Assembly (NCBI GenBank): GCA_025057645.1
Contig: JANXBJ010000013.1
Span: 1 to 64,000, forward strand
Length of the DNA: 64,000 nt
DNA from: Anaerolineales bacterium
Lineage (GTDB): Bacteria > Chloroflexota > Anaerolineae > Anaerolineales > UBA4823
Direction of reading: 5' to 3'
Every line of letters starts with the position of its first letter. The first letter of the stretch is position 1. Made by a program: the position numbers and the translations under genes. The notes under the pieces were generated by a model that was not told the origin of the DNA, did not search any database, and saw only the letters and a program-made list of their open reading frames with translations. Below are positions 1 to 64,000 of this stretch, one piece after another.

Positions 1-157
1 CGGAAGGGGATTCGGACCAAAATGGTGGTCAGTTGGTGGGTCAATTGCTGGTGGGTCTTAATGCCCTTGCGGGCGGAAGGGGATTCGAATGAAAATAATG
101 ATTTTGTTATCACAAGAAACGGTGGGTCTTAATGCCCTTGCGGGCGGAAGGGGATTC
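1..157 (-). CRISPR. CRISPR array, leader-proximal end (truncated by window edge)
   Basis: Two complete 37-nt repeats lie at 50-86 and 121-157. They are identical, and the last 13 nt of a third copy occupy 1-13. The spacers are 14-49 (36 nt) and 87-120 (34 nt) and are unrelated to each other. Each repeat contains a short palindrome, GCCC-TTGC-GGGC, as in hairpin-forming type I/III repeats. A consensus-like promoter at 381-409 points left into the array, so I infer transcription on the minus strand, making 121-157 the first repeat after the leader. The array continues beyond the left edge, so its length is unknown. No cas gene is visible in the window, so the type cannot be assigned. Confidence 0.9.
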
Positions 158-292
158 CCTGATTGCTCTAATTTTCACAAGACCCACTCTCGCCCCCTCT
201 TTCGCCTTCTCAACGCCTCTTACGCCCCACTTTTCCTCTCCTCTTGGCCCCCAAAAGGCCATTTTTCTCCCACTTTTTAAGGTACTGCCCCG

Positions 293-357
293 TTTTGCGC
301 ACCCCCCTCCCCCGTTTGCCCATTTTCGGCCCTTTTTCGAGGGGGGGTGCGCAAAAA
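293..357. other. Long inverted repeat in the CRISPR leader
   Basis: The left arm at 293-309 (TTTTGCGCACCCCCCTC) is the reverse complement of the right arm at 339-356, apart from one extra G. The arms are about 17 nt and the loop about 29 nt. RNA from either strand could fold into a very GC-rich stem. No role can be read from the sequence. It could be a protein-binding site, a leader-RNA hairpin or a terminator for the hydrolase gene read leftward from 1237. Confidence 0.6.
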
Positions 358-380
358 TCATCCGGTTTATATTGTTTGAC

Positions 381-409
381 ATTATACCCGAAAGCCGCTG
401 CCTTGACAA
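381..409 (-). promoter_or_regulatory. Leftward sigma70-type promoter, probably for the CRISPR array
   Basis: On the minus strand, TTGTCA (409-404) is followed by 17 nt and TATAAT (386-381). Predicted transcription starts near 374 and runs leftward through the leader into the first repeat, which ends at 157. Confidence 0.65.
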
Positions 410-481
410 GGGCAAAACAGTCGATTTTCGCCTCGCTGGCCACAGCCGCACGAGAAGAGGCACAGAAAAGCATTGTAGGGG

Positions 482-1237
482 CTAGCGGCGCAAAAAGCGG
501 CTTATCTGCCGGGCCACTTCTTGTGGCCGCTCCAGCATCACCAGATGCCCTGCTTGGGGCAGCACTTCCAGCCGAGCGCAGGGCAAGTGGGTCGCTAACC
601 ACCGGGTTGCGGCCGGCGTAACCAGGCGGTCGCATCCGCCGCCGATCACCAAGGTGGGATGGCGGATGCGCGCCACTTCCGCAGAGAGGTCAAAGCGATC
701 GCAGGCCAACAAGTCCGAGTAGAGGGTTTGGGGAGGGGTCTCGAGCAGGCGTTGGGCGGTCAACTCCCGCGTGCGTTGCGGGGCGTTAGGGCCAAAGGCG
801 TGCCGGATCAACCACTCCACCGCTTGCGCAAAGGTCCGAGGGTCTGCGGCCAACTCTAAGAGAGTGGGGCTGACAGGCAAGCGGGCGGCGCTGCCGATCA
901 CGATCAACCTGCGCACCCGCTGCGGCTCCTGCAACGCCAACAGAAGGCCGATCGCCCCGCCCATCGAATGACCGCAAAGGTCCACTGGATCGAGTCGCAT
1001 TCCATCGAACCATTCCAGCAGGGCGGCAGCGAACTCTTCCAACCCTCCCAGCCTGCGGGGCGCCGATTTCCCGTGATTAGGCAGGTCGGGGGCGATCACC
1101 GTGGTGTGTTCCAGACGTCGAATCGGGGCCGGCCAGGAGAGGCTCATCCCCCCTGCGCCGTGGATCAGCACCAAAGGCGGGGCCTCTGCCGGCCCACGGG
1201 GCGAGAAGGAATAAGCGATCCCTGCAAAGCTCGGCAT
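482..1237 (-). CDS. Alpha/beta-hydrolase
   Basis: A 251-residue alpha/beta-hydrolase fold protein. An oxyanion-hole HGAGG is at 26-30 and the nucleophile elbow GHSMGG puts Ser91 at the active site. Asp203 (in GCDRLV) and His231 (in QAGH) complete a plausible triad, spaced as in esterases, lipases and MhpC/BioH-like enzymes. The substrate cannot be deduced. There is no signal peptide, so it is probably cytoplasmic. I use the ATG at 1237; a frame continues further upstream but runs inside the preceding kinase gene. Its start lies 13 nt after the kinase stop, so the two are probably co-transcribed after rdgB. Confidence 0.85.
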   Translation of the reverse strand: MPSFAGIAYSFSPRGPAEAPPLVLIHGAGGMSLSWPAPIRRLEHTTVIAPDLPNHGKSAPRRLGGLEEFAAALLEWFDGMRLDPVDLCGHSMGGAIGLLLALQEPQRVRRLIVIGSAARLPVSPTLLELAADPRTFAQAVEWLIRHAFGPNAPQRTRELTAQRLLETPPQTLYSDLLACDRFDLSAEVARIRHPTLVIGGGCDRLVTPAATRWLATHLPCARLEVLPQAGHLVMLERPQEVARQISRFLRR

Positions 1238-1250
1238 GTCCCAGCCCCGC

Positions 1251-3005
1251 CTAGGCCACTCTCCCTTTGCGCAGGCGCTCTGCAGCCGGCTTGGTGAGCG
1301 GAATCCACACCCGCACCGCCGTGCCCCGGTTCGGCCCGGAATCGATCTGCAATACCCCCTCAAGCAACTCGGCCCGCTCGCGCATGTGGATCAGGCCGAG
1401 GCTGCCCCGCCGGGCATAGGTCTCAGCCAGCGCAGCCGGGTCAAAGCCCACCCCGTCATCGACCACCTCGAGCAGCAGCAACTCCGGAGCGGCGTAGTTC
1501 AACCGCACCCAGATGTGCTCGGCCCGGGCGTGCTTGCGGGCGTTGTTGACCGCCTCTTCAACCAGGGCGAAGATCACACTCTGTCGGTGGGCTTCCAACC
1601 CCTGCGCCGTGGCCGGATCGGCCTCGACGATCACCTTCTGGTGATAGGTCTCGGCCATCCGTTCCGCCATGGCTTCGAGGGCGGCAATCAGGCCCTGGGA
1701 TTCCAGCACCAAGGGACGCAAGGTAAAGAGCATGTGCCGCATTTCGCGAGTGGTGCGGCGGGCCAGCTCTTCGAGCCTGCGCAGTTCCTCGGCAGCCGCT
1801 TCGGGATCGCGTTCCAGCAGACGCCGCACTAAGTTGAGCCGCATCGCCAAGGCCGAAACCGATTGCGTCGGGCCATCGTGCAGATCGCGGGCCAGCTTCC
1901 TGCGGGTTTCCTCTTGGATTTTGAGAAGGCGTTCCTTCTCTTCCTCCAGGCGCTGATAGAGCAGGGCGTTTTCGATCGCCACGATAGCCTGATTGGCGAT
2001 GATCTGCAAAATCTCGCCCCGCTCGGGGGTGAAATATTCCGCCTGAGGGTGGGCAAAGAGCAACAAGCCGTATGCCTCCAAGCCCCGACGCAGGGGCAAA
2101 AGGTAAAGGGCTTGACAGGAGTGCAAAGCCGGGATGCGGCCCAATTCCGGGTCTTGCGCCGGAGAAGGCTGAAGGGTGGGGCGCTCGTCGGCTAAAGCCC
2201 GACGCAGAACCGGGCTCTTTTCCACCGCCAGAACCCGATCTGCATCGGCCGGGGTGAAGCGGCGCGCTGCGACCACCCGCAGTCCCTCCTCTCCCGAGGC
2301 TTCCTGTTCGACGAGCAGCACAGCGGAGACCAGTAGCCTCTCCGAGCCATCTTCGGCCCTCAGCGCCTCGAGGCTCGCATCCAACGCCGTCTCGAGCACG
2401 CGCGCATAACTCAGCGTGGCGCTCAGGGTGTGGATCAACCGGTATAAGGCTGTGCGCGGGTCTGTTTGCCCTGCTCGGTGTGAGGAGGGGGCGGCTGAGA
2501 GGGCAGCGTTTGGGGAGAGCTTGTAGCGGGCGCGCTGAAGCAGCCAGCCCAGCCCCGCTCCCACCGCCAAGGCCCCGGCCAGGTGGCCCAAGCCGGCCGG
2601 CCACGCCGAAGCCGAAGGCGCCCGCAGCCAGAGCAGCCCCCCATAGCAGAGAAAGCTCAGCAGAGCGAGCAGGCCCAAGCCGTAACCGGGCAAATTCAGC
2701 CCGGCGCTGAGCAGCGGCAGGGCGGCAAACCAGAGCAGAGCCTGAAAGCGCCCCTCCACCAGCCCCAACACCAGCGCCCCGAACACAAAGTCCACCGCCA
2801 CGCTTGCCGGGCGCAGGTAACGCGCCCAAGCGGGCCTGAGAAGCCCAAAGCCCCAGGCCAGAGCGAGCACCCCATAAGCGAAGAGCAGCGGCGCAAGCGG
2901 GCCTGCGCCCTGCGCAGCCAGGGCAAGCGCCAGAACAAAGAGCCACCGCAACCCGGCGCTGAGAAAATCCACTGCATTCAAGGAGCTTGGCACCCGGTTC
3001 ATCAT
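1251..3005 (-). CDS. Membrane GAF-domain sensor histidine kinase (NarL/DesK type)
   Basis: A protein of about 584 residues. About five hydrophobic segments fill residues 10-160. A GAF domain follows (about 185-350), then a HisKA_3 dimerisation helix whose DLHDGPTQ motif carries the phospho-acceptor His near residue 376. The C-terminal HATPase domain has the N box (EEAVNNARKH) and G-box motifs DDGVGF and SLGLIHMRER. This architecture normally phosphorylates LuxR-type regulators, but no response regulator gene is nearby, so the partner is unknown. I start at the ATG at 3005 (second ATG at 3002) because a GAGG lies 7 nt upstream; the longer frame would overlap rdgB. It follows rdgB by 25 nt. Confidence 0.85.
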   Translation of the reverse strand: MMNRVPSSLNAVDFLSAGLRWLFVLALALAAQGAGPLAPLLFAYGVLALAWGFGLLRPAWARYLRPASVAVDFVFGALVLGLVEGRFQALLWFAALPLLSAGLNLPGYGLGLLALLSFLCYGGLLWLRAPSASAWPAGLGHLAGALAVGAGLGWLLQRARYKLSPNAALSAAPSSHRAGQTDPRTALYRLIHTLSATLSYARVLETALDASLEALRAEDGSERLLVSAVLLVEQEASGEEGLRVVAARRFTPADADRVLAVEKSPVLRRALADERPTLQPSPAQDPELGRIPALHSCQALYLLPLRRGLEAYGLLLFAHPQAEYFTPERGEILQIIANQAIVAIENALLYQRLEEEKERLLKIQEETRRKLARDLHDGPTQSVSALAMRLNLVRRLLERDPEAAAEELRRLEELARRTTREMRHMLFTLRPLVLESQGLIAALEAMAERMAETYHQKVIVEADPATAQGLEAHRQSVIFALVEEAVNNARKHARAEHIWVRLNYAAPELLLLEVVDDGVGFDPAALAETYARRGSLGLIHMRERAELLEGVLQIDSGPNRGTAVRVWIPLTKPAAERLRKGRVA

Positions 3006-3030
3006 GATCTGGCCTCGGCGCCTCCCGGAT

Positions 3031-3657
3031 TCAAACACACTTGGCGGGGTCTTCGGCGATCAAGCGGGTCAGGTAAGGGATCAAAGCCTGCAAAGCCCGG
3101 CCGCGATGGCTGAGGGCGTTCTTCTGGTGCAGGCTCAGTTCAGCCAGAGTGCGGTTCAGGGCGGGCAAAAGGAAGATCGGATCGTAGCCAAAGCCGCCGG
3201 CACCGCGCTCCTCGGGGAGGATCTCTCCCTCACAAACGCCCTCAAAAAAGCGACATGGCTGTTGGGGAAAGGCCAGGGCGAGCACGCAGCGGAAGCGCGC
3301 CGTCCACGGGCGGGGCTTTCCCTGCAGGCGGGCGAGCAGGAAGGCGCGGCGGTCGGCGTCGGTGGCATCGGGCCGGCCGCCATAGCGCGCTGAGTGCAGG
3401 CCGGGCTCGCCGTTGAGCGCATCCACTTCCAGGCCGGAATCGTCGGCGAGGGTCAACAAGCCACTGGCCGCAGCGTATGTCTGCGCTTTCTTGGCGGCGT
3501 TCTCGGCGTAGGTGCTTCCGTCCTCGATCACCTCGAGGTCGAGGGCGAGGTCGCGCAGGTCGTGGATCTCAAGCGGCAAGCTCGAGAGCATGGCGCGCAT
3601 CTCCCGCACTTTGCCGGGGTTGCTGGTAGCTAAGAGTAGTTGTCGCACGGCGGGCAC
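3031..3657 (-). CDS. rdgB: dITP/XTP pyrophosphatase (RdgB/HAM1)
   Basis: 208 residues, the usual family length. It hydrolyses dITP, XTP and ITP to the monophosphates, keeping deaminated purines out of DNA and RNA. Hallmarks are SNPGK (12-16), DDSGLEVDAL from 72, GFGYDPIF from 155 and SHRGRA from 183. The start is GTG at 3657. A divergent minus-strand promoter fits TTGAAG (3698-3693), 16 nt, TAAAAT (3676-3671), which would leave a leader of only a few nucleotides. It is probably the first gene of an operon with the kinase and hydrolase downstream, though no functional link among them is evident. Confidence 0.93.
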   Translation of the reverse strand: MPAVRQLLLATSNPGKVREMRAMLSSLPLEIHDLRDLALDLEVIEDGSTYAENAAKKAQTYAAASGLLTLADDSGLEVDALNGEPGLHSARYGGRPDATDADRRAFLLARLQGKPRPWTARFRCVLALAFPQQPCRFFEGVCEGEILPEERGAGGFGYDPIFLLPALNRTLAELSLHQKNALSHRGRALQALIPYLTRLIAEDPAKCV

Positions 3658-3713
3658 TTTTTCCCAAAAAATTTTACAATATAGCTAGATAACTTCAAAA
3701 TAAATAGTGATTG

Positions 3714-3742
3714 TTGACAGATCGCATAGGCCGTGATATAAT
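3714..3742 (+). promoter_or_regulatory. Consensus sigma70 promoter for yceD-sigma operon
   Basis: TTGACA (3714-3719) and TATAAT (3737-3742) are both perfect hexamers with a 17-nt spacer. The predicted start is near 3749, about 12 nt before the first candidate start codon of the YceD-like gene. Confidence 0.85.
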
Positions 3743-3760
3743 GGGGCAAACCTGCTCTGA

Positions 3761-4294
3761 TTGGATGATTCCGTGGTCGCCAAAGGTCCTCTGTGCATCA
3801 ACGTCGGCTTCATCGTCGGTCTCCCGGTCGGTGAAAGCCGCAATTTTGAAATCGAGATCGCCCATATTCTCCTTGAATCCGACCTGACTCTGGACAACTT
3901 GGGCGGAAGTGTGCAGATCACGCGCACGGCCCAAGGCTTGCTCGTGCACGCACTCCTCCGCGCCACTACGCCGAGTCAATGTGTGCGCTGCCTGAACGAT
4001 TTTACCCTACCTTTAGAGGTGGATTTCACAGAATTATACGCCTTTACACGAGATGCGATGAGCGAGAGCGGGTTGCTTCTGCCGGAGGACATGCAACTCG
4101 ACCTCTCTTCGCTGGTGCGCGAATACATGTTCCTGGCCATGCCGATCCAGCCGCTCTGCGCCCCCACCTGTAAGGGCCTCTGTCCCATCTGCGGCGCCGA
4201 TCAAAACGAAGCTCCCTGCTCTCACCCCGAAGAAGAGATCGACCCGCGGCTCGCCGCCCTGAAGGCGTGGTTGCAGCAGCAAGGCCTTGAATAG
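3761..4294 (+). CDS. YceD/DUF177 family protein
   Basis: About 177 residues, cytoplasmic. The C-terminal half carries the family's cysteine cluster: C74-x2-C77 followed by C133, C137, C141, C144 and C153, in a CKGLCPICG context, probably a zinc site. YceD family proteins are linked to 23S rRNA or ribosome maturation and are usually encoded directly before rpmF (ribosomal protein L32). Here the next gene, 42 nt on, is a sigma factor and no L32 gene is present. The start is uncertain: TTG at 3761 or GTG at 3773, neither with a Shine-Dalgarno sequence, so translation from a very short leader is likely. Confidence 0.8.
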   Translation: MDDSVVAKGPLCINVGFIVGLPVGESRNFEIEIAHILLESDLTLDNLGGSVQITRTAQGLLVHALLRATTPSQCVRCLNDFTLPLEVDFTELYAFTRDAMSESGLLLPEDMQLDLSSLVREYMFLAMPIQPLCAPTCKGLCPICGADQNEAPCSHPEEEIDPRLAALKAWLQQQGLE

Positions 4295-4336
4295 CCTAGC
4301 CGCTTTGGCTTTCGGTCAGCATTGGGAGGGGTGTCA

Positions 4337-5362
4337 ATGATCTTGTCCAACAGAATCGCCGGGGAGGCAAAGCAAATCGTTCCTTTTGCCCTCACAAGCC
4401 AAATCGAAGAAGTGGAGACCGAGGAAGAGGAGCTCGAAGCCGAGCTCGAGGATTTCCCGCCGGACCTGCTCGATCTCTATCTGCGCGAAATGGCCAGCGT
4501 CCCCCTGCTGAGCCACCAAGAAGAAATCGAGCTGGCACAGCGGTTCGAGCGCGGCCGCCAAGCTCAACAGGAGCTGGCAAAGGCCAAGCGAAAACCGAGC
4601 CGCAAAAGGCTGGAGGAACTCCAAGCCCTGATCTGCGACGGTCTGGCAGCCCGGGAGCAACTGATCAAGGCCAACACCCGCCTGGTGATCTCCATCGCCC
4701 GCCGCTATATCGGATGCGGGGTGCCCTTCGGCGATCTCATCCAAGAGGGCAATTTGGGCTTGATCCGCGCCGTGGAGAAGTTCGAATACCGGCGCGGATT
4801 TCGTTTCTCCACCTACGCCACGTGGTGGATCCGTCAGGCGGTGATGCGGGCGATCGCCGTGCAGGCACGCACGATCCGCTTGCCCGTCTACCTCGGCGAT
4901 CGGGTGCGGCGCCTCCACCGGGTCGCCCAAGCCCTTGAACAGGATTTGGGCCGGCCGCCCACCCTGCAGGAACTGGCCTGGGAACTCCAAGAAAAGCCGG
5001 AGAAAGTTCAACAAGTCCTACAGTTTTCCCAGACCCCGCTCTCGCTCGAAGATCCCTACGGGGAAGAAGAGGATGCCGAGTTGGGCGCCTTTCTCGAGGA
5101 TGAAACGGCAGAGCAGCCCTACGAGGCGGTGCAATCGCGAATGCTCAGGGAACAGGTGGAACGGGTGCTTGCCACCCTTAGCCCCCGCGAGGCGCGCGTG
5201 TTGCGTCTGCGCTACGGCTTGGACTGCGGCCGAAGGCTAACCCTCGAAGAAGTGGGCGATAAGTTCGGCCTCACCCGCGAACGCATCCGCCAAATCGAGC
5301 TTCAGGCCTTGCGCCGTTTGCGTCACCCGAGCTGCGCCCGCCTGCTGCGCGAATACCTGTAA
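4337..5362 (+). CDS. RNA polymerase sigma factor, SigA/RpoD family (group 1/2)
   Basis: 341 residues. Region 1.2 is near 41-73. Region 2 spans about 105-180 with DLIQEGNLGLIRAVEKFEY, followed by FRFSTYATWWIRQA, the -10 recognition and melting part. Region 3 follows. Region 4.2 (about 304-330) has LTLEEVGDKFGLTRERIRQIE, the -35-binding helix-turn-helix. It lacks the long acidic region 1.1 of primary sigma factors, which suggests an alternative SigA-like (group 2) factor, although Chloroflexota primary sigmas can also be short. ATG 4337 is preceded by GGGAGGGG at 4324-4331. It is probably co-transcribed with the YceD-like gene. Confidence 0.9.
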   Translation: MILSNRIAGEAKQIVPFALTSQIEEVETEEEELEAELEDFPPDLLDLYLREMASVPLLSHQEEIELAQRFERGRQAQQELAKAKRKPSRKRLEELQALICDGLAAREQLIKANTRLVISIARRYIGCGVPFGDLIQEGNLGLIRAVEKFEYRRGFRFSTYATWWIRQAVMRAIAVQARTIRLPVYLGDRVRRLHRVAQALEQDLGRPPTLQELAWELQEKPEKVQQVLQFSQTPLSLEDPYGEEEDAELGAFLEDETAEQPYEAVQSRMLREQVERVLATLSPREARVLRLRYGLDCGRRLTLEEVGDKFGLTRERIRQIELQALRRLRHPSCARLLREYL

Positions 5363-5500
5363 GGCCACCCCGCTGTGCCCTCCCCCGAGCGAGGCTGGGC
5401 TTGGTCTTCAGCCCTCCCCTCAAAGCGGGGCGCAAACTCCCAAGGTAGGCAGCGGGAAGATCGGTGGTTTCCGCTCTTCCAAGGGCGCAAAGCCCAAAGG

Positions 5501-5529
5501 TTGACAAAATCAGAGGCTGGGGATAAACT
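5501..5529 (+). promoter_or_regulatory. Promoter upstream of metG
   Basis: TTGACA (5501-5506), a 17-nt spacer and TAAACT (5524-5529). Transcription would start near 5536, giving a leader of about 180 nt before metG. Confidence 0.7.
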
Positions 5530-5535
5530 CACCCT

Positions 5536-5716
5536 ACCTACGGACGGTTGGAGGACGCTTCAATCCGCGCCGATCGCAATCGGGACAGGCAGGATGTGCG
5601 AAGCCTTTGCAACCCGGACAGCCCGCTGAGCCCTTCCTCCGCACCGAAGCGGGTCACTGCGCCGGGCTGTCCCTCGGGGATAGCCTTGTCATCCCTTACC
5701 TTGGAGGAGAGTGCCC
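5536..5716 (+). other. Structured 5' leader of metG
   Basis: No gene is seen between 5363 and 5716. Within the leader, GGACAGCCCG (5616-5625) pairs perfectly with CGGGCTGTCC (5663-5672) around a 37-nt loop, ending about 45 nt before the start codon. The T-box consensus (GGGTGG-x-ACCGCG) and SAM riboswitch cores were looked for and not found. There is no U tract after the stem. Function unknown. Confidence 0.4.
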
Positions 5717-7510
5717 ATGACCGATAACATCCTCGTGGCGGTGGCCTGGCCCTATGCCAACTCGGAGATCCACGTCGGCAATCTGACCGGTTCCTATCTG
5801 CCGGCGGACATCTTTGCGCGCTACCACCGCTTGAAAGGCAACCACGTGGTGATGGTCTCGGGGTCGGATTCGCACGGCACGCCGGTCACAGTGCGCGCCG
5901 ATGCCGAGGGCCTCACCCCCTATCAGGTCTATCAACGCTACCACCAAAGCTTTATCGCCCTCTTTCAAAAAGTCGGCCTGACCTACGACCTGTTTACCAG
6001 CACGCACACCGCCAATCACTTCAAGGTCTCTCAGGCCATTTTCCTCGCCCTCAACCACAACGGCTACCTCTACACCCAGAGCGAACAACAATGGTTCTCG
6101 CTGACCCAGAACCGCTTTTTGCCCGACCGCTATGTCGAGGGCACATGCTATCTCTGCGGTTACGAAGGGGCGCGCGGCGACCAGTGCGAGGGCTGCGGCA
6201 GCCTGCTGGAGGCCACCCAACTGCTCAACCCGCGCTCCAAGATCGACGGCTCCATCCCGGAATTGCGCGAAACGGTGCACTTTTACCTCGACCTCGCCAA
6301 GCTGCAACCCGAGATCGTGCGCTTTCTCGAAGAGCGCCAGTCTTATTGGCGGCCCAATGTGTTGCGCCAGTCCTTGGGGCAAATCCAAGCCGAGAACCTG
6401 CGCGGGCGGCCGATCACCCGCGACCTCGACTGGGGCGTCCCGGTGCCGGTCGAGGGCTGGGAGGGAAAGTGCCTCTACGTCTGGTTCGAAGCGGTGATCG
6501 GCTACCTTTCGGCGACCATCGAATGGGCGCAACTGCGCGGCGAGGCAGAGGCCTGGCAGGAGTGGTGGTTCAATCCCGAAGCGCGCTCCTATTACTTTAT
6601 CGGCAAGGACAATATCCCCTTCCACGCCATTATCTGGCCGGGACAGTTGATTGGCTCGGGCGAATGGTTCGGCAAACTCTTTGCCAACCTCGACGGCAAA
6701 CGCCTCACCTTGCCCTATGACGTGCCGGCCAACGAATTCATGAACCTGGAGGGGAAGAAGATTTCGGGCAGCCGCAACTGGGCCGTTTGGGGGCACGACT
6801 TCCTCAGCCGCTACGACCCCGATCCGCTGCGCTATTACCTGACCGCCAACATGCCCGAGACGCGGGATACCGACTGGGACTGGCAAGATTTCTATCAACG
6901 CAATAACAACGAGCTGGTAGCCACCTGGGGCAACCTGGCCAACCGCGTGCTGTCCTTTGCCTATAAGCACTGGGAAGGGCGCGTGCCCGATCCCGGCGAA
7001 CTGCGCGCCGTTGACCAAGAGCTGCTGGAAAAGGTCCGCGCCGGTTTTCAAGCGGTGAGCGAGCAGCTCGAAGCCGTCCACCTGCGCGCAGCGCTCTCCG
7101 CTGCTATGGACCTGGCCGGCGAAGTGAACAAATACCTCGAGCTCACCAGCCCGTGGTTCGAGATCAAGAGCGATAAGGCAGCGGCGGCCAAGTCGATCTT
7201 CACTGCGCTGTGGGCAATCGACACCCTCAAAATCCTCCTTGCGCCGTTCCTGCCTTTCACTTCCGAAAAACTCCACACTTACCTAGGATATGCCCAACCG
7301 CTCTTCGGCGAGCAAAAAACCGAGCTGCTGACCGACGAACTGGGCGAACACCGCGTCCTGCTTTACGATAGCTCGCGGGCGAGCGGCAAATGGGAGCTGA
7401 GCCGCCTCTCCCCCGGCCAACCCCTCCAACAGCCCGCTCCCCTGTTCCAGAAGCTCGAACCCGAGATCGTCGCCGCAGAACGAGCGCGCCTCGGAACTCC
7501 CCCCGCCTAG
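5717..7510 (+). CDS. metG: Methionyl-tRNA synthetase
   Basis: 597 residues; charges tRNA-Met. The class I HIGH motif appears as HVGN (19-22) and the KMSKS loop as KKISGS (347-352). A zinc knuckle uses C144-x2-C147 and C157-x2-C160. It lacks the C-terminal EMAPII-like dimerisation and tRNA-binding domain found in E. coli and Bacillus MetG. ATG 5717 has GGAGG at 5703-5707. An in-frame GTG at 5711 sits too close to that site. Its last 4 nt overlap the 3' end of the convergent CinA-like gene. Confidence 0.95.
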   Translation: MTDNILVAVAWPYANSEIHVGNLTGSYLPADIFARYHRLKGNHVVMVSGSDSHGTPVTVRADAEGLTPYQVYQRYHQSFIALFQKVGLTYDLFTSTHTANHFKVSQAIFLALNHNGYLYTQSEQQWFSLTQNRFLPDRYVEGTCYLCGYEGARGDQCEGCGSLLEATQLLNPRSKIDGSIPELRETVHFYLDLAKLQPEIVRFLEERQSYWRPNVLRQSLGQIQAENLRGRPITRDLDWGVPVPVEGWEGKCLYVWFEAVIGYLSATIEWAQLRGEAEAWQEWWFNPEARSYYFIGKDNIPFHAIIWPGQLIGSGEWFGKLFANLDGKRLTLPYDVPANEFMNLEGKKISGSRNWAVWGHDFLSRYDPDPLRYYLTANMPETRDTDWDWQDFYQRNNNELVATWGNLANRVLSFAYKHWEGRVPDPGELRAVDQELLEKVRAGFQAVSEQLEAVHLRAALSAAMDLAGEVNKYLELTSPWFEIKSDKAAAAKSIFTALWAIDTLKILLAPFLPFTSEKLHTYLGYAQPLFGEQKTELLTDELGEHRVLLYDSSRASGKWELSRLSPGQPLQQPAPLFQKLEPEIVAAERARLGTPPA

Positions 7511-8256
7511 GCGAACTCCAGCGCTTCCCCGGGCAACCGCAAAAACCAACAGCCATCCGCCCGGCGAAGAAGCTCGTAGACCTTTCCCTGGGAGCTGAGG
7601 GCCAAAAAGTGGCTTCCTCGGGCGTCCTCCCAACGCCTTCCGACCGACTCGATCCCCACCCGTTGCCCTCTCCAGTAGAGGGAGCGGATTCGCAGCGAGT
7701 CGACTCCCTCCCCGCTGAACTCCACCGCAACCGGCCGGTAAGCCCCCAGCCGCAGCCGCGCCGCCGTGTCGCCGGCGGCGGAAAGAAGCCGCTCCCCCAG
7801 AAGCCACAGCGCGGCTTCGGCGCTCTGCTGCTTGATCTGCTCCCGCGTGCCGCAAAAGCGGAATTCATGGGGGGTGACCGTGTCGGCGATAGCAACGCCG
7901 ATCCACACCGTGCCCACCGGCTTTTGCGGCGAGCCTCCGCCCGGCCCAGCAACGCCGCTGACGGCAATCGCCGTCTGCGCGCCGAATCGCTTTTGAGCAC
8001 CCATCGCCATCTCGCTTACAGTTTGCCCGCTCACGGCCCCAAATTGCTCCAGCGTCGCCTCGGAGACCCCTAAGAGGTGCACCTTTGCTGCGTTGGAGTA
8101 CGCCACCACACCGCCCAAAAAAACCTGCGAAGCGCCGGGGACATTGGTAAGGCGATGGCTGACCAATCCGCCGCTGCAGGACTCGGCCAGCGCCAGCGTC
8201 CAGCGCAGGGCATGCAGTTGCTCCCAGACGATGAATTCAATCGGGCGAAGCTCCAT
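7507..8256 (-). CDS. CinA C-terminal (PncC-like) amidase with extra C-terminal domain
   Basis: 249 residues. Residues 1-165 form a CinA-C / nicotinamide-nucleotide amidase domain, with LAESCSGG (23-30, nucleophile region) and SGVAGPGGG (100-108); the family deamidates NMN to nicotinate mononucleotide in the pyridine nucleotide cycle. The N-terminal MoCF-like half of full CinA is absent. After a short hinge, residues 172-245 look like a separate small beta-rich domain, with LYWRGQRVGIESVGRRWED and GCWFLRLPG. It resembles DUF6504-type domains, an assignment made from memory. ATG 8256 is chosen because a TATAAT ends 7 nt before it, pointing to a leaderless mRNA; a TTG further upstream would lie inside that promoter. 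Confidence 0.8.
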   Translation of the reverse strand: MELRPIEFIVWEQLHALRWTLALAESCSGGLVSHRLTNVPGASQVFLGGVVAYSNAAKVHLLGVSEATLEQFGAVSGQTVSEMAMGAQKRFGAQTAIAVSGVAGPGGGSPQKPVGTVWIGVAIADTVTPHEFRFCGTREQIKQQSAEAALWLLGERLLSAAGDTAARLRLGAYRPVAVEFSGEGVDSLRIRSLYWRGQRVGIESVGRRWEDARGSHFLALSSQGKVYELLRRADGCWFLRLPGEALEFA

Positions 8257-8263
8257 GGCGCTA

Positions 8264-8269
8264 ATTATA
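8264..8269 (-). promoter_or_regulatory. -10 element placing a leaderless start for the CinA-like gene
   Basis: TATAAT on the minus strand (8269-8264), then 7 nt, then ATG 8256, so transcription should start at or next to the A of the start codon. No clear -35 hexamer is seen at the normal distance. Confidence 0.55.
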
Positions 8270-8502
8270 CTCAAGCCGCCCCCGGAGGAAGCCCCCGATC
8301 CGCTGCGCCGCCCCCGAGGGCGGACGCCCCCGACGGTGCGTGCGCGCCCCGGGCAAGGAAGCCCGCAGGTGCGGCAGGCGATTTAGATCGGGGGAGCCTC
8401 GGCCCTGCACCCCCACCCTCAGCCAGCCCCCCTCTCCCGCTCTGGGGTGCAGAGGCCGCAGGGGAGAGCGCACCGGCGACTCTTGGTAAAATTGAATCCC
8501 AG

Positions 8503-10392
8503 ATGAACGGGAAAGGCGAACCCTCCGAGAAAATTGCCGCTATCCTGGCCAGCTTGCCCACCCGCCCGGGCTGCTATCTGATGAAGGACCGGGAGGGCAG
8601 AGTCATCTACGTCGGCAAAGCGGTCAACCTGCGCAATCGGGTGCGCTCCTACTTCCACGCACCTCATCAACTCAGCCCGCGCATTCGACGTCTGGTCGAA
8701 AAAATCAGCGACATTGAGTGGATCGTGGTTGATTCGGAACTCGAGGCGCTGATCCTCGAGATGAACCTGATCAAAAAGCACCGCCCACACTACAACGTGC
8801 GCCTGAAAGACGACAAACGTTACCCCTATATCAAAGTGCACTGGGCGGAAGATTTTCCCAAAGTGACTGTTACGCGCCAAATGGTGCAAGATGGCTCGCG
8901 TTATTTCGGGCCTTACACCAGCGTTTGGGCGGTGCATCAAACCCTGGATTTGCTGCGGCGCATCTTTCCCTACCTGACCTGCGACCGCGTCATCACCGGC
9001 AAGGATGAGCGCGCCTGCCTGTATTACGACATCAAACTGTGCAGCGCCCCCTGCATCGGCGCCATCGATCGCCAGCGCTACCGGCAGATGATCGCCGATC
9101 TGTGCCGCTTCCTCGAGGGGCATACGGAAGAGATCGTCAACCGCCTCAAGGGCGAAATGGAACGGGCGGCAGAGAACTTGCAATTTGAACAAGCCGCCCT
9201 CCTGCGCGACCAAATCCGCGCCATCGAGAACGTGGTCGAGAAGCAAAAGGTGATCTCCAGCGAGATGACCGATTCGGACGTCATCGCTCTGGCCCGGGAT
9301 AACGGCGAGGCCTGTGTGCAAATCTTCTTCATCCGAGGAGGGAAGTTGATCGGGCGGGAGTACTTCCTGCTCGAAGGGGCCGAAGAGACACCGGATGCGC
9401 AGGTGATGGCGGAGTTCCTCAAGCATTTCTACGATCGCGCTGCCACCATCCCCGACCAGGTCTTGCTGCCCCACGAGGTGGAAGAAGCGCAGATCATCCG
9501 CCAGTGGCTGAGCCAGAAGAAAGCCTCGCAGAAGGTTGAGATCAGCGTGCCCCGAGCCGGAGTGCAGCAAGAGCTGTTGCGCATGGCCGCCGAGAACGCT
9601 GCGCAAACCCTGGCGGCGCTCAAGGCTCAGTGGGAGCTGGACACCCATCGCCAAGAGCAAGCGCTGGCGGAACTCCAAGAAGCCCTGGGCATCGAAAAGC
9701 CGCTCAACCGCATCGAGTGCTACGACATCTCCAACATCCAGGGGGTCTCGGCGGTCGGCAGCATGGTGGTGTTCGAAAAAGGCGCGCCGCGCAAAAGCCT
9801 CTACCGCCGCTTTAACATCCGCTCGGTCGAGGGGCCGGATGATTTCGCCAGCCTCGAAGAAACGCTCGAGCGCCGCTTTCGCCGCTGGCAGGCCGCCCAG
9901 AAAAGCGCCGCCACCCCCGGCCAAAAAGTCGATGCGGCTTTTGCCGTCCTGCCCGATCTGCTTATCGTCGACGGAGGCAAAGGACAACTGAGCCGTGTAG
10001 TTAAAGTGTTGGAGCGATTCGGGCTGGACAAGCGGGTGAAGGCGATCAGCTTGGCTAAGCCACAGGAGGAGGTCTTCCTCCCCTCTCGCTCCGAAAGCCT
10101 GCTCTTGCCCCGGAACTCCCAGGGTTTTTACCTCCTGCAAAGGATTCGCGACGAAGCCCACCGCTTTGCCATCACCGCCCACCGCAAGCTGCGCACACAA
10201 CGCGGCTTGGTTTCCCTCCTGGAGCAGATTCCGGGCATTGGACCGGTGCGGCGCAAACGCCTGTTGCAGCACTTTGGCAGCCTCGAAGCCATCCGCAACG
10301 CCAGCGTAGAAGAACTGACCGCTGTGGAAGGGATCACCCCCCAATTGGCCCTGCAAATCAAGGCCGGTTTGGATGAGCTGGGAGAACCATGA
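8503..10392 (+). CDS. uvrC: UvrABC excinuclease subunit C
   Basis: 629 residues, full length. An N-terminal GIY-YIG nuclease domain (GCYLMKD at 23-29, IYVGKA at 35-40) makes the 3' incision. A UVR motif near 200-235 (NLQFEQAALLRDQIRAIE) binds UvrB. The central RNase H-like domain (CYDISNIQG, DGGKGQLSR) makes the 5' incision, and two C-terminal helix-hairpin-helix motifs (IPGIGPVRRKRLL) bind DNA. The frame is open back to 8077, but that part reads antisense through the CinA-like gene and a GC-rich spacer and has no family similarity. I use ATG 8503, where TAAAAT (8487-8492) lies 10 nt upstream. It overlaps the next small gene by ATGA. Confidence 0.95.
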   Translation: MNGKGEPSEKIAAILASLPTRPGCYLMKDREGRVIYVGKAVNLRNRVRSYFHAPHQLSPRIRRLVEKISDIEWIVVDSELEALILEMNLIKKHRPHYNVRLKDDKRYPYIKVHWAEDFPKVTVTRQMVQDGSRYFGPYTSVWAVHQTLDLLRRIFPYLTCDRVITGKDERACLYYDIKLCSAPCIGAIDRQRYRQMIADLCRFLEGHTEEIVNRLKGEMERAAENLQFEQAALLRDQIRAIENVVEKQKVISSEMTDSDVIALARDNGEACVQIFFIRGGKLIGREYFLLEGAEETPDAQVMAEFLKHFYDRAATIPDQVLLPHEVEEAQIIRQWLSQKKASQKVEISVPRAGVQQELLRMAAENAAQTLAALKAQWELDTHRQEQALAELQEALGIEKPLNRIECYDISNIQGVSAVGSMVVFEKGAPRKSLYRRFNIRSVEGPDDFASLEETLERRFRRWQAAQKSAATPGQKVDAAFAVLPDLLIVDGGKGQLSRVVKVLERFGLDKRVKAISLAKPQEEVFLPSRSESLLLPRNSQGFYLLQRIRDEAHRFAITAHRKLRTQRGLVSLLEQIPGIGPVRRKRLLQHFGSLEAIRNASVEELTAVEGITPQLALQIKAGLDELGEP

Positions 10393-10505
10393 GCAAGAAA
10401 CGCCTCTCACGTTGGGAAATGCGCCAGATGCGCATCCGCCAAATCCTTTTCTTTACAGTCGCCATCCTGATTATCTTAGCGCTGGTGCTCGGTTCCCTGC
10501 GCTAA
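10389..10505 (+). CDS. 38-residue single-pass membrane protein
   Basis: ATG 10389 overlaps the uvrC stop in an ATGA arrangement, a sign of translational coupling. The product begins with a strongly basic, amphipathic stretch (MSKKRLSRWEMRQMRIRQ) followed by one hydrophobic helix of about 17 residues and ends GSLR, so the N terminus should stay in the cytoplasm. No family is recognised. The composition and coupling make it look like a real small membrane protein rather than chance. Confidence 0.55.
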   Translation: MSKKRLSRWEMRQMRIRQILFFTVAILIILALVLGSLR

Positions 10506-10517
10506 AGCCGGTGGGTC

Positions 10518-13500
10518 TCACGAATCGACCAAGGCGCGGATCGCTCGATTGAGCTCGGCAACTGAGAAGGGCTTTTGCAGCCAGCGCATCTGCCCCTTAG
10601 AGAGCAAAAGACGGTGCTCCTCGCTGAGCGGATGCCCGGTGATGAGCAGCATTTTCAAGTTGGGTTGCCTCGCCTTCAGGGCCTGATAAAGCTCAATCCC
10701 CCCCATGCGGGGCATGACCACATCGCTGATCACCAGTTCGATCTGGTTGCGGTAGAGTTCGCAAAATTGCAGCGCCTCTGTGCCGTCCACGGCGACAAGC
10801 GCCCGATAGCGCTGGGCCTCAAGCAACGCCTTCAAGGCGTTGCGCGTCGCCGCATCGTCCTCGACCACCAAGACGATCTTCTCCTCGCCATCCACATAAG
10901 GCACCGATGGCTCCTCCTTTGCTGCGACAGGGTGCTTCAGAGCGGGCAGGTAGATTGTAAATGTCGTCCCCCGCCCCACTTGGCTTTGCACCTCAATCGA
11001 GCCGCCGTGTTGTTTGACGATGCCGTACACCTGCGCTAACCCCAGGCCGGTGCCCGAACCCACCGGCTTGGTGGTAAAGAAGGGCTCAAAGATGTGGGGC
11101 AGATGTTCGCTGGCGATCCCGTGTCCGGTATCCTCGACTTCGATCACCACCCATTCTCCGGGTTGCAAAAAGCGAGACGGGGTTTTAAGAGGGTCTTTGA
11201 GGCTGAGATGGGCGAGAGCAAGGCGCAAAACCCCTCCCTGAGGCATAGCATCGCGCGCGTTGAGCGCCAAATTCATCAACACCTGCTGCAAACGGGTCGG
11301 ATCGGCTAGGACCAGATACTCCCCTTCCTGATATTCAAGCTCTACCCGAATGGTCTCCGGGAAAACCCGCGAGAGCATCTTCTCGAACTCCTTGACGAAA
11401 GGCAGAAGATCGAGGGGGACTTGCTCCATCACCGAGCGGCGGCTGAAATCCAAGATCTGGCGGATCAAACTTGCGGCACGCTGCACTTGCTGTTGGATGA
11501 TCCCTAGGCGTTCCCGAGCAAGATCGCTGAGGTGGGGGTCATTGCGCAAGAGATCGGCATATACCAGGATCGCAGCCATGATATTGTTGAAGTCGTGGGC
11601 GATCCCGGCCGCCAACTGGCCCACCGTGGCCAGCCGCTCTTGCATCTGAACCCGTACTTGAATCTCGCGTTCCTGCGTTGCTTCGCGCAAGGTGATCACC
11701 CAGCGGTCCGGGGGCTGACCGATGGGATTCGCCTGGACTTCGAAGATGCGCCGGCGAGGCTTTTCCACGGTGAGCTCAAGCGGCAAGGCATGGGGTGGAC
11801 GGGCTAGGAGTTCCTCCACCGATTTCGTTCCCAAGGAGCGCAGGATGCCTCCCTCGACATCGGCTTTGAGAACTTCCAGCCATTCGCCGGCAGCCTGATT
11901 CATCAGGAGGATGCGCCGTTCGCCATCCAGCAAAAGGACGCCCAGGGAGAGGTTTTCCAAAAGGTCACTCAGGCGTTTCTTTTCCGCTTCGCGCAGGCTT
12001 TCCAATCGCTGCAGGGCGATTGAGGCCTGGTTGGCAAAGGTCTGCAACAATTGCAATTTCTCCTCCCCGAAAGCCTCGACCGTCTCGTCGGCGATCCCGA
12101 TCATCCCCACCAATCGATCGCCGAGGTAAACGGGGCAGTTGGAAAGGGCACGAAAACCCCGAATAGGAGCAACACCCGACCCTTCTCCGACCACGCTGAT
12201 CTCTACCGAGGAGCGTACGGGCTCTTGGGCCAAAGCCCGTTTCAGCTCGGCTCGGCAGTGATGGCGCAGCGCCACCAAGGCCGCTTCAGAGAGGGGACGC
12301 CGCGCAACGATATACAAAGTGGGGTTGTTGTGGGAGGACAGACAACCGATCGCAAAATCACATTTGGCCGCCGAGCAAAGGTGCTTGAGAACACTGCGGA
12401 TCAACTCCGATTGATCGGACACCCCGCCGATCTCTTGACTGAGTTGGTAAAGTTCGGAGAGCTCGGCGGTGCGACGCAGCACCGCCTCTTCAAGTTCATC
12501 GGCATAACGGCGCACGTTATCGTATAAAGTAGCGTTTTCTAAGGCGATCCCGATCTGATCGGCTAGCAGTTGGAAGAAATGAATGTCGGCCTGACTCAGT
12601 TTGACGCTTCGGTCGGTCTCGATGTTGATCACACCGACAACCTCACCATGTAAGAGGATCGGCATCACGAACTCGGCCACCGTTTGGGGATTGTCGGGCA
12701 GGTAATCCGGGTCTTGGGTGACATCGAGGAGAATCTGGCTTTGGGCGGTGCGCACCGCCCTGCCGATCACACCGCGGTCGAGGGGAATCTGGGGGATGAC
12801 AACACTCTCGCCGTGATAGGCGCGCAATTCAAGGCGATCTCCGTTGCGCAGATAAATCTCGATGATCGGATAGTGAAAATTGGCTGCCAGCTCATCCACA
12901 ATGGTTTGGAGCAGTTTTTCTAGGTCCAGATGACGGGAAAAGTTTTGGCTCAGTTCATGGAGCAGAGTCATCTGCCGCAGCCGGTGCTGGGCTTCCTGAT
13001 AACGTTCGGCATGGCTCAGCGCCAGACTCAGTTCTTGGCAAATGGCCTCGACAAGCTCCAGATCGGGTAGATCAAAGGCCCCCGGCTGAGTGTGCAAAAT
13101 CGCCAAAACACCATAGAGCCGATCCTCGAAAAGGATCGGCGCTGCGATTGCCGAGCGCACCCCTTGGTCGTAAACGGGGAGATGCCACCAGCGTTCATCT
13201 TGGGTGACGTCCGGGATCAAATCCGCCTGGCGATTCCTCATCACCCAGCCGATCAATCCCCGCCCCCCGTCCCAACGGACGGTATGGTTGTATTCCTCGA
13301 TAGAAGTAGGGAATTCTCCCCAGACGGCGCGCAGAGAAAGGGTGTTCTCGTCAGATAGGAAACGGTAGGCCAGCCCGAGGTGGCCGTCCAGCGCCGAAGT
13401 TGCCAGTTGAATGGCGCGCTGCAAAATTTCGTCCGGCTCTAGGCTTGTGTTGAGCTGGTGCCCGATGGCATAAATCAAGCCAAGCTTGCACCGTTCGCTT

Positions 13501-15062
13501 TCCACTTGCCGATATAGACGGGCGTTTTCAATCGCAATAGCAGCTTGGTCGCCAAACCACGTCAGCAAACTTAGCTCTGTCGCAGAGAACTGGCGTGGCC
13601 TCGGAAAGGTGACATTCATTACCCCCACCACGCGATCCCCGATCTTCAACGGCAATCCGAGAATGGCCCCTTTCCAATTGCCCGGCATCTGGCGAAACAA
13701 AGGGTGATGCTCCATCTCAGGAACGATTATGGGCTCTCCGCTGCGGGCAACCTGAGCCGTCAGGCCATCCGGCCTGGGTTTTAGAGACGAAGGGTCTGCG
13801 CCTTCCTCTGGCCAAAGTTGAGCCCCGAAGCGCAACTCCTCGCCGTTCCCCGGGGAGTAAAGGAAGATATACGCATTGCGCAAGTCGCCGAAAAACCGAT
13901 ATACGCTCTGCAAAATATTTGAAAGCACTTGGGTCAGGTCCAAGTTGCGCGTCAGGCTCAGGCCGGTCTGGAGCAAGGTCTCCAACACTTGGTTCTGCTC
14001 TTCTTTCTCCTTATATAGGCCAGCATTGGCGATCGCCAGCGCCGCCGCCTGGGCAAACACGCTCGCCCAAGCAGCGTGATCGGCCGCAAAGCCAAAGGGA
14101 CGGTCGCTTTGCAGCGCAATCAAACCGATCACCCTTCCGCCGGCGACCAAGGGCACGCCCATCCATGCGCCGGTCTCCGGTCCGCAGAGCAGTTCCGGAG
14201 GGCAACCCTCTCTGGCAACGTCGCCGATCACTTTGGCTGCCTGCCGGGCAACGATTTCTTGGACCAGAGGGAGCGAAAGCGAGAAGGAAGGAGAAGCTAC
14301 AGCAGGGTCAAGCCCCCAGCCGCGTTGCGCCGCAAGGGTGAAAACCTCTCCCCGGAGGAGAAAAATCGCTGCCCGCTTACAGGGAAGAGCTTGGGCAAGC
14401 TGTTCGAGGATAGTTTCGAGCAACGTTTCGAGGTTTAGGGTCGAAGCCAAAGCGCGCGTTACGGCGGCCAGCCTTTCTGCCAGAAGCCTTTGGCTGTGTT
14501 CTTTCTCTAGTAAAGCAGCGCTCTGTAAGACCAAGCTTGCCTGATTGGCAAACAAGCTCAGCAGATCGAGGTCTTCTTGGGTAAAACCTTTGCCGGATTG
14601 GATGGTGAAAACCTGTAGCACCCCCTCCAAGTGGCCATCCCAGATCAACGGAGCCGAGATGACCGAATGATAGATATAAGGCGGGCCGAACTTGCTCGAA
14701 CGATGTGGCCAAGTTGCGTAGTCTTCGACCAAGAGTGGTTTGCCCTCTTTAGCCACCCAACCCGCTGCCCCTTCCCCGTAGGCAAGACGGATGCCAAGAT
14801 ATTGAAAAGGCGTGGGATTGCGTTCGATATAAACTTCAAGTTCCTGTTGCTCGGGATAAGCCAAATACAGGCACGCCCCGTCGCCTTCAAGGAGTTCCAC
14901 CGCTGCTTGCACAATCCGCTCTAATAAATTGGGCTTTTGGGAGGGATCGGTCTGGTTTAGAGATAAAGCCTGAATTTCGGCCAGTCGACTTATTAGAAAA
15001 CGGGTTCTTTCCTCTCGAGGATCACCTTGAGAGTCAGCTTGCTGCGGCACAGGTGCGTCCAA
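10518..15062 (-). CDS. Giant cytoplasmic hybrid histidine kinase with six GAF domains
   Basis: 1514 residues, with no signal peptide or membrane helix, so it should sense intracellular cues. About six GAF-like repeats fill residues 30-1045, each ending in the typical 'NQASLVLQSAALL / DQAAIAIENARLY' helix. A PAS-like segment spans about 1050-1140. The HisKA domain has GIAHDFNNI with the phospho-acceptor at about His1156. The HATPase domain follows (NLALNARDAMPQGG, EDTGHGI, GTGLGLAQVYGIV), and a C-terminal receiver domain puts the phosphorylated Asp at about 1447 (LVISDVVMPRMGG) with Lys in the QKPF motif. The start is TTG 15062, supported by AGGAG 8 nt upstream. It stands alone; no phosphotransfer or output protein is adjacent. 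Confidence 0.9.
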   Translation of the reverse strand: MDAPVPQQADSQGDPREERTRFLISRLAEIQALSLNQTDPSQKPNLLERIVQAAVELLEGDGACLYLAYPEQQELEVYIERNPTPFQYLGIRLAYGEGAAGWVAKEGKPLLVEDYATWPHRSSKFGPPYIYHSVISAPLIWDGHLEGVLQVFTIQSGKGFTQEDLDLLSLFANQASLVLQSAALLEKEHSQRLLAERLAAVTRALASTLNLETLLETILEQLAQALPCKRAAIFLLRGEVFTLAAQRGWGLDPAVASPSFSLSLPLVQEIVARQAAKVIGDVAREGCPPELLCGPETGAWMGVPLVAGGRVIGLIALQSDRPFGFAADHAAWASVFAQAAALAIANAGLYKEKEEQNQVLETLLQTGLSLTRNLDLTQVLSNILQSVYRFFGDLRNAYIFLYSPGNGEELRFGAQLWPEEGADPSSLKPRPDGLTAQVARSGEPIIVPEMEHHPLFRQMPGNWKGAILGLPLKIGDRVVGVMNVTFPRPRQFSATELSLLTWFGDQAAIAIENARLYRQVESERCKLGLIYAIGHQLNTSLEPDEILQRAIQLATSALDGHLGLAYRFLSDENTLSLRAVWGEFPTSIEEYNHTVRWDGGRGLIGWVMRNRQADLIPDVTQDERWWHLPVYDQGVRSAIAAPILFEDRLYGVLAILHTQPGAFDLPDLELVEAICQELSLALSHAERYQEAQHRLRQMTLLHELSQNFSRHLDLEKLLQTIVDELAANFHYPIIEIYLRNGDRLELRAYHGESVVIPQIPLDRGVIGRAVRTAQSQILLDVTQDPDYLPDNPQTVAEFVMPILLHGEVVGVINIETDRSVKLSQADIHFFQLLADQIGIALENATLYDNVRRYADELEEAVLRRTAELSELYQLSQEIGGVSDQSELIRSVLKHLCSAAKCDFAIGCLSSHNNPTLYIVARRPLSEAALVALRHHCRAELKRALAQEPVRSSVEISVVGEGSGVAPIRGFRALSNCPVYLGDRLVGMIGIADETVEAFGEEKLQLLQTFANQASIALQRLESLREAEKKRLSDLLENLSLGVLLLDGERRILLMNQAAGEWLEVLKADVEGGILRSLGTKSVEELLARPPHALPLELTVEKPRRRIFEVQANPIGQPPDRWVITLREATQEREIQVRVQMQERLATVGQLAAGIAHDFNNIMAAILVYADLLRNDPHLSDLARERLGIIQQQVQRAASLIRQILDFSRRSVMEQVPLDLLPFVKEFEKMLSRVFPETIRVELEYQEGEYLVLADPTRLQQVLMNLALNARDAMPQGGVLRLALAHLSLKDPLKTPSRFLQPGEWVVIEVEDTGHGIASEHLPHIFEPFFTTKPVGSGTGLGLAQVYGIVKQHGGSIEVQSQVGRGTTFTIYLPALKHPVAAKEEPSVPYVDGEEKIVLVVEDDAATRNALKALLEAQRYRALVAVDGTEALQFCELYRNQIELVISDVVMPRMGGIELYQALKARQPNLKMLLITGHPLSEEHRLLLSKGQMRWLQKPFSVAELNRAIRALVDS

Positions 15063-15229
15063 GTCACTTTCTCCTATGGGATCATCTCTCCGTAAATTTG
15101 CTCCCCGGTGGCGAGCACCAGACAGGGCAATTTTACCTCAGCAGGAGAGGAACCTTAAGCTACTATTAACAATTTTAGACCCGAAAAAGCAAGAGAGGCC
15201 TTACAGAATTCTTAGGGCGAAGGGATGAC

Positions 15230-15258
15230 AAAAAAAGCCCCCCTCCGAAGAGGGGGGC
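15230..15258 (-). terminator. Intrinsic terminator after fhs
   Basis: On the minus strand a 9-bp stem (GCCCCCCTC / GAGGGGGGC) closed by a TTCG tetraloop is followed by seven T residues (15236-15230). It lies 18 nt after the fhs stop. Confidence 0.92.
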
Positions 15259-15275
15259 AAGGGGCCAGAGCAGCC

Positions 15276-17201
15276 TTAGAATAACCCAACCACGCGACCG
15301 GTAGTGAGATCGAGGTCCACATCGTAGAAGACCGGACGCGTGGGCAGGCCGGGCATAGTGCGCATCTCACCCACCAACGGATAAAGGAAACCTGCGCCAA
15401 CCGAGGCACGAATATCGCGAATTGGCACCACGAAGCCCTTAGGCACCCCCTTGAGCGAGGGATCGTGGCTGAGACTGAGATGGGTCTTGGCCATACAAAT
15501 CGGCAGTTTATCGAAGCCAAGGCGGGTGTAAAGCTCGATCTTCTTCTCTGCTTCCGGGAGATATTCGACGCCATCGGCACCGTAGATCTCCTTGCAGATA
15601 ATTTCGATCTTGTCTTTGATTGGGATATCCAGAGGATACAAGAATTTGAAGTTACTGGGCTTCTGAGCTGCCTTGACTACTGCTTCGGCAAGAGCCACAG
15701 CCCCCTCACCCCCGTGCATCCAGTGAGTGCAGACGCAAGCATCCTCGGCACCGGCCTCGATGGCCGCCTCGCGCACCAATTCCAGTTCGCGCTCGGTATC
15801 GGTGGCAAAGGAGTTCACTGCTACTACGCAGGGGATGCCGAACTTGAGCACGTTCTTAATGTGATGCTGCATGTTGGGCAAACCCGCCTTGAGCAACTCC
15901 AAATTCTCTTCGGTGTACGCCGGGTCCAACGGGCGTCCGGCGACCACTTTCGGCCCACCGCCGTGCATCTTCAAAGCGCGCACCGTGGCGACCAGCACCA
16001 CCACGCTGGGGATCAAACCCGAATAGCGGCACTTGATGTTGAAGAATTTCTCCATCCCAATGTCGGCGCCGAAGCCCGACTCGGTGACCACGTAATCCGC
16101 CAGCTTGAGCGCAATGCGGTCAGCAATAATCGAGCTATTGCCGTGGGCGATGTTAGCGAACGGACCGGCATGGACAAAGACTGGAGTGCCCTCGAGGCTC
16201 TGCATGAGTGTGGGCTTGATGGCATCTTTCATTAAGACCGTCATCGCCCCGGCGACGCCGAGGTCCTCGGCGGTGATCGCCTCGCCTTTGCGGTTAGTGC
16301 CGATGACAATCCGCCCCAAACGTTCGCGCATATCGGCAAGGTCGGTGGTCAAAGCGAGGATGGCCATGATCTCGCTGGCCACCGTGATATCGAAGCCAGT
16401 GCGGCGGGTCATCCCTTTCTCTTCCGGGCCAAGGCCAATTTCGATCTCGCGTAGGAAGCGATCGTTGGTGTCGATCACTCGCCGCCAGGTGATCGAATCG
16501 GGGTCGATATCCAAACGGGCAAAGCGGCTGCGCTCTTCGGGGGTCAATTCGTTGGGATCGGTCTTATCGATGCCCAATTTCTTGAGACGACGCAGCATGG
16601 TGGGGGAGAAACGTCGCTTGCCCTCTTTATCGGGCGGACAGAGGGCATTGAACAGCTTCTCATCGTCTTGCTGGGCTTCGTGGAACATGCGGGCATCGAT
16701 CGCTGCCGCAAGCAAGTTGTTGGCGGCGGTAATCGCATGAATATCACCCGTCAGGTGCAGGTTGAAGTCTTCCATCGGGATGACTTGGCTGTAACCGCCA
16801 CCGGCAGCTCCCCCCTTGATGCCGAAAGTCGGCCCTTGGCTGGGCTGGCGAATGCAGGTGAAGACACTCTTCTTCAAGTGAGCGCCCAATGCCTGGCTCA
16901 GCCCCATGGTTGTCGTGGTCTTGCCTTCGCCGAGCGGGGTGGGGGTAATTGCCGTCACGTCAATGTACACTCCATCCGGTACGTCCTTCAGCCTCTCCAA
17001 GATCTCCAGCTTGACTTTGGCGATGTAATTCCCGTGGAGCTCCAATTCCTCCTCCAAAATGCCACACTCCGCCGCCACTTGGCGAATGGGCTTCAGCTCT
17101 GCGGCTTGGGCGATCTCGATGTCGGGGGGAACGGGAAAGACACGTTTGAGAGGCTTATATTCCATGGGCTGTCGGGCGAGGTCTTTTTTCGAGACGACCA
17201 T
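15276..17201 (-). CDS. fhs: Formate--tetrahydrofolate ligase, long eukaryote-like form
   Basis: 641 residues; ATP-dependent synthesis of 10-formyl-THF from formate. The P-loop [15 protein letters not shown] starts at 86, and [20 protein letters not shown] follows. Typical bacterial Fhs is about 556-560 residues. The extra length is largely an insert near 190-255 with the [16 protein letters not shown] and [17 protein letters not shown] stretches, which I recognise from the synthetase domain of eukaryotic C1-THF synthase (MTHFD1). ATG 17201 has GGGAG 6 nt upstream. It is followed by a clear terminator. No folD or other Wood-Ljungdahl gene is in the window, so a role beyond one-carbon supply cannot be argued. 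Confidence 0.95.
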
Positions 17202-17336
17202 AGTTCACTCCCTTTCCTTGCGTAAATATTTTGAACAGTTTGATTCAGTTTATTTTGGCAGGAAACTCCGCTAAAGACAAGGGATTCCTTTCCCTTTTCC
17301 TGTGTGCTTTGTGTCACCAGACGAATCTGGTAAAAA

Positions 17337-18257
17337 TTATTGCATTTCTCGAAATTCTGGAGGAGAGAGAGCTGCGTTCGAGCTGCCGGTTGCCGCCAGG
17401 GCCAAAGCGCCGCAGCTTCCTGCCCAATCGCCCAGACGCGGTGGGGCGATCAAATGCTCGATTTCTCCGGCCAGGTAAGGCAAATATCCGGCGCAATACT
17501 CTAACGTTTTGCGGCGGATGGCCTCGATCAGTCCGGCCTGCTTCATCACTCCACCTCCCAGCAAGATGCGCTGCGGGCTAAGCGTAAAAATGAAATTGCT
17601 CATTGCCAGAGCTAGGTATTCGGCCTCTAACTCCCAAGCAGGGTGGTCGGGAGCGAGGTTTTGGGCTTCTTTTCCCCAGCGCCGACGGATCGCCTCGCCG
17701 CTTGCCAAGCCTTCGAGGCAATTGCCATGGTAGGGGCAACAACCGGGAAACGGGTCTCGTTCCCGATCGTGGGGGATACGAATATGGCCCATCTCCGGAT
17801 GCAGCCGGCCGTGGATCAAGTTTCCGTTGATTATCCCTCCGCCTCCGATGCCCGTGCCTACGGTAAGATAAAGAAAAGTGTCCAGATGCTGCGCTGCCCC
17901 CCATCGCCATTCCGCCAACGCAGCCCCATTGACATCGGTATCGACATAGATGGGTAAGGAAAACGCTTGCCGCAGGGCTTGCACCCAATGGAAACCCTGC
18001 CACGCTAGCTTCGGAGTCGAACCCACCCGCCCGTACTCGGGCGAGGAGGGATGAACTTCAAGCGGCCCAAAGGCCGCTACCCCAATGGCCTCGATCGGTT
18101 CAAAGCGTCGCTCGCACTCTTTGAAGTATGCAACTAATTTCGGCAGGGTTTCGGCAGGGATGGTGGTCGGAACAACCGTTCGGTCAAAGATGTGATGAGC
18201 ATCGCGACCTACCACACAGACCGTTTTGCTTCCACCAGCTTCAATGCCCGCCAACAT
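17337..18257 (-). CDS. ROK-family fructokinase
   Basis: 306 residues; phosphorylates fructose to fructose 6-phosphate. ATP-binding IEAGGSKTV is at 5-13. The catalytic base is Asp108 in TDVNGAALAEW, followed by GTGIGGGGIINGNLIHG. The ROK zinc motif is present: His158 in HPEMGH plus C174-x2-H177-x2-C180 (CPYHGNC). The sequence resembles the Bacillus YdhR/GmuE-type fructokinase group more than the glucokinase or NagC groups. It begins 11 nt after the elp3 stop, so it is probably the second gene of that operon; I see no functional reason for the pairing. Confidence 0.88.
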   Translation of the reverse strand: MLAGIEAGGSKTVCVVGRDAHHIFDRTVVPTTIPAETLPKLVAYFKECERRFEPIEAIGVAAFGPLEVHPSSPEYGRVGSTPKLAWQGFHWVQALRQAFSLPIYVDTDVNGAALAEWRWGAAQHLDTFLYLTVGTGIGGGGIINGNLIHGRLHPEMGHIRIPHDRERDPFPGCCPYHGNCLEGLASGEAIRRRWGKEAQNLAPDHPAWELEAEYLALAMSNFIFTLSPQRILLGGGVMKQAGLIEAIRRKTLEYCAGYLPYLAGEIEHLIAPPRLGDWAGSCGALALAATGSSNAALSPPEFREMQ

Positions 18258-18268
18258 GCCTGCGCTGC

Positions 18269-19864
18269 CTAAAGGTCCTTGATCAGATAGAGCTCACCGC
18301 GTCGAAAGCCGCGCTGCAGGTAATACTGACGAGTGCCGACAGCCGAGATGACGGCCAGCCGCGGATAGCCCCGTTCGCGGGCCAGGCGCTCCGCCCAGCG
18401 AAGAAGACGGGTGCCCAAACCACGATGTTGCGCTGCGCCGGGTTGGGCCTGGCCCAATTCAAGCGATTGGCCGTAGACGTGCACCTCTCGGATCAGGGCC
18501 GCTTCCCTCAATTCCTCAATAAAGGCATTTCTACCTCCCTCCTGCGGCAAGGAGAGGCGCAAGAAGCCGGCTAGGTAATCCTCTTCGGTCACAAAGCTCA
18601 GGAAGTGCTCCTCGGAGACATCGGTGGAATAGACCAGGCTTTCGGTGCGCAGGCGGCGTGGGTCGAGCGGGCGTTGACCGATCTCGCGACAGCGGATACA
18701 TTGACAGCGCATACCGCGCCGTTGCAGCTCGCGATCCACTTCCTGGCGCAAATTGGTCACCTTGTTCCCTTCGACCACATAGGTCGAAGGGATATCGCGA
18801 ATCACTCGGTTGACGCGGCAGTAGCGCGGAATGGTGGGCATAATCTCCACCAACAATTCGATCAACTCTTGCGTAGTATAGGGTCGGTAGCCACCGGCCT
18901 TCCAAATCGTATACAGCTCTGTATTCTCCAGCAACTGCGTCGGATAGATCTTGATCTCGTCCGGGCAAAATCCCTCCCACATGCGCTGGAAATCGCGGCG
19001 GTCCTTCTCCGGGGTGGCACCGAGCAGGTTGGGCATCCAATGCAAGACGATTTTGAACCCGGCCCGGCGCAGGAGGTTAACCGCTTGACGGGTTTGCCCA
19101 ACCGTATGACCGCGCCGGTTGAGGGCCAAAATCTCATCGTCAAAGCTTTGGGCGCCCATTTGTACTTTGGTCACCCCCAAGCGACGCAGCCAGATGAGCT
19201 CCTCCGCAGTGATCTCATCCGGGCGAGTCTCAATAACCAACCCTACGTTGCGGTGGGCGGCCGTTTCGTTAAGCGAAAAGGCCTCTGCCAGCGTGGCGCT
19301 TGGCACGCCGTTCATGGCGTCAAAGCAGCGACGGATAAACCATTCCTGGTAATCGCGACGGTAGGCGCTCCAAGTGCCGCCCAAGATCAGCAGCTCGATC
19401 TTCTCCGTGGGATGACCTACCTCGGCCAGGGCTTGCATGCGTGAGAAAACCTGATCGTAAGGGTCAAAGTGATGCTCCACCGCCCGCCGCGCTCCCGGCT
19501 CGTCGGCAAGATAACTTTTAGGCATGTTCTCTTCGGTGGGACAAAAAATACATTTTGCTGGGCACGGATAGGGCTTGGTCAGCACCGTAACCGTGGTCAC
19601 CCCGGAGCTGGTGCGAACGGGCTTTAGGCGCAAGCGGGCGAGCAACTGCGGGTCGGGGGCGATCTTCCCTTCCGCAACCATCCGATGGTACGCAGCCACC
19701 AAGGCATTCTTGCCCAGATGACCGCCACCCGGCAAAGGGTTGCGGCGCAGGGCCTCGCTGACCTCACTGCCTTGCCGAATCTGCTCAACCACGCTTTCAG
19801 CCAAGTCCAAGTACTGGACAACCCGACGCCGTTTCTCTTGCCACCGTTCTCTATCGAGCACCAT
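18269..19864 (-). CDS. elp3: Elp3-type tRNA uridine(34) acetyltransferase (radical SAM + GNAT)
   Basis: 531 residues. An N-terminal helical tRNA-binding part precedes the radical SAM domain. Its cluster motif is C101-x3-C105-x2-C108 (CPAKCIFC), followed by PTEENMPKSYLADEPGA. A C-terminal GNAT acetyltransferase domain has QHRGLGTRLL and ends in YYLQRGFRRGELYLIKDL. The enzyme uses SAM and acetyl-CoA to make the cm5U-type modification at the wobble uridine. Elp3 is rare in bacteria; the best-studied bacterial copy is from Dehalococcoides (Chloroflexota), which fits the lineage guess. Overlapping ATG/GTG starts at 19864/19861 lack a good ribosome-binding site. Confidence 0.93.
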   Translation of the reverse strand: MVLDRERWQEKRRRVVQYLDLAESVVEQIRQGSEVSEALRRNPLPGGGHLGKNALVAAYHRMVAEGKIAPDPQLLARLRLKPVRTSSGVTTVTVLTKPYPCPAKCIFCPTEENMPKSYLADEPGARRAVEHHFDPYDQVFSRMQALAEVGHPTEKIELLILGGTWSAYRRDYQEWFIRRCFDAMNGVPSATLAEAFSLNETAAHRNVGLVIETRPDEITAEELIWLRRLGVTKVQMGAQSFDDEILALNRRGHTVGQTRQAVNLLRRAGFKIVLHWMPNLLGATPEKDRRDFQRMWEGFCPDEIKIYPTQLLENTELYTIWKAGGYRPYTTQELIELLVEIMPTIPRYCRVNRVIRDIPSTYVVEGNKVTNLRQEVDRELQRRGMRCQCIRCREIGQRPLDPRRLRTESLVYSTDVSEEHFLSFVTEEDYLAGFLRLSLPQEGGRNAFIEELREAALIREVHVYGQSLELGQAQPGAAQHRGLGTRLLRWAERLARERGYPRLAVISAVGTRQYYLQRGFRRGELYLIKDL

Positions 19865-19986
19865 ATTCTACACTCGACTGCAAATTCACACCGCTCTGGG
19901 TTAATTTTACCAGAGGTGCGTTGGATTCTACCGCCTTCTCCAACAACCCAACCGGAGAGTTGGCGCAGCAGATCGAAGAATGCGAG

Positions 19987-19992
19987 TATAAT
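19987..19992 (+). promoter_or_regulatory. -10 box for the phosphoesterase gene
   Basis: TATAAT lies 29 nt before ATG 20022 in the space shared with the divergent elp3. No -35 hexamer sits at the normal distance; a TTGGCG at 19960 is too far away. Confidence 0.45.
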
Positions 19993-20021
19993 ACTCTCGA
20001 TATTCTTGGGTTCGCTTGCTC

Positions 20022-20750
20022 ATGCGTATCCTGGTCATCTCGGATGTCCACGCGAACTTGACCGCCTTAGAAGAAGTTCTGGCGGATGCCGGCGAAGTGG
20101 ACGGCGTATGGTGCTTGGGAGACCTAGTAGGATACGGGCCGGATCCGAACGAGTGTATCGAGCGCATTCGCCGCCTCCCGAACCTGACCTGCGTCCTGGG
20201 CAACCATGATGCGGCGGTGCTGGGGAGGCTTGAATTCGAGGTCTTCAATCAAGATGCGCGCAGCGCGCTGCAGTGGACGCAAGAGACGTTGAGCGAGGCC
20301 AGTTGGAGGTTCCTCAAGAGTTTGCCCGAGCGCGTGGTCATCGGGGAAGTGACCTTGGTCCACGGTAGCCCGCGCCAACCGGTTTGGGAATATCTGCTCG
20401 ATCTTCAGACTGTGCACGATAATTTCCGCTTCTTCGACACTCCCTTCTGCTTTGTTGGGCACACCCATCTGCCGACAATCTTTCACCGGGGTGCGCTGGA
20501 TATCTTTCCCTTCGCGGGCTATCTACCGCCTAACCAAGCTATCCAACTCACCCCGCGCGAGATTGTCAACCCCGGATCAGTAGGCCAACCGCGGGATCGC
20601 GACCCCCGCGCTGCGTATGCCCTCTACGATACCGAAACACGGGTTTTTGAACATCGGCGGGTGACCTACGACATCGCAGCGGTCCAAGAGCGAATGCGCA
20701 AGGCCAGGTTACCCTTGCGACACATCGAACGTCTCTCCCTTGGCTGGTGA
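20022..20750 (+). CDS. Calcineurin-like metallophosphoesterase (YfcE/MJ0936-like)
   Basis: 242 residues. The five metal-binding blocks are present in order: DVHAN near the N terminus, GDLVGYGPDPNECI, GNHD, the VHGS block and GHTHLP. These ligate two divalent metals in a phosphodiesterase or phosphatase centre. The NPGSVGQPRDRDPRA block and the overall length match the small YfcE-like branch, whose natural substrates are mostly unknown. I use ATG 20022; an in-frame TTG two codons earlier (20016) is possible. Confidence 0.88.
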   Translation: MRILVISDVHANLTALEEVLADAGEVDGVWCLGDLVGYGPDPNECIERIRRLPNLTCVLGNHDAAVLGRLEFEVFNQDARSALQWTQETLSEASWRFLKSLPERVVIGEVTLVHGSPRQPVWEYLLDLQTVHDNFRFFDTPFCFVGHTHLPTIFHRGALDIFPFAGYLPPNQAIQLTPREIVNPGSVGQPRDRDPRAAYALYDTETRVFEHRRVTYDIAAVQERMRKARLPLRHIERLSLGW

Positions 20751-20794
20751 AGGGGGAACGTTTTCTCTCCTTCGAGCGTCTTATTCAGTGGCGA

Positions 20795-20831
20795 GTTCAA
20801 GCTTCTTGAACCCGTTCCCCGTCCAACGGGG
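20795..20831 (+). other. Two back-to-back hairpins between genes
   Basis: GTTCAAG (20795-20801) pairs with CTTGAAC (20805-20811), and CCCCGT (20817-20822) with ACGGGG (20826-20831); both are perfect with 3-nt loops. No U tract follows. They lie between the phosphoesterase stop and the next ribosome-binding site and may act as a weak terminator or mRNA end structure. Confidence 0.45.
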
Positions 20832-20857
20832 ATCTCCCGAACCATAAGGAGAAGGCG

Positions 20858-21829
20858 ATGAAATCCCCCTTCGATTCTTCCTTCAAGCCCTTCTTGGGAG
20901 TGGCCGTCCTCGCCCTTTTGCTCTCGGCCTGTGCTTCGGCAGCGCCCACCCCAATGGTCGCTCCGGAGATGGGGAGGCTCGGTGAGAAAAGCTACGCTCC
21001 TCCCTCCGAAATCAGCCCTCTGCCGGCTCAGCCCGCCTACGAAGCAGGAACATCCCCTAGCTCAAGCCCCGCCGCAGTGGAGCGGATGGTGATCAAGACG
21101 GCCAATCTCTCGCTGATCGTCCAAGACCCGCCCTCCGCCATGGATGCAATTGCGAAAACCGCCGAAGAGATGGGCGGCTATGTGGTCTCGGCAAACCTCT
21201 ACCGGACCACCACTCGCAGCGGAAAAGAGGTGCCCCAGGCTTCGATCACGGTGCGCGTTCCAGCCGAAAAGCTGAACCTGGCCCTGGAGGAGATCAAAGC
21301 CCTCTCGGACGAGCTCCCTAAGAGCGAAAACATCACCAGTCAGGACATCACCGCCGAGTACACCGATCTAGAGTCACGCTTGCGCAACCTGAAGCGCGCC
21401 GAAGAACAATTGCAAGAGATTATGGATCGGGCCTACTCAACCGAGGACGTGTTGAACGTTTACCAACAGCTCGTCCAAGTGCGCGAACAGATCGAGGTGA
21501 TCGAGGGACAAATGAAGTATTACCGCGAGTCGGTCGCTCTTTCTGCGATTAGCGTCGAGTTAATTGCCGCAGAAGCAGTCGAGCCGATAACGATTGCGGG
21601 CTGGAGGCCTGTAGGCGTTGCCCGCAATGCCCTGCAAGCGCTGATCAATGCTCTTCAGTTCTTCGTCAACGCCGCAATTTGGATCGGAATCTTCGTCCTG
21701 CCGGTGTTGTTGATCCTCTACGGGGTGGTCTTCCTGCCGCTGCGGGCCTTATGGCGCTTAGTGCGCCGCAGGCGAAAGCCGCAAAGCAATCCCGCAGCCG
21801 AGTCTGCGTCCCCTCCTAGCGCACTTTAG
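20858..21829 (+). CDS. DUF4349 lipoprotein
   Basis: 323 residues. A signal peptide ends in the lipobox LLSAC, so the protein is anchored outside the membrane. A Pro/Ser-rich linker leads to a DUF4349 domain (about 70-230), with the YRTTTRSGKEVPQASITVRVPAEKL-type strand pattern split by a coiled coil (about 165-215, LRNLKRAEEQLQEIM). It ends in a C-terminal membrane helix (about 265-295) and a basic tail, so both ends are held at the membrane. The family has no established function. AAGGAG lies 6 nt before ATG 20858. Confidence 0.88.
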   Translation: MKSPFDSSFKPFLGVAVLALLLSACASAAPTPMVAPEMGRLGEKSYAPPSEISPLPAQPAYEAGTSPSSSPAAVERMVIKTANLSLIVQDPPSAMDAIAKTAEEMGGYVVSANLYRTTTRSGKEVPQASITVRVPAEKLNLALEEIKALSDELPKSENITSQDITAEYTDLESRLRNLKRAEEQLQEIMDRAYSTEDVLNVYQQLVQVREQIEVIEGQMKYYRESVALSAISVELIAAEAVEPITIAGWRPVGVARNALQALINALQFFVNAAIWIGIFVLPVLLILYGVVFLPLRALWRLVRRRRKPQSNPAAESASPPSAL

Positions 21830-21844
21830 AGCGGCGCCCCCGCC

Positions 21845-22213
21845 TCACTCACCCCATCCTACCACCACGGCGATCGCCAGCTCTTGGGTGTGAGTGAGGC
21901 TCACCGACCACTCCTTTAGGCCCAGGCTCTGCGCTCGTCGCAGTGCCCCACCGTAAAGCACCAGGCGGGGTTGCTGGTCCGAGTCGTGAAGGACCTCGAT
22001 TTCCAGCCATCCCACCGGACCGATGCCACAACCCAACGCTTTGGAGACCGCCTCTTTGGCAGCGAAACGGGCGGCTAGAGAAGGGAGGCGCAAGTGGTAG
22101 CGGCGAACCTCCTCTGGAGTAAACACCCGCCGAAGGAATCGGTCTCCATAGCGTCGAAGGGCCTCTTCAACCCGCCGGATCTCCAATGCATCGACGCCTG
22201 TGCGCACAACCAT
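21845..22213 (-). CDS. acpS: Holo-[acyl-carrier-protein] synthase
   Basis: 122 residues, the typical AcpS size. It transfers 4'-phosphopantetheine from CoA to the serine of apo-ACP in fatty acid synthesis. The Mg-binding Asp8 (GVDALEIRRVE) and Glu54 (RFAAKEAVSKALG) and the FTPEE motif are all present. It begins 12 nt after the stop of the upstream M16 gene and is probably the last gene of that three-gene minus-strand operon. Confidence 0.93.
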   Translation of the reverse strand: MVVRTGVDALEIRRVEEALRRYGDRFLRRVFTPEEVRRYHLRLPSLAARFAAKEAVSKALGCGIGPVGWLEIEVLHDSDQQPRLVLYGGALRRAQSLGLKEWSVSLTHTQELAIAVVVGWGE

Positions 22214-22225
22214 AGCGAACCGAAA

Positions 22226-23527
22226 TCATTCTAGAGTGCCCGCAATAGCGATTGCAAGGCGGTTCGGATCCAAATACTTTTGAGCCGTCTCGAGGACTTG
22301 TTCCCGAGTCACCGCACGCACCCGCTCGGCATACTCGCGGTAATAATTCAACCCCAACCCATAACGCTCCAGATTGGCTAGCGCTTGGGCTACCCCCATG
22401 TTGGTCTCGAGGGAAAGGGGTAAACGGCCGATAAAATTTGCCTGACTGTCGTGGAGTTCTTCTTCACTCACTTTTTCTTGGACAAAGCGTTCAATCTCCC
22501 TGCAGATGATCTCAATGGCGCGTTGGACATTTTCGGGTGCTACTCCTGCGGCTGCAGTCCAACTGCCCGGGCCAATGCCGGAACTGAGGTTGGAATGGGC
22601 ATAGTAAGCTAAACCCGCTTTTTCGCGCACAGCATCGCCAATCCTCCCCATCAGGCCAAATTGCCCCAAGATGTTATTGCCGATCGCCGCACTCAGGTAT
22701 TCGGGAGCAGTTCGCGACGGACCGAAAGACCCGATTACCAGGTCCACCTGAGATTTGCCGGGGATAAAAACGTTTCTGCGGGTGGTTTCGGACAAAGGAC
22801 GAACAGGAGGCAACTCGGGCGGGGAGGGCTGTTCGGGGTTCTGCCAGTCGGCAAGGTGCTTCGAGATCATTGCCACTGCCTGCGAGGGTTCGATGGCACC
22901 GACGACCACGACCACCATGCCCCTCGGGCCGTAGTGACGCCGATGGAACTCGATCAAATCCTCAACTGCGATCCGCTGCACGGTCTCGATTGTCCCCTCT
23001 TCGGGAAAGCGATAGGGGTGGTGAGCAAAGAGGATTTCGTCAAAGGTCAGCGAGGCCATTTCTGCAGTGTCCTGAGAGCGCAAGACCAGGCCGGTCAACA
23101 CTTGAGCCCTTTTGCGTTCGACCCGATCGGCCGGGAAAGTCGGCTCCCGCAGAGCGGAGGCGAGAAGAGTGCACAGCAAATCGAAGTCCTCGGCCAGCGA
23201 GCGGCCGCCGAACCCGGTCACGTGAGTGCCCCCATCGAAGCTCAAACTGGCCGCCACCGACTCGAGCCGCTCATAAATCGTATTGAAATCGAAGGAGCGC
23301 GTCCCTAAGAGCAAGGCATCGGCGGTGAAGGAGGCCAGGCCCAGCTTCTCCTCGGGGTCGAACAGGCTGCCCACCTGCAAGTAGCCGTTCAGGACTACTG
23401 AAGGGCTGTTGAAATTCGGCCGCACCAGCACGACAATACCGTTTGAGAGTTCAACCCGAGTAATATCATCCACACCGGGCAAAGAGTTGCGTGGAGCAGA
23501 GGAGAGAGCAGCACTTGTGGAGGGCAT
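22226..23527 (-). CDS. M16-family protein lacking the zinc motif (regulatory subunit)
   Basis: 433 residues with the two-lobed M16 (pitrilysin/MPP) fold. Where the active subunit has HxxEH this protein reads GLASFTADALLLGTR, so zinc ligands and base are missing. It keeps the second-lobe substrate-binding Arg/Tyr-type motif (VREKAGLAYYAHS). Such proteins pair with a catalytic M16 partner, like the alpha subunit of mitochondrial processing peptidase or bacterial M16B heterodimers. The partner is encoded directly upstream with a 22-nt gap. Confidence 0.87.
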   Translation of the reverse strand: MPSTSAALSSAPRNSLPGVDDITRVELSNGIVVLVRPNFNSPSVVLNGYLQVGSLFDPEEKLGLASFTADALLLGTRSFDFNTIYERLESVAASLSFDGGTHVTGFGGRSLAEDFDLLCTLLASALREPTFPADRVERKRAQVLTGLVLRSQDTAEMASLTFDEILFAHHPYRFPEEGTIETVQRIAVEDLIEFHRRHYGPRGMVVVVVGAIEPSQAVAMISKHLADWQNPEQPSPPELPPVRPLSETTRRNVFIPGKSQVDLVIGSFGPSRTAPEYLSAAIGNNILGQFGLMGRIGDAVREKAGLAYYAHSNLSSGIGPGSWTAAAGVAPENVQRAIEIICREIERFVQEKVSEEELHDSQANFIGRLPLSLETNMGVAQALANLERYGLGLNYYREYAERVRAVTREQVLETAQKYLDPNRLAIAIAGTLE

Positions 23528-23549
23528 ACGACCGGGCTTCTCGAAACAC

Positions 23550-24842
23550 TCAGTTTTGGGATAAGGAGACCTTTTGGGGCAAGTAGACTCCTACCACGCG
23601 ATTGCGCGGCAGAAAGTACTGCTGAGCAACCCGCTGCACATCCTCCGGAGTGACCTGAGCAAGCTTCTCCAGAATCCCCAGGTACCACTCATAGGTGGCA
23701 AACATCTCCGAAAAGCCCATCCAAAACGCTTGGTTGCTGATGGTTTCACTGCCGTAGGCGAACAAGGCACGGGCCTGTTTGCCGGCACGCTGGATTTCTT
23801 CGAGGGGAGGCGGCGCGTCCTGAAGGCGCCGGATTTCCTCCTCGATGCGCTGTAAGACCTGTTCAGCGCTCCTTTCAGGACGGACAATACATGTGATCAT
23901 GTGCAGGAAGGGATCGACCGTCGCCCCTACTCCGCCGTATACGCTCACCGCTAAATCCCCTTCGACAAGAGCACGGTACAGCCGGGAAGTTTTGTTGGAA
24001 ATCCCCCCTCCGAAGAGGTTTAAGTTGCTTGGACCGGTCAGCAGACTGTCGAGGATAAGCAAGGGGATGAAGTCGGGATGAGTGCACTGCGGCACATGGT
24101 GGGCAAGAAGGAGATAGGTGGTATCGTCAGGCCCCTCCACGGTCACGCGGCGCTCTCCTTGTTGAGGAGGCTCAATGCGGTTCAAGCGCGGCGGGTCGCC
24201 GCCGCGCGGAATCCCCTCGTAATGTTCCCGAACACGTTGAAGCATCTCTTCGGTGTCAAAATCCCCGGCGATCGAGAGCACGGCGTTGTTCGGCACATAG
24301 TAAGTGCGGTAGTGCTGATAAAGGTCCTCCCGAGTCAGGGTCTGCAAGTCAACCAAGTCACCGATCACCTCGTGATGATAGGGATGCACCCGAAAGGCTG
24401 CAGCCTGCACCTCTTCACCAAGGCGGAAAAGGGGTTCGTTTTCGTTGCCTTGTCGCTCGGAGATAATCACCGTTCTTTCGGCTTCGACTTCCTGAGGGTC
24501 GAACACACAGTTAACCATGCGGTCTGCCTCTAGGCTGAGGGCCAGCTCGATCTTCTCTGCCGGGAGGGTCTCAAAACAAGCCGTCCAATCGAGGTAGGTC
24601 ATAGCGTTCCACACCCCGCCCTCGCGCGAAATGGCTTTGTCCAAAACCGCAGCGGGATAGCGCGGGGTGCCCTTGAAAAGCATGTGCTCGATCCAGTGGG
24701 AAATGCCGGTTTTCCCGCATGGCTCATCGCGAGACCCCACACGATACCAAATCCAATGACTGATGATCGGAGCGGTGTGGATCTCCTTGAGAAGCACCAG
24801 TAAACCGTTGGAGAGCGTAATCCTAGTAATGTCCTCGGACAT
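23550..24842 (-). CDS. M16 zinc metallopeptidase, catalytic subunit
   Basis: 430 residues. The inverted zinc motif HWIEH is at 49-53, with the third ligand Glu129 (VIISERQGNENEP), 75 residues after the second His as the family requires. It cleaves small or unfolded peptides, probably as a heterodimer with the next gene's product. No signal peptide is seen. ATG 24842 has AGAGGAG 5 nt upstream. A likely promoter is TATTAT (24879-24874, minus strand) with a weak TTGCGG 18 nt before it, divergent from the reductase gene. Confidence 0.9.
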   Translation of the reverse strand: MSEDITRITLSNGLLVLLKEIHTAPIISHWIWYRVGSRDEPCGKTGISHWIEHMLFKGTPRYPAAVLDKAISREGGVWNAMTYLDWTACFETLPAEKIELALSLEADRMVNCVFDPQEVEAERTVIISERQGNENEPLFRLGEEVQAAAFRVHPYHHEVIGDLVDLQTLTREDLYQHYRTYYVPNNAVLSIAGDFDTEEMLQRVREHYEGIPRGGDPPRLNRIEPPQQGERRVTVEGPDDTTYLLLAHHVPQCTHPDFIPLLILDSLLTGPSNLNLFGGGISNKTSRLYRALVEGDLAVSVYGGVGATVDPFLHMITCIVRPERSAEQVLQRIEEEIRRLQDAPPPLEEIQRAGKQARALFAYGSETISNQAFWMGFSEMFATYEWYLGILEKLAQVTPEDVQRVAQQYFLPRNRVVGVYLPQKVSLSQN

Positions 24843-24919
24843 AGAGACTCCTCTCAGAAAAAAGCAACGCTAAATAATACCACAACCGGAGATCAGCCCG
24901 CAAGTCTCGGACCCTTCTC

Positions 24920-24949
24920 TTGTGACCTATATCACGTTTGGGATATAAT
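24920..24949 (+). promoter_or_regulatory. Promoter with overlapping CRP/FNR-like palindrome
   Basis: TTGTGA (24920-24925), an 18-nt spacer and a perfect TATAAT (24944-24949). Overlapping the -35 box is TGTGA-N6-TCACG (24921-24936), which matches the CRP-family consensus TGTGA-N6-TCACA at 9 of 10 positions. A protein bound there would cover the -35 element, suggesting repression or class II-type activation of the reductase gene. Confidence 0.6.
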
Positions 24950-25073
24950 CCACACAGAGATCGAGAAATTTTGTGGGCGGGACCTTTTCCGGGTTCTCAC
25001 CCTTCTTGGGCTTTACGACAAACTATATGTGGATCACGGTAGTGCAACGAGCAACTGGCCAAAGGAGGAATGT

Positions 25074-26435
25074 GTGGAAAATTCAAGCCTTAGCTATACT
25101 ATTGCAGTGATAGGCGCCGGCCCAGCAGGCCTTTTTGCCAGCCGGCAACTCGCCGAGAGCGGCGCCCAAGTGATCGTGTTCAACCGCGACATCAAGCCCG
25201 GTGGTTTGGCAGAATACGGTATCTACCCCGACAAAGTCAAAATGAAAGAGGGACTGCGCAAGCAGTTCCACCAGATTCTGGAGATGCCCAATGTGCACTA
25301 CTTCGGAAATCTCCTGCTCGGTCGCAGAGGAGACCTGACCCTAGGAGAGCTACAGGCACTGGGCTTTGATGCGATTATCGTGGCCGTGGGAGCCCAAGGG
25401 ACCAAGCGACTGGGCATCCCAGGCGAGTCGATCCCAAAGGGGGTGTATCACGCCAAAGATTTGGTCTATCACTATAATCAATTGCCCCCCTATAGCCAAA
25501 GGGAGTTTTTCATCGGGCGACGGGTGGCCATTGTGGGGGTGGGAAATGTCATGCTCGATGTGGCGCGCTACTGCATCCGGGAGAAAAAGGTCGACGAAGT
25601 CATCGCCGTGGCGCGGCGCGGTCCAGCTGAGGTAAAGTTTTTCAAGAAAGAAATGGAATCGGTGATCGCCAATTTGGACTTGGATGCACTGGACGAGGAA
25701 ATCCGTCGTGTCAAGCCGATCATGTTGGCGATCGGTCAGGACCCTGAAGAAGCTAGGGCCTATATCTTGGCAGCCCTTCCCAAGGCTGTGCCGCCCACTT
25801 CACACACCCGCTTTCGCTTTGAGTTTCTAGCCGCTCCGACCCGGATTCTCGGCGAGGAGAAGGGCTATGTCACCGGCCTAGAGATCGAAGATACTACCTT
25901 GGTCAGGGTGGGCAACGAGACACGCGCTAAGCTGCTGGGCTCCCGCCGGAATCTCTACGTGGATACGGTGATCTTTTCCATCGGCGATCAAGTGGACGAA
26001 GAGTTCGGCTTGCCGGTGCAGTGGAATGAGTTCGTCAAAAGTCCCAACCCGAAATTTCCCGTGGAGGGGATTTCCTACGAGGCATATGACCCGGAGGCCG
26101 GAAAATGGATCGAGGGCATCTTTGTCGCCGGCTGGTCGCGAGAAGCCAGCAGCGGGCTGGTAGGGGTGGCGCGCAAAGATGGCGAACGGTGCGCTCAGGC
26201 TGTGCTCCAATATCTCCGCACTCTCAAGCCCCGCTCAGACCCCAATATAGTGCTGGGAAAATTGCTCGAACGCCTGCGCAAGCTGGGAAAGCCTGTGGTC
26301 ACTCAGGAGCATTTGCCTTTGCTGACCGCCGCAGAACGGGCTAAGGCAGCCGCGTTGGGGGTCGAAGATTTTAGGTTCAGCACAAATGAGGAAATGCTTC
26401 AGGTGATGGGCCTGCTCGAATCGGCAGCGCCTTGA
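25074..26435 (+). CDS. Ferredoxin--NADP reductase, adrenodoxin-reductase type
   Basis: 453 residues. FAD-binding IGAGPAGLFASRQLAESG is near the N terminus. The NADP-binding motif is VGVGNVMLDVARYCI, and the FAD-closing segment AGWSREASSGLVGVARKDGE parallels the AGW...G(V/I)IG motif of FprA and adrenodoxin reductase. GltD-like proteins share this fold, but no gltB and no Fe-S N-terminal domain are present, so a stand-alone reductase of ferredoxin is the better call. The start is GTG 25074, which has AGGAGG 5 nt upstream; a GTG at 25029 has no such site. It abuts the next, convergent stop codon with no gap. Confidence 0.85.
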   Translation: MENSSLSYTIAVIGAGPAGLFASRQLAESGAQVIVFNRDIKPGGLAEYGIYPDKVKMKEGLRKQFHQILEMPNVHYFGNLLLGRRGDLTLGELQALGFDAIIVAVGAQGTKRLGIPGESIPKGVYHAKDLVYHYNQLPPYSQREFFIGRRVAIVGVGNVMLDVARYCIREKKVDEVIAVARRGPAEVKFFKKEMESVIANLDLDALDEEIRRVKPIMLAIGQDPEEARAYILAALPKAVPPTSHTRFRFEFLAAPTRILGEEKGYVTGLEIEDTTLVRVGNETRAKLLGSRRNLYVDTVIFSIGDQVDEEFGLPVQWNEFVKSPNPKFPVEGISYEAYDPEAGKWIEGIFVAGWSREASSGLVGVARKDGERCAQAVLQYLRTLKPRSDPNIVLGKLLERLRKLGKPVVTQEHLPLLTAAERAKAAALGVEDFRFSTNEEMLQVMGLLESAAP

Positions 26436-26915
26436 TTATTGCTCAGTGGAAGAAGGTCGAGAACGGGTCATTGGGGTCGGAAGACGGTAGGGCAAAGGAA
26501 TCGCCATCAAGAAGCCCAAGACGATCAGCACTTGCCCAGCGAGCACGCCCATGGCCTGCACCGCACCGAAATAAGGCACCTTGGGGAAGCGATGAGAGCC
26601 GATGCCGAACACATCGGCCATGCCGCTCATCACGGCGATTAGGTAGCCTGTGCTCACTAACCGAAAGCCGATATCGGCAAGAAGGCTTTTTTCTCTGCCG
26701 TTCCAGAGGACGTTGAAGACCAAGTAGCCTCCGCCGCACATGACTGCCAAGCCAACCAGAAATACTGCAATCTGAACAAAGCCGATCACCGGGCTGCGGT
26801 CAAGGCCAAAATAAGCCGGACGAATGCCGATAAGGAAAACCAAGAATCCGGTTAACAAAACCCCTAACCCTGTTCGCAGACGATTGCGAAGACGCTGTCT
26901 GTTGTGGACCTCCAC
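26436..26915 (-). CDS. Four-helix integral membrane protein, unknown function
   Basis: 159 residues with four hydrophobic helices (about 15-32, 42-66, 82-104, 115-140) separated by short loops, a basic N terminus and a basic, Ser/Thr-rich C terminus. I recognise no family motif. The start is GTG 26915. The stop codon is immediately adjacent to that of the convergent reductase gene. It follows mutY by 68 nt on the same strand. Confidence 0.65.
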   Translation of the reverse strand: MEVHNRQRLRNRLRTGLGVLLTGFLVFLIGIRPAYFGLDRSPVIGFVQIAVFLVGLAVMCGGGYLVFNVLWNGREKSLLADIGFRLVSTGYLIAVMSGMADVFGIGSHRFPKVPYFGAVQAMGVLAGQVLIVLGFLMAIPLPYRLPTPMTRSRPSSTEQ

Positions 26916-26983
26916 CCGCTACCCTTTCACGTCCAAAAGATTGACAAGCAAACTCCACTTTCCCTCGAGCAGGGAAGAAGCAC

Positions 26984-28054
26984 TCACAGAAGCTCCTGAG
27001 TGAGGAGTTGCTGCGCAATGAGACGGTCGATCTTTCCCATCGGGAAACAGAGAAGCTGTCCCGGTTCCACCCATTGAAAGACCTGTCCTTCCATTGGGGT
27101 AGGTTCCTTCCCGTTCGGGATGGAGCAAAGAAAGGCATGGAGCGTTACCCGATAGTGAGTATAGGCATGACGATAGACGCCAAAGGGTTGCCCCACCTCA
27201 ATAGGGAGATTCAGCTCCTCTAAGAGTTCGCGCTTCAGACAATCCTCCAAGCTTTCGCCGTCTTGGCACTTTCCGCCGGGGAATTCCCACAAGCCCCTGA
27301 GCAACCTTTGCTTGCGCTGAGCGATCAGAAAGCGACCCTCCCGCGCAATCACCGCCGCAGTCACTACATAATGGGGCAGGAGCTGTCGCGGTCTGGGAGG
27401 TGGAATTTGGTGCTGAAGGCCTTGCTGATAGGCCAGACATCCTTCCTTCAGCGGGCAAAGCTCACACCGAGGCCAACGGGGAAGGCAGATCATCGCCCCC
27501 AGGTCCATCAGGGCTTGGTTATACTCCCCTGCTTTTCCGGGCGGCAAGTGGGCTCGAGCAAACCGCTCCAGCTCCCGATCGCTTTGAGCGGTATGCAAGG
27601 GGAGGGGGCTGGCAACCAGACGGGCCAGAACGCGCCGGATGTTCCCGTCCAAGGTCACTTCGTCATGTCCAAAAGCGATGGAGGCAATTGCCCCAGCCGT
27701 ATACTCCCCAATCCCAGGAAGCTTGCGCAAGGACGAGCGGTCTTGGGGCAACTCGCCGTGATACTGCTCCTGAAGCACCCGAGCCGCACGCCAGAGATTC
27801 CTCGCCCTAGCATAATAGCCCAATCCTTCCCAATATCGCAGCACCTCTTCTTGCGAAGCTTCGGCCAAGCTCGCAATATTGGGGAAGCGTTCCATCCAGC
27901 GCCGATAGTAGGGGAGAACTGTCTCAACCCGGGTCTGCTGAAGCATCACCTCGGCGACCCACACTGCGTAAGGAGAAGGGCTCTCGCGCCAAGGAAGAGC
28001 GCGCCGATTTTGGGCATACCAATCAAGAAGGGTGGCAGCGAGGGAGGAAGCCAT
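26984..28054 (-). CDS. mutY: A/G-specific adenine DNA glycosylase with NUDIX-like domain
   Basis: 356 residues. It removes A mispaired with 8-oxoG. Glu35 in EVMLQQT and Asp136 in TLDGNIRRVL are the catalytic residues. The helix-hairpin-helix is LPGIGEYTAGAI (112-123). The 4Fe-4S cluster uses C190-x6-C197-x2-C200-x5-C206. The C-terminal domain (about 230-356) is MutT-like and recognises 8-oxoG; it retains GLWEFPGGK and RELLEEL. Probably the last gene after the MBL and 100-residue genes, 17 nt downstream of the latter. Confidence 0.95.
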   Translation of the reverse strand: MASSLAATLLDWYAQNRRALPWRESPSPYAVWVAEVMLQQTRVETVLPYYRRWMERFPNIASLAEASQEEVLRYWEGLGYYARARNLWRAARVLQEQYHGELPQDRSSLRKLPGIGEYTAGAIASIAFGHDEVTLDGNIRRVLARLVASPLPLHTAQSDRELERFARAHLPPGKAGEYNQALMDLGAMICLPRWPRCELCPLKEGCLAYQQGLQHQIPPPRPRQLLPHYVVTAAVIAREGRFLIAQRKQRLLRGLWEFPGGKCQDGESLEDCLKRELLEELNLPIEVGQPFGVYRHAYTHYRVTLHAFLCSIPNGKEPTPMEGQVFQWVEPGQLLCFPMGKIDRLIAQQLLTQELL

Positions 28055-28071
28055 GACCCTTTGGAAAAGAG

Positions 28072-28374
28072 CTAGAGTTGGAAACCCGGTCGATCCTCCA
28101 CTACTTTGTACTTTAGTTCTTCAACGTAGTTGAGCAATTGCTCGGTCAGGCGTTGCCAATCCGGAGAGTTCAGCACTTGCTGCAAGCGACTCAATGTGGA
28201 GCTGCGGATGGCAGCCATGATCTGGGGGTGGTTTCCGTAAACGGTGAACCATGCATCGGAGGGTTCCAACCCTAGCCTTTCAATACCGGGGATGAATTCT
28301 CGCACCATAAACTCGAAGTACTCTTGTTCTTTTGCAGGGAGGATATCCCAAGTCATTAAGAGCTTTACAGCCAT
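28072..28374 (-). CDS. Conserved-looking 100-residue protein, unknown function
   Basis: A small soluble protein with a predicted beta-alpha-beta pattern: KLLMTWDI, then helix EQEYFEFMVREFIPGIERL, then AWFTVYG, and a second helix-rich half. This suggests a ferredoxin-like dimeric alpha-beta barrel, but I recognise no family. I start at ATG 28374, the only start that does not run into the upstream MBL gene (13-nt gap); GAAGG lies 7-11 nt before it. It is co-oriented with the MBL gene and mutY. Confidence 0.6.
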   Translation of the reverse strand: MAVKLLMTWDILPAKEQEYFEFMVREFIPGIERLGLEPSDAWFTVYGNHPQIMAAIRSSTLSRLQQVLNSPDWQRLTEQLLNYVEELKYKVVEDRPGFQL

Positions 28375-28387
28375 GCCTTCATCCTTC

Positions 28388-29032
28388 TCATGACGACTGA
28401 ATCTTGAGCGCAACGACCCTGGTTTCTTCCGGAATCGAAGTTGCGGAGACTTTAAGCGAGTCAACCGCTTCAATTTCACCGATGCCCATTTCCTTGAGGA
28501 ATTTGCTCAAGGGTGCCAGCTTCAAGTTGCAGCCCGGCGTATGATAATGCATAGGGATCACAATCCCAGGCTCGAGCAAGCTAACCACCTCTGCAGCCTT
28601 GGCTACACTTAGGCTGCTTCCGCCCACGGGGACCAAGGCAATCTGCACGTTACCCAAGGCCTCGATTTCGGTCTGGCTTGGCACGCGCCTCAAATCACCG
28701 AGATGTGCCACGGCGATCCCATTATAATCAAAAACATATAGGGTATTGCGCGGTTCATTGGGGTCACGCTTGCCCTGGCCGTTGGTCTGAACTCCTGTAA
28801 TAAACACTCCTCCGATCTCATATTCTCCCGGCCCGCGCAAGACATGCCGAAATCCTTTGACTGCAGCGGCATTGGCGTGGCCCGGAGCTTCGTGGCTGAT
28901 GGTCACGATATCGGCCTTGAGCTTCAGAGGCGCATAGCCGACCACGCGATGATCATACGGGTCGGTGACTACAGTAGCGAGACCGCGCTCACTTAGGCGA
29001 AAACACGAGAGTCCGTACCAAACGATTTCCAT
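28388..29032 (-). CDS. MBL-fold (UPF0173-like) metal-dependent hydrolase homologue
   Basis: 214 residues of the beta-lactamase_2 type (PF13483-like). Recognisable pieces are WYGLSCFRL at the start, ITGVQTNG in the middle, VAHLGDLRRVPS and IPMHYHT. The usual metal motif HxHxDH is degenerate: the position reads ISHEAPGHANA, so one or more ligands differ and activity is uncertain. A TATAAT on the minus strand (29061-29056) lies 24 nt before ATG 29032. Its downstream neighbour encodes the 100-residue protein. Confidence 0.75.
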   Translation of the reverse strand: MEIVWYGLSCFRLSERGLATVVTDPYDHRVVGYAPLKLKADIVTISHEAPGHANAAAVKGFRHVLRGPGEYEIGGVFITGVQTNGQGKRDPNEPRNTLYVFDYNGIAVAHLGDLRRVPSQTEIEALGNVQIALVPVGGSSLSVAKAAEVVSLLEPGIVIPMHYHTPGCNLKLAPLSKFLKEMGIGEIEAVDSLKVSATSIPEETRVVALKIQSS

Positions 29033-29095
29033 GCCTAATTTTTCCGTTGGGGAGGATTATACATCATCTAGCCGTAGAGAGCTTCAAAAATACCC

Positions 29096-29124
29096 TAGAC
29101 AATCCGGCAACACCTGAGTAAAAT
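29096..29124 (+). promoter_or_regulatory. Promoter of the tRNA-Phe/Gly/Cys cluster
   Basis: TAGACA (29096-29101), a 17-nt spacer and TAAAAT (29119-29124). Predicted start near 29131, 17 nt before tRNA-Phe. Confidence 0.7.
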
Positions 29125-29147
29125 ATAGATGCGTTAACAACCTACCA

Positions 29148-29220
29148 GCCGAGATAGCTCAGTTGGTAGAGCACATGACTGAAAATCATGGTGTCGCCAG
29201 TTCGATTCTGGCTCTCGGCA
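29148..29220 (+). tRNA. tRNA-Phe (GAA)
   Basis: 73 nt. Acceptor GCCGAGA pairs with TCTCGGC, and the discriminator is A. The anticodon stem CATGA/TCATG presents GAA. The T loop TTCGATT is intact and CCA is not encoded. Confidence 0.97.
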
Positions 29221-29244
29221 CTCTCCGAGAAGGAGACTAAAGGT

Positions 29245-29318
29245 GCGGGCGTGGTTCAGTCTGGTAGAACGTTTCCTTGCCAAGGAAAAGGTCGTGGGTT
29301 CGAATCCCATCGCCCGCT
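29245..29318 (+). tRNA. tRNA-Gly (GCC)
   Basis: 74 nt. Acceptor GCGGGCG/CGCCCGC, discriminator T. The anticodon stem TTTCC/GGAAA presents GCC. CCA is not encoded. It follows tRNA-Phe by 24 nt. Confidence 0.97.
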
Positions 29319-29329
29319 CTCTCGTTCAC

Positions 29330-29400
29330 GGCGACGTGGCCAAGTGGTAAGGCAAGGGTCTGCAAAACCCTGATCACGGGTTCAAATCCCGTCGTCGCCT
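29330..29400 (+). tRNA. tRNA-Cys (GCA)
   Basis: 71 nt. Acceptor GGCGACG/CGTCGCC, discriminator T. The anticodon stem AGGGT/ACCCT presents GCA. CCA is not encoded. Third of three tandem tRNAs. Confidence 0.97.
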
Positions 29401-29411
29401 TTTGGGGAAGG

Positions 29412-29435
29412 AGGCCATGAAAATTGGCCTTTTTT
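29412..29435 (+). terminator. Intrinsic terminator of the tRNA cluster
   Basis: A six-pair stem (AGGCCA / TGGCCT) with a 7-nt loop leads into a run of six T residues (29430-29435), 11 nt after tRNA-Cys. Confidence 0.8.
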
Positions 29436-29524
29436 GATTCACCCCACGCAAGTTTTGACCACCTTTTAGGATCGACTATCCCCCGCCTCGCTCTCTAAAA
29501 TCTTCTGGGGATACCCAATCACGG

Positions 29525-29914
29525 CTAGCTCCGGCGGCGACGCTGGCGATAGATGGGAGGAGCATCGAGCGGCCCAAGGGAAGAACCCCCGCTGAGGCGA
29601 TAGACCAGGGTGTAGAGGATCGTCAACGCCCCAAATCCAAGCACGGCTAACAGCGAGCCGACCAACACATTGGCAAAAAAATGCCGGATGGGCGGGATCG
29701 GCAGAAAAGGAATGCGCACGGTCATCATTAGCTCAGGCGGCATCACCACCCACCGGCTCAGTAGATTCGACTCAACAAGCAGCGCAGCAGCGGCATAGGA
29801 TAGCACAGGGATGAGCACAAACAGGATGCAACCGATGCCACGCCATATCGGATGAACCTTCCAAGGTCGCTCTTTGGGAGGCGGGCGACGATCAAAACGG
29901 GCATACTTACTCAT
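29525..29914 (-). CDS. Two-helix membrane protein, unknown function
   Basis: 129 residues. A basic, proline-rich cytoplasmic N terminus (about 1-24) precedes helix 1 (about 26-48). A 30-residue external loop rich in Pro and Ile leads to helix 2 (about 80-104), and the protein ends in a strongly basic tail (RQRRRRS). No family is recognised. The start is ATG 29914 with no strong ribosome-binding site. A -10 box lies about 110 nt upstream, and a 25-codon open frame sits in the leader between them. Confidence 0.6.
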   Translation of the reverse strand: MSKYARFDRRPPPKERPWKVHPIWRGIGCILFVLIPVLSYAAAALLVESNLLSRWVVMPPELMMTVRIPFLPIPPIRHFFANVLVGSLLAVLGFGALTILYTLVYRLSGGSSLGPLDAPPIYRQRRRRS

Positions 29915-29935
29915 AGCTTTTGATCCGGACTAGGC

Positions 29936-30013
29936 CTAGAACTTTATCTTCCGAGGAGCGGGGAACTGTACCATCCACGCGCCGAGCAGCCCTTCCATTG
30001 CTAAAACCCTCAT
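29936..30013 (-). CDS. Possible 25-residue leader ORF
   Basis: On the minus strand TATAAT (30029-30024) is followed after 10 nt by ATG 30013. An open frame of 25 codons ends at TAG 29936, 21 nt before the start of the membrane protein gene. The -10/start geometry matches other near-leaderless genes here. The peptide is short, ends in a basic segment (PAPRKIKF) and resembles nothing I know, so it may be a leader peptide or chance. Confidence 0.25.
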   Translation of the reverse strand: MRVLAMEGLLGAWMVQFPAPRKIKF

Positions 30014-30023
30014 CGATGCACTC

Positions 30024-30029
30024 ATTATA
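30024..30029 (-). promoter_or_regulatory. -10 box upstream of the two-helix membrane protein
   Basis: Perfect TATAAT on the minus strand with no clear -35. The transcript would start near 30017 and carry a leader of about 100 nt before ATG 29914. Confidence 0.45.
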
Positions 30030-30139
30030 CCTTATACTGGCCGAAGCCGATGCTCAGATTCAATGACAGGACTCTGGACCACTCTCCAGAGGCTTCCACC
30101 CTCATGAAGCAACCGCAGCGAGAAGATTTGCGGCAAAAG

Positions 30140-30817
30140 CTATACTCGAATCCCTCTCGAAGAAGGAGGAGAGAGATACTCCATCATCTCGGTAAACACC
30201 TGCCGATTCAGTTCAAAGGCAAGATTGGCCTCGGCGACAATCCTGCGAGCCATAACCTCATCAATCGGCAAAGCATCCAGCCGGGCACGATACTCGTCTT
30301 TGAAGGCGGTGTAGTCGGGAATCTGGGGAAAGTTGTAGAATGCCAAACCCTCATCTGAGTCTAGAGAATACATTTTGGCGACAATGCGTTTCACCACCTG
30401 ACCGCCGGATAGATCTCCGAGATAACGGGTGTAATGGTGTGCAAGTAACCCAAGGTGCCATTCTCTCGCAACCGTCTCGATTCTTCGCACATAGGCCTGA
30501 GTTGCCGGGAGGGGCATAATCTTGCGCCAACTTTCGTCGCCGAAGAAAAATCCTAAGTCCCGTTCCAGCGCGGTGCAGCGAAAAAGCGCTGGAAGATAAA
30601 AGGTGCGCAGAGAGGTCTCGGGCTGCAAAAGCTCTGCGCCCGTTTCCAAGGCAGAGTAGATCGAGTATAGCTGCACTAGAAAGACCCGATAGGCAGCAAG
30701 CGGCAGGCGGCCGGAAAACAGCTCCCGCATGAACGGTGCGCTCTCGGCGCGCCGATGTGCCTCTCGGGTACCTTCGCGCAGTCGAACGGACAAGGGCGGA
30801 AAAATCCCGGAAACCAT
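30140..30817 (-). CDS. hemO: Heme oxygenase (biliverdin-producing)
   Basis: 225 residues, mostly helical. The proximal heme ligand is His21 in REAHRRAE. The distal helix carries GDLSGGQ (134-140), whose glycines contact heme. It opens heme to biliverdin, CO and iron, serving iron recovery or bilin supply; no phytochrome or bilin reductase gene is in the window. I choose ATG 30817, which has GAGGTG immediately upstream, over the in-frame TTG 30832. The mRNA start lies on a perfect inverted repeat, so regulation is likely. Confidence 0.92.
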   Translation of the reverse strand: MVSGIFPPLSVRLREGTREAHRRAESAPFMRELFSGRLPLAAYRVFLVQLYSIYSALETGAELLQPETSLRTFYLPALFRCTALERDLGFFFGDESWRKIMPLPATQAYVRRIETVAREWHLGLLAHHYTRYLGDLSGGQVVKRIVAKMYSLDSDEGLAFYNFPQIPDYTAFKDEYRARLDALPIDEVMARRIVAEANLAFELNRQVFTEMMEYLSPPSSRGIRV

Positions 30818-30847
30818 TTTCACCTCGGTCAACTGTTGGGATTAGGC

Positions 30848-30871
30848 GGACAAAAGCGACCATCTTTGTCC
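30848..30871 (-). promoter_or_regulatory. Operator-like inverted repeat at the hemO transcription start
   Basis: GGACAAA (30848-30854) and TTTGTCC (30865-30871) form a perfect 7+7 palindrome with a 10-nt centre. It begins at about +2 of the predicted hemO transcript, where a repressor would block elongation or a 5' RNA hairpin would form. Confidence 0.5.
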
Positions 30872-30879
30872 GAATTGCG

Positions 30880-30908
30880 ATTTTATCGTATTTGTGTAAA
30901 TTTGTGAA
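30880..30908 (-). promoter_or_regulatory. hemO promoter
   Basis: Minus strand: TTCACA (30908-30903), a 17-nt spacer and TAAAAT (30885-30880). Each hexamer matches consensus at five of six positions. Confidence 0.7.
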
Positions 30909-31068
30909 ACAGCGCAATGCGGGAAATCGGACGTGGTTCCCCACCAAAACTCGCAGGCGGGGACGCCCTGTGGCTGCGGGGCGAACAGAGGCTGCAACTC
31001 TGGGCTACTCTGCGCCGAGCAGACAGCATGTCGGAGCGTTTTGGGAAGGCGGAAAGGTCTCAATCAGT

Positions 31069-31074
31069 TATAAT
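31069..31074 (+). promoter_or_regulatory. -10 element placing a leaderless start for the parvulin gene
   Basis: Perfect TATAAT, then 7 nt, then ATG 31082. No canonical -35 is visible. The 30818-31068 space otherwise holds the hemO promoter and a 17-nt segment (30951-30967) that recurs inverted at 62570-62586. Confidence 0.55.
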
Positions 31075-31081
31075 CGAACCG

Positions 31082-32005
31082 ATGAGCCACAGTGCATCCT
31101 CCTTCACCGGGAGTAACCGTTTCCTCGCTTTTGCCATACTGATCGGGTCATGGATTCCGGCTTTCCTCGTGGTGGCGGCCTGTTCTCAACCAACGATAAC
31201 CCCCGAGCCGACCCACCGGCCCACCGAGACACCAACTCCCAGCCCACCAACGCCAACCGTTGTCCCATTAGCCGCCAAAGTCAACGGCGAAGGGATCACC
31301 CTGGCCGAGTTCCAGGCCGAACTCGAACGATACCAAATGGCTTTTGGCACAGAACTGGCAACGCAGGCCCAAGAGGTTGTGCTCAATGACCTGATCGCCA
31401 AGGTTCTGCTTGCCCAGGCAGCCAGAGAAGCCGGCTATACGGTGGATGAAAAGCTGGTGGAGGAACGTCTGCAGCAATTGGCTTCACAAATCGGTGGTCA
31501 GGCTGCATTAGAGGATTGGATGCAAAGGTATGGCTACACTGCGCAAGATTTACGCCTCGCCTTGGGGCGTGAGATGGCCGCAACCTGGATGCGCAACCAA
31601 ATCCTCGCTCAAACACCACGGCAAGCAGAACAAGTTCATGCGCGTCAAATCTTGCTTTATTCCGCCGAACGGGCGCAATCTGTCTATGCTGAGTTGCAAA
31701 GCGGCAAGGACTTTGGCACATTGGCAGAGCAATTCGACCCAATCACCTACGGCGATCTGGGCTGGCTAGCACGGGGCATGGTCCTAGACCCAAAGCTCGA
31801 GGAAGTAATTTTCTCCCTTCAACCCGGCCAATACAGCGAGGTGATTCAGACCGCTGCCGGCTACCATATCGTCCAAGTGATCGAGCGCGACCCCCAACGT
31901 CCCCTAACCGCAGAGGCTTACCGCATTTACCAAAAACGAGCCCTCCAAGAATGGCTGGCGCAGCGTCGCGCCAGTAGTCAGATCGAGCTTCTGCTTGGGG
32001 AATAA
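31082..32005 (+). CDS. Parvulin-type peptidyl-prolyl isomerase lipoprotein (PrsA/SurA-like)
   Basis: 307 residues. A signal peptide ends in VVAAC with the lipidated Cys34, and a Thr/Pro-rich linker follows (about 38-60). A SurA-N/PrsA-N-like helical chaperone region comes next (about 65-175), then a PPIC rotamase domain (about 180-280; VHARQILLYS, SGKDFGTLAEQF, GDLGWLARG, GYHIVQVIER). It should fold secreted proteins outside the membrane. The open frame extends upstream to 30917, but ATG 31082 is placed 7 nt after TATAAT and begins a proper signal peptide. Confidence 0.9.
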   Translation: MSHSASSFTGSNRFLAFAILIGSWIPAFLVVAACSQPTITPEPTHRPTETPTPSPPTPTVVPLAAKVNGEGITLAEFQAELERYQMAFGTELATQAQEVVLNDLIAKVLLAQAAREAGYTVDEKLVEERLQQLASQIGGQAALEDWMQRYGYTAQDLRLALGREMAATWMRNQILAQTPRQAEQVHARQILLYSAERAQSVYAELQSGKDFGTLAEQFDPITYGDLGWLARGMVLDPKLEEVIFSLQPGQYSEVIQTAAGYHIVQVIERDPQRPLTAEAYRIYQKRALQEWLAQRRASSQIELLLGE

Positions 32006-32027
32006 AGGTCAGATCAGGAGGTGGAGG

Positions 32028-32771
32028 ATGGGCACATTTGAGTTCGACAACCGACGCAGCGCCTCGCGCCGCTTGCTCACCACAGTGTGGAATCTCCTCA
32101 CTGTGCTGTTCTTATTGATGACTTGCTGCGCAGCATCAGCGACACTCGCAATCTACGTAGACCCGTATAGCAGTTTGAATCTGTTCCCCCCACCTACACC
32201 GATCCAACCCATCCAACCGCCCACACTGACCCCTACCCCCTTGCAAATCCTACCCCCAACCTGGACACCCAGCCCAACGGTTACACCCATTCCTACCTCT
32301 ACCCCTACCCATACTCCAACCCCCACCCTGACGACCACCCCCACACAAACAGAGGCTCCCACGCCCACGCCACTTCCTCCCGAGCTGGTGCTTTACACGC
32401 TTGGCCCGGGCAGCCCCAAAGCGATGGCAAGCACGGCTTTTTACCCCGATTTCGGGTGCAAATGGGCAGGCGTAGCGGGACAAATCTTTGCCGCCAACGG
32501 TGAACCCGTCCCTCTAGGCAGCGTAGTGGTGCTCGTGGGCGGAACGTTGAACGGAGAAAGGATTGAGTTGCTTAGCCTGAGCGGGATGGCACCTCAATAC
32601 GGCCCCTCGGGATATGAAGTCGTACTAGGGGATATCCCGATTGCTTCCCAAGGCAGTCTATATATTCAACTCTTCGACCCCCAGGGGCGACCTCTTACCG
32701 ATCGAATCTATTTCGAGACCTTCGGGGCATGCGAGCAAAACCTAGTACTGATCAACTTTGTCCAGAAGTAA
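32028..32771 (+). CDS. Membrane-anchored protein with Thr/Pro linker, unknown C-terminal domain
   Basis: 247 residues. One N-terminal membrane helix (about 18-42) is followed by a long TPTPT-rich linker (about 53-120) that should span the cell wall. An external domain of about 125 residues then contains GCKWAGVAGQIFAANGEPVPLGSVVV and a beta-rich continuation resembling a carboxypeptidase-regulatory-like fold; I cannot assign a family. AGGAGG lies 5 nt before ATG 32028. It follows the parvulin gene by 22 nt and is probably co-transcribed, making it a possible client. Confidence 0.75.
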   Translation: MGTFEFDNRRSASRRLLTTVWNLLTVLFLLMTCCAASATLAIYVDPYSSLNLFPPPTPIQPIQPPTLTPTPLQILPPTWTPSPTVTPIPTSTPTHTPTPTLTTTPTQTEAPTPTPLPPELVLYTLGPGSPKAMASTAFYPDFGCKWAGVAGQIFAANGEPVPLGSVVVLVGGTLNGERIELLSLSGMAPQYGPSGYEVVLGDIPIASQGSLYIQLFDPQGRPLTDRIYFETFGACEQNLVLINFVQK

Positions 32772-32829
32772 CCGACCACATCGGCCGAGCTTCGCAACCC
32801 CCAACCCACCCCCATCGGTAGAGCGATCC

Positions 32830-33684
32830 TCACGGACTTTCGCCGGAGATCTCCAGCCACAACCGCCGCAGAATCAAAGCGTCGTCCTCCAGCACCGGAC
32901 TTTCGCACAAGATGCGCCCTCTACATCGAAAGTCTTTTAGAGCGCGCAGAATGGCCTCCACATCTAAGTCCGAATCCTGCAGGATAAGGTGCTCCCGCTC
33001 TCCCTTGGCCGAGTATTCGATTCCCGAAAGGTGGATGTGAAGGTCTTGGAGAGCTTCCTCTCCCAAGGCCTGGGCAATCTGCTCTAACACCTTTTGCCAC
33101 TCTGCGTAGCTGTTCATGCTCCCATCGCCAGCCCGCGCATGAAGATGGGCGAAGTCAATACACGGGGCTACTCCTTCAATCTCCCGACTCATAAGTAGAG
33201 TATCTTCCAAAGAGCCTAACATGGCCGCTTTGCCCATGGTCTCGGGGCGCAGAACGACCGGGTTGCCCCTCTGCCGCAGTTCTGCAACACACTCGCCCAA
33301 GCGTCTTAACACAGTGGGCAAAACCTCCTCCGGCCTTCTGCCAAAATAGGACCCGGGATGGAAAACGATGTCCGTTGCGCCCGCCAAATGCCCATAATGG
33401 GCAGCGTCCATCAGGCGCTTGCGCGACTTAGCCCACTCGGCCTCATCGGCGTTCAGATTGATAAAATAAGGGGCGTGGACGCTGATCAGCACGTCTTGGG
33501 CTGCAGCAGCGGCGCGAATTTCGGTGCAGGTGCTTTCACTCACCCGCACCGCCTGCACCCAACCCAGCTCAAGGGCGTCTAAATCCAACTCCCTAAGGCG
33601 CAGAATCGCTCCTACCGAACCGCCCGGTTTAGGCGGTGTCGAGCGCGGAGATCCAACAGTGCCAAATCGAAACGAGAGCGCCAT
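32830..33684 (-). CDS. Endonuclease IV/xylose-isomerase-like TIM-barrel protein
   Basis: 284 residues. Blocks typical of AP endonuclease family 2 are present: VHAPYFINL, the FHPGSY metal-ligand block, PETMGK, IDFAHLHARAGD and HLSGIEY. These supply most His, Glu and Asp zinc ligands of endonuclease IV, so AP-site cleavage is plausible; a sugar isomerase-like role is the alternative. I use ATG 33684, one nucleotide after the dgkA stop; the longer frame would lie inside dgkA. Last gene of the pgpH-ybeY-dgkA cluster. Confidence 0.78.
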   Translation of the reverse strand: MALSFRFGTVGSPRSTPPKPGGSVGAILRLRELDLDALELGWVQAVRVSESTCTEIRAAAAAQDVLISVHAPYFINLNADEAEWAKSRKRLMDAAHYGHLAGATDIVFHPGSYFGRRPEEVLPTVLRRLGECVAELRQRGNPVVLRPETMGKAAMLGSLEDTLLMSREIEGVAPCIDFAHLHARAGDGSMNSYAEWQKVLEQIAQALGEEALQDLHIHLSGIEYSAKGEREHLILQDSDLDVEAILRALKDFRCRGRILCESPVLEDDALILRRLWLEISGESP

Positions 33685-33685
33685 C

Positions 33686-34078
33686 TTAGAAACCCAACCT
33701 TTCCAATAGGGGCGGACCCAGAATGAGCAATCCAATCGCAACCGAGGCTGCGGCAGCGATCAATACGGCAGCAGCGCCCACATCTTTTCCTACTTTCGCC
33801 AGGGGATGTTCCCTGCCGTCAGCGGCCAGCGTCGCAATGGCTTCCAGAGCAGTGTTGAGGAATTCCGCCGTCCAGACCAGTGCGATCGTCAGCAAGACAA
33901 CCGCCCAATCCTGCAAATCCAGATGTAACCAAAGACCCAACCCTACTACCGTCACACTGGCCACGGCGTGAATCCAGGCGTTCTGTTGCGTGCGGATAAC
34001 AAACCACCACCCGGCAAAGGCATGTTGAAAGGACCTCGCCCTAGAACGCAAAAAGTGGATCAGCGAAGTAGACAACAT
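33686..34078 (-). CDS. dgkA: Diacylglycerol/undecaprenol kinase (DgkA family)
   Basis: 130 residues with three membrane helices. The family signature is present: Glu72 in AEFLNTALEAI and KVGKDVGAAAVL (about 95-106). In Gram-positive-type cells this family phosphorylates undecaprenol, recycling the lipid carrier for cell-wall synthesis. It follows ybeY by 9 nt, the same pgpH-ybeY-dgkA order found in Firmicutes. Confidence 0.92.
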   Translation of the reverse strand: MLSTSLIHFLRSRARSFQHAFAGWWFVIRTQQNAWIHAVASVTVVGLGLWLHLDLQDWAVVLLTIALVWTAEFLNTALEAIATLAADGREHPLAKVGKDVGAAAVLIAAAASVAIGLLILGPPLLERLGF

Positions 34079-34087
34079 AGCTCAAAC

Positions 34088-34552
34088 TCAGTCCTCCGGA
34101 TGAGAAATGCGGATGCCCAATGAGGCGAGGATCGCCTCTTGCACGGCCCACATTTGTTCCTTGTCGGCAGGGATTTCGTGATCGTAACCACACAGATGGA
34201 GAACGCCGTGCACGGCGAGGAGGGCCAATTCGGCTGAGAGCGAATGCCCGGCGGCTGCCGCTTGTTCCCGGGCTCGATCGAGGGAGATCACCACATCGCC
34301 GAGATACTTCCTGCCACTCTGAGGGTTGATCTCGCCAAAAGGGAAAGACAAGACATCTGTCGGAGCGTCAAAACCGCGAAATTGACGGTTCAAGGAGCGA
34401 ATGCGGTCATCGCTGCTCAGCACTAGGGTCAGGTCTCCTTCGAGTTGAGGAAAAACGGCCGCAAGGGCCGCCTGAGCCGCTTGGGCCAGCGTGGCCTTAT
34501 AAGCACGCCATTCATGGAGGGGAAGGGCGAGATGCTTTTGGATAACGATCAT
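34088..34552 (-). CDS. ybeY: Endoribonuclease YbeY (16S rRNA maturation)
   Basis: 154 residues. The zinc motif H3-x-H5-x-H is complete: His115, His119 and His125 in HGVLHLCGYDH, and the TDVLSFPF signature is at 65-72. It acts in 16S rRNA 3'-end processing and ribosome quality control. It starts 9 nt after the pgpH stop. Confidence 0.95.
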   Translation of the reverse strand: MIVIQKHLALPLHEWRAYKATLAQAAQAALAAVFPQLEGDLTLVLSSDDRIRSLNRQFRGFDAPTDVLSFPFGEINPQSGRKYLGDVVISLDRAREQAAAAGHSLSAELALLAVHGVLHLCGYDHEIPADKEQMWAVQEAILASLGIRISHPED

Positions 34553-34561
34553 GAAGTGCGC

Positions 34562-36739
34562 TCAAGGTTGGTCTTTCACTTGCTCAGCCAGCGGTTGGCC
34601 GATCTCCACCGGGATCGGGGTTTCCCCGGAGAAGATCACCTCTTCCAAGCGCTCCTTCGAGGAGGAAATCGCCTCTTCGAGCTGGGGATAGACTAAGCGA
34701 GGGTGATAAACGTTGCGCAGCGCCGTCGTAAAGGCATCCATCAACTCGGAAAGGTCACGCAGGGTGAGAGGCGTTTCATCCAACTGTCCCATGGCAATAC
34801 GATGGTCAAAGACGCTTTTGATCACCCGGCGCAATTCTTGTTCATCCTTAGGGCGCTCGGCGCGCACCTTGGCCTCACAACCATCGGCAAGCATCAGGAT
34901 CGCAGTTTCGCGAGAGCGGGGCTTCGGACCGGGGTAGCGAAATTGTTCGATGTCAACCTTACTCTCATCTCCTCCCGCTAGTTGAACGGCGCGAGCATAT
35001 TGATAACGTGCAATCATCGTCCCATGATGTTCTGCGATGAAGTCTTGGATGCGGCGGGGAAGACGATATTTACGAGCGAGCTTCAGCCCATCGCTAACGT
35101 GGCTGAGGATGATTTTAGCGCTTAGGATCGGGTCTAGCTGATCGTGAGGGTTAGCGGCTCCGGCTACCTGATTTTCGATATAGAAGGCCGGGTTGAGCGC
35201 TTTGCCGATATCATGATAAAGAGCGCCGACCCGCACTAGAAGCACGTCAGCGTGAATGCGTTCCGCTGCTTGTTCGGCTAGGTTAGCAACCTGTAAGCTG
35301 TGCTGATAAGTACCGGGGGCGTTGGTAAGCAACATCCGCAACAACGGGTGATCGGGACGAGAGATGTCCATAAGGTGCAGCGCAGTAGAGAGCCCCAGAT
35401 ATTGGGCGGAAACAAATTGCAGCAACAGAGCCAACCCGGCGGAGGCAATTCCACCAAACACCGCCGCAGCGGCAAGATAAGCTAGAGAGAAGACCTCGGT
35501 AACACCGCTCAGGCGGCTGAGAACGATCAGGATCAACGCCCCGGCTGCGCCGGCCGTCAGACCGGCAATAATGAAGGAGACGATGCGCCGAGCCTTACCG
35601 AGGGCTAAGACGCTAAACTGACTGCTGACCAAAATATACATCAGGTGTTCAAGCGCATTGGGTTGTGCATAAGCAGAGAGAATAGCCAAACCAACCGAGC
35701 TGAGCAGAGCCATATCGCTGTTCATCACCAAAGCCGCAATGGCCATACTAAAGGCGGCATAAGGGAAAACGTACGGAAAGAGGCCGTCGGCGGGCAAGGA
35801 GCGCGCGGCAAATAGGAACGCCAGGGACAGAGCGAGAAAAACCGTCAGGAGGCGCGCATCGGAACTGATCGATTTCTTGCGCCGAAGATACAGGAAGAAA
35901 AAGGTAACAACTAAGAAGGAGACCAGAACACTTTGCAGCCAAAAATCCACCCCGGGTTTGGGTTGCACCAGACCAAAGACCTGCAGCGCTTCAATGTCCT
36001 CTGCTTTGAGCACCCGGCCACGCTGGATAATAGTTTCACCAGCCTGAAAAGTGCGCACCACCGGAGCGACTTCACGAGCTGCCTTTTCCTTCGCAGAGAG
36101 GGTGAGTTGCTCATTATAAAAACTGTTCGCAACGATGAACGGCTCAACCAAGGCCACTACGAGCTCTGCCTGTTCTTCGCTCAACGCCAGGCTAACCATC
36201 ATAGGCAAGTTGCGGCGCATCTCAGCCACTCGATTTTCGCGGATCGCCTCTCGCATGGCCTGCTCGAGGACCACAATGGCCTCCTGTTGAATCGCTTGCC
36301 AGCGCAGGTCATTAAGGTTGAGAATTGCCCGGGCTTGTTCAGGGCTGAGATAGAGGTCCTCCAGCAAAGCCAAGTCGGCCAGCTTTTGCTCCAAGGTGGC
36401 GTAGGGGTCTGCGCGCACGTTGGTAATGTAAGCGAGAGCATAGCGTAGTCGCTCGCGCTGAGCGCGGGCGATCGCAGGGTCCGGGGCAGTATAGACGGCC
36501 GGGACGGTGCGGGCAGCCTCTTGGCGCGCCCGCTCGGTCAGAACGCTGCTTACATAGGTGAGTGTATGGGGAGCTTGAATATCTTGGGGAGCAACCTGCC
36601 CTTCCCTCATCAAGGCGTCGTTGGTGCTAAGCAAGGAGGGAAGAACCAAAGCGAAAGCAACTATCCCGTATAAGGCAACCAGGAAAATTCCGGTCAGAAT
36701 AGTCCGTCTTATAGAACGATCGAGGGCAATCGCACCCAT
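34562..36739 (-). CDS. pgpH: 7TM-HD cyclic-di-AMP phosphodiesterase (PgpH-like)
   Basis: 725 residues. One N-terminal helix (about 13-36) precedes a large external 7TMR-HDED-type domain (about 40-270). Seven membrane helices follow (about 275-470), then a cytoplasmic HD domain: His480 (HSLQVANLAEQ), His509-Asp510 (YHDIGK), and HVSDG and EHHGT. PgpH degrades c-di-AMP, and the membrane part may sense an external ligand. It heads the pgpH-ybeY-dgkA cluster; the usual phoH before it is missing and yqeY lies 43 nt upstream instead. Confidence 0.92.
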   Translation of the reverse strand: MGAIALDRSIRRTILTGIFLVALYGIVAFALVLPSLLSTNDALMREGQVAPQDIQAPHTLTYVSSVLTERARQEAARTVPAVYTAPDPAIARAQRERLRYALAYITNVRADPYATLEQKLADLALLEDLYLSPEQARAILNLNDLRWQAIQQEAIVVLEQAMREAIRENRVAEMRRNLPMMVSLALSEEQAELVVALVEPFIVANSFYNEQLTLSAKEKAAREVAPVVRTFQAGETIIQRGRVLKAEDIEALQVFGLVQPKPGVDFWLQSVLVSFLVVTFFFLYLRRKKSISSDARLLTVFLALSLAFLFAARSLPADGLFPYVFPYAAFSMAIAALVMNSDMALLSSVGLAILSAYAQPNALEHLMYILVSSQFSVLALGKARRIVSFIIAGLTAGAAGALILIVLSRLSGVTEVFSLAYLAAAAVFGGIASAGLALLLQFVSAQYLGLSTALHLMDISRPDHPLLRMLLTNAPGTYQHSLQVANLAEQAAERIHADVLLVRVGALYHDIGKALNPAFYIENQVAGAANPHDQLDPILSAKIILSHVSDGLKLARKYRLPRRIQDFIAEHHGTMIARYQYARAVQLAGGDESKVDIEQFRYPGPKPRSRETAILMLADGCEAKVRAERPKDEQELRRVIKSVFDHRIAMGQLDETPLTLRDLSELMDAFTTALRNVYHPRLVYPQLEEAISSSKERLEEVIFSGETPIPVEIGQPLAEQVKDQP

Positions 36740-36782
36740 CGGACTCTGTTGCTTGGCCTTACCTACTCAATAAGGGAGCGTC

Positions 36783-37226
36783 TCAGCTGAGCAGACGTCG
36801 TACCATCTGGCTGGCCTGCTCACCGCTGGCGCGGCCCTGCAGGCGGGGCATCAGCCACTTCATCACCAAGCCCATCTGCTGTAGGCTTTCGGCGCCGACC
36901 TCTGCAATCGCTTGGCGCACTAGGGCTTCCAGCTCGGCCTCGCTCATCGCCTTTGGCAGGTAACTCTCCAGAATTTCGAGTTCCTCGCGATTGGCTGCAA
37001 CCAAGTCTGAACGCCCCGCACGCTCTGCTTCAGCGATGGCTTCGTGGCGGGCTTTGACCTCTTTTTGCAAGACTCCCACCACGGCAGAGTCATCCAGTTG
37101 CACGCCTTTCTCGACCTCAAGCAAGCGGATGGCTGCTAAGACCATGCGCAAGGTGCGCTTTCGCACCTCATTGTTCCCTCGCATAGCCTCTTTCAGATCA
37201 TTTTGGAGGTTTTCTTTTAGGCTCAT
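36783..37226 (-). CDS. YqeY/GatB-related protein
   Basis: 147 residues. It is a small helical protein matching the YqeY family, which resembles the tRNA-binding tail of the amidotransferase subunit GatB (SLKENLQNDLKEAMR at the start, LESYLPKAMSEAELEALVRQAI in the second half). Function is not established. I use ATG 37226, which lies 6 nt after a perfect TATAAT (37238-37233, minus strand), rather than the start 21 nt further upstream. This points to a leaderless transcript that probably continues into pgpH. Confidence 0.88.
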   Translation of the reverse strand: MSLKENLQNDLKEAMRGNNEVRKRTLRMVLAAIRLLEVEKGVQLDDSAVVGVLQKEVKARHEAIAEAERAGRSDLVAANREELEILESYLPKAMSEAELEALVRQAIAEVGAESLQQMGLVMKWLMPRLQGRASGEQASQMVRRLLS

Positions 37227-37287
37227 AACCTCATTATACCCCGACAAAAGAAACTCATCTTTCCCTGAAGGCTGTTCTCACCCGCTC

Positions 37288-37635
37288 CTAACCCATTGGG
37301 TAACGAACCCGCTGACCGCCGATAATATGGAGATGCAAGTGAAAGACCGCTTGTCCGGCGTCACGACCCGTGTTGATAATCGAGCGATATCCGCTCTCGG
37401 CAATGCCATGCTGAACTGCTAGCTGGCGGGCTACCCAAAAAAGATGCCCGATGAGCGGCTTATCTTCCTCGCTCATGGCGTTGATGGACTCGATGTGCTT
37501 TATCGGCACAATCAGGATGTGAACAGGCGCCACCGGACGTATATCTTGAAAGGCAATCACCTGATCATCTCGATAGTAAACCGTCGCCGGAGCTTGTCCG
37601 GCAATAATGCGGCAGAAAACGCAGTCGGCCATCAT
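37288..37635 (-). CDS. HIT-family nucleotide hydrolase (HinT-like)
   Basis: 115 residues. The histidine triad H99-x-H101-x-H103 (HLHLHIIGG) and an N-terminal CxxC (C5, C8) are present. HinT proteins hydrolyse AMP-linked substrates such as adenosine phosphoramidates. The start is ATG 37635, immediately after the mtaB stop (TGA-ATG-ATG), so it is translated right after mtaB; the second ATG (37632) is equally possible. Confidence 0.93.
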   Translation of the reverse strand: MMADCVFCRIIAGQAPATVYYRDDQVIAFQDIRPVAPVHILIVPIKHIESINAMSEEDKPLIGHLFWVARQLAVQHGIAESGYRSIINTGRDAGQAVFHLHLHIIGGQRVRYPMG

Positions 37636-38934
37636 TCAAACCTCAGGATAGAGCTCTCCCAGCAGGTCTTTGCTGAGCAAGGTGGTCAGATGCACTTGAT
37701 GGATCTGGTTGATCAAGGGCTGAGAAGAAAAAGCTTTCACGCGCAGGTAGTTGTCACTCAGGCCGCTCATCAACCAGCCTTGAGGGAAAGCGTTCTCGGC
37801 AGCTTCCCACAAAACCTCAACCTTCTGACCTAAGAACTGCTTTCGAAAAGCGCGGGCAGAGGCTGCCAGGACATTCCGCACCTGCTCACCGCGTCGCTTG
37901 CGGATCGAAACGGGCACCTGACCACTAAGGCGGGCCGCAGCCGTGCCGGGGCGAGGGGAGAACGGAAACACGTGCCCCCCCGCAAAGGCCATTCGCTCGA
38001 TGAAGGCCAAGCTTTGGGCAAATTCATTTTCGTCTTCGCCCGGAAAACCGACAATAATATCGGTGGTGATGGCAACCCCAGGAATGAGAGATCGGGCAGC
38101 TTCCACCAGCCGAGCGAATCCTTGAGGAGTGGTCTTGCGCGCCATGCGCCGCAGTGTCTCGGCACAACCGGATTGCAGCGGTAAATGCAAATGACGACAT
38201 AACCGCCGATTCTCCCACAGGCGGAAAAACCCTTCATCCAAGTCCCATGGCTCTAAGGAGGAGAGGCGTAGGCGCGGCACATCGGTGTGCTGCAAAATAG
38301 CCTGAATCAGGTGGCGCAGGTGAAGCGGCGGGGAGAAATCCTGCCCCCACGAACCCAGATGCACACCGCTCAAGACAACCTCGCGGGCGGCGGCGGGACT
38401 ATCACCCGCATCTTTCCCTTCTCCGAGGGCTGCTCGAACATCCGCTAGGACCTCCGGGATCGGGCGACTGCGCGCTGCACCGCGCGCCAGGCGGGTTACG
38501 CAAAAAGTGCAATGGTTGTCGCATCCATCTTGCACTTTGATAAACGCCCGAGTGCGATGGCGAGCCCCAGGCAAGGGCTCCCGCTCCAAGGGTTCAAGGT
38601 CATATTGCTCTGTCAATTGACTGACTAGGGTGTCTTTTTGGGCGTTGGGGATCACGTGCGTCACGCCGGGCAAAGCGCGCGCTGCACCGGGATGCAGGGT
38701 CGCCCAGCAGCCGGTCAGGGCGATCTGCTTGGCGCCGGCACGAAAAGCCTGCCGAGCCTTAGCGCGCGAATCGGCATCTGCTGCCGCGGTCACGGTGCAG
38801 GTGTTAATGACTACCAAATCGGCCCCTTCAGGGGTTTCGACCAGCGTGTGACCGGCAGCGCGAAACTGACGAGCAAAGTTCTCAAGCTCGCTTTGATTGA
38901 GACGACAACCAACCATGTCTAGGTAAACTCGCAT
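37636..38934 (-). CDS. mtaB: tRNA t6A37 methylthiotransferase MtaB
   Basis: 432 residues. It converts t6A37 to ms2t6A in tRNAs reading ANN codons. The UPF0004 domain has C10, C46 and C76 for the auxiliary 4Fe-4S cluster; the radical SAM cluster uses C138-x3-C142-x2-C145 (GCDNHCTFC). A C-terminal TRAM domain starts near 370. The wording of the first motif (VGCRLNQSE) matches MtaB rather than MiaB or RimO. ATG 38934 has GGAG 8 nt upstream. An upstream -10 (TAAAAT) is visible, but a good -35 is not. Confidence 0.92.
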   Translation of the reverse strand: MRVYLDMVGCRLNQSELENFARQFRAAGHTLVETPEGADLVVINTCTVTAAADADSRAKARQAFRAGAKQIALTGCWATLHPGAARALPGVTHVIPNAQKDTLVSQLTEQYDLEPLEREPLPGARHRTRAFIKVQDGCDNHCTFCVTRLARGAARSRPIPEVLADVRAALGEGKDAGDSPAAAREVVLSGVHLGSWGQDFSPPLHLRHLIQAILQHTDVPRLRLSSLEPWDLDEGFFRLWENRRLCRHLHLPLQSGCAETLRRMARKTTPQGFARLVEAARSLIPGVAITTDIIVGFPGEDENEFAQSLAFIERMAFAGGHVFPFSPRPGTAAARLSGQVPVSIRKRRGEQVRNVLAASARAFRKQFLGQKVEVLWEAAENAFPQGWLMSGLSDNYLRVKAFSSQPLINQIHQVHLTTLLSKDLLGELYPEV

Positions 38935-39053
38935 TCCTTCCACTCCGTTCCGTGATTCGGTATTTTAATCGAAATACTCCAAATTTGGGATCAAGAGAAA
39001 CGCCTGAGCGGACCAAGAGGTGCTTCGATTGCAAGGCTTTTTGTCCTTGAAGA

Positions 39054-39085
39054 CAAAAAAGCCCCTCTGTGCTCTAAGAGGGGCT
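39054..39085 (-). terminator. Intrinsic terminator after the SIMPL gene
   Basis: On the minus strand a 9-bp stem (AGCCCCTCT / AGAGGGGCT, 39085-39060) is followed by six T residues. An overlapping inverted repeat (GGCTTTTTGTC / GACAAAAAAGCC, 39034-39063) could also form. Confidence 0.9.
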
Positions 39086-39105
39086 CGTTTACAGGACCGA
39101 AAGGA

Positions 39106-39846
39106 TCACTTTAGCGCATAGGTAACGCTCACGTCCACTTGCAATATAGTCTGGCCGGGAGAAATTGGCACAGGTGACAGCATCGTCACATCTCCGCCGC
39201 CACGGCCTGCGTAAATCGGATAAGGCGTGGGGATGGAAGCATAAGTCGAGATATTCATGATTTCGCCCAAAGTCACGCCAGCGGCCTTAGCAAGCTCCTC
39301 CGCTTGCCTTCGGGCATCTGCCATAGCGGCGGCTCGCGCCTCTGAGAGAGCAGCGGATTTATCTTCCACATCAAAGGTTATCCCACTGATGTTATTAGCA
39401 CCGGCGTTCACCACGGCATCGAGCAACTCTCCGATCTTGGACAGATCGCGCAAGGCAACATAAACCGTGTTGTCTACCACATAAATTACGCCGGTCACTT
39501 TCCCTTGGGAATCAAATTGCTGCTGAGGGTAGATGCTAAAGTTGGTCGTTTGAATATCTTTATCAGCGATGTTGAATTTTTTCAAGGCTTCAATCACCTT
39601 CTGCGAACGAGTGGTGTTTTCAGTCACAGCCTTTCCCGCTTCGGCGTTTTCGGTGTGAACGCCAATATAAATATAGGCAATATCTGGCTCAAGGTAGGAT
39701 TTTCCGGTGCCGGTCACCGAAAGCGTGCGTGGGGTGCCTTCAGAGGCGGGTGTCCCAGGGGTCTGGGCAAAGGCTTGCCCACTAGCACATCCAGTAAGAA
39801 GCAGAGCGCCTATCAGAATCAGGGTAAGCAGCGAATACGTACGCAT
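39106..39846 (-). CDS. SIMPL-domain (DUF541) lipoprotein
   Basis: 246 residues. A signal peptide ends in the lipobox LLTGC (Cys20) and a Thr/Pro linker follows. The SIMPL domain (about 40-245) includes VTGTGKSYLEPDIAYIYIGV and the helix ARAAAMADARRQAEELAKAAGV. The family is external or periplasmic and has been tied loosely to oxidative-stress defence; its biochemical role is unknown. AAGGAGAGG lies 4 nt before ATG 39846, and a strong terminator follows. Confidence 0.9.
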   Translation of the reverse strand: MRTYSLLTLILIGALLLTGCASGQAFAQTPGTPASEGTPRTLSVTGTGKSYLEPDIAYIYIGVHTENAEAGKAVTENTTRSQKVIEALKKFNIADKDIQTTNFSIYPQQQFDSQGKVTGVIYVVDNTVYVALRDLSKIGELLDAVVNAGANNISGITFDVEDKSAALSEARAAAMADARRQAEELAKAAGVTLGEIMNISTYASIPTPYPIYAGRGGGDVTMLSPVPISPGQTILQVDVSVTYALK

Positions 39847-40047
39847 ACGACCTCTCCTTTTGTTGGGGTTTTGACTATCTCAGATGGCATTCCTAAGACG
39901 AGTCTGAGGGGGGTTTTGTTCCCGGCTCCCCAGAGGCCTGGGTTCAAAAAGCAAATGGAGGAAGAGCCCAAAAGGCCACGAGCAACAAGCTTTCTAGCTC
40001 GCAGTCCTCATCCATAGAGGTAGTTTTCCTAAAGTCTTTCCCCCAAG

Positions 40048-40908
40048 CTACGAGACCACCTCTTCCGCATCGCTATAAACCTCAATCCCCAGCTCTTGGG
40101 CAAGCTCCTTGTCTTTCTCCAACACGATCGGCGAGATCAGCAGTTTCCGATCTGCCTTGCGTTGCATTCGCCTTTCATACCAGCGCACCTTGCGCTCAAA
40201 AGTGTAAATGTCCGAGCGACTGGCCGCAGACTTAATCTCGCAGACCAACATCTGCCCATTATGGATAATCACATCTAACTCTACCTGATCGGGGCGGTCG
40301 AAAACCTCGCCGCTCTCGTCCCACTCCTCCACTCGCTCCACCTTGACTCCGAAGGATTCCTCGAGAATCGCCCGTAGCGCATTGCGAAAAGAAGCCTCGG
40401 TGGAAATGCCCCAGCGAGCACCTAGCGCTCCAATGGTACGATCAATACGTCGATCGACGCGGCGAATCTGCTCGAGCAGTTCTCGAATTACGCGTTGGTT
40501 TTCCTCCCAGCGGCGCTCGCTTTCCTCACGCATGGCTTGCAGTTGGCGTTGGTTCTCTTCCCATTTACGTTGATTCTCTTCCCACTTGCGTTGGTTCTCT
40601 TCCCACTTGCGTTGGTTCTCTTCCCACTTGCGTTGGTTTTCCTCCCAGCGACGCTCGCTTTCTTCACGCATCGCTTGCAGTTGACGTTGATTCTCTTCCC
40701 ACTTGCGTTGGTTTTCCTCCCAGCGACGCTCGCTTTCCTCCCGCATGGCGCGAATTTCCGCCAGCATTTTATCGAAGCGACTTTCAGTCTCAGCTCGGCT
40801 GGGGGCGTACTCGTGAATCAAGCGCCAGACCCAATCACGGATCTCCGGGTCTCGGGTGACTAAGGCAGGGAGTTCCCTCCGAATAACTTCGCGAATATCT
40901 TCGGCCAT
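40048..40908 (-). CDS. DUF3782-like protein: coiled coil plus PD-(D/E)xK nuclease-like domain
   Basis: 286 residues. The N-terminal 40 residues are a short helical domain. Residues about 40-145 form a heptad coiled coil built from near-identical RKWEENQ and AMREESERRWEENQ units. The C-terminal part (about 160-286) looks like a PD-(D/E)xK fold: Asp in VELDVIIHNGQ, then CEIKS as the ExK element. Such coiled-coil nuclease-like proteins are common in thermophiles and have no known function. DNA cleavage is possible but unproven. A -10 like TATACT (40938-40933, minus strand) lies upstream. Confidence 0.75.
   Translation of the reverse strand: MAEDIREVIRRELPALVTRDPEIRDWVWRLIHEYAPSRAETESRFDKMLAEIRAMREESERRWEENQRKWEENQRQLQAMREESERRWEENQRKWEENQRKWEENQRKWEENQRKWEENQRQLQAMREESERRWEENQRVIRELLEQIRRVDRRIDRTIGALGARWGISTEASFRNALRAILEESFGVKVERVEEWDESGEVFDRPDQVELDVIIHNGQMLVCEIKSAASRSDIYTFERKVRWYERRMQRKADRKLLISPIVLEKDKELAQELGIEVYSDAEEVVS
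40495..40750 (-). repeat. 21-nt coding minisatellite in the coiled-coil gene
   Basis: About seven units of 21 nt, each encoding one WEENQRK-type heptad, occur in two blocks joined by a repeated segment for RQLQAMREESERRW. Neighbouring units are almost identical in DNA, so copy number probably varies between strains and changes coiled-coil length in whole heptads. Confidence 0.85.
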
Positions 40909-41395
40909 CGTTACAAATCCTTCTGGGAGAAGAGTATATCACTCTACCAGCAAATTGAATAGCCCCAGAGTGGCAACTTTTCAAAGCTTGGGAGAGAGCT
41001 CTCAAGGGAACACTTTCTGCCTGCGCCTCGAGAAAAGTCGATGATCTTTCCTTGTAATACTTTTTAAGTTGCCGTAGTAGTCCGTGAGGAAATGTGGACA
41101 GATCCCCCTCTGGTCCGGTCTTAGGCACAGATATGGGGGTATAGGAGATACGGAGGCCGAAGTATATGGGGTCCTGCTCGGGAATTGTTCCACACCTGAT
41201 TGGGAGAAAAAGGGGAGAAAAGCGGGGCGCTATCCACAGGTTTTTCTACAGGGGCGAGATTTGGGGCTGACGAAATAATTGACGCCAGATAGGGGGGAGA
41301 AGATTTCGGAGGCGGGGCAAAGAATCCCCAGTTTTCAGAAGTTTTCCACAAGAATCGGTTGAGTTTTCCACAGTCCAGTGAGAAGGTTTGAACTC
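40909..41395. other. Gene-free region of about 490 nt containing DnaA-box-like sites
   Basis: No convincing gene in either direction. The left third is AT-richer (around 41041-41070). The right part carries six 9-mers resembling the DnaA box (listed separately) and purine-rich G tracts. It is among the longest gene-free spaces in this compact window. Confidence 0.7.
41093..41372. other. Cluster of DnaA-box-like 9-mers (candidate oriC element)
   Basis: Against TTATCCACA there are three one-mismatch sites on the plus strand: CTATCCACA 41230-41238, TTTTCCACA 41342-41350 and TTTTCCACA 41364-41372. Three two-mismatch sites are 41093-41101 (minus strand), 41186-41194 and 41242-41250. All lie in 280 bp of non-coding DNA. 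No dnaA or dnaN is nearby, so calling it an origin is inference. Confidence 0.4.
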
Positions 41396-42322
41396 TCACC
41401 GAATTCGCAGAGAAGCAATGAGGGAGTCCAAGAGGTCTAGGCTGGGAACGAAGGAGTCATCGGGCAATGCAGAGAGCTGCGCTTCGATTTCGGCGTAATA
41501 TCCTGCCGGGTCGGCGAGGTTTAACTCTTCCGAGCCCACATTTGGGGGTAAGGAGGGGTGAGCGACAGGCAAAATGGCAACCACGTACCAATTCTGATCC
41601 CTCGTAACTCCCTGATAGGTGTAAAACAGGTCTTGGTTGTTGATTGGCCAAAAGCCCTGAGCGAATTGAGTGAGATAACGCAAGCCGTCACCGTTCTTAA
41701 ACTCTACGTAGCGCAGATTGGACTGGATGAGCTGAGCAGCGGGCGGTGGAGGGAGATATGGCAAGTCTTCGGCTGTAAGGGGGCGAGCTTGAAGCAGGCG
41801 GAGCAGTGAGTCCGCCACTTCGTCGACAAGGCGATCCATGGAGCGGTATTCCGGCAGAGGATAGACAGACAGGCTGGGTGTCTGGGTGGTGTTGCGCAGT
41901 ATATAGCCCTGAAAGGTGAAGCGGGTGAACTCAGGGTAAACCGATCCCGGGTAGGCCTCTTCCGCATCCCCGGGTGAGGCTGCTACCAGCTCGGGCAGGA
42001 CGCCTTGGGCGAGCTGCACGTCAAGATAAAAACGAATGCCGTTGAAGTCCACATTAGGCGGGGGCTCGGTTACGAAAGGAGTAGGAGGGGGGGTCGGGGT
42101 CGTGGTCAATGTGGGGGCAGGAAGAGTCGGTGTGGGGGTCTCCTCTTCTGCTGCGGGCGATGGGGTGCTGGGCGGGAGAAGGGTCGAAAAGGCTTGCGTT
42201 TGGGCGAGGCGTACCTGACGCGCAATGAGCCAGGCCCCGCCTGCTCCAATCAGTAAGGCGAAGGTACAGAGTCCGAGAAGAAGGACAACTACGAGAACGA
42301 CTAACCACGCCCTCTGTTGCAT
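41396..42322 (-). CDS. Membrane-anchored protein with Thr/Pro linker, unknown external domain
   Basis: 308 residues. One N-terminal membrane helix (about 7-35) is followed by a TPTP-rich linker (about 50-88) and an external domain of about 215 residues. Visible pieces are VDFNGIRFYLDVQLAQGVLPE, a long middle helix and ATILP-type strands around DQNWYVVAILPVAHPSLPP. I recognise no family. GGGAG lies 5 nt before ATG 42322. A TATAAT (42379-42374, minus strand) lies about 50 nt upstream. Confidence 0.7.
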   Translation of the reverse strand: MQQRAWLVVLVVVLLLGLCTFALLIGAGGAWLIARQVRLAQTQAFSTLLPPSTPSPAAEEETPTPTLPAPTLTTTPTPPPTPFVTEPPPNVDFNGIRFYLDVQLAQGVLPELVAASPGDAEEAYPGSVYPEFTRFTFQGYILRNTTQTPSLSVYPLPEYRSMDRLVDEVADSLLRLLQARPLTAEDLPYLPPPPAAQLIQSNLRYVEFKNGDGLRYLTQFAQGFWPINNQDLFYTYQGVTRDQNWYVVAILPVAHPSLPPNVGSEELNLADPAGYYAEIEAQLSALPDDSFVPSLDLLDSLIASLRIR

Positions 42323-42540
42323 AGCTTCTCCCTCGGCGAGATTTTTATAAAGAACTTGAGGAAGGCGACCTAAATTATACTAGTTTTCCTCAGACAAAGA
42401 GGCATGAAGAAAAAGCTGTGCATTGAGGCATCGTGGGGCCACTGTCCGAAAGAGACAGTACCGCTTGCTAACGCCCGGCAACTGTCGCAATGCCTAGGCC
42501 CTGCGTTACGGAATTTCCCTCCAGTTGGGAGGAAAGGGCT

Positions 42541-43800
42541 CTAATCCGGAGCGATGGTCGTGCCGGGATGGATAACGGTATTTTTGGGGATAACTACAAT
42601 GCCATCCTCAATGACCCAATTCTCCTGCTCCTCGCGGTAGCCGCGCGGGAAGGGTCTAATCGTAACCCGTTCGCCGATGCGGGCGTTTTTATCCACAATT
42701 GCGCCCTCAATATACGAGTGATCGCCAATCCCTAATGGAATGCCGCCATCGATGGTGGAAAACTCCTTCTCGTAGTAATCGGCACCCATCATCACGGTGT
42801 TGCGAATGGTGACATCATTTCCGATCACGCTGCGTAACCCGATGATGGCATTGTTGATTTCCGCTTTACGGATAATGCAGCCCTCGGAGATCAAGGCGTT
42901 TCGTAGCGTTGCACCGTCAATGATCGTCCCCGGTAAGTTGCGCGGCCGGGTGTAAATGGGGCGTTCAGGGTCATGAAAGCTAAACGGAGGGTTTGGGCTG
43001 GCAAGCGAGAGGTTGGTGTCGTAAAAGGAGCGGATGGTCCCGATGTCCTCCCAATAGCCGTCAAAATCGAAGCCGTAAACGGCGTAGGTTTCAAGCGAGT
43101 TTGGGATAATCTGGGAGCCAAAGTCATCGTAGGTGGTGTTTACCAACACTTCTTCAAGGACTTGGGTGTTGAAGAGATAGATGCCCATTGAGCCGATGTA
43201 GGGCCGCTCTGGGTCGTCGCGAGAGACAAAGCGTTTGAGCACCTCGGGATCGCGTGGCTTCTCAACGAAGGCGGTAATGCGTCCTTCCTCATTGCGCTGG
43301 AGTAAGCCGAAACGATGGGCATCCCCTACAGCAACTGGGTGCACGCCGATAGTAATTTGCGCCTTTTTTTCGAGGTGGTATTGAAACATTTCGCGGTAAT
43401 CCATACGGTATAGATGGTCACCGGCGAGGATCAGCGTGTATTCTGCTCGGGTAGCAAGGATTTCGACCAACTGCTTGCGCACTGCGTCTGCAGTGCCCTG
43501 ATACCAATCGGTGCTGCGAAGGGTTTGCTCTGCGGCCAGAATTTGCACCCAACCTTCGTGAAAGTCGTCAAAAGTATAGGTTTGGGTGATATGACGGTGC
43601 AGGGAAACTGAATTAAACTGGGTGAGGACGGCGATGTGTTGGATACCGGAATTGATGCAGTTGGAGATGGGAACATCGATCAGACGATACTTGCCGGCAA
43701 TCGGCACAGCGGGTTTGGCGCGCAGTTTTGTGAGGGGGTATAGGCGCTTGCCCACGCCACCACCGAGGATCACGGCGAGCACATTGCGCATAGAAACCAT
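42541..43800 (-). CDS. glgC: Glucose-1-phosphate adenylyltransferase
   Basis: 419 residues. It makes ADP-glucose, the glycogen precursor. The nucleotidyltransferase signature GGGVGKRLYPLT is near the N terminus, with KPAVPIAGKYRLIDVPISNC after it. GDHLYRMDY carries the catalytic Asp, and FVEKP and GSMGIYLF are typical. The C-terminal left-handed beta-helix holds the allosteric region. ATG 43800 has GGGAGG 5 nt upstream. An intrinsic terminator ends only 18 nt before the start codon, so expression may depend on read-through from the tRNA-Leu unit. Confidence 0.94.
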   Translation of the reverse strand: MVSMRNVLAVILGGGVGKRLYPLTKLRAKPAVPIAGKYRLIDVPISNCINSGIQHIAVLTQFNSVSLHRHITQTYTFDDFHEGWVQILAAEQTLRSTDWYQGTADAVRKQLVEILATRAEYTLILAGDHLYRMDYREMFQYHLEKKAQITIGVHPVAVGDAHRFGLLQRNEEGRITAFVEKPRDPEVLKRFVSRDDPERPYIGSMGIYLFNTQVLEEVLVNTTYDDFGSQIIPNSLETYAVYGFDFDGYWEDIGTIRSFYDTNLSLASPNPPFSFHDPERPIYTRPRNLPGTIIDGATLRNALISEGCIIRKAEINNAIIGLRSVIGNDVTIRNTVMMGADYYEKEFSTIDGGIPLGIGDHSYIEGAIVDKNARIGERVTIRPFPRGYREEQENWVIEDGIVVIPKNTVIHPGTTIAPD

Positions 43801-43818
43801 ATCGACCTCCCTTCGCGG

Positions 43819-43853
43819 AAAAAAGACGCCCTCCAGACCTGGTAGGGAGGGCG
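43819..43853 (-). terminator. Intrinsic terminator between tRNA-Leu and glgC
   Basis: Minus strand: stem CGCCCTCC (43853-43846) and GGAGGGCG (43834-43827), an 11-nt loop, and a T-rich tail with six T residues (43824-43819). It sits 20 nt after tRNA-Leu and 18 nt before the glgC start codon. Confidence 0.85.
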
Positions 43854-43873
43854 ACTAAATTGTGCTCAGACAG

Positions 43874-43955
43874 TGCCGAAGGTGGGAGTCGAACCCACAC
43901 TCCCGAGGGAACGCGATTTTGAGTCGCGCGCGTCTGCCAGTTCCGCCACTTCGGC
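43874..43955 (-). tRNA. tRNA-Leu (CAA)
   Basis: 82 nt with a long variable arm. Acceptor GCCGAAG/CTTCGGC, discriminator A. The anticodon stem CGCGA/TCGCG presents CAA, reading TTG codons. CCA is not encoded. Confidence 0.96.
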
Positions 43956-43968
43956 AGTTCCTGCATAT

Positions 43969-43997
43969 AGTATAACCAAAGTCGACTTGCAGGTCAA
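43969..43997 (-). promoter_or_regulatory. tRNA-Leu promoter
   Basis: Minus strand: TTGACC (43997-43992), a 17-nt spacer and TATACT (43974-43969). Each hexamer matches five of six consensus bases. Confidence 0.8.
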
Positions 43998-44064
43998 GGA
44001 GAAATTGCCGGTTTGGACCGCAACCGGCTTCTCTCGATCTCTCCCTGTTTTGTGAATTCTCAGC

Positions 44065-44070
44065 TAAAAT
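44065..44070 (+). promoter_or_regulatory. -10 box for near-leaderless folK
   Basis: TAAAAT followed after 9 nt by ATG 44080; any leader would be about three nucleotides. No good -35 is seen. Confidence 0.45.
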
Positions 44071-44079
44071 AAAAACCCC

Positions 44080-44568
44080 ATGAACAGGAGACATGTCATC
44101 TATCTTGCTTTTGGCAGCAACCTTGGCGATCGGATGGGCTACCTTCGTCAGGCGTTGCATTCCCTACCGCCAGCTGTGGAAGTCGAGGCCTGTTCGGCAG
44201 TCTACGAGACCCCGCCATGGGGGATTGTTGAGCAGCCTGTTTTTTATAATCAAGTGGTGCGCGCCGTGACCGACCTCTCCCCGCAGCAGTTACTCACTTT
44301 TCTCAAACACATTGAACAGCGTTTGGGACGCACCGAAACTGTTCGGAATGGCCCCCGCGTAATTGATATTGACATCTTGTTCTATGACGACATAGAGCTT
44401 ACCACTCCGGAGCTGGAAATTCCTCATCCGCGCATCGAGGGCCGGGCATTCGTTTGGGTGCCGCTGGCAGAAATTGCCCCGGAGTTGGTTTACCCCAAAT
44501 TGGGAAAAACAGCCGCACAGATTGTCGGCGAGCTGGATTGCAGCGGGATTCGCATCGTTTCGCTTTGA
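44080..44568 (+). CDS. folK: 6-hydroxymethyl-7,8-dihydropterin pyrophosphokinase (HPPK)
   Basis: 162 residues. It pyrophosphorylates hydroxymethyl-dihydropterin in folate synthesis. The signatures are LAFGSNLGDR near the N terminus, YETPPWG with QPVFYNQVV, and RNGPRVIDIDILFYDD, whose aspartates bind Mg, followed by IPHPRIEGRAFVWVPLAEIAP. It begins a plus-strand operon: folK, a STAS-like gene (20-nt gap), then folP. No Shine-Dalgarno is present and the -10 box is 9 nt from the start. Confidence 0.95.
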   Translation: MNRRHVIYLAFGSNLGDRMGYLRQALHSLPPAVEVEACSAVYETPPWGIVEQPVFYNQVVRAVTDLSPQQLLTFLKHIEQRLGRTETVRNGPRVIDIDILFYDDIELTTPELEIPHPRIEGRAFVWVPLAEIAPELVYPKLGKTAAQIVGELDCSGIRIVSL

Positions 44569-44588
44569 TGGGTCAAGGAGAGTGCAAG

Positions 44589-45014
44589 ATGGCGGAGACA
44601 ACCCTCAAACCTTTGAATTGGAAACCCGAGCCGGGCATCGGCTATACTGTACAGCGCCGGGCTGATGGTGGGATGCATTATGTCTTTACGGACGTCAACC
44701 AGAAAACCCTCCATCATTGGCGTGAGTTTGCCTTGCAGCATTTACTGGATTCCGATCGCCTGACGCGCAACCTGTACGATCTGAGAGCCATCCAGCAAAT
44801 TCCCCCGGAGGCTATCCAAATCGCCTTGGAGTTGAACGCCGACCCGGCTGCCCGCAACATTCGTGTTGCCGTGGTTGTCGGGAGTGAAGAGGTGCGCCGT
44901 GCCGTAGAAGAGGTCGAAGCTCTCACGGCGCCGGCCGGAGTAGAGCTGGGCATTTTTACCGACATAGAGCAAGCTGAAGCTTGGCTTAGCCGGCCGCTCA
45001 CCCAGCTAATTTAG
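44589..45014 (+). CDS. STAS/SEC14-like domain protein
   Basis: 141 residues. After a 20-residue N terminus the pattern is GGMHYVFTDVNQKTLHHWREFALQ-like strand and helix, then NLYDLRAIQQIPPEAIQIALELNADPAA, then NIRVAVVVGSEEVRRAVEEVEALT and LGIFTDIEQAEAWL. This alternation of strands and helices resembles STAS or SpoIIAA-like (SEC14-type) domains in which a strand ending in an Asp is followed by a helix. The role is unknown. ATG 44589 has GGAG 8 nt upstream. It sits between two folate genes. Confidence 0.65.
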   Translation: MAETTLKPLNWKPEPGIGYTVQRRADGGMHYVFTDVNQKTLHHWREFALQHLLDSDRLTRNLYDLRAIQQIPPEAIQIALELNADPAARNIRVAVVVGSEEVRRAVEEVEALTAPAGVELGIFTDIEQAEAWLSRPLTQLI

Positions 45015-45030
45015 CAGAGGCATGTTGCTC

Positions 45031-45939
45031 ATGGAGCGATTGAAGGCAAACTCTCTGCAGATCGGCAATTCGACCTTCGAGTGGGGCAAGCGCACATATA
45101 TCATGGGAATCCTTAACATCACCACCGATAGCTTTTCGGGCGATGGATTGCTTAAGGAAGGTAAGGAAGGAGGAGATTTCGTAGCCCGAGCTCTCGAACA
45201 AGCGCGCCGGTTTCTCGCTGCGGGTGCCGATATTCTGGATGTTGGCGGGGAAAGCACTCGCCCGGGAGCGCAACCGATCAGCGCTGAGGAGGAGCTTGAG
45301 CGCGTCCTGCCTGTAATTCGGGCTCTCATGCAAGAGCTGGATGTCCTGGTTTCGATCGACACCTATAAGGCGGTGGTTGCGGAAGCTGCCCTGCAAGCCG
45401 GCGCTCGGATTGTTAACGATGTTTGGGGCTTTCGTGCAGATCCGGAAATTGCCAAGGTGGCCGCTCGTCATCGGGCCGTTGTGGTCTTGATGCACAACCG
45501 CAGTTCTTGGGCGCACGCAGAGATCAAAGAAAGGCTCGGCGGTCGTTATGTTGGTGTGCCCTACGAGGATTTGATCTCCGACATCCGGCGCGAGCTGATG
45601 GAAAGCGTGGCGATCGCCCACGCTGCCGGCATTCCCGATGAGCACATTATCCTCGATCCCGGAATCGGTTTTGGTAAATCCACCGAACAAAACCTAGAGC
45701 TTGTCAATCGCCTGGACGAGATCCGTGCTCTGGGCTACCCGATTCTCTATGGTCCTTCGCGCAAGTCCTTTATCGGTTATACTCTCGATTTGCCTCCCGA
45801 CCAGCGCCTCGAAGGGACCGCAGCCGCTGTAGCCGTGGGCATCGTTCGCGGTGCAGACATCATACGTGTTCATGACGTAGAGCCGATGGTGCGCGTAGCT
45901 CGCATGACGGATGCTATTGTGCGCCGGCCTAAGGCCTAG
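45031..45939 (+). CDS. folP: Dihydropteroate synthase
   Basis: 302 residues. It joins 6-hydroxymethyl-dihydropterin pyrophosphate with p-aminobenzoate, the sulfonamide target. The markers are MGILNITTDSFSGDG, DILDVGGESTRPGA, SIDTYKA, NDVWGF, LDPGIGFGKS, GPSRKSFIG and IIRVHDV. AGAGG at 45016-45020 is 10 nt before ATG 45031 and only 1 nt before ATG 45022; I use 45031. The product of folK upstream is its substrate. acnA follows 21 nt later with its own strong ribosome-binding site. Confidence 0.95.
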   Translation: MERLKANSLQIGNSTFEWGKRTYIMGILNITTDSFSGDGLLKEGKEGGDFVARALEQARRFLAAGADILDVGGESTRPGAQPISAEEELERVLPVIRALMQELDVLVSIDTYKAVVAEAALQAGARIVNDVWGFRADPEIAKVAARHRAVVVLMHNRSSWAHAEIKERLGGRYVGVPYEDLISDIRRELMESVAIAHAAGIPDEHIILDPGIGFGKSTEQNLELVNRLDEIRALGYPILYGPSRKSFIGYTLDLPPDQRLEGTAAAVAVGIVRGADIIRVHDVEPMVRVARMTDAIVRRPKA

Positions 45940-45960
45940 CCTTTTTTCTGAGGAGGGAAG

Positions 45961-48681
45961 ATGAGCAAAAGGGATGAATTCGGCATTCGGCAGGTCTTGA
46001 GGACCTCTTCTGGGGAATTGGTTATCTACAGTTTGCCGTTGTTGGAGAAGCAGGGGATTACACAACTTGACCGCCTCCCCTATTCAATTCGCGTCCTTTT
46101 AGAGTCGGTGGCTCGCCTGTGTAACCAGGCCGAGATCACCCGCCAAGATGTGCTCAATTTGGCCGCCTGGCAACCTCAACAGAGCGAACGTCCGAACTTG
46201 CCCTTCCGTCCGGCGCGAGTGATCATGCAGGATTTCACCGGCGTGCCGGCGATCGTCGATCTGGCTGCAATGCGTTCGACGGTGCGACGCCTCGGAGGAG
46301 ATCCTCAGCGCATCAACCCTCAGGTGCCGGTTGATCTTGTGATTGACCACTCAGTGCAAGTGGATTTCTTCGCCAATCCGGATGCTTTTCAGCGCAACGC
46401 TGAGCTGGAGTTTCAACGCAATCGCGAGCGCTACGAGTTCCTCAGTTGGGGTCAAAAAGCTTTTCGCAATTTCCGCGTTGTGCCGCCGGCCACCGGAATC
46501 GTTCATCAGGTCAATTTGGAGTATCTGGCCGAGGTGGTGATGGTTGCCGAGGTGGAGGGGGAGTATGTCGCTTTCCCTGATACCTTGGTCGGCACTGACT
46601 CGCACACGACAATGATCAACGGCCTAGGGGTAGTCGGCTGGGGCGTGGGCGGCATTGAAGCCGAAGCGGCGATGTTGGGGATGCCCATCGACCTCAACGC
46701 ACCGGATGTGGTAGGCTTGAAGCTCTGTGGTGAGTTACGTCCCGGCGTTACGGCCACCGATCTGACGCTTACGATCACCCAAATTCTCCGCAGACACGGG
46801 GTGGTGGAAAAATTTGTCGAGTTTTTCGGCGAGGGAGCCGATCGCCTCTCCCTGCCCGACCGTGCGACCATTGCCAACATGGCGCCGGAATATGGGGCGA
46901 CGATGGGCTACTTCCCTGTTGATGCCGAGACCTTGCGCTATCTGAGGGCTACCGGGCGCAGCCCGGAGTTGGTCGAGCGCGTTGAACGATATTGCAAGGA
47001 GCAAGGGCTGTTCCGCACCCCCGAAGCCCCCGAGCCATGCTACAGCGAAGTTATCGAACTAGATTTATCCACGATCGAGCCCAGTGTCGCCGGCCCCAAA
47101 CGCCCGCAGGATCGCCTTCCTCTGACGGCGGTAAAGGAAGCTTTTGCCAAGGCACTAGTTGCACCTCTCAGCGAGCGCGGCTATGCCCTCTCACCAGCTG
47201 AGGTCAATGCCACTGCAGTCATGGGCGTAAACGGCAGCAGCGTTGAGCTGAAGCATGGATCGGTGGTGATTGCTGCCATCACTTCTTGTACCAACACTTC
47301 GAATCCCTCGGTAATGGTCGCTGCGGGGTTGTTGGCCAAAAAAGCCGTGGAGCGTGGGTTGCAGGTGAAGCCGTATGTTAAGACCAGTTTGGCTCCTGGT
47401 TCGCGAGTTGTGACCGAATACTTGGAGAAGGCCGGCTTAATGGAGCCGCTGGGCAAGTTGGGCTTTAATTTGGTTGGTTATGGCTGTACGACCTGTATCG
47501 GCAACTCCGGTCCTCTGCCCGGTGAGGTGGTAAAGGCAATCACTACGGCCAACTTGGTCGCTGCAGCGGTGCTTTCCGGCAATCGCAACTTTGAGGGGCG
47601 TATTCACCCTTACGTACGGGCAAACTTTTTGGCTTCTCCCCCGTTGGTGGTGGCCTATGCTCTGGCCGGCAATGTGGGGGTTGACCTAACCCGTGAACCT
47701 CTCGGCTTTGACAAAGAGGGCAAGCCGGTCTTTCTTGCCGATCTCTGGCCTTCGGAGCAAGAGATCCGGGAAACCATTGACCGCACATTGAGTCCGGAGC
47801 TTTTCCGCAATAAATATGCAGATCTCTTCGAGGGAAATCTCACTTGGAATGCCATTGCCGAACGGTTTGGGAGTCAGGTTGACCCGGTATATCCTTGGGA
47901 TGAGAACTCCACTTATATTCAAGAGCCGCCGTTCTTCGAGGATTTCGCTCCCCAACCTGCGCCCTTGGGAGATCTCAGAGAAGCGCGAGTGTTGGTTTTT
48001 CTCGGCGATTCGATCACTACGGATCATATTTCCCCGGCCGGTGCTATCCCGGTAGACTCGCCTGCCGGACGCTACCTGATTGAGCGAGGGGTGCAGCCGC
48101 GGGATTTCAACTCTTACGGCGCGCGGCGCGGAAATGACCGTGTGATGGTGCGTGGCACGTTTGCCAACATTCGCTTGAAGAATCGTCTGCTACCCGGTGT
48201 GGAAGGGGGATATACGCTGCACTTTCCCGATCGGCAGCAGATGTTTATTTTCGATGCAGCGATGAGGTATAAAGAAGAGGGTGTGCCGCTGATCGTCTTG
48301 GCTGGCAAGGAGTATGGCAGCGGTTCAAGTCGCGATTGGGCTGCCAAAGGCCCGCGCTTGCTCGGAGTCCGAGCGGTGCTGGCGGAGAGTTTCGAGCGCA
48401 TTCATCGCTCGAATCTGGTTGGAATGGGAGTACTGCCCTTGCAATTCTTGCCTGGTGAGAACGCCGAGTGGTTAGGGTTGGACGGAAGCGAAACCTTTAC
48501 TCTTCAGGGGATTTCCGACCCCCGGCCGAATAAACGCATTCAGGTGATTGCTAGGAAGGAGCACGGCCAGGAAGTGCGTTTTCAAGCGGTTATGCGCCTG
48601 AACACGCCCACGGAAGTGCAAATTTACCGCCACGGGGGCATTCTGGCGTTAGTCTTGCGGCGTTTGTTAGGTTGGGCGTAA
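45961..48681 (+). CDS. acnA: Aconitate hydratase A
   Basis: 906 residues, the size of AcnA/IRP-type aconitases. It isomerises citrate to isocitrate in the TCA cycle. The 4Fe-4S ligands are Cys443 ([11 protein letters not shown]), Cys509 and Cys512 ([12 protein letters not shown]). The catalytic [11 protein letters not shown] serine loop is in the C-terminal swivel domain, and [12 protein letters not shown] is in the first half. GAGGAGG lies 4 nt before ATG 45961. It ends near a hairpin facing the convergent ssb. Confidence 0.97.
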
Positions 48682-48701
48682 TCGGGACTGTGTAGCGAAT
48701 T

Positions 48702-48733
48702 AAGCGGTAAGCCTCAGAGGGAGCCCACCGCTT
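48702..48733. terminator. Hairpin between convergent acnA and ssb
   Basis: AAGCGGT (48702-48708) pairs with ACCGCTT (48727-48733) around an 18-nt loop with some further pairing inside. No U run follows on either strand, so it is at best a weak bidirectional terminator. Confidence 0.4.
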
Positions 48734-48759
48734 GACTTGAAAGAAGCGAAAGGTGGAGA

Positions 48760-49158
48760 TCAGGAGGAGGTTTCTTCTGATTCCCCGTTCTCTTCCTGTT
48801 CTTCTTCGGTAATGGGTTCTTCCTCTTTGCGCCTGCGGTCGAGGATTTGCATTTGTTTGGCAATCACACGGGCGGTGTAGCGGGTGACACCATTATGGTT
48901 TATACGACGGGTGCGCAGTTTGCCCTCGATGTAGACCAAACGCCCCTTGTTGAGGTATTGTTCACAAATTTCACCGAGTTTGCCCCAGACCTCGACACTA
49001 AACCAATCGGTCGTTTCATGGGTTGCTCCGTTTTTGTCCCGCCAGCGCTGGCCGACAGCGAGGGTAAAGCTGGTGACCTTCCTTCCTTTGGGGGTGTAGC
49101 GGGTGGTGGGTTTTGTGCCTAAACGACCGATCAACTGCACCCGATTCAAGGCTGGCAT
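48760..49158 (-). CDS. ssb: Single-stranded DNA-binding protein
   Basis: 132 residues. An OB fold occupies residues 1-105 (LNRVQLIGRLGTKPTTRYTPKGRKV, TDWFSVEVWGKLGEICEQYLNKGRLVYIEGKL). A short acidic tail follows. It lacks the usual DDxPF tip that docks partner proteins, ending in Glu/Ser-rich sequence instead, so it may be a second SSB. AGGAGG lies 8 nt before ATG 49158. It stands alone rather than between rpsF and rpsR. Confidence 0.93.
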   Translation of the reverse strand: MPALNRVQLIGRLGTKPTTRYTPKGRKVTSFTLAVGQRWRDKNGATHETTDWFSVEVWGKLGEICEQYLNKGRLVYIEGKLRTRRINHNGVTRYTARVIAKQMQILDRRRKEEEPITEEEQEENGESEETSS

Positions 49159-49204
49159 TTTTCTGTCCTCCTAGTCAAAGGGTCAGCTCAAACTCTTTCC
49201 CAAT

Positions 49205-49233
49205 ACTGTAACTGTGAGCGGCGTTTCTGTCAA
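49205..49233 (-). promoter_or_regulatory. ssb promoter
   Basis: Minus strand: TTGACA (49233-49228, perfect), a 17-nt spacer and TACAGT (49210-49205). The leader would be about 40 nt and contains the AGGAGG site. Confidence 0.75.
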
Positions 49234-49323
49234 GCGTTTGGTCCGATAGTTCGCCTTAAATCCTCTTTGCGTATGCGTCAAAGGCTGGTATCCTTAGAGA
49301 AAAGAACCGTGTGCGAGGTGTTT

Positions 49324-49980
49324 ATGTATCTTGCGATCGAAGGTGTGATCGGAGTGGGGAAAACCACTTTGGCTCGTTTGCTACAGCCGATCTTTCGAGC
49401 CAATTTATTGCTAGAGGTCTTTGAGGAAAATCCTTTCTTGGCGAACTTCTATTCCGATCGCCAGCGCTATGCCTTTCAGACGCAAATCTTCTTCCTTCTC
49501 AGCCGTTACCGCCAACAACATCAGGCGGTGCCGCGGCTTTTGGCAAGCGGCAAGCCCTTGATCGCCGACTATACTTTTGAAAAAGATGCTTTGTTTGCCC
49601 GCATTAACTTGGAAGGTGACGAATTAGAAACCTATTGGCGCGTCTACGAGGCATTGGCCGAGAAAATTCCCTCGCCGGATTTGGTCGTGTTCTTGCGCGC
49701 CGATGTGGACACCTTGATGCAGCGCATTGCTTTGCGCGATCGCCCCTACGAGCGTAACATGGAGCGGGCTTATATCGAGCAGTTGTGCATGGCTTACGAG
49801 CGACATTTCCTCGAGAACCGCCGCTCAGGCAGTTCGCCGGTCCTAGTGGTGGACACGAACCACTTGGATTACGTTCGCAACCCGCAAGACTTGAACAGTG
49901 TGGTTGAACGCATTCGCCAAATGCTGCGCCTCTCTCCTTTTCAGGTGGAATTACCCTTGCAGGCGGAGGGATCGTTCTGA
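49324..49980 (+). CDS. Deoxynucleoside kinase (dGK/dAK family)
   Basis: 218 residues. A P-loop GVIGVGKTT (7-15), the ENPF motif (EENPFLANFY) and the LID-region IALRDRPYERNMERAY match bacterial deoxyadenosine/deoxyguanosine kinases of the dNK family, which salvage deoxynucleosides. The exact base preference cannot be read. ATG 49324 is preceded by GAGGTG, and earlier in-frame starts give an unrelated N terminus. It overlaps the next gene by one nucleotide (TGATG), so both are translated together. Confidence 0.88.
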   Translation: MYLAIEGVIGVGKTTLARLLQPIFRANLLLEVFEENPFLANFYSDRQRYAFQTQIFFLLSRYRQQHQAVPRLLASGKPLIADYTFEKDALFARINLEGDELETYWRVYEALAEKIPSPDLVVFLRADVDTLMQRIALRDRPYERNMERAYIEQLCMAYERHFLENRRSGSSPVLVVDTNHLDYVRNPQDLNSVVERIRQMLRLSPFQVELPLQAEGSF

Positions 49981-50981
49981 TGCGCATTACACCTGAGACG
50001 ATTTTGGAGATCGCCCGCAATGCCGTGGCACGACGGGTGCGCAACGATCCGAGCATCTTGGCGGCTTATCTGTGCGGTTCGACACTCGAGGATGATTTTC
50101 TTTTAGGGGGCACGGTGGATATCGATCTGGTGCTGATCCATATCGATCAGGTGTCGCCGCCGCGGGAGATTGAACGTCTGACCGATGAAGTCCACCTTGA
50201 CATTGCACACCACTCGCAGAAGCAATATGAACCTGCGCGCGCCTTACGCACCCATCCCTGGCTCGGTCCGGCTCTTTACAGCGGCAAGCCGCTTTACGAT
50301 CGAGGTCACATTCTGGATTTTATTCAGGCCAGCGTGCGGGGGATGTTCAACAGCCCGCAGAACGTGATCGGGCGGGCGCGTCCGCAGGCCGAACATGCGC
50401 GCCAGATGTGGTTCGAATTAAAGGACATACGCAAGGAAATTGGACTCAAAGAAGTGCGCTTGTATCTTAAGGCCCTCGAGTGCGCTGCCAATGCCATTGC
50501 CCTGTTGAGCGGCGACCCCCTCACCGAGCGCCGTTTCTTAGTAAAGTTTGCCCACAGAGCCGCTGCGATCGGACGCCCAGGCTTAGCGGCTGGTTTGATC
50601 GGCCTGCTGGGGGGTGCGGAGGTGCAGCGCGAAACTTTGCAAACCTGGCAATTGCAATGGGAGGAGGCCTTTGCGGCCTTGCCGGAAACTCCACGTTCGA
50701 CCGTCCTTCACCCGGCGCGCCGGGCTTACTATGGACGGGCGTTTGAATTCTTGGTGAACGGCGCAGAGCCGCGTGCGGTTCTGTGGCCCTTGCTGCGCAC
50801 CTGGCTGGAAATGGTCGCCGAGATGGGAGAAGGGTCGGTAGCAGCTCAGGGTTGGAATGAGATCACCGCCCGGCTGGGATTGAGCGGGGACGATTTTTGT
50901 CAGCGCGTAATGGCTTTCGATGCTTTCCTCGACCAAGTCGAAGAGGCGCTGGAGGAATGGGCACAGCGCAACGGAGCATAA
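49980..50981 (+). CDS. Nucleotidyltransferase-domain protein, unknown substrate
   Basis: 333 residues. The N-terminal 100 residues form a pol-beta-type nucleotidyltransferase core: GS at 33-34 (CGSTLEDDF) and D47-x-D49 (TVDIDLVLI). The third acidic residue is probably in EVHLDIAHH. A helical C-terminal two thirds (about 110-333) follows, rich in Leu and Ala. The layout recalls antibiotic- or nucleotide-modifying and MNT-like enzymes, but I cannot name a substrate. It is translationally coupled to the deoxynucleoside kinase (TGATG). Two parS sites follow directly after its stop. Confidence 0.75.
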   Translation: MRITPETILEIARNAVARRVRNDPSILAAYLCGSTLEDDFLLGGTVDIDLVLIHIDQVSPPREIERLTDEVHLDIAHHSQKQYEPARALRTHPWLGPALYSGKPLYDRGHILDFIQASVRGMFNSPQNVIGRARPQAEHARQMWFELKDIRKEIGLKEVRLYLKALECAANAIALLSGDPLTERRFLVKFAHRAAAIGRPGLAAGLIGLLGGAEVQRETLQTWQLQWEEAFAALPETPRSTVLHPARRAYYGRAFEFLVNGAEPRAVLWPLLRTWLEMVAEMGEGSVAAQGWNEITARLGLSGDDFCQRVMAFDAFLDQVEEALEEWAQRNGA

Positions 50982-50982
50982 A

Positions 50983-50998
50983 AGTTTCACGTGAAACC
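50983..50998. other. parS-like site 1
   Basis: AGTTTCACGTGAAACC: the 14-nt core GTTTCACGTGAAAC is an exact match to the conserved ParB-binding palindrome, with only the outermost bases differing. It starts 2 nt after the nucleotidyltransferase stop codon. Confidence 0.85.
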
Positions 50999-51022
50999 TT
51001 GTAGCCTTTTGCAACGCCCAGA

Positions 51023-51038
51023 TGTTTCACGTGAAACA
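51023..51038. other. parS site 2 (exact consensus)
   Basis: TGTTTCACGTGAAACA is identical to the 16-bp parS consensus first defined in Bacillus and conserved across bacteria. It lies 40 bp from site 1, start to start. parS sites load ParB (Spo0J) and usually lie near the replication origin. No parA or parB gene is in this window. Confidence 0.92.
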
Positions 51039-51107
51039 AGGGCATGCAAGCGAAATTTACCGCTTTCTCTGCTTCGTGTCCTGCCTGCCTTCGGATGAGC
51101 TTTTTCC

Positions 51108-51165
51108 CACACCAAGACACTAAGGGCACAAAGATTTTTTTGTGTGTCCTTTGTGCCTTCGTGGG
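51108..51165. repeat. Inverted repeat of the CACAAAG type after the slipin operon
   Basis: The left arm (51108-51133, ending GGGCACAAAG) and right arm (CCTTTGTGCCTTCGTGGG, 51148-51165) are imperfect inverted copies around an AT-rich loop with seven T residues. It sits just past the stop of the last gene in the minus-strand operon, where it may end transcription. The motif resembles a dispersed intergenic repeat seen in many genomes (recollection, not a search). Confidence 0.5.
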
Positions 51166-51171
51166 AGCCGA

Positions 51172-51393
51172 TTACTGCGGCAACGAGCGCCGGCGGCGGG
51201 CACGGTCAGTTAGCGGGCGCTTTGCCACGACGCGCACTTTACCACCCCCATAATCGTGCGCCAAGACGGAGATTACCTCCCAACCCTCGGCGCCAAGTTC
51301 GTTCAAAGCTTCCTCCAGAACTTCATCGCGCGGACCGCGCCACGCGCTTCCTACACTCAACACCCGATACTCCCAGGGAGCAATCTCGCTCAT
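51172..51393 (-). CDS. DUF4177 family small protein
   Basis: 73 residues with the pattern WEYRVLSV, then ELGAEGWEVISVLAHDYGGGKVRVVAKRPL, which is the DUF4177 signature, a compact alpha/beta domain without known function. It ends in a basic tail. ATG 51393 overlaps the upstream stop (ATGA), so it is translationally coupled to the SdpI-like gene and is the last of four genes in the operon. Confidence 0.82.
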   Translation of the reverse strand: MSEIAPWEYRVLSVGSAWRGPRDEVLEEALNELGAEGWEVISVLAHDYGGGKVRVVAKRPLTDRARRRRSLPQ

Positions 51394-52061
51394 CCCTTGC
51401 CCTCCTCTTCATATGGCGCTTCCTTGCGGTAGCGCTCGAAAAGCAGGTACGAATACACCACTGGCACGAAAGCGGCGAGAAACACTGAGCCGAGCATCAC
51501 CCAAATTCCCAACGCCCCGAAGAAGGCGCTGACCACCGCTACTACCGCTGCTGCCTTGAACAACACACTGCCCAAGCGATGGGTTGCTGCCCAGACGCGG
51601 TCATCGGAAAGCGTCCACGGCGTGCGGATACCGATGAACCAGTTACGCTTTGCCTTGCTGAGCAGTTCACCGGCAAAGTAGATCAAGACGCCTATCCCTG
51701 GCAACAACAAGCGGCTCATGCGGAAGTGAATGCCTAAGTTGTAAATCAGGGTCAAAAAGTGCAGGTATAGCAAAAAGGCGATGACGAGCACGATAAACGC
51801 GTTGAAGATGCCGCGAAAGCGGGCGATGTTCTCGCGCAGAGGATCAATGAGCGGGATCACCCAGAACAAGGCCGCCATGCCGAGGCTGATGATCGGCATC
51901 AGGAAGACTCCCCAAAAGCGGGTGGTGTAGCCATCTACTTCGTCGGCCGCATTCCAGTCCGATGCCATTAGCGGCGGTAAGCGATCCCAGAGCAAAATGC
52001 CGCTGAAGATAGCCATCAGAATGAGGGTAAAAACGACCAAGAAAGCAGTTCGGGTTGACAT
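51390..52061 (-). CDS. SdpI/DUF1648 family membrane protein
   Basis: 223 residues with about six membrane helices. The first part is DUF1648-like (DRLPPLMASDWNAADEVDGYTTRFW). The last part matches the SdpI signature (RNWFIGIRTPWTLSDDRVWAATHRLGS), the family of the Bacillus immunity protein against the SdpC toxin. No toxin gene is present, so the role is open; envelope-stress defence is a reasonable guess. ATG 52061 has AAGGAG 6 nt upstream. It follows the slipin gene within a GntR-led operon. Confidence 0.85.
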   Translation of the reverse strand: MSTRTAFLVVFTLILMAIFSGILLWDRLPPLMASDWNAADEVDGYTTRFWGVFLMPIISLGMAALFWVIPLIDPLRENIARFRGIFNAFIVLVIAFLLYLHFLTLIYNLGIHFRMSRLLLPGIGVLIYFAGELLSKAKRNWFIGIRTPWTLSDDRVWAATHRLGSVLFKAAAVVAVVSAFFGALGIWVMLGSVFLAAFVPVVYSYLLFERYRKEAPYEEEGKG

Positions 52062-52095
52062 TTGCTTCTCCTTGCTGCAAGGTGGGCTGCGCTTA

Positions 52096-53022
52096 CTATG
52101 GCTCAACTCGCTGATCTTTTGCTAACGCAACCAAACCACTCAGCCCGCCTAAGTTCATCGTGTCTACTGCGCTGCTGGGAACGATGACCAGAGCACCTTT
52201 CTCCTTCAGCCCCTCGAAGAGCATGTTCATCGCCCGCAGGTGTAACGCTGTAGGATTGTTGATGTAAGCTTGCGAGGCTTCGGCAAACGAGGCGGCGATC
52301 TGCTTTTCCGATTCGCCGAGGATGACGCGTGCCTGCCGCTCGCGCTCGGCTTGCGCTTGACGGCTCATCGCCTCTTCAAGGTCTTGTGGGATCACAATGT
52401 CGCGGATCTCCACCGATTGCACGGTAACGCCCCACGGCGTGGTGCGCTCATCGATGATGCGCTGCAGGTCGGCGTCCATCTTCGCCCGTCCCACCAGAAT
52501 ATCCGCAAGGTACATCTGTCCGATCACCTCTCGCAAAGCCGTCTGTGCTGCCCAAGCGATCGCCGTGCGGTAATCTTCCACCTCTAGGGCGGCTTTTTCG
52601 GCATCCCAAACCATCCAAAACAGCACTGCGTCGACGTCCACCGGCACGGTATCCTTGGTAAGCGTCTTTTCAGCGCTGAAAGGCGTGACCATGACCCGAT
52701 GGTCAATCCAGTTGGCAATGCTCTCTACCACTGGCGTCACCCAAAATAAACCTGGACCAGCCAGCTTCTTGAAGCGCCCAAAGCGTAGGATAATCGCTTT
52801 TTCCCACTGATTGGCGACCTTGATCCCATACAGTAGAAAGGTGCCGAGCAAGATAAAGAAAGCAACGATACCCCCGATCAGGTCACCGGGAAGCTGAGTA
52901 ACCTGGTCAAGCAGATACCCAACCAGTATCCCTATTCCATATACAGCAAGCGCAACCACAATGGCTATGGCAGGGATGCGCACGTGGCCGCTTCGAGTGG
53001 ATTTGGGATTTTTTTTGTCCAT
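52096..53022 (-). CDS. Slipin/stomatin-like SPFH protein
   Basis: 308 residues. Two N-terminal membrane helices (about 18-40 and 48-68) precede the SPFH/Band 7 domain (about 70-240; EKAIILRFGRFKKLAGPGLFWVTPVV, VPVDVDAVLFWMV, GVTVQSVEIRDIVIPQDL). A coiled-coil helix follows (EEAMSRQAQAERERQARVILGE). Slipins organise membrane microdomains and often pair with an NfeD protease; no nfeD gene is present here. It lies 16 nt after the GntR gene. Confidence 0.92.
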   Translation of the reverse strand: MDKKNPKSTRSGHVRIPAIAIVVALAVYGIGILVGYLLDQVTQLPGDLIGGIVAFFILLGTFLLYGIKVANQWEKAIILRFGRFKKLAGPGLFWVTPVVESIANWIDHRVMVTPFSAEKTLTKDTVPVDVDAVLFWMVWDAEKAALEVEDYRTAIAWAAQTALREVIGQMYLADILVGRAKMDADLQRIIDERTTPWGVTVQSVEIRDIVIPQDLEEAMSRQAQAERERQARVILGESEKQIAASFAEASQAYINNPTALHLRAMNMLFEGLKEKGALVIVPSSAVDTMNLGGLSGLVALAKDQRVEP

Positions 53023-53038
53023 ACTTTACCTCACTTTC

Positions 53039-53470
53039 TCAGAATTCTTGGGGTTCAGGTTTGGGAAGTTCACCGCTCTCTCGCCACCGCTCCAACATGG
53101 GGTTGATGACCTTGGCAACCTCTTCCGCAGTACAACCCAATTGGGCAGCCTGGGCTAAATAGCGGCGGGTCAAGCTCTCCAGACCCTGCTGGCGGATGGT
53201 TTGCAAAGTTTCTGGGGAAGGAGTTTCCCATATGTAAGTACCCCTTCCGTGTTGAGTTGAGATCAGCCCGGCTTCGTCCAGCAGGCGGTAGGCGCGCGCC
53301 ACCGTGTTGAAGTTCACGCGCAGTTCCGCTGCCAATTGGCGCACTGTGGGCAACTGATCGCCCGGCTTAAGCTCGCCACTGGCAACCTTTTGGCGAATTT
53401 GCTCGACGATCTGCAGGTAGATCGGCTGCCCGGAGCGGAAATCGATGACCAGATCGTTGAGACTTCCCAA
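53039..53470 (-). CDS. GntR-family regulator, YtrA subfamily
   Basis: 143 residues. The winged helix-turn-helix (about 10-80) is typical: QPIYLQIVEQIRQKVASGELKPGDQLPTVRQLAAELRVNFNTVARAYRLLDEAGLI. The short C-terminal helical tail is the YtrA type, without a large effector domain. The start is TTG 53470 with a purine-rich AAGGGAAGTGG before it. YtrA regulators usually repress their own operon of membrane proteins. Here the operon is regulator, slipin, SdpI-like, DUF4177, and its leader carries six direct octamers. Confidence 0.9.
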   Translation of the reverse strand: MGSLNDLVIDFRSGQPIYLQIVEQIRQKVASGELKPGDQLPTVRQLAAELRVNFNTVARAYRLLDEAGLISTQHGRGTYIWETPSPETLQTIRQQGLESLTRRYLAQAAQLGCTAEEVAKVINPMLERWRESGELPKPEPQEF

Positions 53471-53482
53471 ACCACTTCCCTT

Positions 53483-53530
53483 TGTATCAGTGTATTATTG
53501 TATTTTTGTATCTTTGTATCATTGTATCTA
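53483..53530 (-). promoter_or_regulatory. Six tandem octamers, candidate GntR operator array
   Basis: On the plus strand six head-to-tail 8-mers, TGTAT followed by TAT, CAG, TTT, CTT, CAT or CTA, fill 53483-53530 with no gap. They overlap the -10 box and run to 12 nt before the GntR start codon. On the minus strand each reads NNNATACA. Confidence 0.75.
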
Positions 53531-53549
53531 GAAATGGCGCAATTGTCAA
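53521..53549 (-). promoter_or_regulatory. Promoter of the GntR-slipin operon
   Basis: Minus strand: TTGACA (53549-53544, perfect), a 17-nt spacer and TACAAT (53526-53521). The -10 lies inside the octamer array. Confidence 0.82.
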
Positions 53550-53996
53550 GGATGGATTTTCTCGGCTTCAATTCCGCCAAGGGGATTGACGTTGCTTTGC
53601 CTCGTTTCCCTTCTACTGTGCCCAAGGTGTGTGCGGGTCAAATGGGGTAAGTCACCTGTAGCCGTGCTCCCTCACCGCTACGGAGAGCGGTATCCTCGTC
53701 CGCCGAGGATTGCAGTCGGGGTCGAGGAGGCCTGCGACTCTGAGAAAAGGCAAGCGAGGGCGCTTGCAGAGGGAAAGGGCAGAGGTCCTCATCCACCACA
53801 GTTTGCAGGCGGGGCGATTGCGACTCCCTTCTCCCCCCTCGCCCGTGGAGAAGACGGCCGGGGTTGGAGGCAGGTCTCGGCTGGCTCAAACCCGGCTGCT
53901 CATCAGGAGCACCGGCGAGCCTCTCGGAAGCTCCCAGGGTGTATAGCTCGAGCCGAGCATCGGCTCGCCTTGAGAGTCGCAGTAGCGGAGATAGTT
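53550..53996. other. Gene-free, GC-rich intergenic region with small hairpins
   Basis: No believable gene; open frames on both strands are low-complexity. It contains palindromes such as ATCCTCG-N5-CGAGGAT (about 53692-53710) and CGAGCCGA-N3-TCGGCTCG (about 53949-53967), and a segment GGCCTGCGACTCT (about 53729-53741) with a close relative near 60160. It looks like a store of degenerate dispersed repeats. Confidence 0.5.
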
Positions 53997-54002
53997 TACA
54001 AT
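53997..54002 (+). promoter_or_regulatory. -10 element placing a leaderless start for tlyA
   Basis: TACAAT, then 7 nt, then GTG 54010. No canonical -35 is found at the normal distance. Confidence 0.5.
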
Positions 54003-54009
54003 ATTCAGC

Positions 54010-54777
54010 GTGCCCAAAACCCGCTTGGATGTTTTATTGGTCGAACGTGGCCTTGTCCCCAGCCGGTCGGCAGCGCAGAGGCTGGTGCTTGCAGGGCAAG
54101 TGCGCGTCAACGGTCAGCTCGCCCTTAAGCCCTCTTGGGAGATCGATCCCGACAGTTTGATTGAGATTAGGCAGGGCTTGCGCTACGTCTCGCGCGGCGG
54201 CGAAAAGCTGGCTGCTGCGCTCGACCATTTTGCTATCCAAGTGGAGGGCAAAGTATGTGTTGACGTGGGGGCATCGACTGGCGGTTTCACCGACTGTTTA
54301 CTGCAGCGCGGCGCTCGGCGAGTTTACGCCATTGACGTGGGCAAAGGGGTTTTAGCGTGGAAGCTGCGCAACGATCCTCGCGTAGTGGTGATGGAGGACA
54401 CCAATGTGCGTCACGTCCAGCGATTGCCCGAGCCCGTACAACTGGTCACCGTCGATGTTTCCTTTATCTCTTTGAAGGTCGTCCTGCCGGTGGTTCGGAA
54501 GTGGCTCGAGCAGGAAGAGGAGGTGGCCGAGGTGCTTGCTCTGATCAAGCCCCAGTTCGAAGCCGGGCGCCGTGAAGCGGCGCGCGGGGCGGGAGTGATC
54601 CGTTCTCCAGAGATTCATCAGCGGGTGATTGCCGAGATCCGGGCTTGTGCCGAAGAACTAGCCTTTCAGGTTCGGGGCGTGATGGAGTCTCCTCTGCTTG
54701 GGCCGAAGGGCAACCGCGAGTTTTTCCTCTGGTTGGGTTGGCACAGCCCGGTGTTTGGGGAAAAGCCAGAAGCCTGA
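54010..54777 (+). CDS. tlyA: TlyA-type rRNA 2'-O-methyltransferase
   Basis: 255 residues. An N-terminal S4 RNA-binding domain (about 1-60, TRLDVLLVERGLVPSRSAAQRL) is followed by an FtsJ-like Rossmann methyltransferase with DVGASTGGFTDCLLQRG from 85, a Lys-Asp-Lys-Glu-type catalytic set (Lys65 in SRGGEKL) and VDVSFISLKVVLP. TlyA methylates cytidines in 16S and/or 23S rRNA and determines capreomycin sensitivity. The start is GTG 54010, 7 nt after TACAAT, so the mRNA is probably leaderless. Confidence 0.9.
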   Translation: MPKTRLDVLLVERGLVPSRSAAQRLVLAGQVRVNGQLALKPSWEIDPDSLIEIRQGLRYVSRGGEKLAAALDHFAIQVEGKVCVDVGASTGGFTDCLLQRGARRVYAIDVGKGVLAWKLRNDPRVVVMEDTNVRHVQRLPEPVQLVTVDVSFISLKVVLPVVRKWLEQEEEVAEVLALIKPQFEAGRREAARGAGVIRSPEIHQRVIAEIRACAEELAFQVRGVMESPLLGPKGNREFFLWLGWHSPVFGEKPEA

Positions 54778-54939
54778 TGCACGCTGGCCTCTCCTGCAGT
54801 GCGTGAGCCAGTGGTAAATCGAGTGGAGCAGCCATCCTGGGAATCCTGAAATGGGGCTCGCTCTCCTCTGCCCTCGCTCCACTCGACCCGTAGGGCTTAC
54901 CAGGCTGTAGCAGTGCGCTTGAACTGTTTGAGAGGCTCT

Positions 54940-54967
54940 TTGGGGGTGACCTCTTCTGTTGTATAAT
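54940..54967 (+). promoter_or_regulatory. Promoter for the PAP2-family gene
   Basis: TTGGGG (54940-54945), a 16-nt spacer and TATAAT (54962-54967). The leader is about 65 nt long. Confidence 0.5.
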
Positions 54968-55037
54968 GCACTCCGCATCGAGCGTATTCCTAGCCTGCGT
55001 GAACCATTGAGGGATTGTTTTTCTGGAGAGTCGAACC

Positions 55038-56072
55038 GTGGAGACTTTTTTCGAGAGCGGTATCTTTTTCTTACGCAACCTTCAGTCCATGGGGGAATGG
55101 CTGGTTCTCCCCATGCGCGCGGTTACCTTCTTGGGCAGTGAAGAATTCTTCCTGCTTGTTCTGCCGGCGCTGTATTGGTGTGTTGACACGGCCCTGGGCT
55201 TTCGGGTGGCCTTGATTTTGCTCGTGGCCAGTTCTCTGAACGGGGCCTTGAAACTTGCTTTTCACGCTCCGCGTCCCTATTGGATCAGCCCCGAGGTGAA
55301 GGCCTTTGCCGCCGAGACCTCCTTTGGAGTGCCCTCCGGACATGCGCAGATCGCTGCTGGGGTATGGGGGATGATCGCCGCCACCGCTCGGCGTGGGTGG
55401 GTTTGGTTGGTGTGTGGCAGCCTGATTTTGCTGATCGGCTTTTCGCGAATGTACTTGGGCGTTCATTTCCCACACGATGTCATCTTGGGCTGGTTGCTCG
55501 GGGCGATCACCCTCGGAGTGATGCTCTGGCTCTGGCGGCCTTTGAGCGCCCACTTGGCTCTGCAAAGCTTTGGCAATCGCTTGCTTCTCGCCCTCGGGGT
55601 GTCTTTTGGGATGATTTTGATCGAGTTAATTCCCTACCTTTGGCTGCGGCTGAATTTTACCCTCCCGCCAAGTTGGCTTGAACATGCTGCTGCTGCGGGG
55701 GCAGCCGAACGGCTGCCTGATCCTCTGACTATCGAGGGGGCATGGAGCAACGCCGGCGCATTCTTTGGGTTGATGCTCGGTTTTATCTGGGTTGGGCATT
55801 GCGGCCGGTTGGACCTGAGTGGCAAGTTGGGAGTGCGAATAGCCCGTTACGTGGTGGGATTAATCGGGGTGCTCCTCTTGTGGCGGGGCTTAAGCGTTCT
55901 TTTCGGTTTGCTGGCCCTTAACGAGCTGCTCTCTTTTCTCCTCCGCTATGTGCGATACGCCTTGACCGGCTTCTGGATCTCTGCGGGTGCGCCGTTCCTC
56001 TTTCTGCGCTTGAGATGGATGACGATTGCCCCGGGTGAGAGTTCGAAAGAAGCTGAGGCTTTGGCAGGTTGA
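55038..56072 (+). CDS. PAP2-superfamily membrane phosphatase
   Basis: 344 residues, about nine membrane helices. All three PAP2 signatures are present: K72-x6-R79-P80 (KLAFHAPRP), PSGH at 99-102 and S136-RMYLGVHFPHD. These form the vanadate-sensitive phosphatase site acting on lipid phosphates such as undecaprenyl pyrophosphate or phosphatidic acid. The C-terminal half (about 185-330) adds extra helices of unknown role. The start is GTG 55038 with GGAG 9 nt upstream. Confidence 0.88.
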   Translation: METFFESGIFFLRNLQSMGEWLVLPMRAVTFLGSEEFFLLVLPALYWCVDTALGFRVALILLVASSLNGALKLAFHAPRPYWISPEVKAFAAETSFGVPSGHAQIAAGVWGMIAATARRGWVWLVCGSLILLIGFSRMYLGVHFPHDVILGWLLGAITLGVMLWLWRPLSAHLALQSFGNRLLLALGVSFGMILIELIPYLWLRLNFTLPPSWLEHAAAAGAAERLPDPLTIEGAWSNAGAFFGLMLGFIWVGHCGRLDLSGKLGVRIARYVVGLIGVLLLWRGLSVLFGLLALNELLSFLLRYVRYALTGFWISAGAPFLFLRLRWMTIAPGESSKEAEALAG

Positions 56073-56307
56073 GCATATCGAAATCCTCCTCTCGAAAGAG
56101 AGCAGCCTCAGCGGCGGATGTCTGCGTCCGCCGCGTTCCCAGGCGAGGAAGCCTACAGTTAGGTATAGCTGGAGGGCCTCTGCGGGCGAGAGCCTTGGAA
56201 AGCATGCAGAGATACCCCTAATTCCTAAGGGCTCGCAAACGAGCGAGCGCTCCTCTCCGGGGTCGGAAAGCCGCTCTAAAAAGGCAATAGGCTTTCGAGA
56301 CTCCCGC
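56073..56307. other. Intergenic region with a hairpin repeat
   Basis: No gene seen between the convergent PAP2 and HD-GYP genes. CGGCGGA / TCCGCCG (56114-56135) forms a perfect 7-bp hairpin, of the same GC-rich style as other intergenic hairpins in the window. Confidence 0.45.
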
Positions 56308-58704
56308 TTACTCCGAGCCCGTGCCCTCTGCCCTTACCTCTTGCTGGATTAGCTCTAGGAATTTTTCGGTGAGGTAGGGGTCAAACTGCAATCCGGCGAG
56401 GGAGCGGATAATAGCAATTGCCTCTTCTAGCGAATAGGCCGGGCGGTAGGGACGATCGGAAGTGAGAGCATCGAAAACATCGACCAGGGCAAACATGCGC
56501 GCCGCTAAAGGGATGTTCTCACCGCTGATCCCTAACGGATAGCCCGATCCATCCCACCATTCGTGGTGAAGGTAAGGGATGTCCAAAGCCCCCTTAAGAT
56601 AGTCAATGTCCTTGAGTAGCTCATAGGCAATCAGGGGGTGGCGACGCATGATCGTCCACTCTTGCTCGTCCAACGGACCGGGCTTGTTGATAACCGAGCT
56701 GGGGATCACCATTTTGCCGATATCGTGCAGCAATGCCCCGTAGCGCAGGGGCTGGAGTTCTTCTTCCTTAAAGCCCAGATGACGGGCAAAGCGAAGCATC
56801 AGCTCCACTACTCGGTAGCTGTGTCCTGCGGTTTCTTGCTCGTGAAATTCTAATGCCCGTGCCCAGCCTTGGATAGTGGCTTCATAGGCCATAACGAGGT
56901 TGAGGTTGGCCTGGGCAAGCTCCGCTTCAGTTTGGCGTTGACGTTCTCGTTGGCGCAAGGTAAAAATGCCGTAGGAGAGATCATCGGCTAGTTCACGCAG
57001 CAGTTCAATCTCTTCGGGTTGGAAGGATTCGCCTTCTCTGCCATACACAAACAGGGAGCCGAAGATTTCGCTTTCACTCATAAGGGGAAAGACCAGATAG
57101 GTGCGCTCGCTCCCTGGCGATTTCCCGGAAGCTTTGGCATTCTCCTCAACCCCTTCTCTCGCGCTAGGGAGGGAATGAGGCTCGAGGCCGGCCGGTTGTG
57201 TTCGTGGATCTTTGAAGTATGCTGGGCGCATTGAACCCGGAAGTAGGTCTTTATGCTCGCCCTCAACCGCCAGCGGCTTTAGCCCTGCGGATGAGGCATC
57301 CACAGCCCCGATCCAGACCAGAGGATAGCCACCAACGGAGGCGAGGATTTCGCAGGTTTCTTTCAGAAGTTGACTCTCGTCTCTCGCCCGGACCAATGCT
57401 TGGTTGCACAGGGTCAGGATGCGCAGCAAACGATTGGCCTGGCGCAGTTCGGCCTCGCTTTCTTGCAAGGCTTTTTCTTTTTCCTTATATCCACTTAGGT
57501 CGCGCGCAACCAGCATCACCCGGTGTTGGTCCAGAGGGGATAGGGCCGCAGAGAACCACTTTTTACCTTCCGGAAGCAGAAGCTCGTATTCGATCCACTG
57601 AGTCTTTTGTTCTTTCAGCGCCCGTTGGATCGCTTGATAGTGCAACGCAGCCGTCTCCGGCTTGAGGAAGTCTTCCAGCTTTTTGCCGACTAGCCGCTGA
57701 GGTTCGGCGACCAATAAGTTTGGACGCGCCGAAGGGACTTCGAGGTAGCGCCCTTGGCGATCGAAGACGATCACGGCGTCGGGCATGGCGGCAAAAAGGG
57801 CTTGCAATTCGGCGGTGCGACGTAGCACCTGGCGACGCAAGGTTGCATTCCATAGTCCCAACATCAAGAGCAGCGCAATCAGCGAGGCGCTTCCGATGAT
57901 CAGGGATCGTTGCAGGTCGGGATGCAGGGGCAGTTGCCCATACCAACGGGTTCTGATCCGGCGGTATTCTGCTGCCGTGATCAGGCTGAATCCCTCCTCA
58001 ATTGTGGCCAGCAGGGCAGTGTTTCCCTTTTTCACGGCGCGGTGAAATTGGCCGACATACATCGGTGGCGAGGAGCGAAAGTTGTTGTAGAGGCCATATT
58101 TGGCGAGGAAATATTCTGCCGGGGGTTGATCCATTACGAAAACTACTACTTCGTGCCGCTGTGCAGCTTGAATAATGGCTTCGTAGCTGGGGTATTCGAC
58201 CAGTTGATAGATGCCTTCCCCTTGGAGATAACGGATGGCGTTATCTCCGGCTTTCACGGCCACGGTGAACCCCTTCAGGTCTGCAGCGGTGCGAATCCCG
58301 CTGATGTTGCTGCGGAAGTAAATTGGCACTTCGATGTCCGCATAGGGTGCGGAAAAATCGAGGAACTGCGCCCGCTCCGGATTGTAGAAGATAGTGTCGA
58401 TGACATCATATTCTCCGGCGGCCATGCGTTCTAGCGCTTTGCCCCAGTCCAGCCCCTCGATCTGCACGGCGATGCCGGTTTTTTGCTCCCAAAGTCGCCA
58501 TTCATCGATCAGAATCCCTTGTAGCTGGCCTTCTGCATTCTCGAAGACAAAAGGGGGATAGTTATTGTCGAGGACGACCCGGATAGAGTTAAAGCTGCCT
58601 CGCTCGAAAGGGCGTTGGGGGATGCAAGAAGCGGCGAACAGAAAGAGCGAGAAGAATAAGCCTTGCAGAACTTGCCGGGGGGAAAAGACTTGCCGATACC
58701 GCAT
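56308..58704 (-). CDS. Solute-binding/PAS/GAF/HD-GYP receptor (c-di-GMP phosphodiesterase type)
   Basis: 798 residues. An N-terminal signal sequence has a possible lipidated Cys27 (FAASC). An external SBP_bac_3 amino-acid-binding-like domain (about 40-265) is followed by one membrane helix (about 270-290), a PAS domain (about 300-420), a coiled linker, a GAF domain (about 435-595) and an HD-GYP domain. The HD-GYP core has HDIGK at 660-664 and HHEWWDGSGYP at 713-723, the key residues for c-di-GMP hydrolysis; the usual HHE-x-x-DG-x-GYP is intact. It should link an external small molecule to c-di-GMP breakdown. A TATAAT (58762-58757, minus strand) precedes it. Confidence 0.9.
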   Translation of the reverse strand: MRYRQVFSPRQVLQGLFFSLFLFAASCIPQRPFERGSFNSIRVVLDNNYPPFVFENAEGQLQGILIDEWRLWEQKTGIAVQIEGLDWGKALERMAAGEYDVIDTIFYNPERAQFLDFSAPYADIEVPIYFRSNISGIRTAADLKGFTVAVKAGDNAIRYLQGEGIYQLVEYPSYEAIIQAAQRHEVVVFVMDQPPAEYFLAKYGLYNNFRSSPPMYVGQFHRAVKKGNTALLATIEEGFSLITAAEYRRIRTRWYGQLPLHPDLQRSLIIGSASLIALLLMLGLWNATLRRQVLRRTAELQALFAAMPDAVIVFDRQGRYLEVPSARPNLLVAEPQRLVGKKLEDFLKPETAALHYQAIQRALKEQKTQWIEYELLLPEGKKWFSAALSPLDQHRVMLVARDLSGYKEKEKALQESEAELRQANRLLRILTLCNQALVRARDESQLLKETCEILASVGGYPLVWIGAVDASSAGLKPLAVEGEHKDLLPGSMRPAYFKDPRTQPAGLEPHSLPSAREGVEENAKASGKSPGSERTYLVFPLMSESEIFGSLFVYGREGESFQPEEIELLRELADDLSYGIFTLRQRERQRQTEAELAQANLNLVMAYEATIQGWARALEFHEQETAGHSYRVVELMLRFARHLGFKEEELQPLRYGALLHDIGKMVIPSSVINKPGPLDEQEWTIMRRHPLIAYELLKDIDYLKGALDIPYLHHEWWDGSGYPLGISGENIPLAARMFALVDVFDALTSDRPYRPAYSLEEAIAIIRSLAGLQFDPYLTEKFLELIQQEVRAEGTGSE

Positions 58705-59018
58705 AGAGGGCTTTTCCGATGGCTCAAGAAGGCAGCGCAGGCGAAGGCTGTGAGCAATTATAACGAATTCTGAGCGTCAGGGCGGGGAACCAGCTGCTCT
58801 TCTCGGGGTTTTGGCGTTGTCAATTATAGGATAAAATTAGCCGGATTTTGGTAGTCTGCGGACGGATGGACTACAGAGAAGCCCCGGAGGACGGGTGTTC
58901 CTGTGCCGATCGGGATTCGCAGATGAGGAAACGCGCAGCCGGAGAGCGGATGCCCTCGTCCGCTGTCCTTGTGGATAAGGACCTACACTTGACTTTGTTC
59001 CGATGGAGAGATGAAGCA
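58705..59018. other. Divergent intergenic region
   Basis: Holds the minus-strand -10 box of the HD-GYP gene (58762-58757) and the upstream region of the phosphatase-superfamily gene. A perfect hairpin GTCCTT-N6-AAGGAC at 58965-58982 contains an exact TGTGGATAA. The frame of the downstream gene is open back to 58848, but that part has no family similarity and no ribosome-binding site. Confidence 0.5.
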
Positions 59019-59837
59019 ATGGACACAGCGGCAAAAGTGATCTTAGTTCTTTCGGACGCACTGCGGTTTGACACCGCAGTCCAAGGGATGGGATTTTTGG
59101 GTCATCTTGTGGAAAACCGGATGGCCACCTTGTATAAGATTCACGGGGAGTTACCTAGTCTCTCCCGTCCAATGTACGAAACGATTCACACCGGTTTACC
59201 TGTGATGGAACACGGCGTGGTCTCCAACTTTGTTGTGCGCCTTTCGCAGAAGCCGCATATCTTCCAAGTGGTCAAGGAGGCCGGCCGCGTCACGGCTGCG
59301 GTGGCCTATTTTTGGATTTCGGAGCTTTATCAGCGTGTGCCCTACGATCCCATCAACGATCGCGAGGTGGACGATCCCGAGGCCACGATTCAACACGGGC
59401 GTTTTTATATGCGCGAAGATTACCCTGACGAAGAATTGTTCTTAAGTGCCGCCACGCTGGTGCGCAAATTCCGGCCGGATTACTTGTTGGTTCACCCGAT
59501 GGGAATGGATTACAAGGGGGAGAGCCACGGGGCAGACTCGCCCCAATATCGCAAGCAGGCCCTGCGCCAGGATGTTCTGCTGGCCAATCTCCTCCCGGAG
59601 TGGTTGCAGGCCGGTTACACGGTTCTGGTGACCGGCGACCACGGCATCAACAGCGATCGAATTCACGGTGGAACTACGGACGAAGTAAGGGATGTTCCTC
59701 TATACCTCATCCCCCCCAACTTGCAAGGAAAGGGGTGGACCGGGGAAACGGTTTCACACTTGCAGATCGCCCCAACTGTGTTGAAGCTGATGGAGCTTCC
59801 TATCCCCTCTACGATGCGCGCTGCGCCGTTGGTGTGA
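59019..59837 (+). CDS. Alkaline-phosphatase-superfamily phosphodiesterase/phosphatase
   Basis: 272 residues. The fold's metal-binding blocks are visible: LVLSDALRFD at the N terminus, a nucleophile region GELPSLSRPMYETIHTG, HPMGMDYKGESHG and VTGDHGINSDRIHGG near the C terminus. This places it in the alkaline phosphatase superfamily, near nucleotide pyrophosphatases/phosphodiesterases. No signal peptide is present with the chosen start, so it seems cytoplasmic, unusual for the superfamily. ATG 59019 has GGAGA 9 nt upstream. Confidence 0.78.
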   Translation: MDTAAKVILVLSDALRFDTAVQGMGFLGHLVENRMATLYKIHGELPSLSRPMYETIHTGLPVMEHGVVSNFVVRLSQKPHIFQVVKEAGRVTAAVAYFWISELYQRVPYDPINDREVDDPEATIQHGRFYMREDYPDEELFLSAATLVRKFRPDYLLVHPMGMDYKGESHGADSPQYRKQALRQDVLLANLLPEWLQAGYTVLVTGDHGINSDRIHGGTTDEVRDVPLYLIPPNLQGKGWTGETVSHLQIAPTVLKLMELPIPSTMRAAPLV

Positions 59838-59876
59838 CCTCCAACCGTCCATAAGGGATAGGTCAAATTCTTCGGG

Positions 59877-59903
59877 AGGGGTAGGCTCGATGAGCCTACC
59901 CCT
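59877..59903 (+). terminator. Strong hairpin after the AP-superfamily gene
   Basis: A perfect 12-bp stem (AGGGGTAGGCTC / GAGCCTACCCCT) with a 3-nt loop, 40 nt past the stop codon. The tail is CTCTCTG rather than a clean U run, so termination is likely but not certain. Confidence 0.65.
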
Positions 59904-60050
59904 CTCTGCGAGTTCGCCGCAGACTTCTCAGGCCAAGCGCACGGTCAACGGCGTAGATAGCGTCACTAGCCCCCGCTGTTGTGTGCTCAAGAAGCGGACG
60001 TCCTCGCATGCGCCGGGCGCGCAGCCTGCTCTCCTGCGAGGGGGGCGGCC

Positions 60051-60118
60051 CTCACCCCCGGCCCCCCTCCCTGTGGGAGAGGGGAGCAGCTCTCACCCCC
60101 GGCCCCCCTCCCTGTGGG
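60051..60118. repeat. Direct 27-nt repeat pair in GC-rich spacer
   Basis: 60051-60077 and 60092-60118 are identical 27-mers, beginning CTCACCCCCGGCCCCCCTCC, 41 nt apart start to start. The type resembles dispersed intergenic repeats of other high-GC genomes, and a looser relative is at about 8404-8441. The wider 59904-60364 spacer has no gene. Confidence 0.75.
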
Positions 60119-60364
60119 GGAGGTGAGAATAGAACGGGTTGCGGGCCGGGAGAAGAAAGCCTGCGACTCTTGATACAGGCCGACGCCCCGACCAGCCTGT
60201 TGCAGGCCGGTGAGTCGGAGAGGGAGCACAGTAAGCGGACCAACACCTGGGGTCGAGCCTGTTGAAACCGCTACGGCCTTATTGAAACCCACACGGGCTT
60301 CTTTCCCAAACAATTTTGCAAACCTCTTCTGCTTGCTTCCTAACAGTTTTGCGAGGCAGCATCG

Positions 60365-60393
60365 TTGACAGCTCCTCGCCGATCTGCTAAGAT
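60365..60393 (+). promoter_or_regulatory. Promoter of the riboswitch-controlled gene
   Basis: TTGACA (60365-60370, perfect), a 17-nt spacer and TAAGAT (60388-60393). Transcription would start near 60400, right at the 5' edge of the first riboswitch. Confidence 0.8.
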
Positions 60394-60400
60394 GCGTGCC

Positions 60401-60497
60401 GGCACGAAAAGGCAAAGTCGGTGAAAACCGACGACGCAAAGCCATGGGTCTAAGGTCATCTCAGGATGACGATGACTGCCAGGTTGCCGAATGTCAA
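60401..60497 (+). promoter_or_regulatory. c-di-GMP-I (GEMM-I) riboswitch, first of two
   Basis: The class hallmarks are in order. GGCAAA (60411) is followed by a GAAA-tetraloop hairpin GTCGGT-GAAA-ACCGAC (60417-60432). GACGCAAAGCCATGGGTCTAA holds the tetraloop receptor side. A second hairpin is GTCATC-TCAG-GATGAC (60455-60470). The closing GCCAGGTTGCCG pairs with the opening GGCAA. It binds cyclic di-GMP. Confidence 0.92.
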
Positions 60498-60571
60498 GAG
60501 AATTGAGTGTCTCCTTCATTCGATAAGCCTGGCGTCCCCAGGCTCGATTGCTTAAGTGCACCTTACTAAAG

Positions 60572-60672
60572 CGACCCAGACCGACCAAGGCAAACCCGGC
60601 GAAAGCCGGGGACGCAAAGCCATGGATCTACAAACCGGCGCAGCCGGTCAGGATAGCCAGGTTGCCGAAGTA
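60572..60672 (+). promoter_or_regulatory. c-di-GMP-I (GEMM-I) riboswitch, second of two
   Basis: A second full aptamer: GGCAAA (60589), hairpin CCCGGC-GAAA-GCCGGG (60595-60610), GACGCAAAGCCATGGATCTA, hairpin ACCGGC-N3-GCCGGT (60634-60648) and closing GCCAGGTTGCCG (60656-60667). The two copies differ in stem sequence but keep pairing and the conserved core. The spacer between them carries its own hairpin AGCCTGG/CCAGGCT (60526-60544). Confidence 0.92.
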
Positions 60673-60693
60673 GTGGGTTGTGCTTGTCCCCTT

Positions 60694-60721
60694 AACGGGC
60701 TTGGTTATCCAAGCCCGTTTT
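60694..60721 (+). terminator. Terminator-like expression platform after the riboswitches
   Basis: An 11-bp stem (AACGGGCTTGG / CCAAGCCCGTT) with a TTAT loop is followed by T residues and ends 18 nt before the start codon of the propeller gene. It is the likely switch element: ligand state of the upstream aptamers decides whether it forms. Confidence 0.85.
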
Positions 60722-60739
60722 GTTCGGAGCAGGGATCGG

Positions 60740-62395
60740 ATGAAGGCCGAGAAACCCTTCGATCTGACAGCCGCACCCCGCCTCAGCAGAGCGTTGCGCA
60801 AAATGCTCAGCGGGTCTGCTGTTTTCGGCGGGCTGATCGTGATCCTCTCCGTCTTTCCCTTGCTCTCTGCGCAAGCGGCAAATCCTTCCTCGAGTCTACC
60901 TGCTTGCCAGCCGTTTGTTCAGGTCAATGAGAATGCCTTTGGCCTTGGCGGCGGTGCGGATGGCACATTTCGTTCAGAAGAGGGTTTTGAAGTCCTGGTT
61001 TTCAACGGACAGCTCTACCTTGGGATGGAAGCGGACAACACCATGGGCGCGCGCATCTGGCGTACTAAGGCTGGAGTGACCCTCCCCACGTCTCAGGCAG
61101 ATTGGGAAGAAGTCGCCGCCGACCCGCAAGGCTATCCCTTTGGCGTAACCAACGTCGCTCAAAACGATCACATCGATAGCTTAGCCGAGTTCAATGGGTA
61201 TCTTTATGCCAGCACCGCCAATGGTGGCAGCAGCACATACGGAACGCGCGTTTTTCGCAGCTCGACTGGCAATCCGCATAGCTGGGAAGATGCCTTAGTC
61301 AACATTGGCGCCGGCTTTGGCAGCGTGCAGAATACGAATTTCAAAGATATGCAAGTCTTCAATGGCTGGTTGTGCGGCGGCACTCAGAATTGGCTCTTCG
61401 GCGCTCAGGTTTGGTGCACCCAAGACGGTCTGAATTGGGTGCAGAAGAACCTCAGCGGCTTTGGCGTTGCGCAGCACGACAACAGGACTGTCGCAGTTTG
61501 GTCGGGTTTTGTCTACCGAGATGCGCTGTATTTTGGTGTGCAAAACCTCGGTGCCACTCGCTCCAGCAGCTACGACGACCTTGGCAAACTTTACCGCACG
61601 CGCAACCTGAACGGCACCCCGCAATGGGAGGAGGTGTTCGTCAGTTTGCCCGGCTATTTGAATCGGGTGGACATTCTCGGCGAACTCGATGGCTCTCTTT
61701 ATATCGCGAGCCGCGGGTCAAGCGGCGGGATTATCGTCTATCGCAGCCCGAGTGGCGACCGGGGCACTTGGCAGCAAGTCAGCCTCGAGGGGATGAACGG
61801 CACATTGGCAAACCACGCTGTAGTTGTAGATGGAGCGGTCGCCTACGAAGGGGGTCTGTATGTTGCTGTGAGCAACAATAGCGGGTTTCAACTGTGGCGG
61901 ACATCAGGCACACTCCAAGGAAACGGGATGGTTGATTGGGAGCAGGTGGGTGGCAGTGGTTTGACCGAGGTGCAAAATGTGCACTCAGAGCTAGTCGTCT
62001 TCAACGGTCATCTCTTTGCCTGGACTTCGAATTACGTCCATGGTCAGCAAGTGCTGCGCTCCAACTGCGCTGCGGGGGCAGGATTGCCTTCGCCCACTCC
62101 GACCAACACAGCCCAATCCAGTGCAACGCCCACCCTTCTGCCGACTGCCACTGCGACCGCTCAATCCAGCCCGACTACTCAACCCTCGCCGACACCCACT
62201 TTGCGTTCTACTGAGACCCCGACCGTCCAACCGACAGCCACTCCTACGGCACAACCCAGTCCAACCTTGGCCCCCAGTCAGACACCAAGCGATACACCAG
62301 CGCCCTCCTGCCCGCAAGGCGATCAAAGCTGTCTGAACCCTAGCCCCAATAGCAAGACCTATAGTGTGTTTCTGCCGATCTTGGCCAAGCCATAA
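60740..62395 (+). CDS. Secreted beta-propeller-like surface protein with Thr/Pro linker and FLP tail
   Basis: 551 residues. A long N-terminal signal region (hydrophobic about 28-46, ending SAQA) is followed by about 370 residues of repeating units with a F-NG-LY-G-N and W-R-T/S pattern (for example VFNGQLYLGMEADNT and EFNGYLYASTANGGS), resembling Kelch/Sialidase-type propeller blades. A TPTxTA-rich linker (about 453-525) follows, and the protein ends YSVFLPILAKP. The tail is a motif I associate with Chloroflexota exported proteins. ATG 60740 has AGGG at 60731-60734. Tandem c-di-GMP riboswitches control it, so adhesion or biofilm is the natural guess. Confidence 0.85.
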   Translation: MKAEKPFDLTAAPRLSRALRKMLSGSAVFGGLIVILSVFPLLSAQAANPSSSLPACQPFVQVNENAFGLGGGADGTFRSEEGFEVLVFNGQLYLGMEADNTMGARIWRTKAGVTLPTSQADWEEVAADPQGYPFGVTNVAQNDHIDSLAEFNGYLYASTANGGSSTYGTRVFRSSTGNPHSWEDALVNIGAGFGSVQNTNFKDMQVFNGWLCGGTQNWLFGAQVWCTQDGLNWVQKNLSGFGVAQHDNRTVAVWSGFVYRDALYFGVQNLGATRSSSYDDLGKLYRTRNLNGTPQWEEVFVSLPGYLNRVDILGELDGSLYIASRGSSGGIIVYRSPSGDRGTWQQVSLEGMNGTLANHAVVVDGAVAYEGGLYVAVSNNSGFQLWRTSGTLQGNGMVDWEQVGGSGLTEVQNVHSELVVFNGHLFAWTSNYVHGQQVLRSNCAAGAGLPSPTPTNTAQSSATPTLLPTATATAQSSPTTQPSPTPTLRSTETPTVQPTATPTAQPSPTLAPSQTPSDTPAPSCPQGDQSCLNPSPNSKTYSVFLPILAKP

Positions 62396-62843
62396 CCTTG
62401 ACTACGGTTTCCTTCCCAAAGAAATCTATAGAACGCAGGTTCGGGATAAAGCGGGTTGAATAGTACAGTACATCAAATGCCCTCACCTGGTCAGGATTAG
62501 TCGAGGTGTCTTTGCCTGCGAAATAGCGTCAACGGATGGGAGCGTAAATGATCAGCGCACGGGATCGCAGGCGTCCCCGCCTGCGAACGGGACGGACGTC
62601 CCCATGCGCCCTGCGAGGGTCCGTTGTCTCTTGCCGAACGGACACACTTGCAATTTCACACCCAGCGGGAGACTTTGAGGATTTCTCACTCGCTGATATT
62701 CCTTCGGAATTCCTCGGAGGAAGCGCTGCATTGCTGGCGCACATAAAGTAGCCTCCTGCAAAAAACCATTTAGCAGGGGGGGCGTTGGGTAAACATTTTG
62801 GACGAGGAGAATTTTGTTCTCCCTGTAATCAACTTCTATCTGC
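62396..62843. other. Gene-free intergenic region with an inverted repeat
   Basis: No gene found. CGCAGGC-N6-GCCTGCG (62566-62585) is a perfect hairpin, and its right part (62570-62586) matches 30951-30967 exactly in inverse orientation over 17 nt. The region ends with the -10 box of the zinc-ribbon gene. Confidence 0.55.
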
Positions 62844-62849
62844 TATAAT
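62844..62849 (+). promoter_or_regulatory. -10 element placing a leaderless start for the zinc-ribbon gene
   Basis: Perfect TATAAT, then 7 nt, then ATG 62857. No -35 hexamer is found at the normal distance. Confidence 0.55.
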
Positions 62850-62856
62850 CCAACGC

Positions 62857-63666
62857 ATGGAGAGTCTCACACCGGCTACGATTGTTTCCTGTTCCCAGTG
62901 CGGGGGCGACCTTCACCCCGATGCTGGACAGATCTTTCTTACTTGCCCTTACTGCGGCTCAACGGTTTTTCTGGATAAAAGCCAGGTTGTCTTTCACTGG
63001 TATGTTGCCCCTACGCTGGATGAGACCAGGGCGCGTGGGGCTTTGGCGCGCTGGATGGCCGGCAACCAAACCGTCAAAGATCTAGACCGCAAAGCCCGCG
63101 TCACAGAGGTCACCTTTAGCTACTTTCCCATGTGGTTGTTCAAACGCCGCCTCCCCAGCGGAGAAGATCGCCTTTTGCTGATGCCGGCCGCAGCCACTTC
63201 AATCAGCGAGCTGAAGCGCATCCATCTGCCGCCCGGCGACTTGCGCAGATCCACCCCCGAGATCGACCGCACCGCACAACCGCCAACGGTGCCGCTCGAA
63301 GCTGCCCTAAATTGGCTGAGCCAAAGCAAGATCCCCCTTCAGGAGATTGTCGAAAAATCCCTTGTCCACATCCCGATCTACACCTGTAAATACTTCTTCA
63401 ATGACCGCACTTATACGGCAATCGTTGAGGGGGCAAGTGGCGAAGTGTTTGCCAACATCTACCCGGCCAAAGCCGAGGCGCCGTACTTGGCTATCGGTGG
63501 GATTACCGCCATCCTTTACCTCTGTCTGGCGACCTTCCCGGCAATGGGGGCCTTGCAGGGCGGTGCCGCAGGGCTAGGAATCGGTTTTTTGATTTGCGGC
63601 GCAGCCGGTTTGGTCATTGCTCCGATCCTTTTTGCCATTGCCGCTTGGATTGCTGCCAAAATATGA
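62857..63666 (+). CDS. Zinc-ribbon membrane protein, unknown function
   Basis: 269 residues. An N-terminal zinc ribbon has C12-x2-C15 (CSQCGG) and C30-x2-C33 (CPYCGS). A central soluble region of about 170 residues follows, with recurring aromatic segments (FSYFPMWLFKRR, HIPIYTCKYFFNDRTYTAIVEG). Two C-terminal membrane helices (about 211-234 and 240-267) end the protein. The layout recalls zinc-ribbon proteins that sit on the membrane as scaffolds, but no specific family is recognised. ATG 62857 lies 7 nt after TATAAT. It overlaps the next gene by ATGA. Confidence 0.7.
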   Translation: MESLTPATIVSCSQCGGDLHPDAGQIFLTCPYCGSTVFLDKSQVVFHWYVAPTLDETRARGALARWMAGNQTVKDLDRKARVTEVTFSYFPMWLFKRRLPSGEDRLLLMPAAATSISELKRIHLPPGDLRRSTPEIDRTAQPPTVPLEAALNWLSQSKIPLQEIVEKSLVHIPIYTCKYFFNDRTYTAIVEGASGEVFANIYPAKAEAPYLAIGGITAILYLCLATFPAMGALQGGAAGLGIGFLICGAAGLVIAPILFAIAAWIAAKI

Positions 63667-64000
63667 GCGCCAAGGAAGTCACATACGGTCTCAATTGTCC
63701 CAGATGCGGCGGGAGGATCGAGGTTCCCGAAGGACAGCAACTGGTCATCTGTCCTTATTGCCAACAGCGCTCGATTGTGCGCGGCGATCGCGGGTTGCTG
63801 CGGTATCAAGTGCCTGTCCAAATCGATCGCCAGCGGGCAGAAGCGATGCTCCCCCGCTTTCTCTCCGACCATCCGGCGATTGCCCGCAACGCCGCCCGCC
63901 TTGCTAAAATCGAGGAGAGCTTTCTCGTCTTTCTTCCTTTCTATACTGCTTGGGGGCGCGTTCTCGGCTGGGTGTTTGGACAAAAACGAGTCGGCGCCGG
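63663..64000 (+). CDS. Second zinc-ribbon protein (3' end beyond window)
   Basis: At least 112 codons, open to the right edge. It starts MSAKEVTYGLNCPRCGGRIEV; C12-x2-C15 and C30-x2-C33 (CPYCQQ) form a ribbon with the same spacing as the preceding protein. The next part (FLVFLPFYTAWGRVLG) parallels the aromatic segment of the neighbour. The two are therefore likely paralogues. The ATG overlaps the upstream TGA (ATGA), so they are translated together. Confidence 0.75.
   Translation, partial: MSAKEVTYGLNCPRCGGRIEVPEGQQLVICPYCQQRSIVRGDRGLLRYQVPVQIDRQRAEAMLPRFLSDHPAIARNAARLAKIEESFLVFLPFYTAWGRVLGWVFGQKRVGA

Follow-up and report, generated by a model that had tools for sequence, protein, structure and literature searches.

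Two c-di-GMP-I riboswitches in series are predicted to switch off an exported beta-propeller gene in Anaerolineales

Why would one gene carry two riboswitches for the same ligand in a single leader, and would the ligand turn that gene on or off? The question is raised by a leader within a 64,000-nucleotide stretch of DNA (hereafter the window) from an Anaerolineales bacterium, which places two c-di-GMP-I aptamers ahead of a gene for a predicted surface protein. In a published survey, c-di-GMP-I tandems outnumbered those of any other single class, with 347 doublets and 12 triplets (PMC9481103), and the c-di-GMP family is among three for which contiguous arrangement is enriched (PMC12452182). 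With 347 published doublets the tandem in the window is not unprecedented, while our literature search found no paper on c-di-GMP riboswitches for this bacterial group. Here, we read the leader as two c-di-GMP-I riboswitches in series that would act as an OFF switch by transcription termination, a reading to which we give a probability of roughly three in four, and we describe how the first of the two appears to have lost most of the T run of its terminator.

We scanned the leader (60365–60740) with all Rfam families and also searched the genome, using gathering cut-offs of 35 bits for RF01051 and 59 bits for RF03167. A preliminary description of this DNA had recognized two complete c-di-GMP-I aptamers on one leader and proposed a covariance-model search as a check; both copies match RF01051 far above its cut-off, aptamer 1 (60401–60491, plus strand) with 83.1 bits and aptamer 2 (60580–60670, plus strand) with 77.6 bits in the genome search. 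These scores, together with the recurrence of the entire leader in six further genomes, exclude chance. The GAAA loop and receptor attributed to each copy hold up in part: the tetraloop is present in both, and the receptor strands have the usual form in copy 1 (CUAAG/GAUGA) and a variant form in copy 2 (CUACA/AGGAUA). Both copies carry the canonical pocket, with G, A and C at the three ligand-contact positions, which we take to be 20, 47 and 92 of the Vc2 structure, and either aptamer would be expected to bind c-di-GMP. The genome (3.1 Mb in 63 contigs) contains six c-di-GMP-I aptamers and ten GGDEF domains. One of its other switches, on the minus strand at L077:3111-3194 (G000:C14:22110-22193), is a single OFF-type c-di-GMP-I switch with a large exported protein downstream.

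Transcription is predicted to start near 60400, about at aptamer 1, by which the earlier reading had placed a promoter. The promoter itself, TTGACA-17 nt-TAAGAT with a TG before the −10 element (60365–60393, plus strand), is the sole promoter-like site in 1.1 kb, where 0.1 would be expected. Beyond aptamer 2 stands an intrinsic terminator, T2 (60694–60724, plus strand), with the sequence AACGGGCTTGG-TTAT-CCAAGCCCGTT at 60694–60719; its 11-bp stem joins 60694–60704 to 60709–60719 across the loop TTAT, and its T run, TTTTGTT, begins at 60718. Taken as 60694–60721, the terminator is separated from the ATG at 60740 by 18 nt, exactly as first described, and it lies wholly outside aptamer 2, starting 24 nt past the aptamer end at 60670. 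A second hairpin, T1 (60526–60544, plus strand; AGCCTGG-CGTCC-CCAGGCT), absent from the preliminary description, lies between the aptamers; its stem is kept and its T run is largely lost, the stem being followed in the window by CGATTGCT, which is no proper T run, whereas copy 2 has both terminator and T run. Because copy 1 has a relic hairpin of its own, the ancestor of the leader would seem to have been a series of two complete riboswitches and not a pair of aptamers sharing one platform, and the comparison with tandem glycine riboswitches offered earlier is a loose one. Two further structural ideas were rejected: translational control, as no hairpin includes GGAG or the ATG, and a longer outer helix enclosing aptamer 2, present in one fold and on inspection not kept in relatives.

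Orthologues of the regulated gene with two aptamers upstream occur in six other Anaerolineales genomes at 61–94% identity, four of them from the genus of the window (G001, G002, G004 and G005) and two from another genus of the same family (G029 and G012). The two aptamers are about 170–181 nt apart in the orthologue leaders, and the seven aligned leaders, from two genera, share the promoter, both aptamers and both hairpins in the same order. More distant homologues and paralogues that we scanned had no aptamer directly upstream of the gene, so tandem control of the propeller gene appears to belong to this clade. Other elements lie farther upstream. Two copies of an AACARTTTTGC-like motif precede the promoter in the window (60304–60356), one near-palindromic copy (AACAATCTTGTT or AACAATCTTGTA) is found in G001 and G005, and a CTAACA..TCTGC form also occurs in G029 and G012; these are possible regulator-binding sites. 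The intergenic region at 60050–60130 holds a C-rich element, CTCACCCCCGGCCCCCCTCCCTGTGGG, twice, and a spurious ORF at L079:7498-8010 seems to be based on a similar element.

How might such a leader work? Without c-di-GMP, the emerging terminator arm would pair with the 3’ strand of aptamer P3, and this antiterminator would let polymerase continue through to the propeller gene. Once c-di-GMP is bound, P3 would be locked in the aptamer and the terminator arm left free, so that the terminator folds and the gene is off. Copy 2 with T2 would constitute a complete unit of this kind, and copy 1 with T1 would formerly have been a second. The direction of control had been left open; we infer OFF at high c-di-GMP from a terminator that stands apart from the aptamer and has an arm complementary to the aptamer’s own P3 strand. 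In copy 2, the 3’ side of P3 (60651–60663, plus strand, GGAUAGCCAGGUU) can form 13 contiguous base pairs with 60698–60710 (P = 0.0026 against shuffled aptamers), a pairing that takes in the T2 loop and the first two bases of the T2 3’ arm and is the same in G001 and G004. The equivalent strand of copy 1 (60477–60485, plus strand, UGCCAGGUU) can form 9 bp with the T1 arm at 60526–60534, a helix that alone gives P = 0.07 against shuffled aptamers.

The same relationship recurs in other units. Terminator stems there lie outside the aptamer, and their 5’ arms (GCCUGG, GGCCUGG, GGGCUUGG, GUCUGG) are complementary to the P3 3’ strand of the preceding aptamer, CCAGGYY, with 7–8 of 8 positions pairing in 19 units, while none of 11 terminators unlinked to aptamers reaches 7/8 (maximum 6/8). 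In a set of 26 units (12 distinct), for whose selection the arms were partly used, pairing holds in 81 of 84 cells and drops to 46 and 48 when the partner is slid by one base. Variation between P3 and arm also fits pairing (GC, GU and AU at pair 4; CG, UG and UA at pair 7). A partner permutation used as a covariation test was not significant (P = 0.29) because sequence diversity is low, and we regard the covariation as supportive, not as proof. In equilibrium folds by transcript length, with energies computed at 37°C, which may differ from the growth temperature, antiterminator 1 stands at 0.97 once its arm emerges and antiterminator 2 at 0.90–0.91 for transcripts ending at 60710–60712, and the latter is replaced by the terminator by 60716. 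In transcripts that stop short of 60708, the T2 arm is paired elsewhere. At full length and equilibrium T2 always wins (0.998–0.999), so regulation would have to be kinetic.

The state of T1 differs between the two genera. In the window the eight bases after the T1 stem are those given above; they read AATTGCTT in G001 and G005, ATTTGCTT in G004 and AATTTTTT in G002. In G029 and G012 they are TTTTTTAT and TTTTTTCT, and both genomes have a full terminator at the place of T1 (for example, CCAAGCCUG-UUUUUU). Most other spaced tandems that we found (G029:C47, G047, G060) likewise have a full terminator after the first aptamer, T run included, which makes loss of the T run in the genus of the window the simpler reading. 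T1 is an apparent relic of a terminator, and any termination that it still provides is probably weak. Since the T run is lost, copy 2 might work alone, with copy 1 a decaying leftover and the leader in effect a single OFF switch, and in favor of this the T run is eroded in four of the genus’s five species, to the greatest degree in the window. We nevertheless consider it unlikely, as aptamer 1 has high scores and retained pocket residues in all five species, the T1 stem is kept with 8/8 positions able to pair with P3, and G002 retains AATTTTTT after the stem. Conservation of the T1 stem and of its match to aptamer 1 suggests instead that copy 1 may keep weak termination or another role.

It is also conceivable that the switch is ON, with c-di-GMP blocking terminator formation and so allowing expression. 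c-di-GMP often raises surface proteins, and ON-type single switches exist in the clade. Moreover, the best studied c-di-GMP-I tandem, the triple-tandem Bc3-5 of Bacillus thuringiensis, was proposed and measured to be an ON switch, and its terminators use aptamer nucleotides (PMC4759541). Like the window, Bc3-5 repeats the same aptamer class in one leader and acts by transcription termination. However, ON designs make the terminator from the last bases of the aptamer (CUGCCG with CGGCAG; Bc4), as do the single c-di-GMP-I aptamers of ON design at L071:3278, L072:3371, L064:4238 and 6371, and L065:2981, in which CUGCCG at the aptamer end is the terminator 5’ arm. In the window the terminators are separate, no nucleotides of the aptamer 3’ strand lie inside T2, and the T2 arm matches P3, all of which makes control in the ON direction quite unlikely. 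The two designs can be distinguished by sequence, and that of the window is of the predicted OFF kind. Such a design is known from Cd1 of Clostridioides difficile, an experimentally demonstrated OFF switch upstream of flagellar genes, in which strands T and H form the terminator and T pairs with aptamer strand A in a transiently stable antiterminator (PMC9262584). The window shares with Cd1 the free-standing terminator stem outside the aptamer and an arm that can pair with an aptamer strand (13 bp for T2), and its OFF direction is predicted by this likeness. In contrast to Cd1, which has a single aptamer and another gene, it has two copies in series before a surface propeller gene. A lineage rule by which tandems are OFF and singles ON does not hold, as many single switches are OFF-type too.

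A more speculative form of the OFF reading, which we hold to be very unlikely, is that the tandem is now a two-aptamer, one-terminator device in which aptamer 1 acts at T2 by way of a non-terminating T1. The T1 3’ arm and T2 5’ arm could form 8–9 bp in each of the genus’s five species, a complementarity that partly follows from shared constraints, but a T1–T2 relay was set aside because it reaches at most 0.09 in equilibrium folds. If such a device did operate, the T1 stem would be kept because aptamer 1 still works through T1 on the T2 decision, and the T1 3’ arm, once freed, would by pairing with the 5’ arm of T2 turn “either bound stops” into “both must be bound”.

Highly improbable is a two-signal gate in which copy 2 is a c-di-GMP-I-GGC variant with another ligand: Rfam clan competition does award copy 2 to RF03167 (74.7 bits, above the gathering cut-off), but it has GCAAA where the consensus of that family has GCGAA, RF01051 fits it as well, and its pocket residues are those of copy 1. 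The family name apparently refers to the G that gives GCGAA, and with this pocket-position G missing we rejected the variant and regard copy 2 as a c-di-GMP-I aptamer of the ordinary type, though its P3 is in part unusual.

Aptamer arrays of other kinds are present in relatives. A spaced tandem on the minus strand at L069:2751-3021 (G012:C90) has A at position 20 in aptamer 1, as in c-AMP-GMP-binding variants, and G in aptamer 2; it precedes another exported protein and might respond to two signals. Triplets of c-di-GMP-I-like aptamers with a period of ~83 nt occur at L067:875-1230 (G029:C52:103174-103530) and L068:888-1439 (G012:C15), with no room for a terminator between them and with AAC, AAA and GAC at positions 20/47/92. 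These arrays end in terminator hairpins with a TPP riboswitch or a GatB/YqeY-like gene next, and no obvious regulated gene adjoins them; they are possibly free-standing RNAs or mixed-ligand devices. Further tight double or triple arrays, with a period of about 83–140 nt, lie at G047:C1:2991443-2991705, G008:C5:108624-108795, G056:C13:147-324 and G025:C583:483-656 and in G034:C355, G032:C189, G019:C50 and G033:C25; position 20 is A in the first aptamer of G008 and an unusual residue in G047.

The regulated gene (60740–62395, plus strand, stop codon included) encodes a 551-aa product with an N-terminal hydrophobic segment and a C-terminal Thr/Pro linker followed by VFLPILAKP. Searches of Pfam and NCBIfam gave nothing above cut-off, and no PDB entry matches it in sequence. 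An AlphaFold2 model built from a seven-sequence alignment is a beta-propeller in which seven blades can be counted (core pLDDT mostly 75–93, pTM 0.67), and in a Foldseek search Photorhabdus lectins and sialidases rank highest (E about 1e-9, about 12% identity). An exported, linker-bearing propeller protein, as first described, is supported by these features. The PLL/PHL lectins of Photorhabdus resemble the product in fold, a comparison that concerns the protein only; identity is ~12%, and sugar binding by the product is unsupported. We rejected the proposed biofilm or adhesion role: no family match lies above cut-off, the structural matches show only a general propeller fold, and a gene under OFF control would not be expected to be induced when c-di-GMP is high. 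In the window (62100–62395) and the orthologues, the Thr/Pro-rich linker leads to a conserved C-terminal YSVFLPIL(A/V/I)KP, and other exported proteins of relatives have similar ends (IFLPIIQH, IYLPMINH); this end may serve the group as a signal for sorting or anchoring.

In G004, G005, G029 and G012 the propeller gene adjoins a SpaA-like surface-protein gene (Pfam SpaA_4 and SdrD_B in G005) that has an ON-type single aptamer, and the ON-design singles listed above mostly precede such SpaA/SdrD-like neighbors. The window is without a SpaA-like neighbor, zinc-ribbon genes directly follow the propeller gene, and we found no remnant of an ON-type aptamer at 62380–62860. On the other side, a gene on the minus strand (56308–58704) encodes a solute-binding/PAS/GAF/HD protein of HD-GYP type, resembling c-di-GMP phosphodiesterases; it is read in the opposite direction about 1.7 kb before the leader, and we rejected a link to it because it is not adjacent and the upstream genes differ in G005.

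Among known c-di-GMP-I tandems, the unusual feature of the window is the decayed first terminator. Like the surveyed doublets, it has two complete same-class aptamers in one leader, for which a sharper response is expected; the survey classes c-di-GMP-I tandems as having multiple expression platforms (PMC9481103), whereas in the window most of the T run of the first platform is gone. The c-di-GMP-I riboswitch Bc1 also places two terminators before its gene, but both follow one aptamer (PMC11218506), whereas in the window one hairpin follows each aptamer. What emerges is a conserved tandem, predicted to be OFF in response to c-di-GMP, with a logic that can be read from its sequence. In relatives, the adjacency of a propeller gene predicted to be OFF and a SpaA-like gene predicted to be ON would suggest a simple hypothesis of a surface swap. 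Loss of the T run from one of two serial terminators between sister genera would, in turn, offer a way to ask why tandems for the same ligand persist, whether for steepness, for redundancy or by drift.
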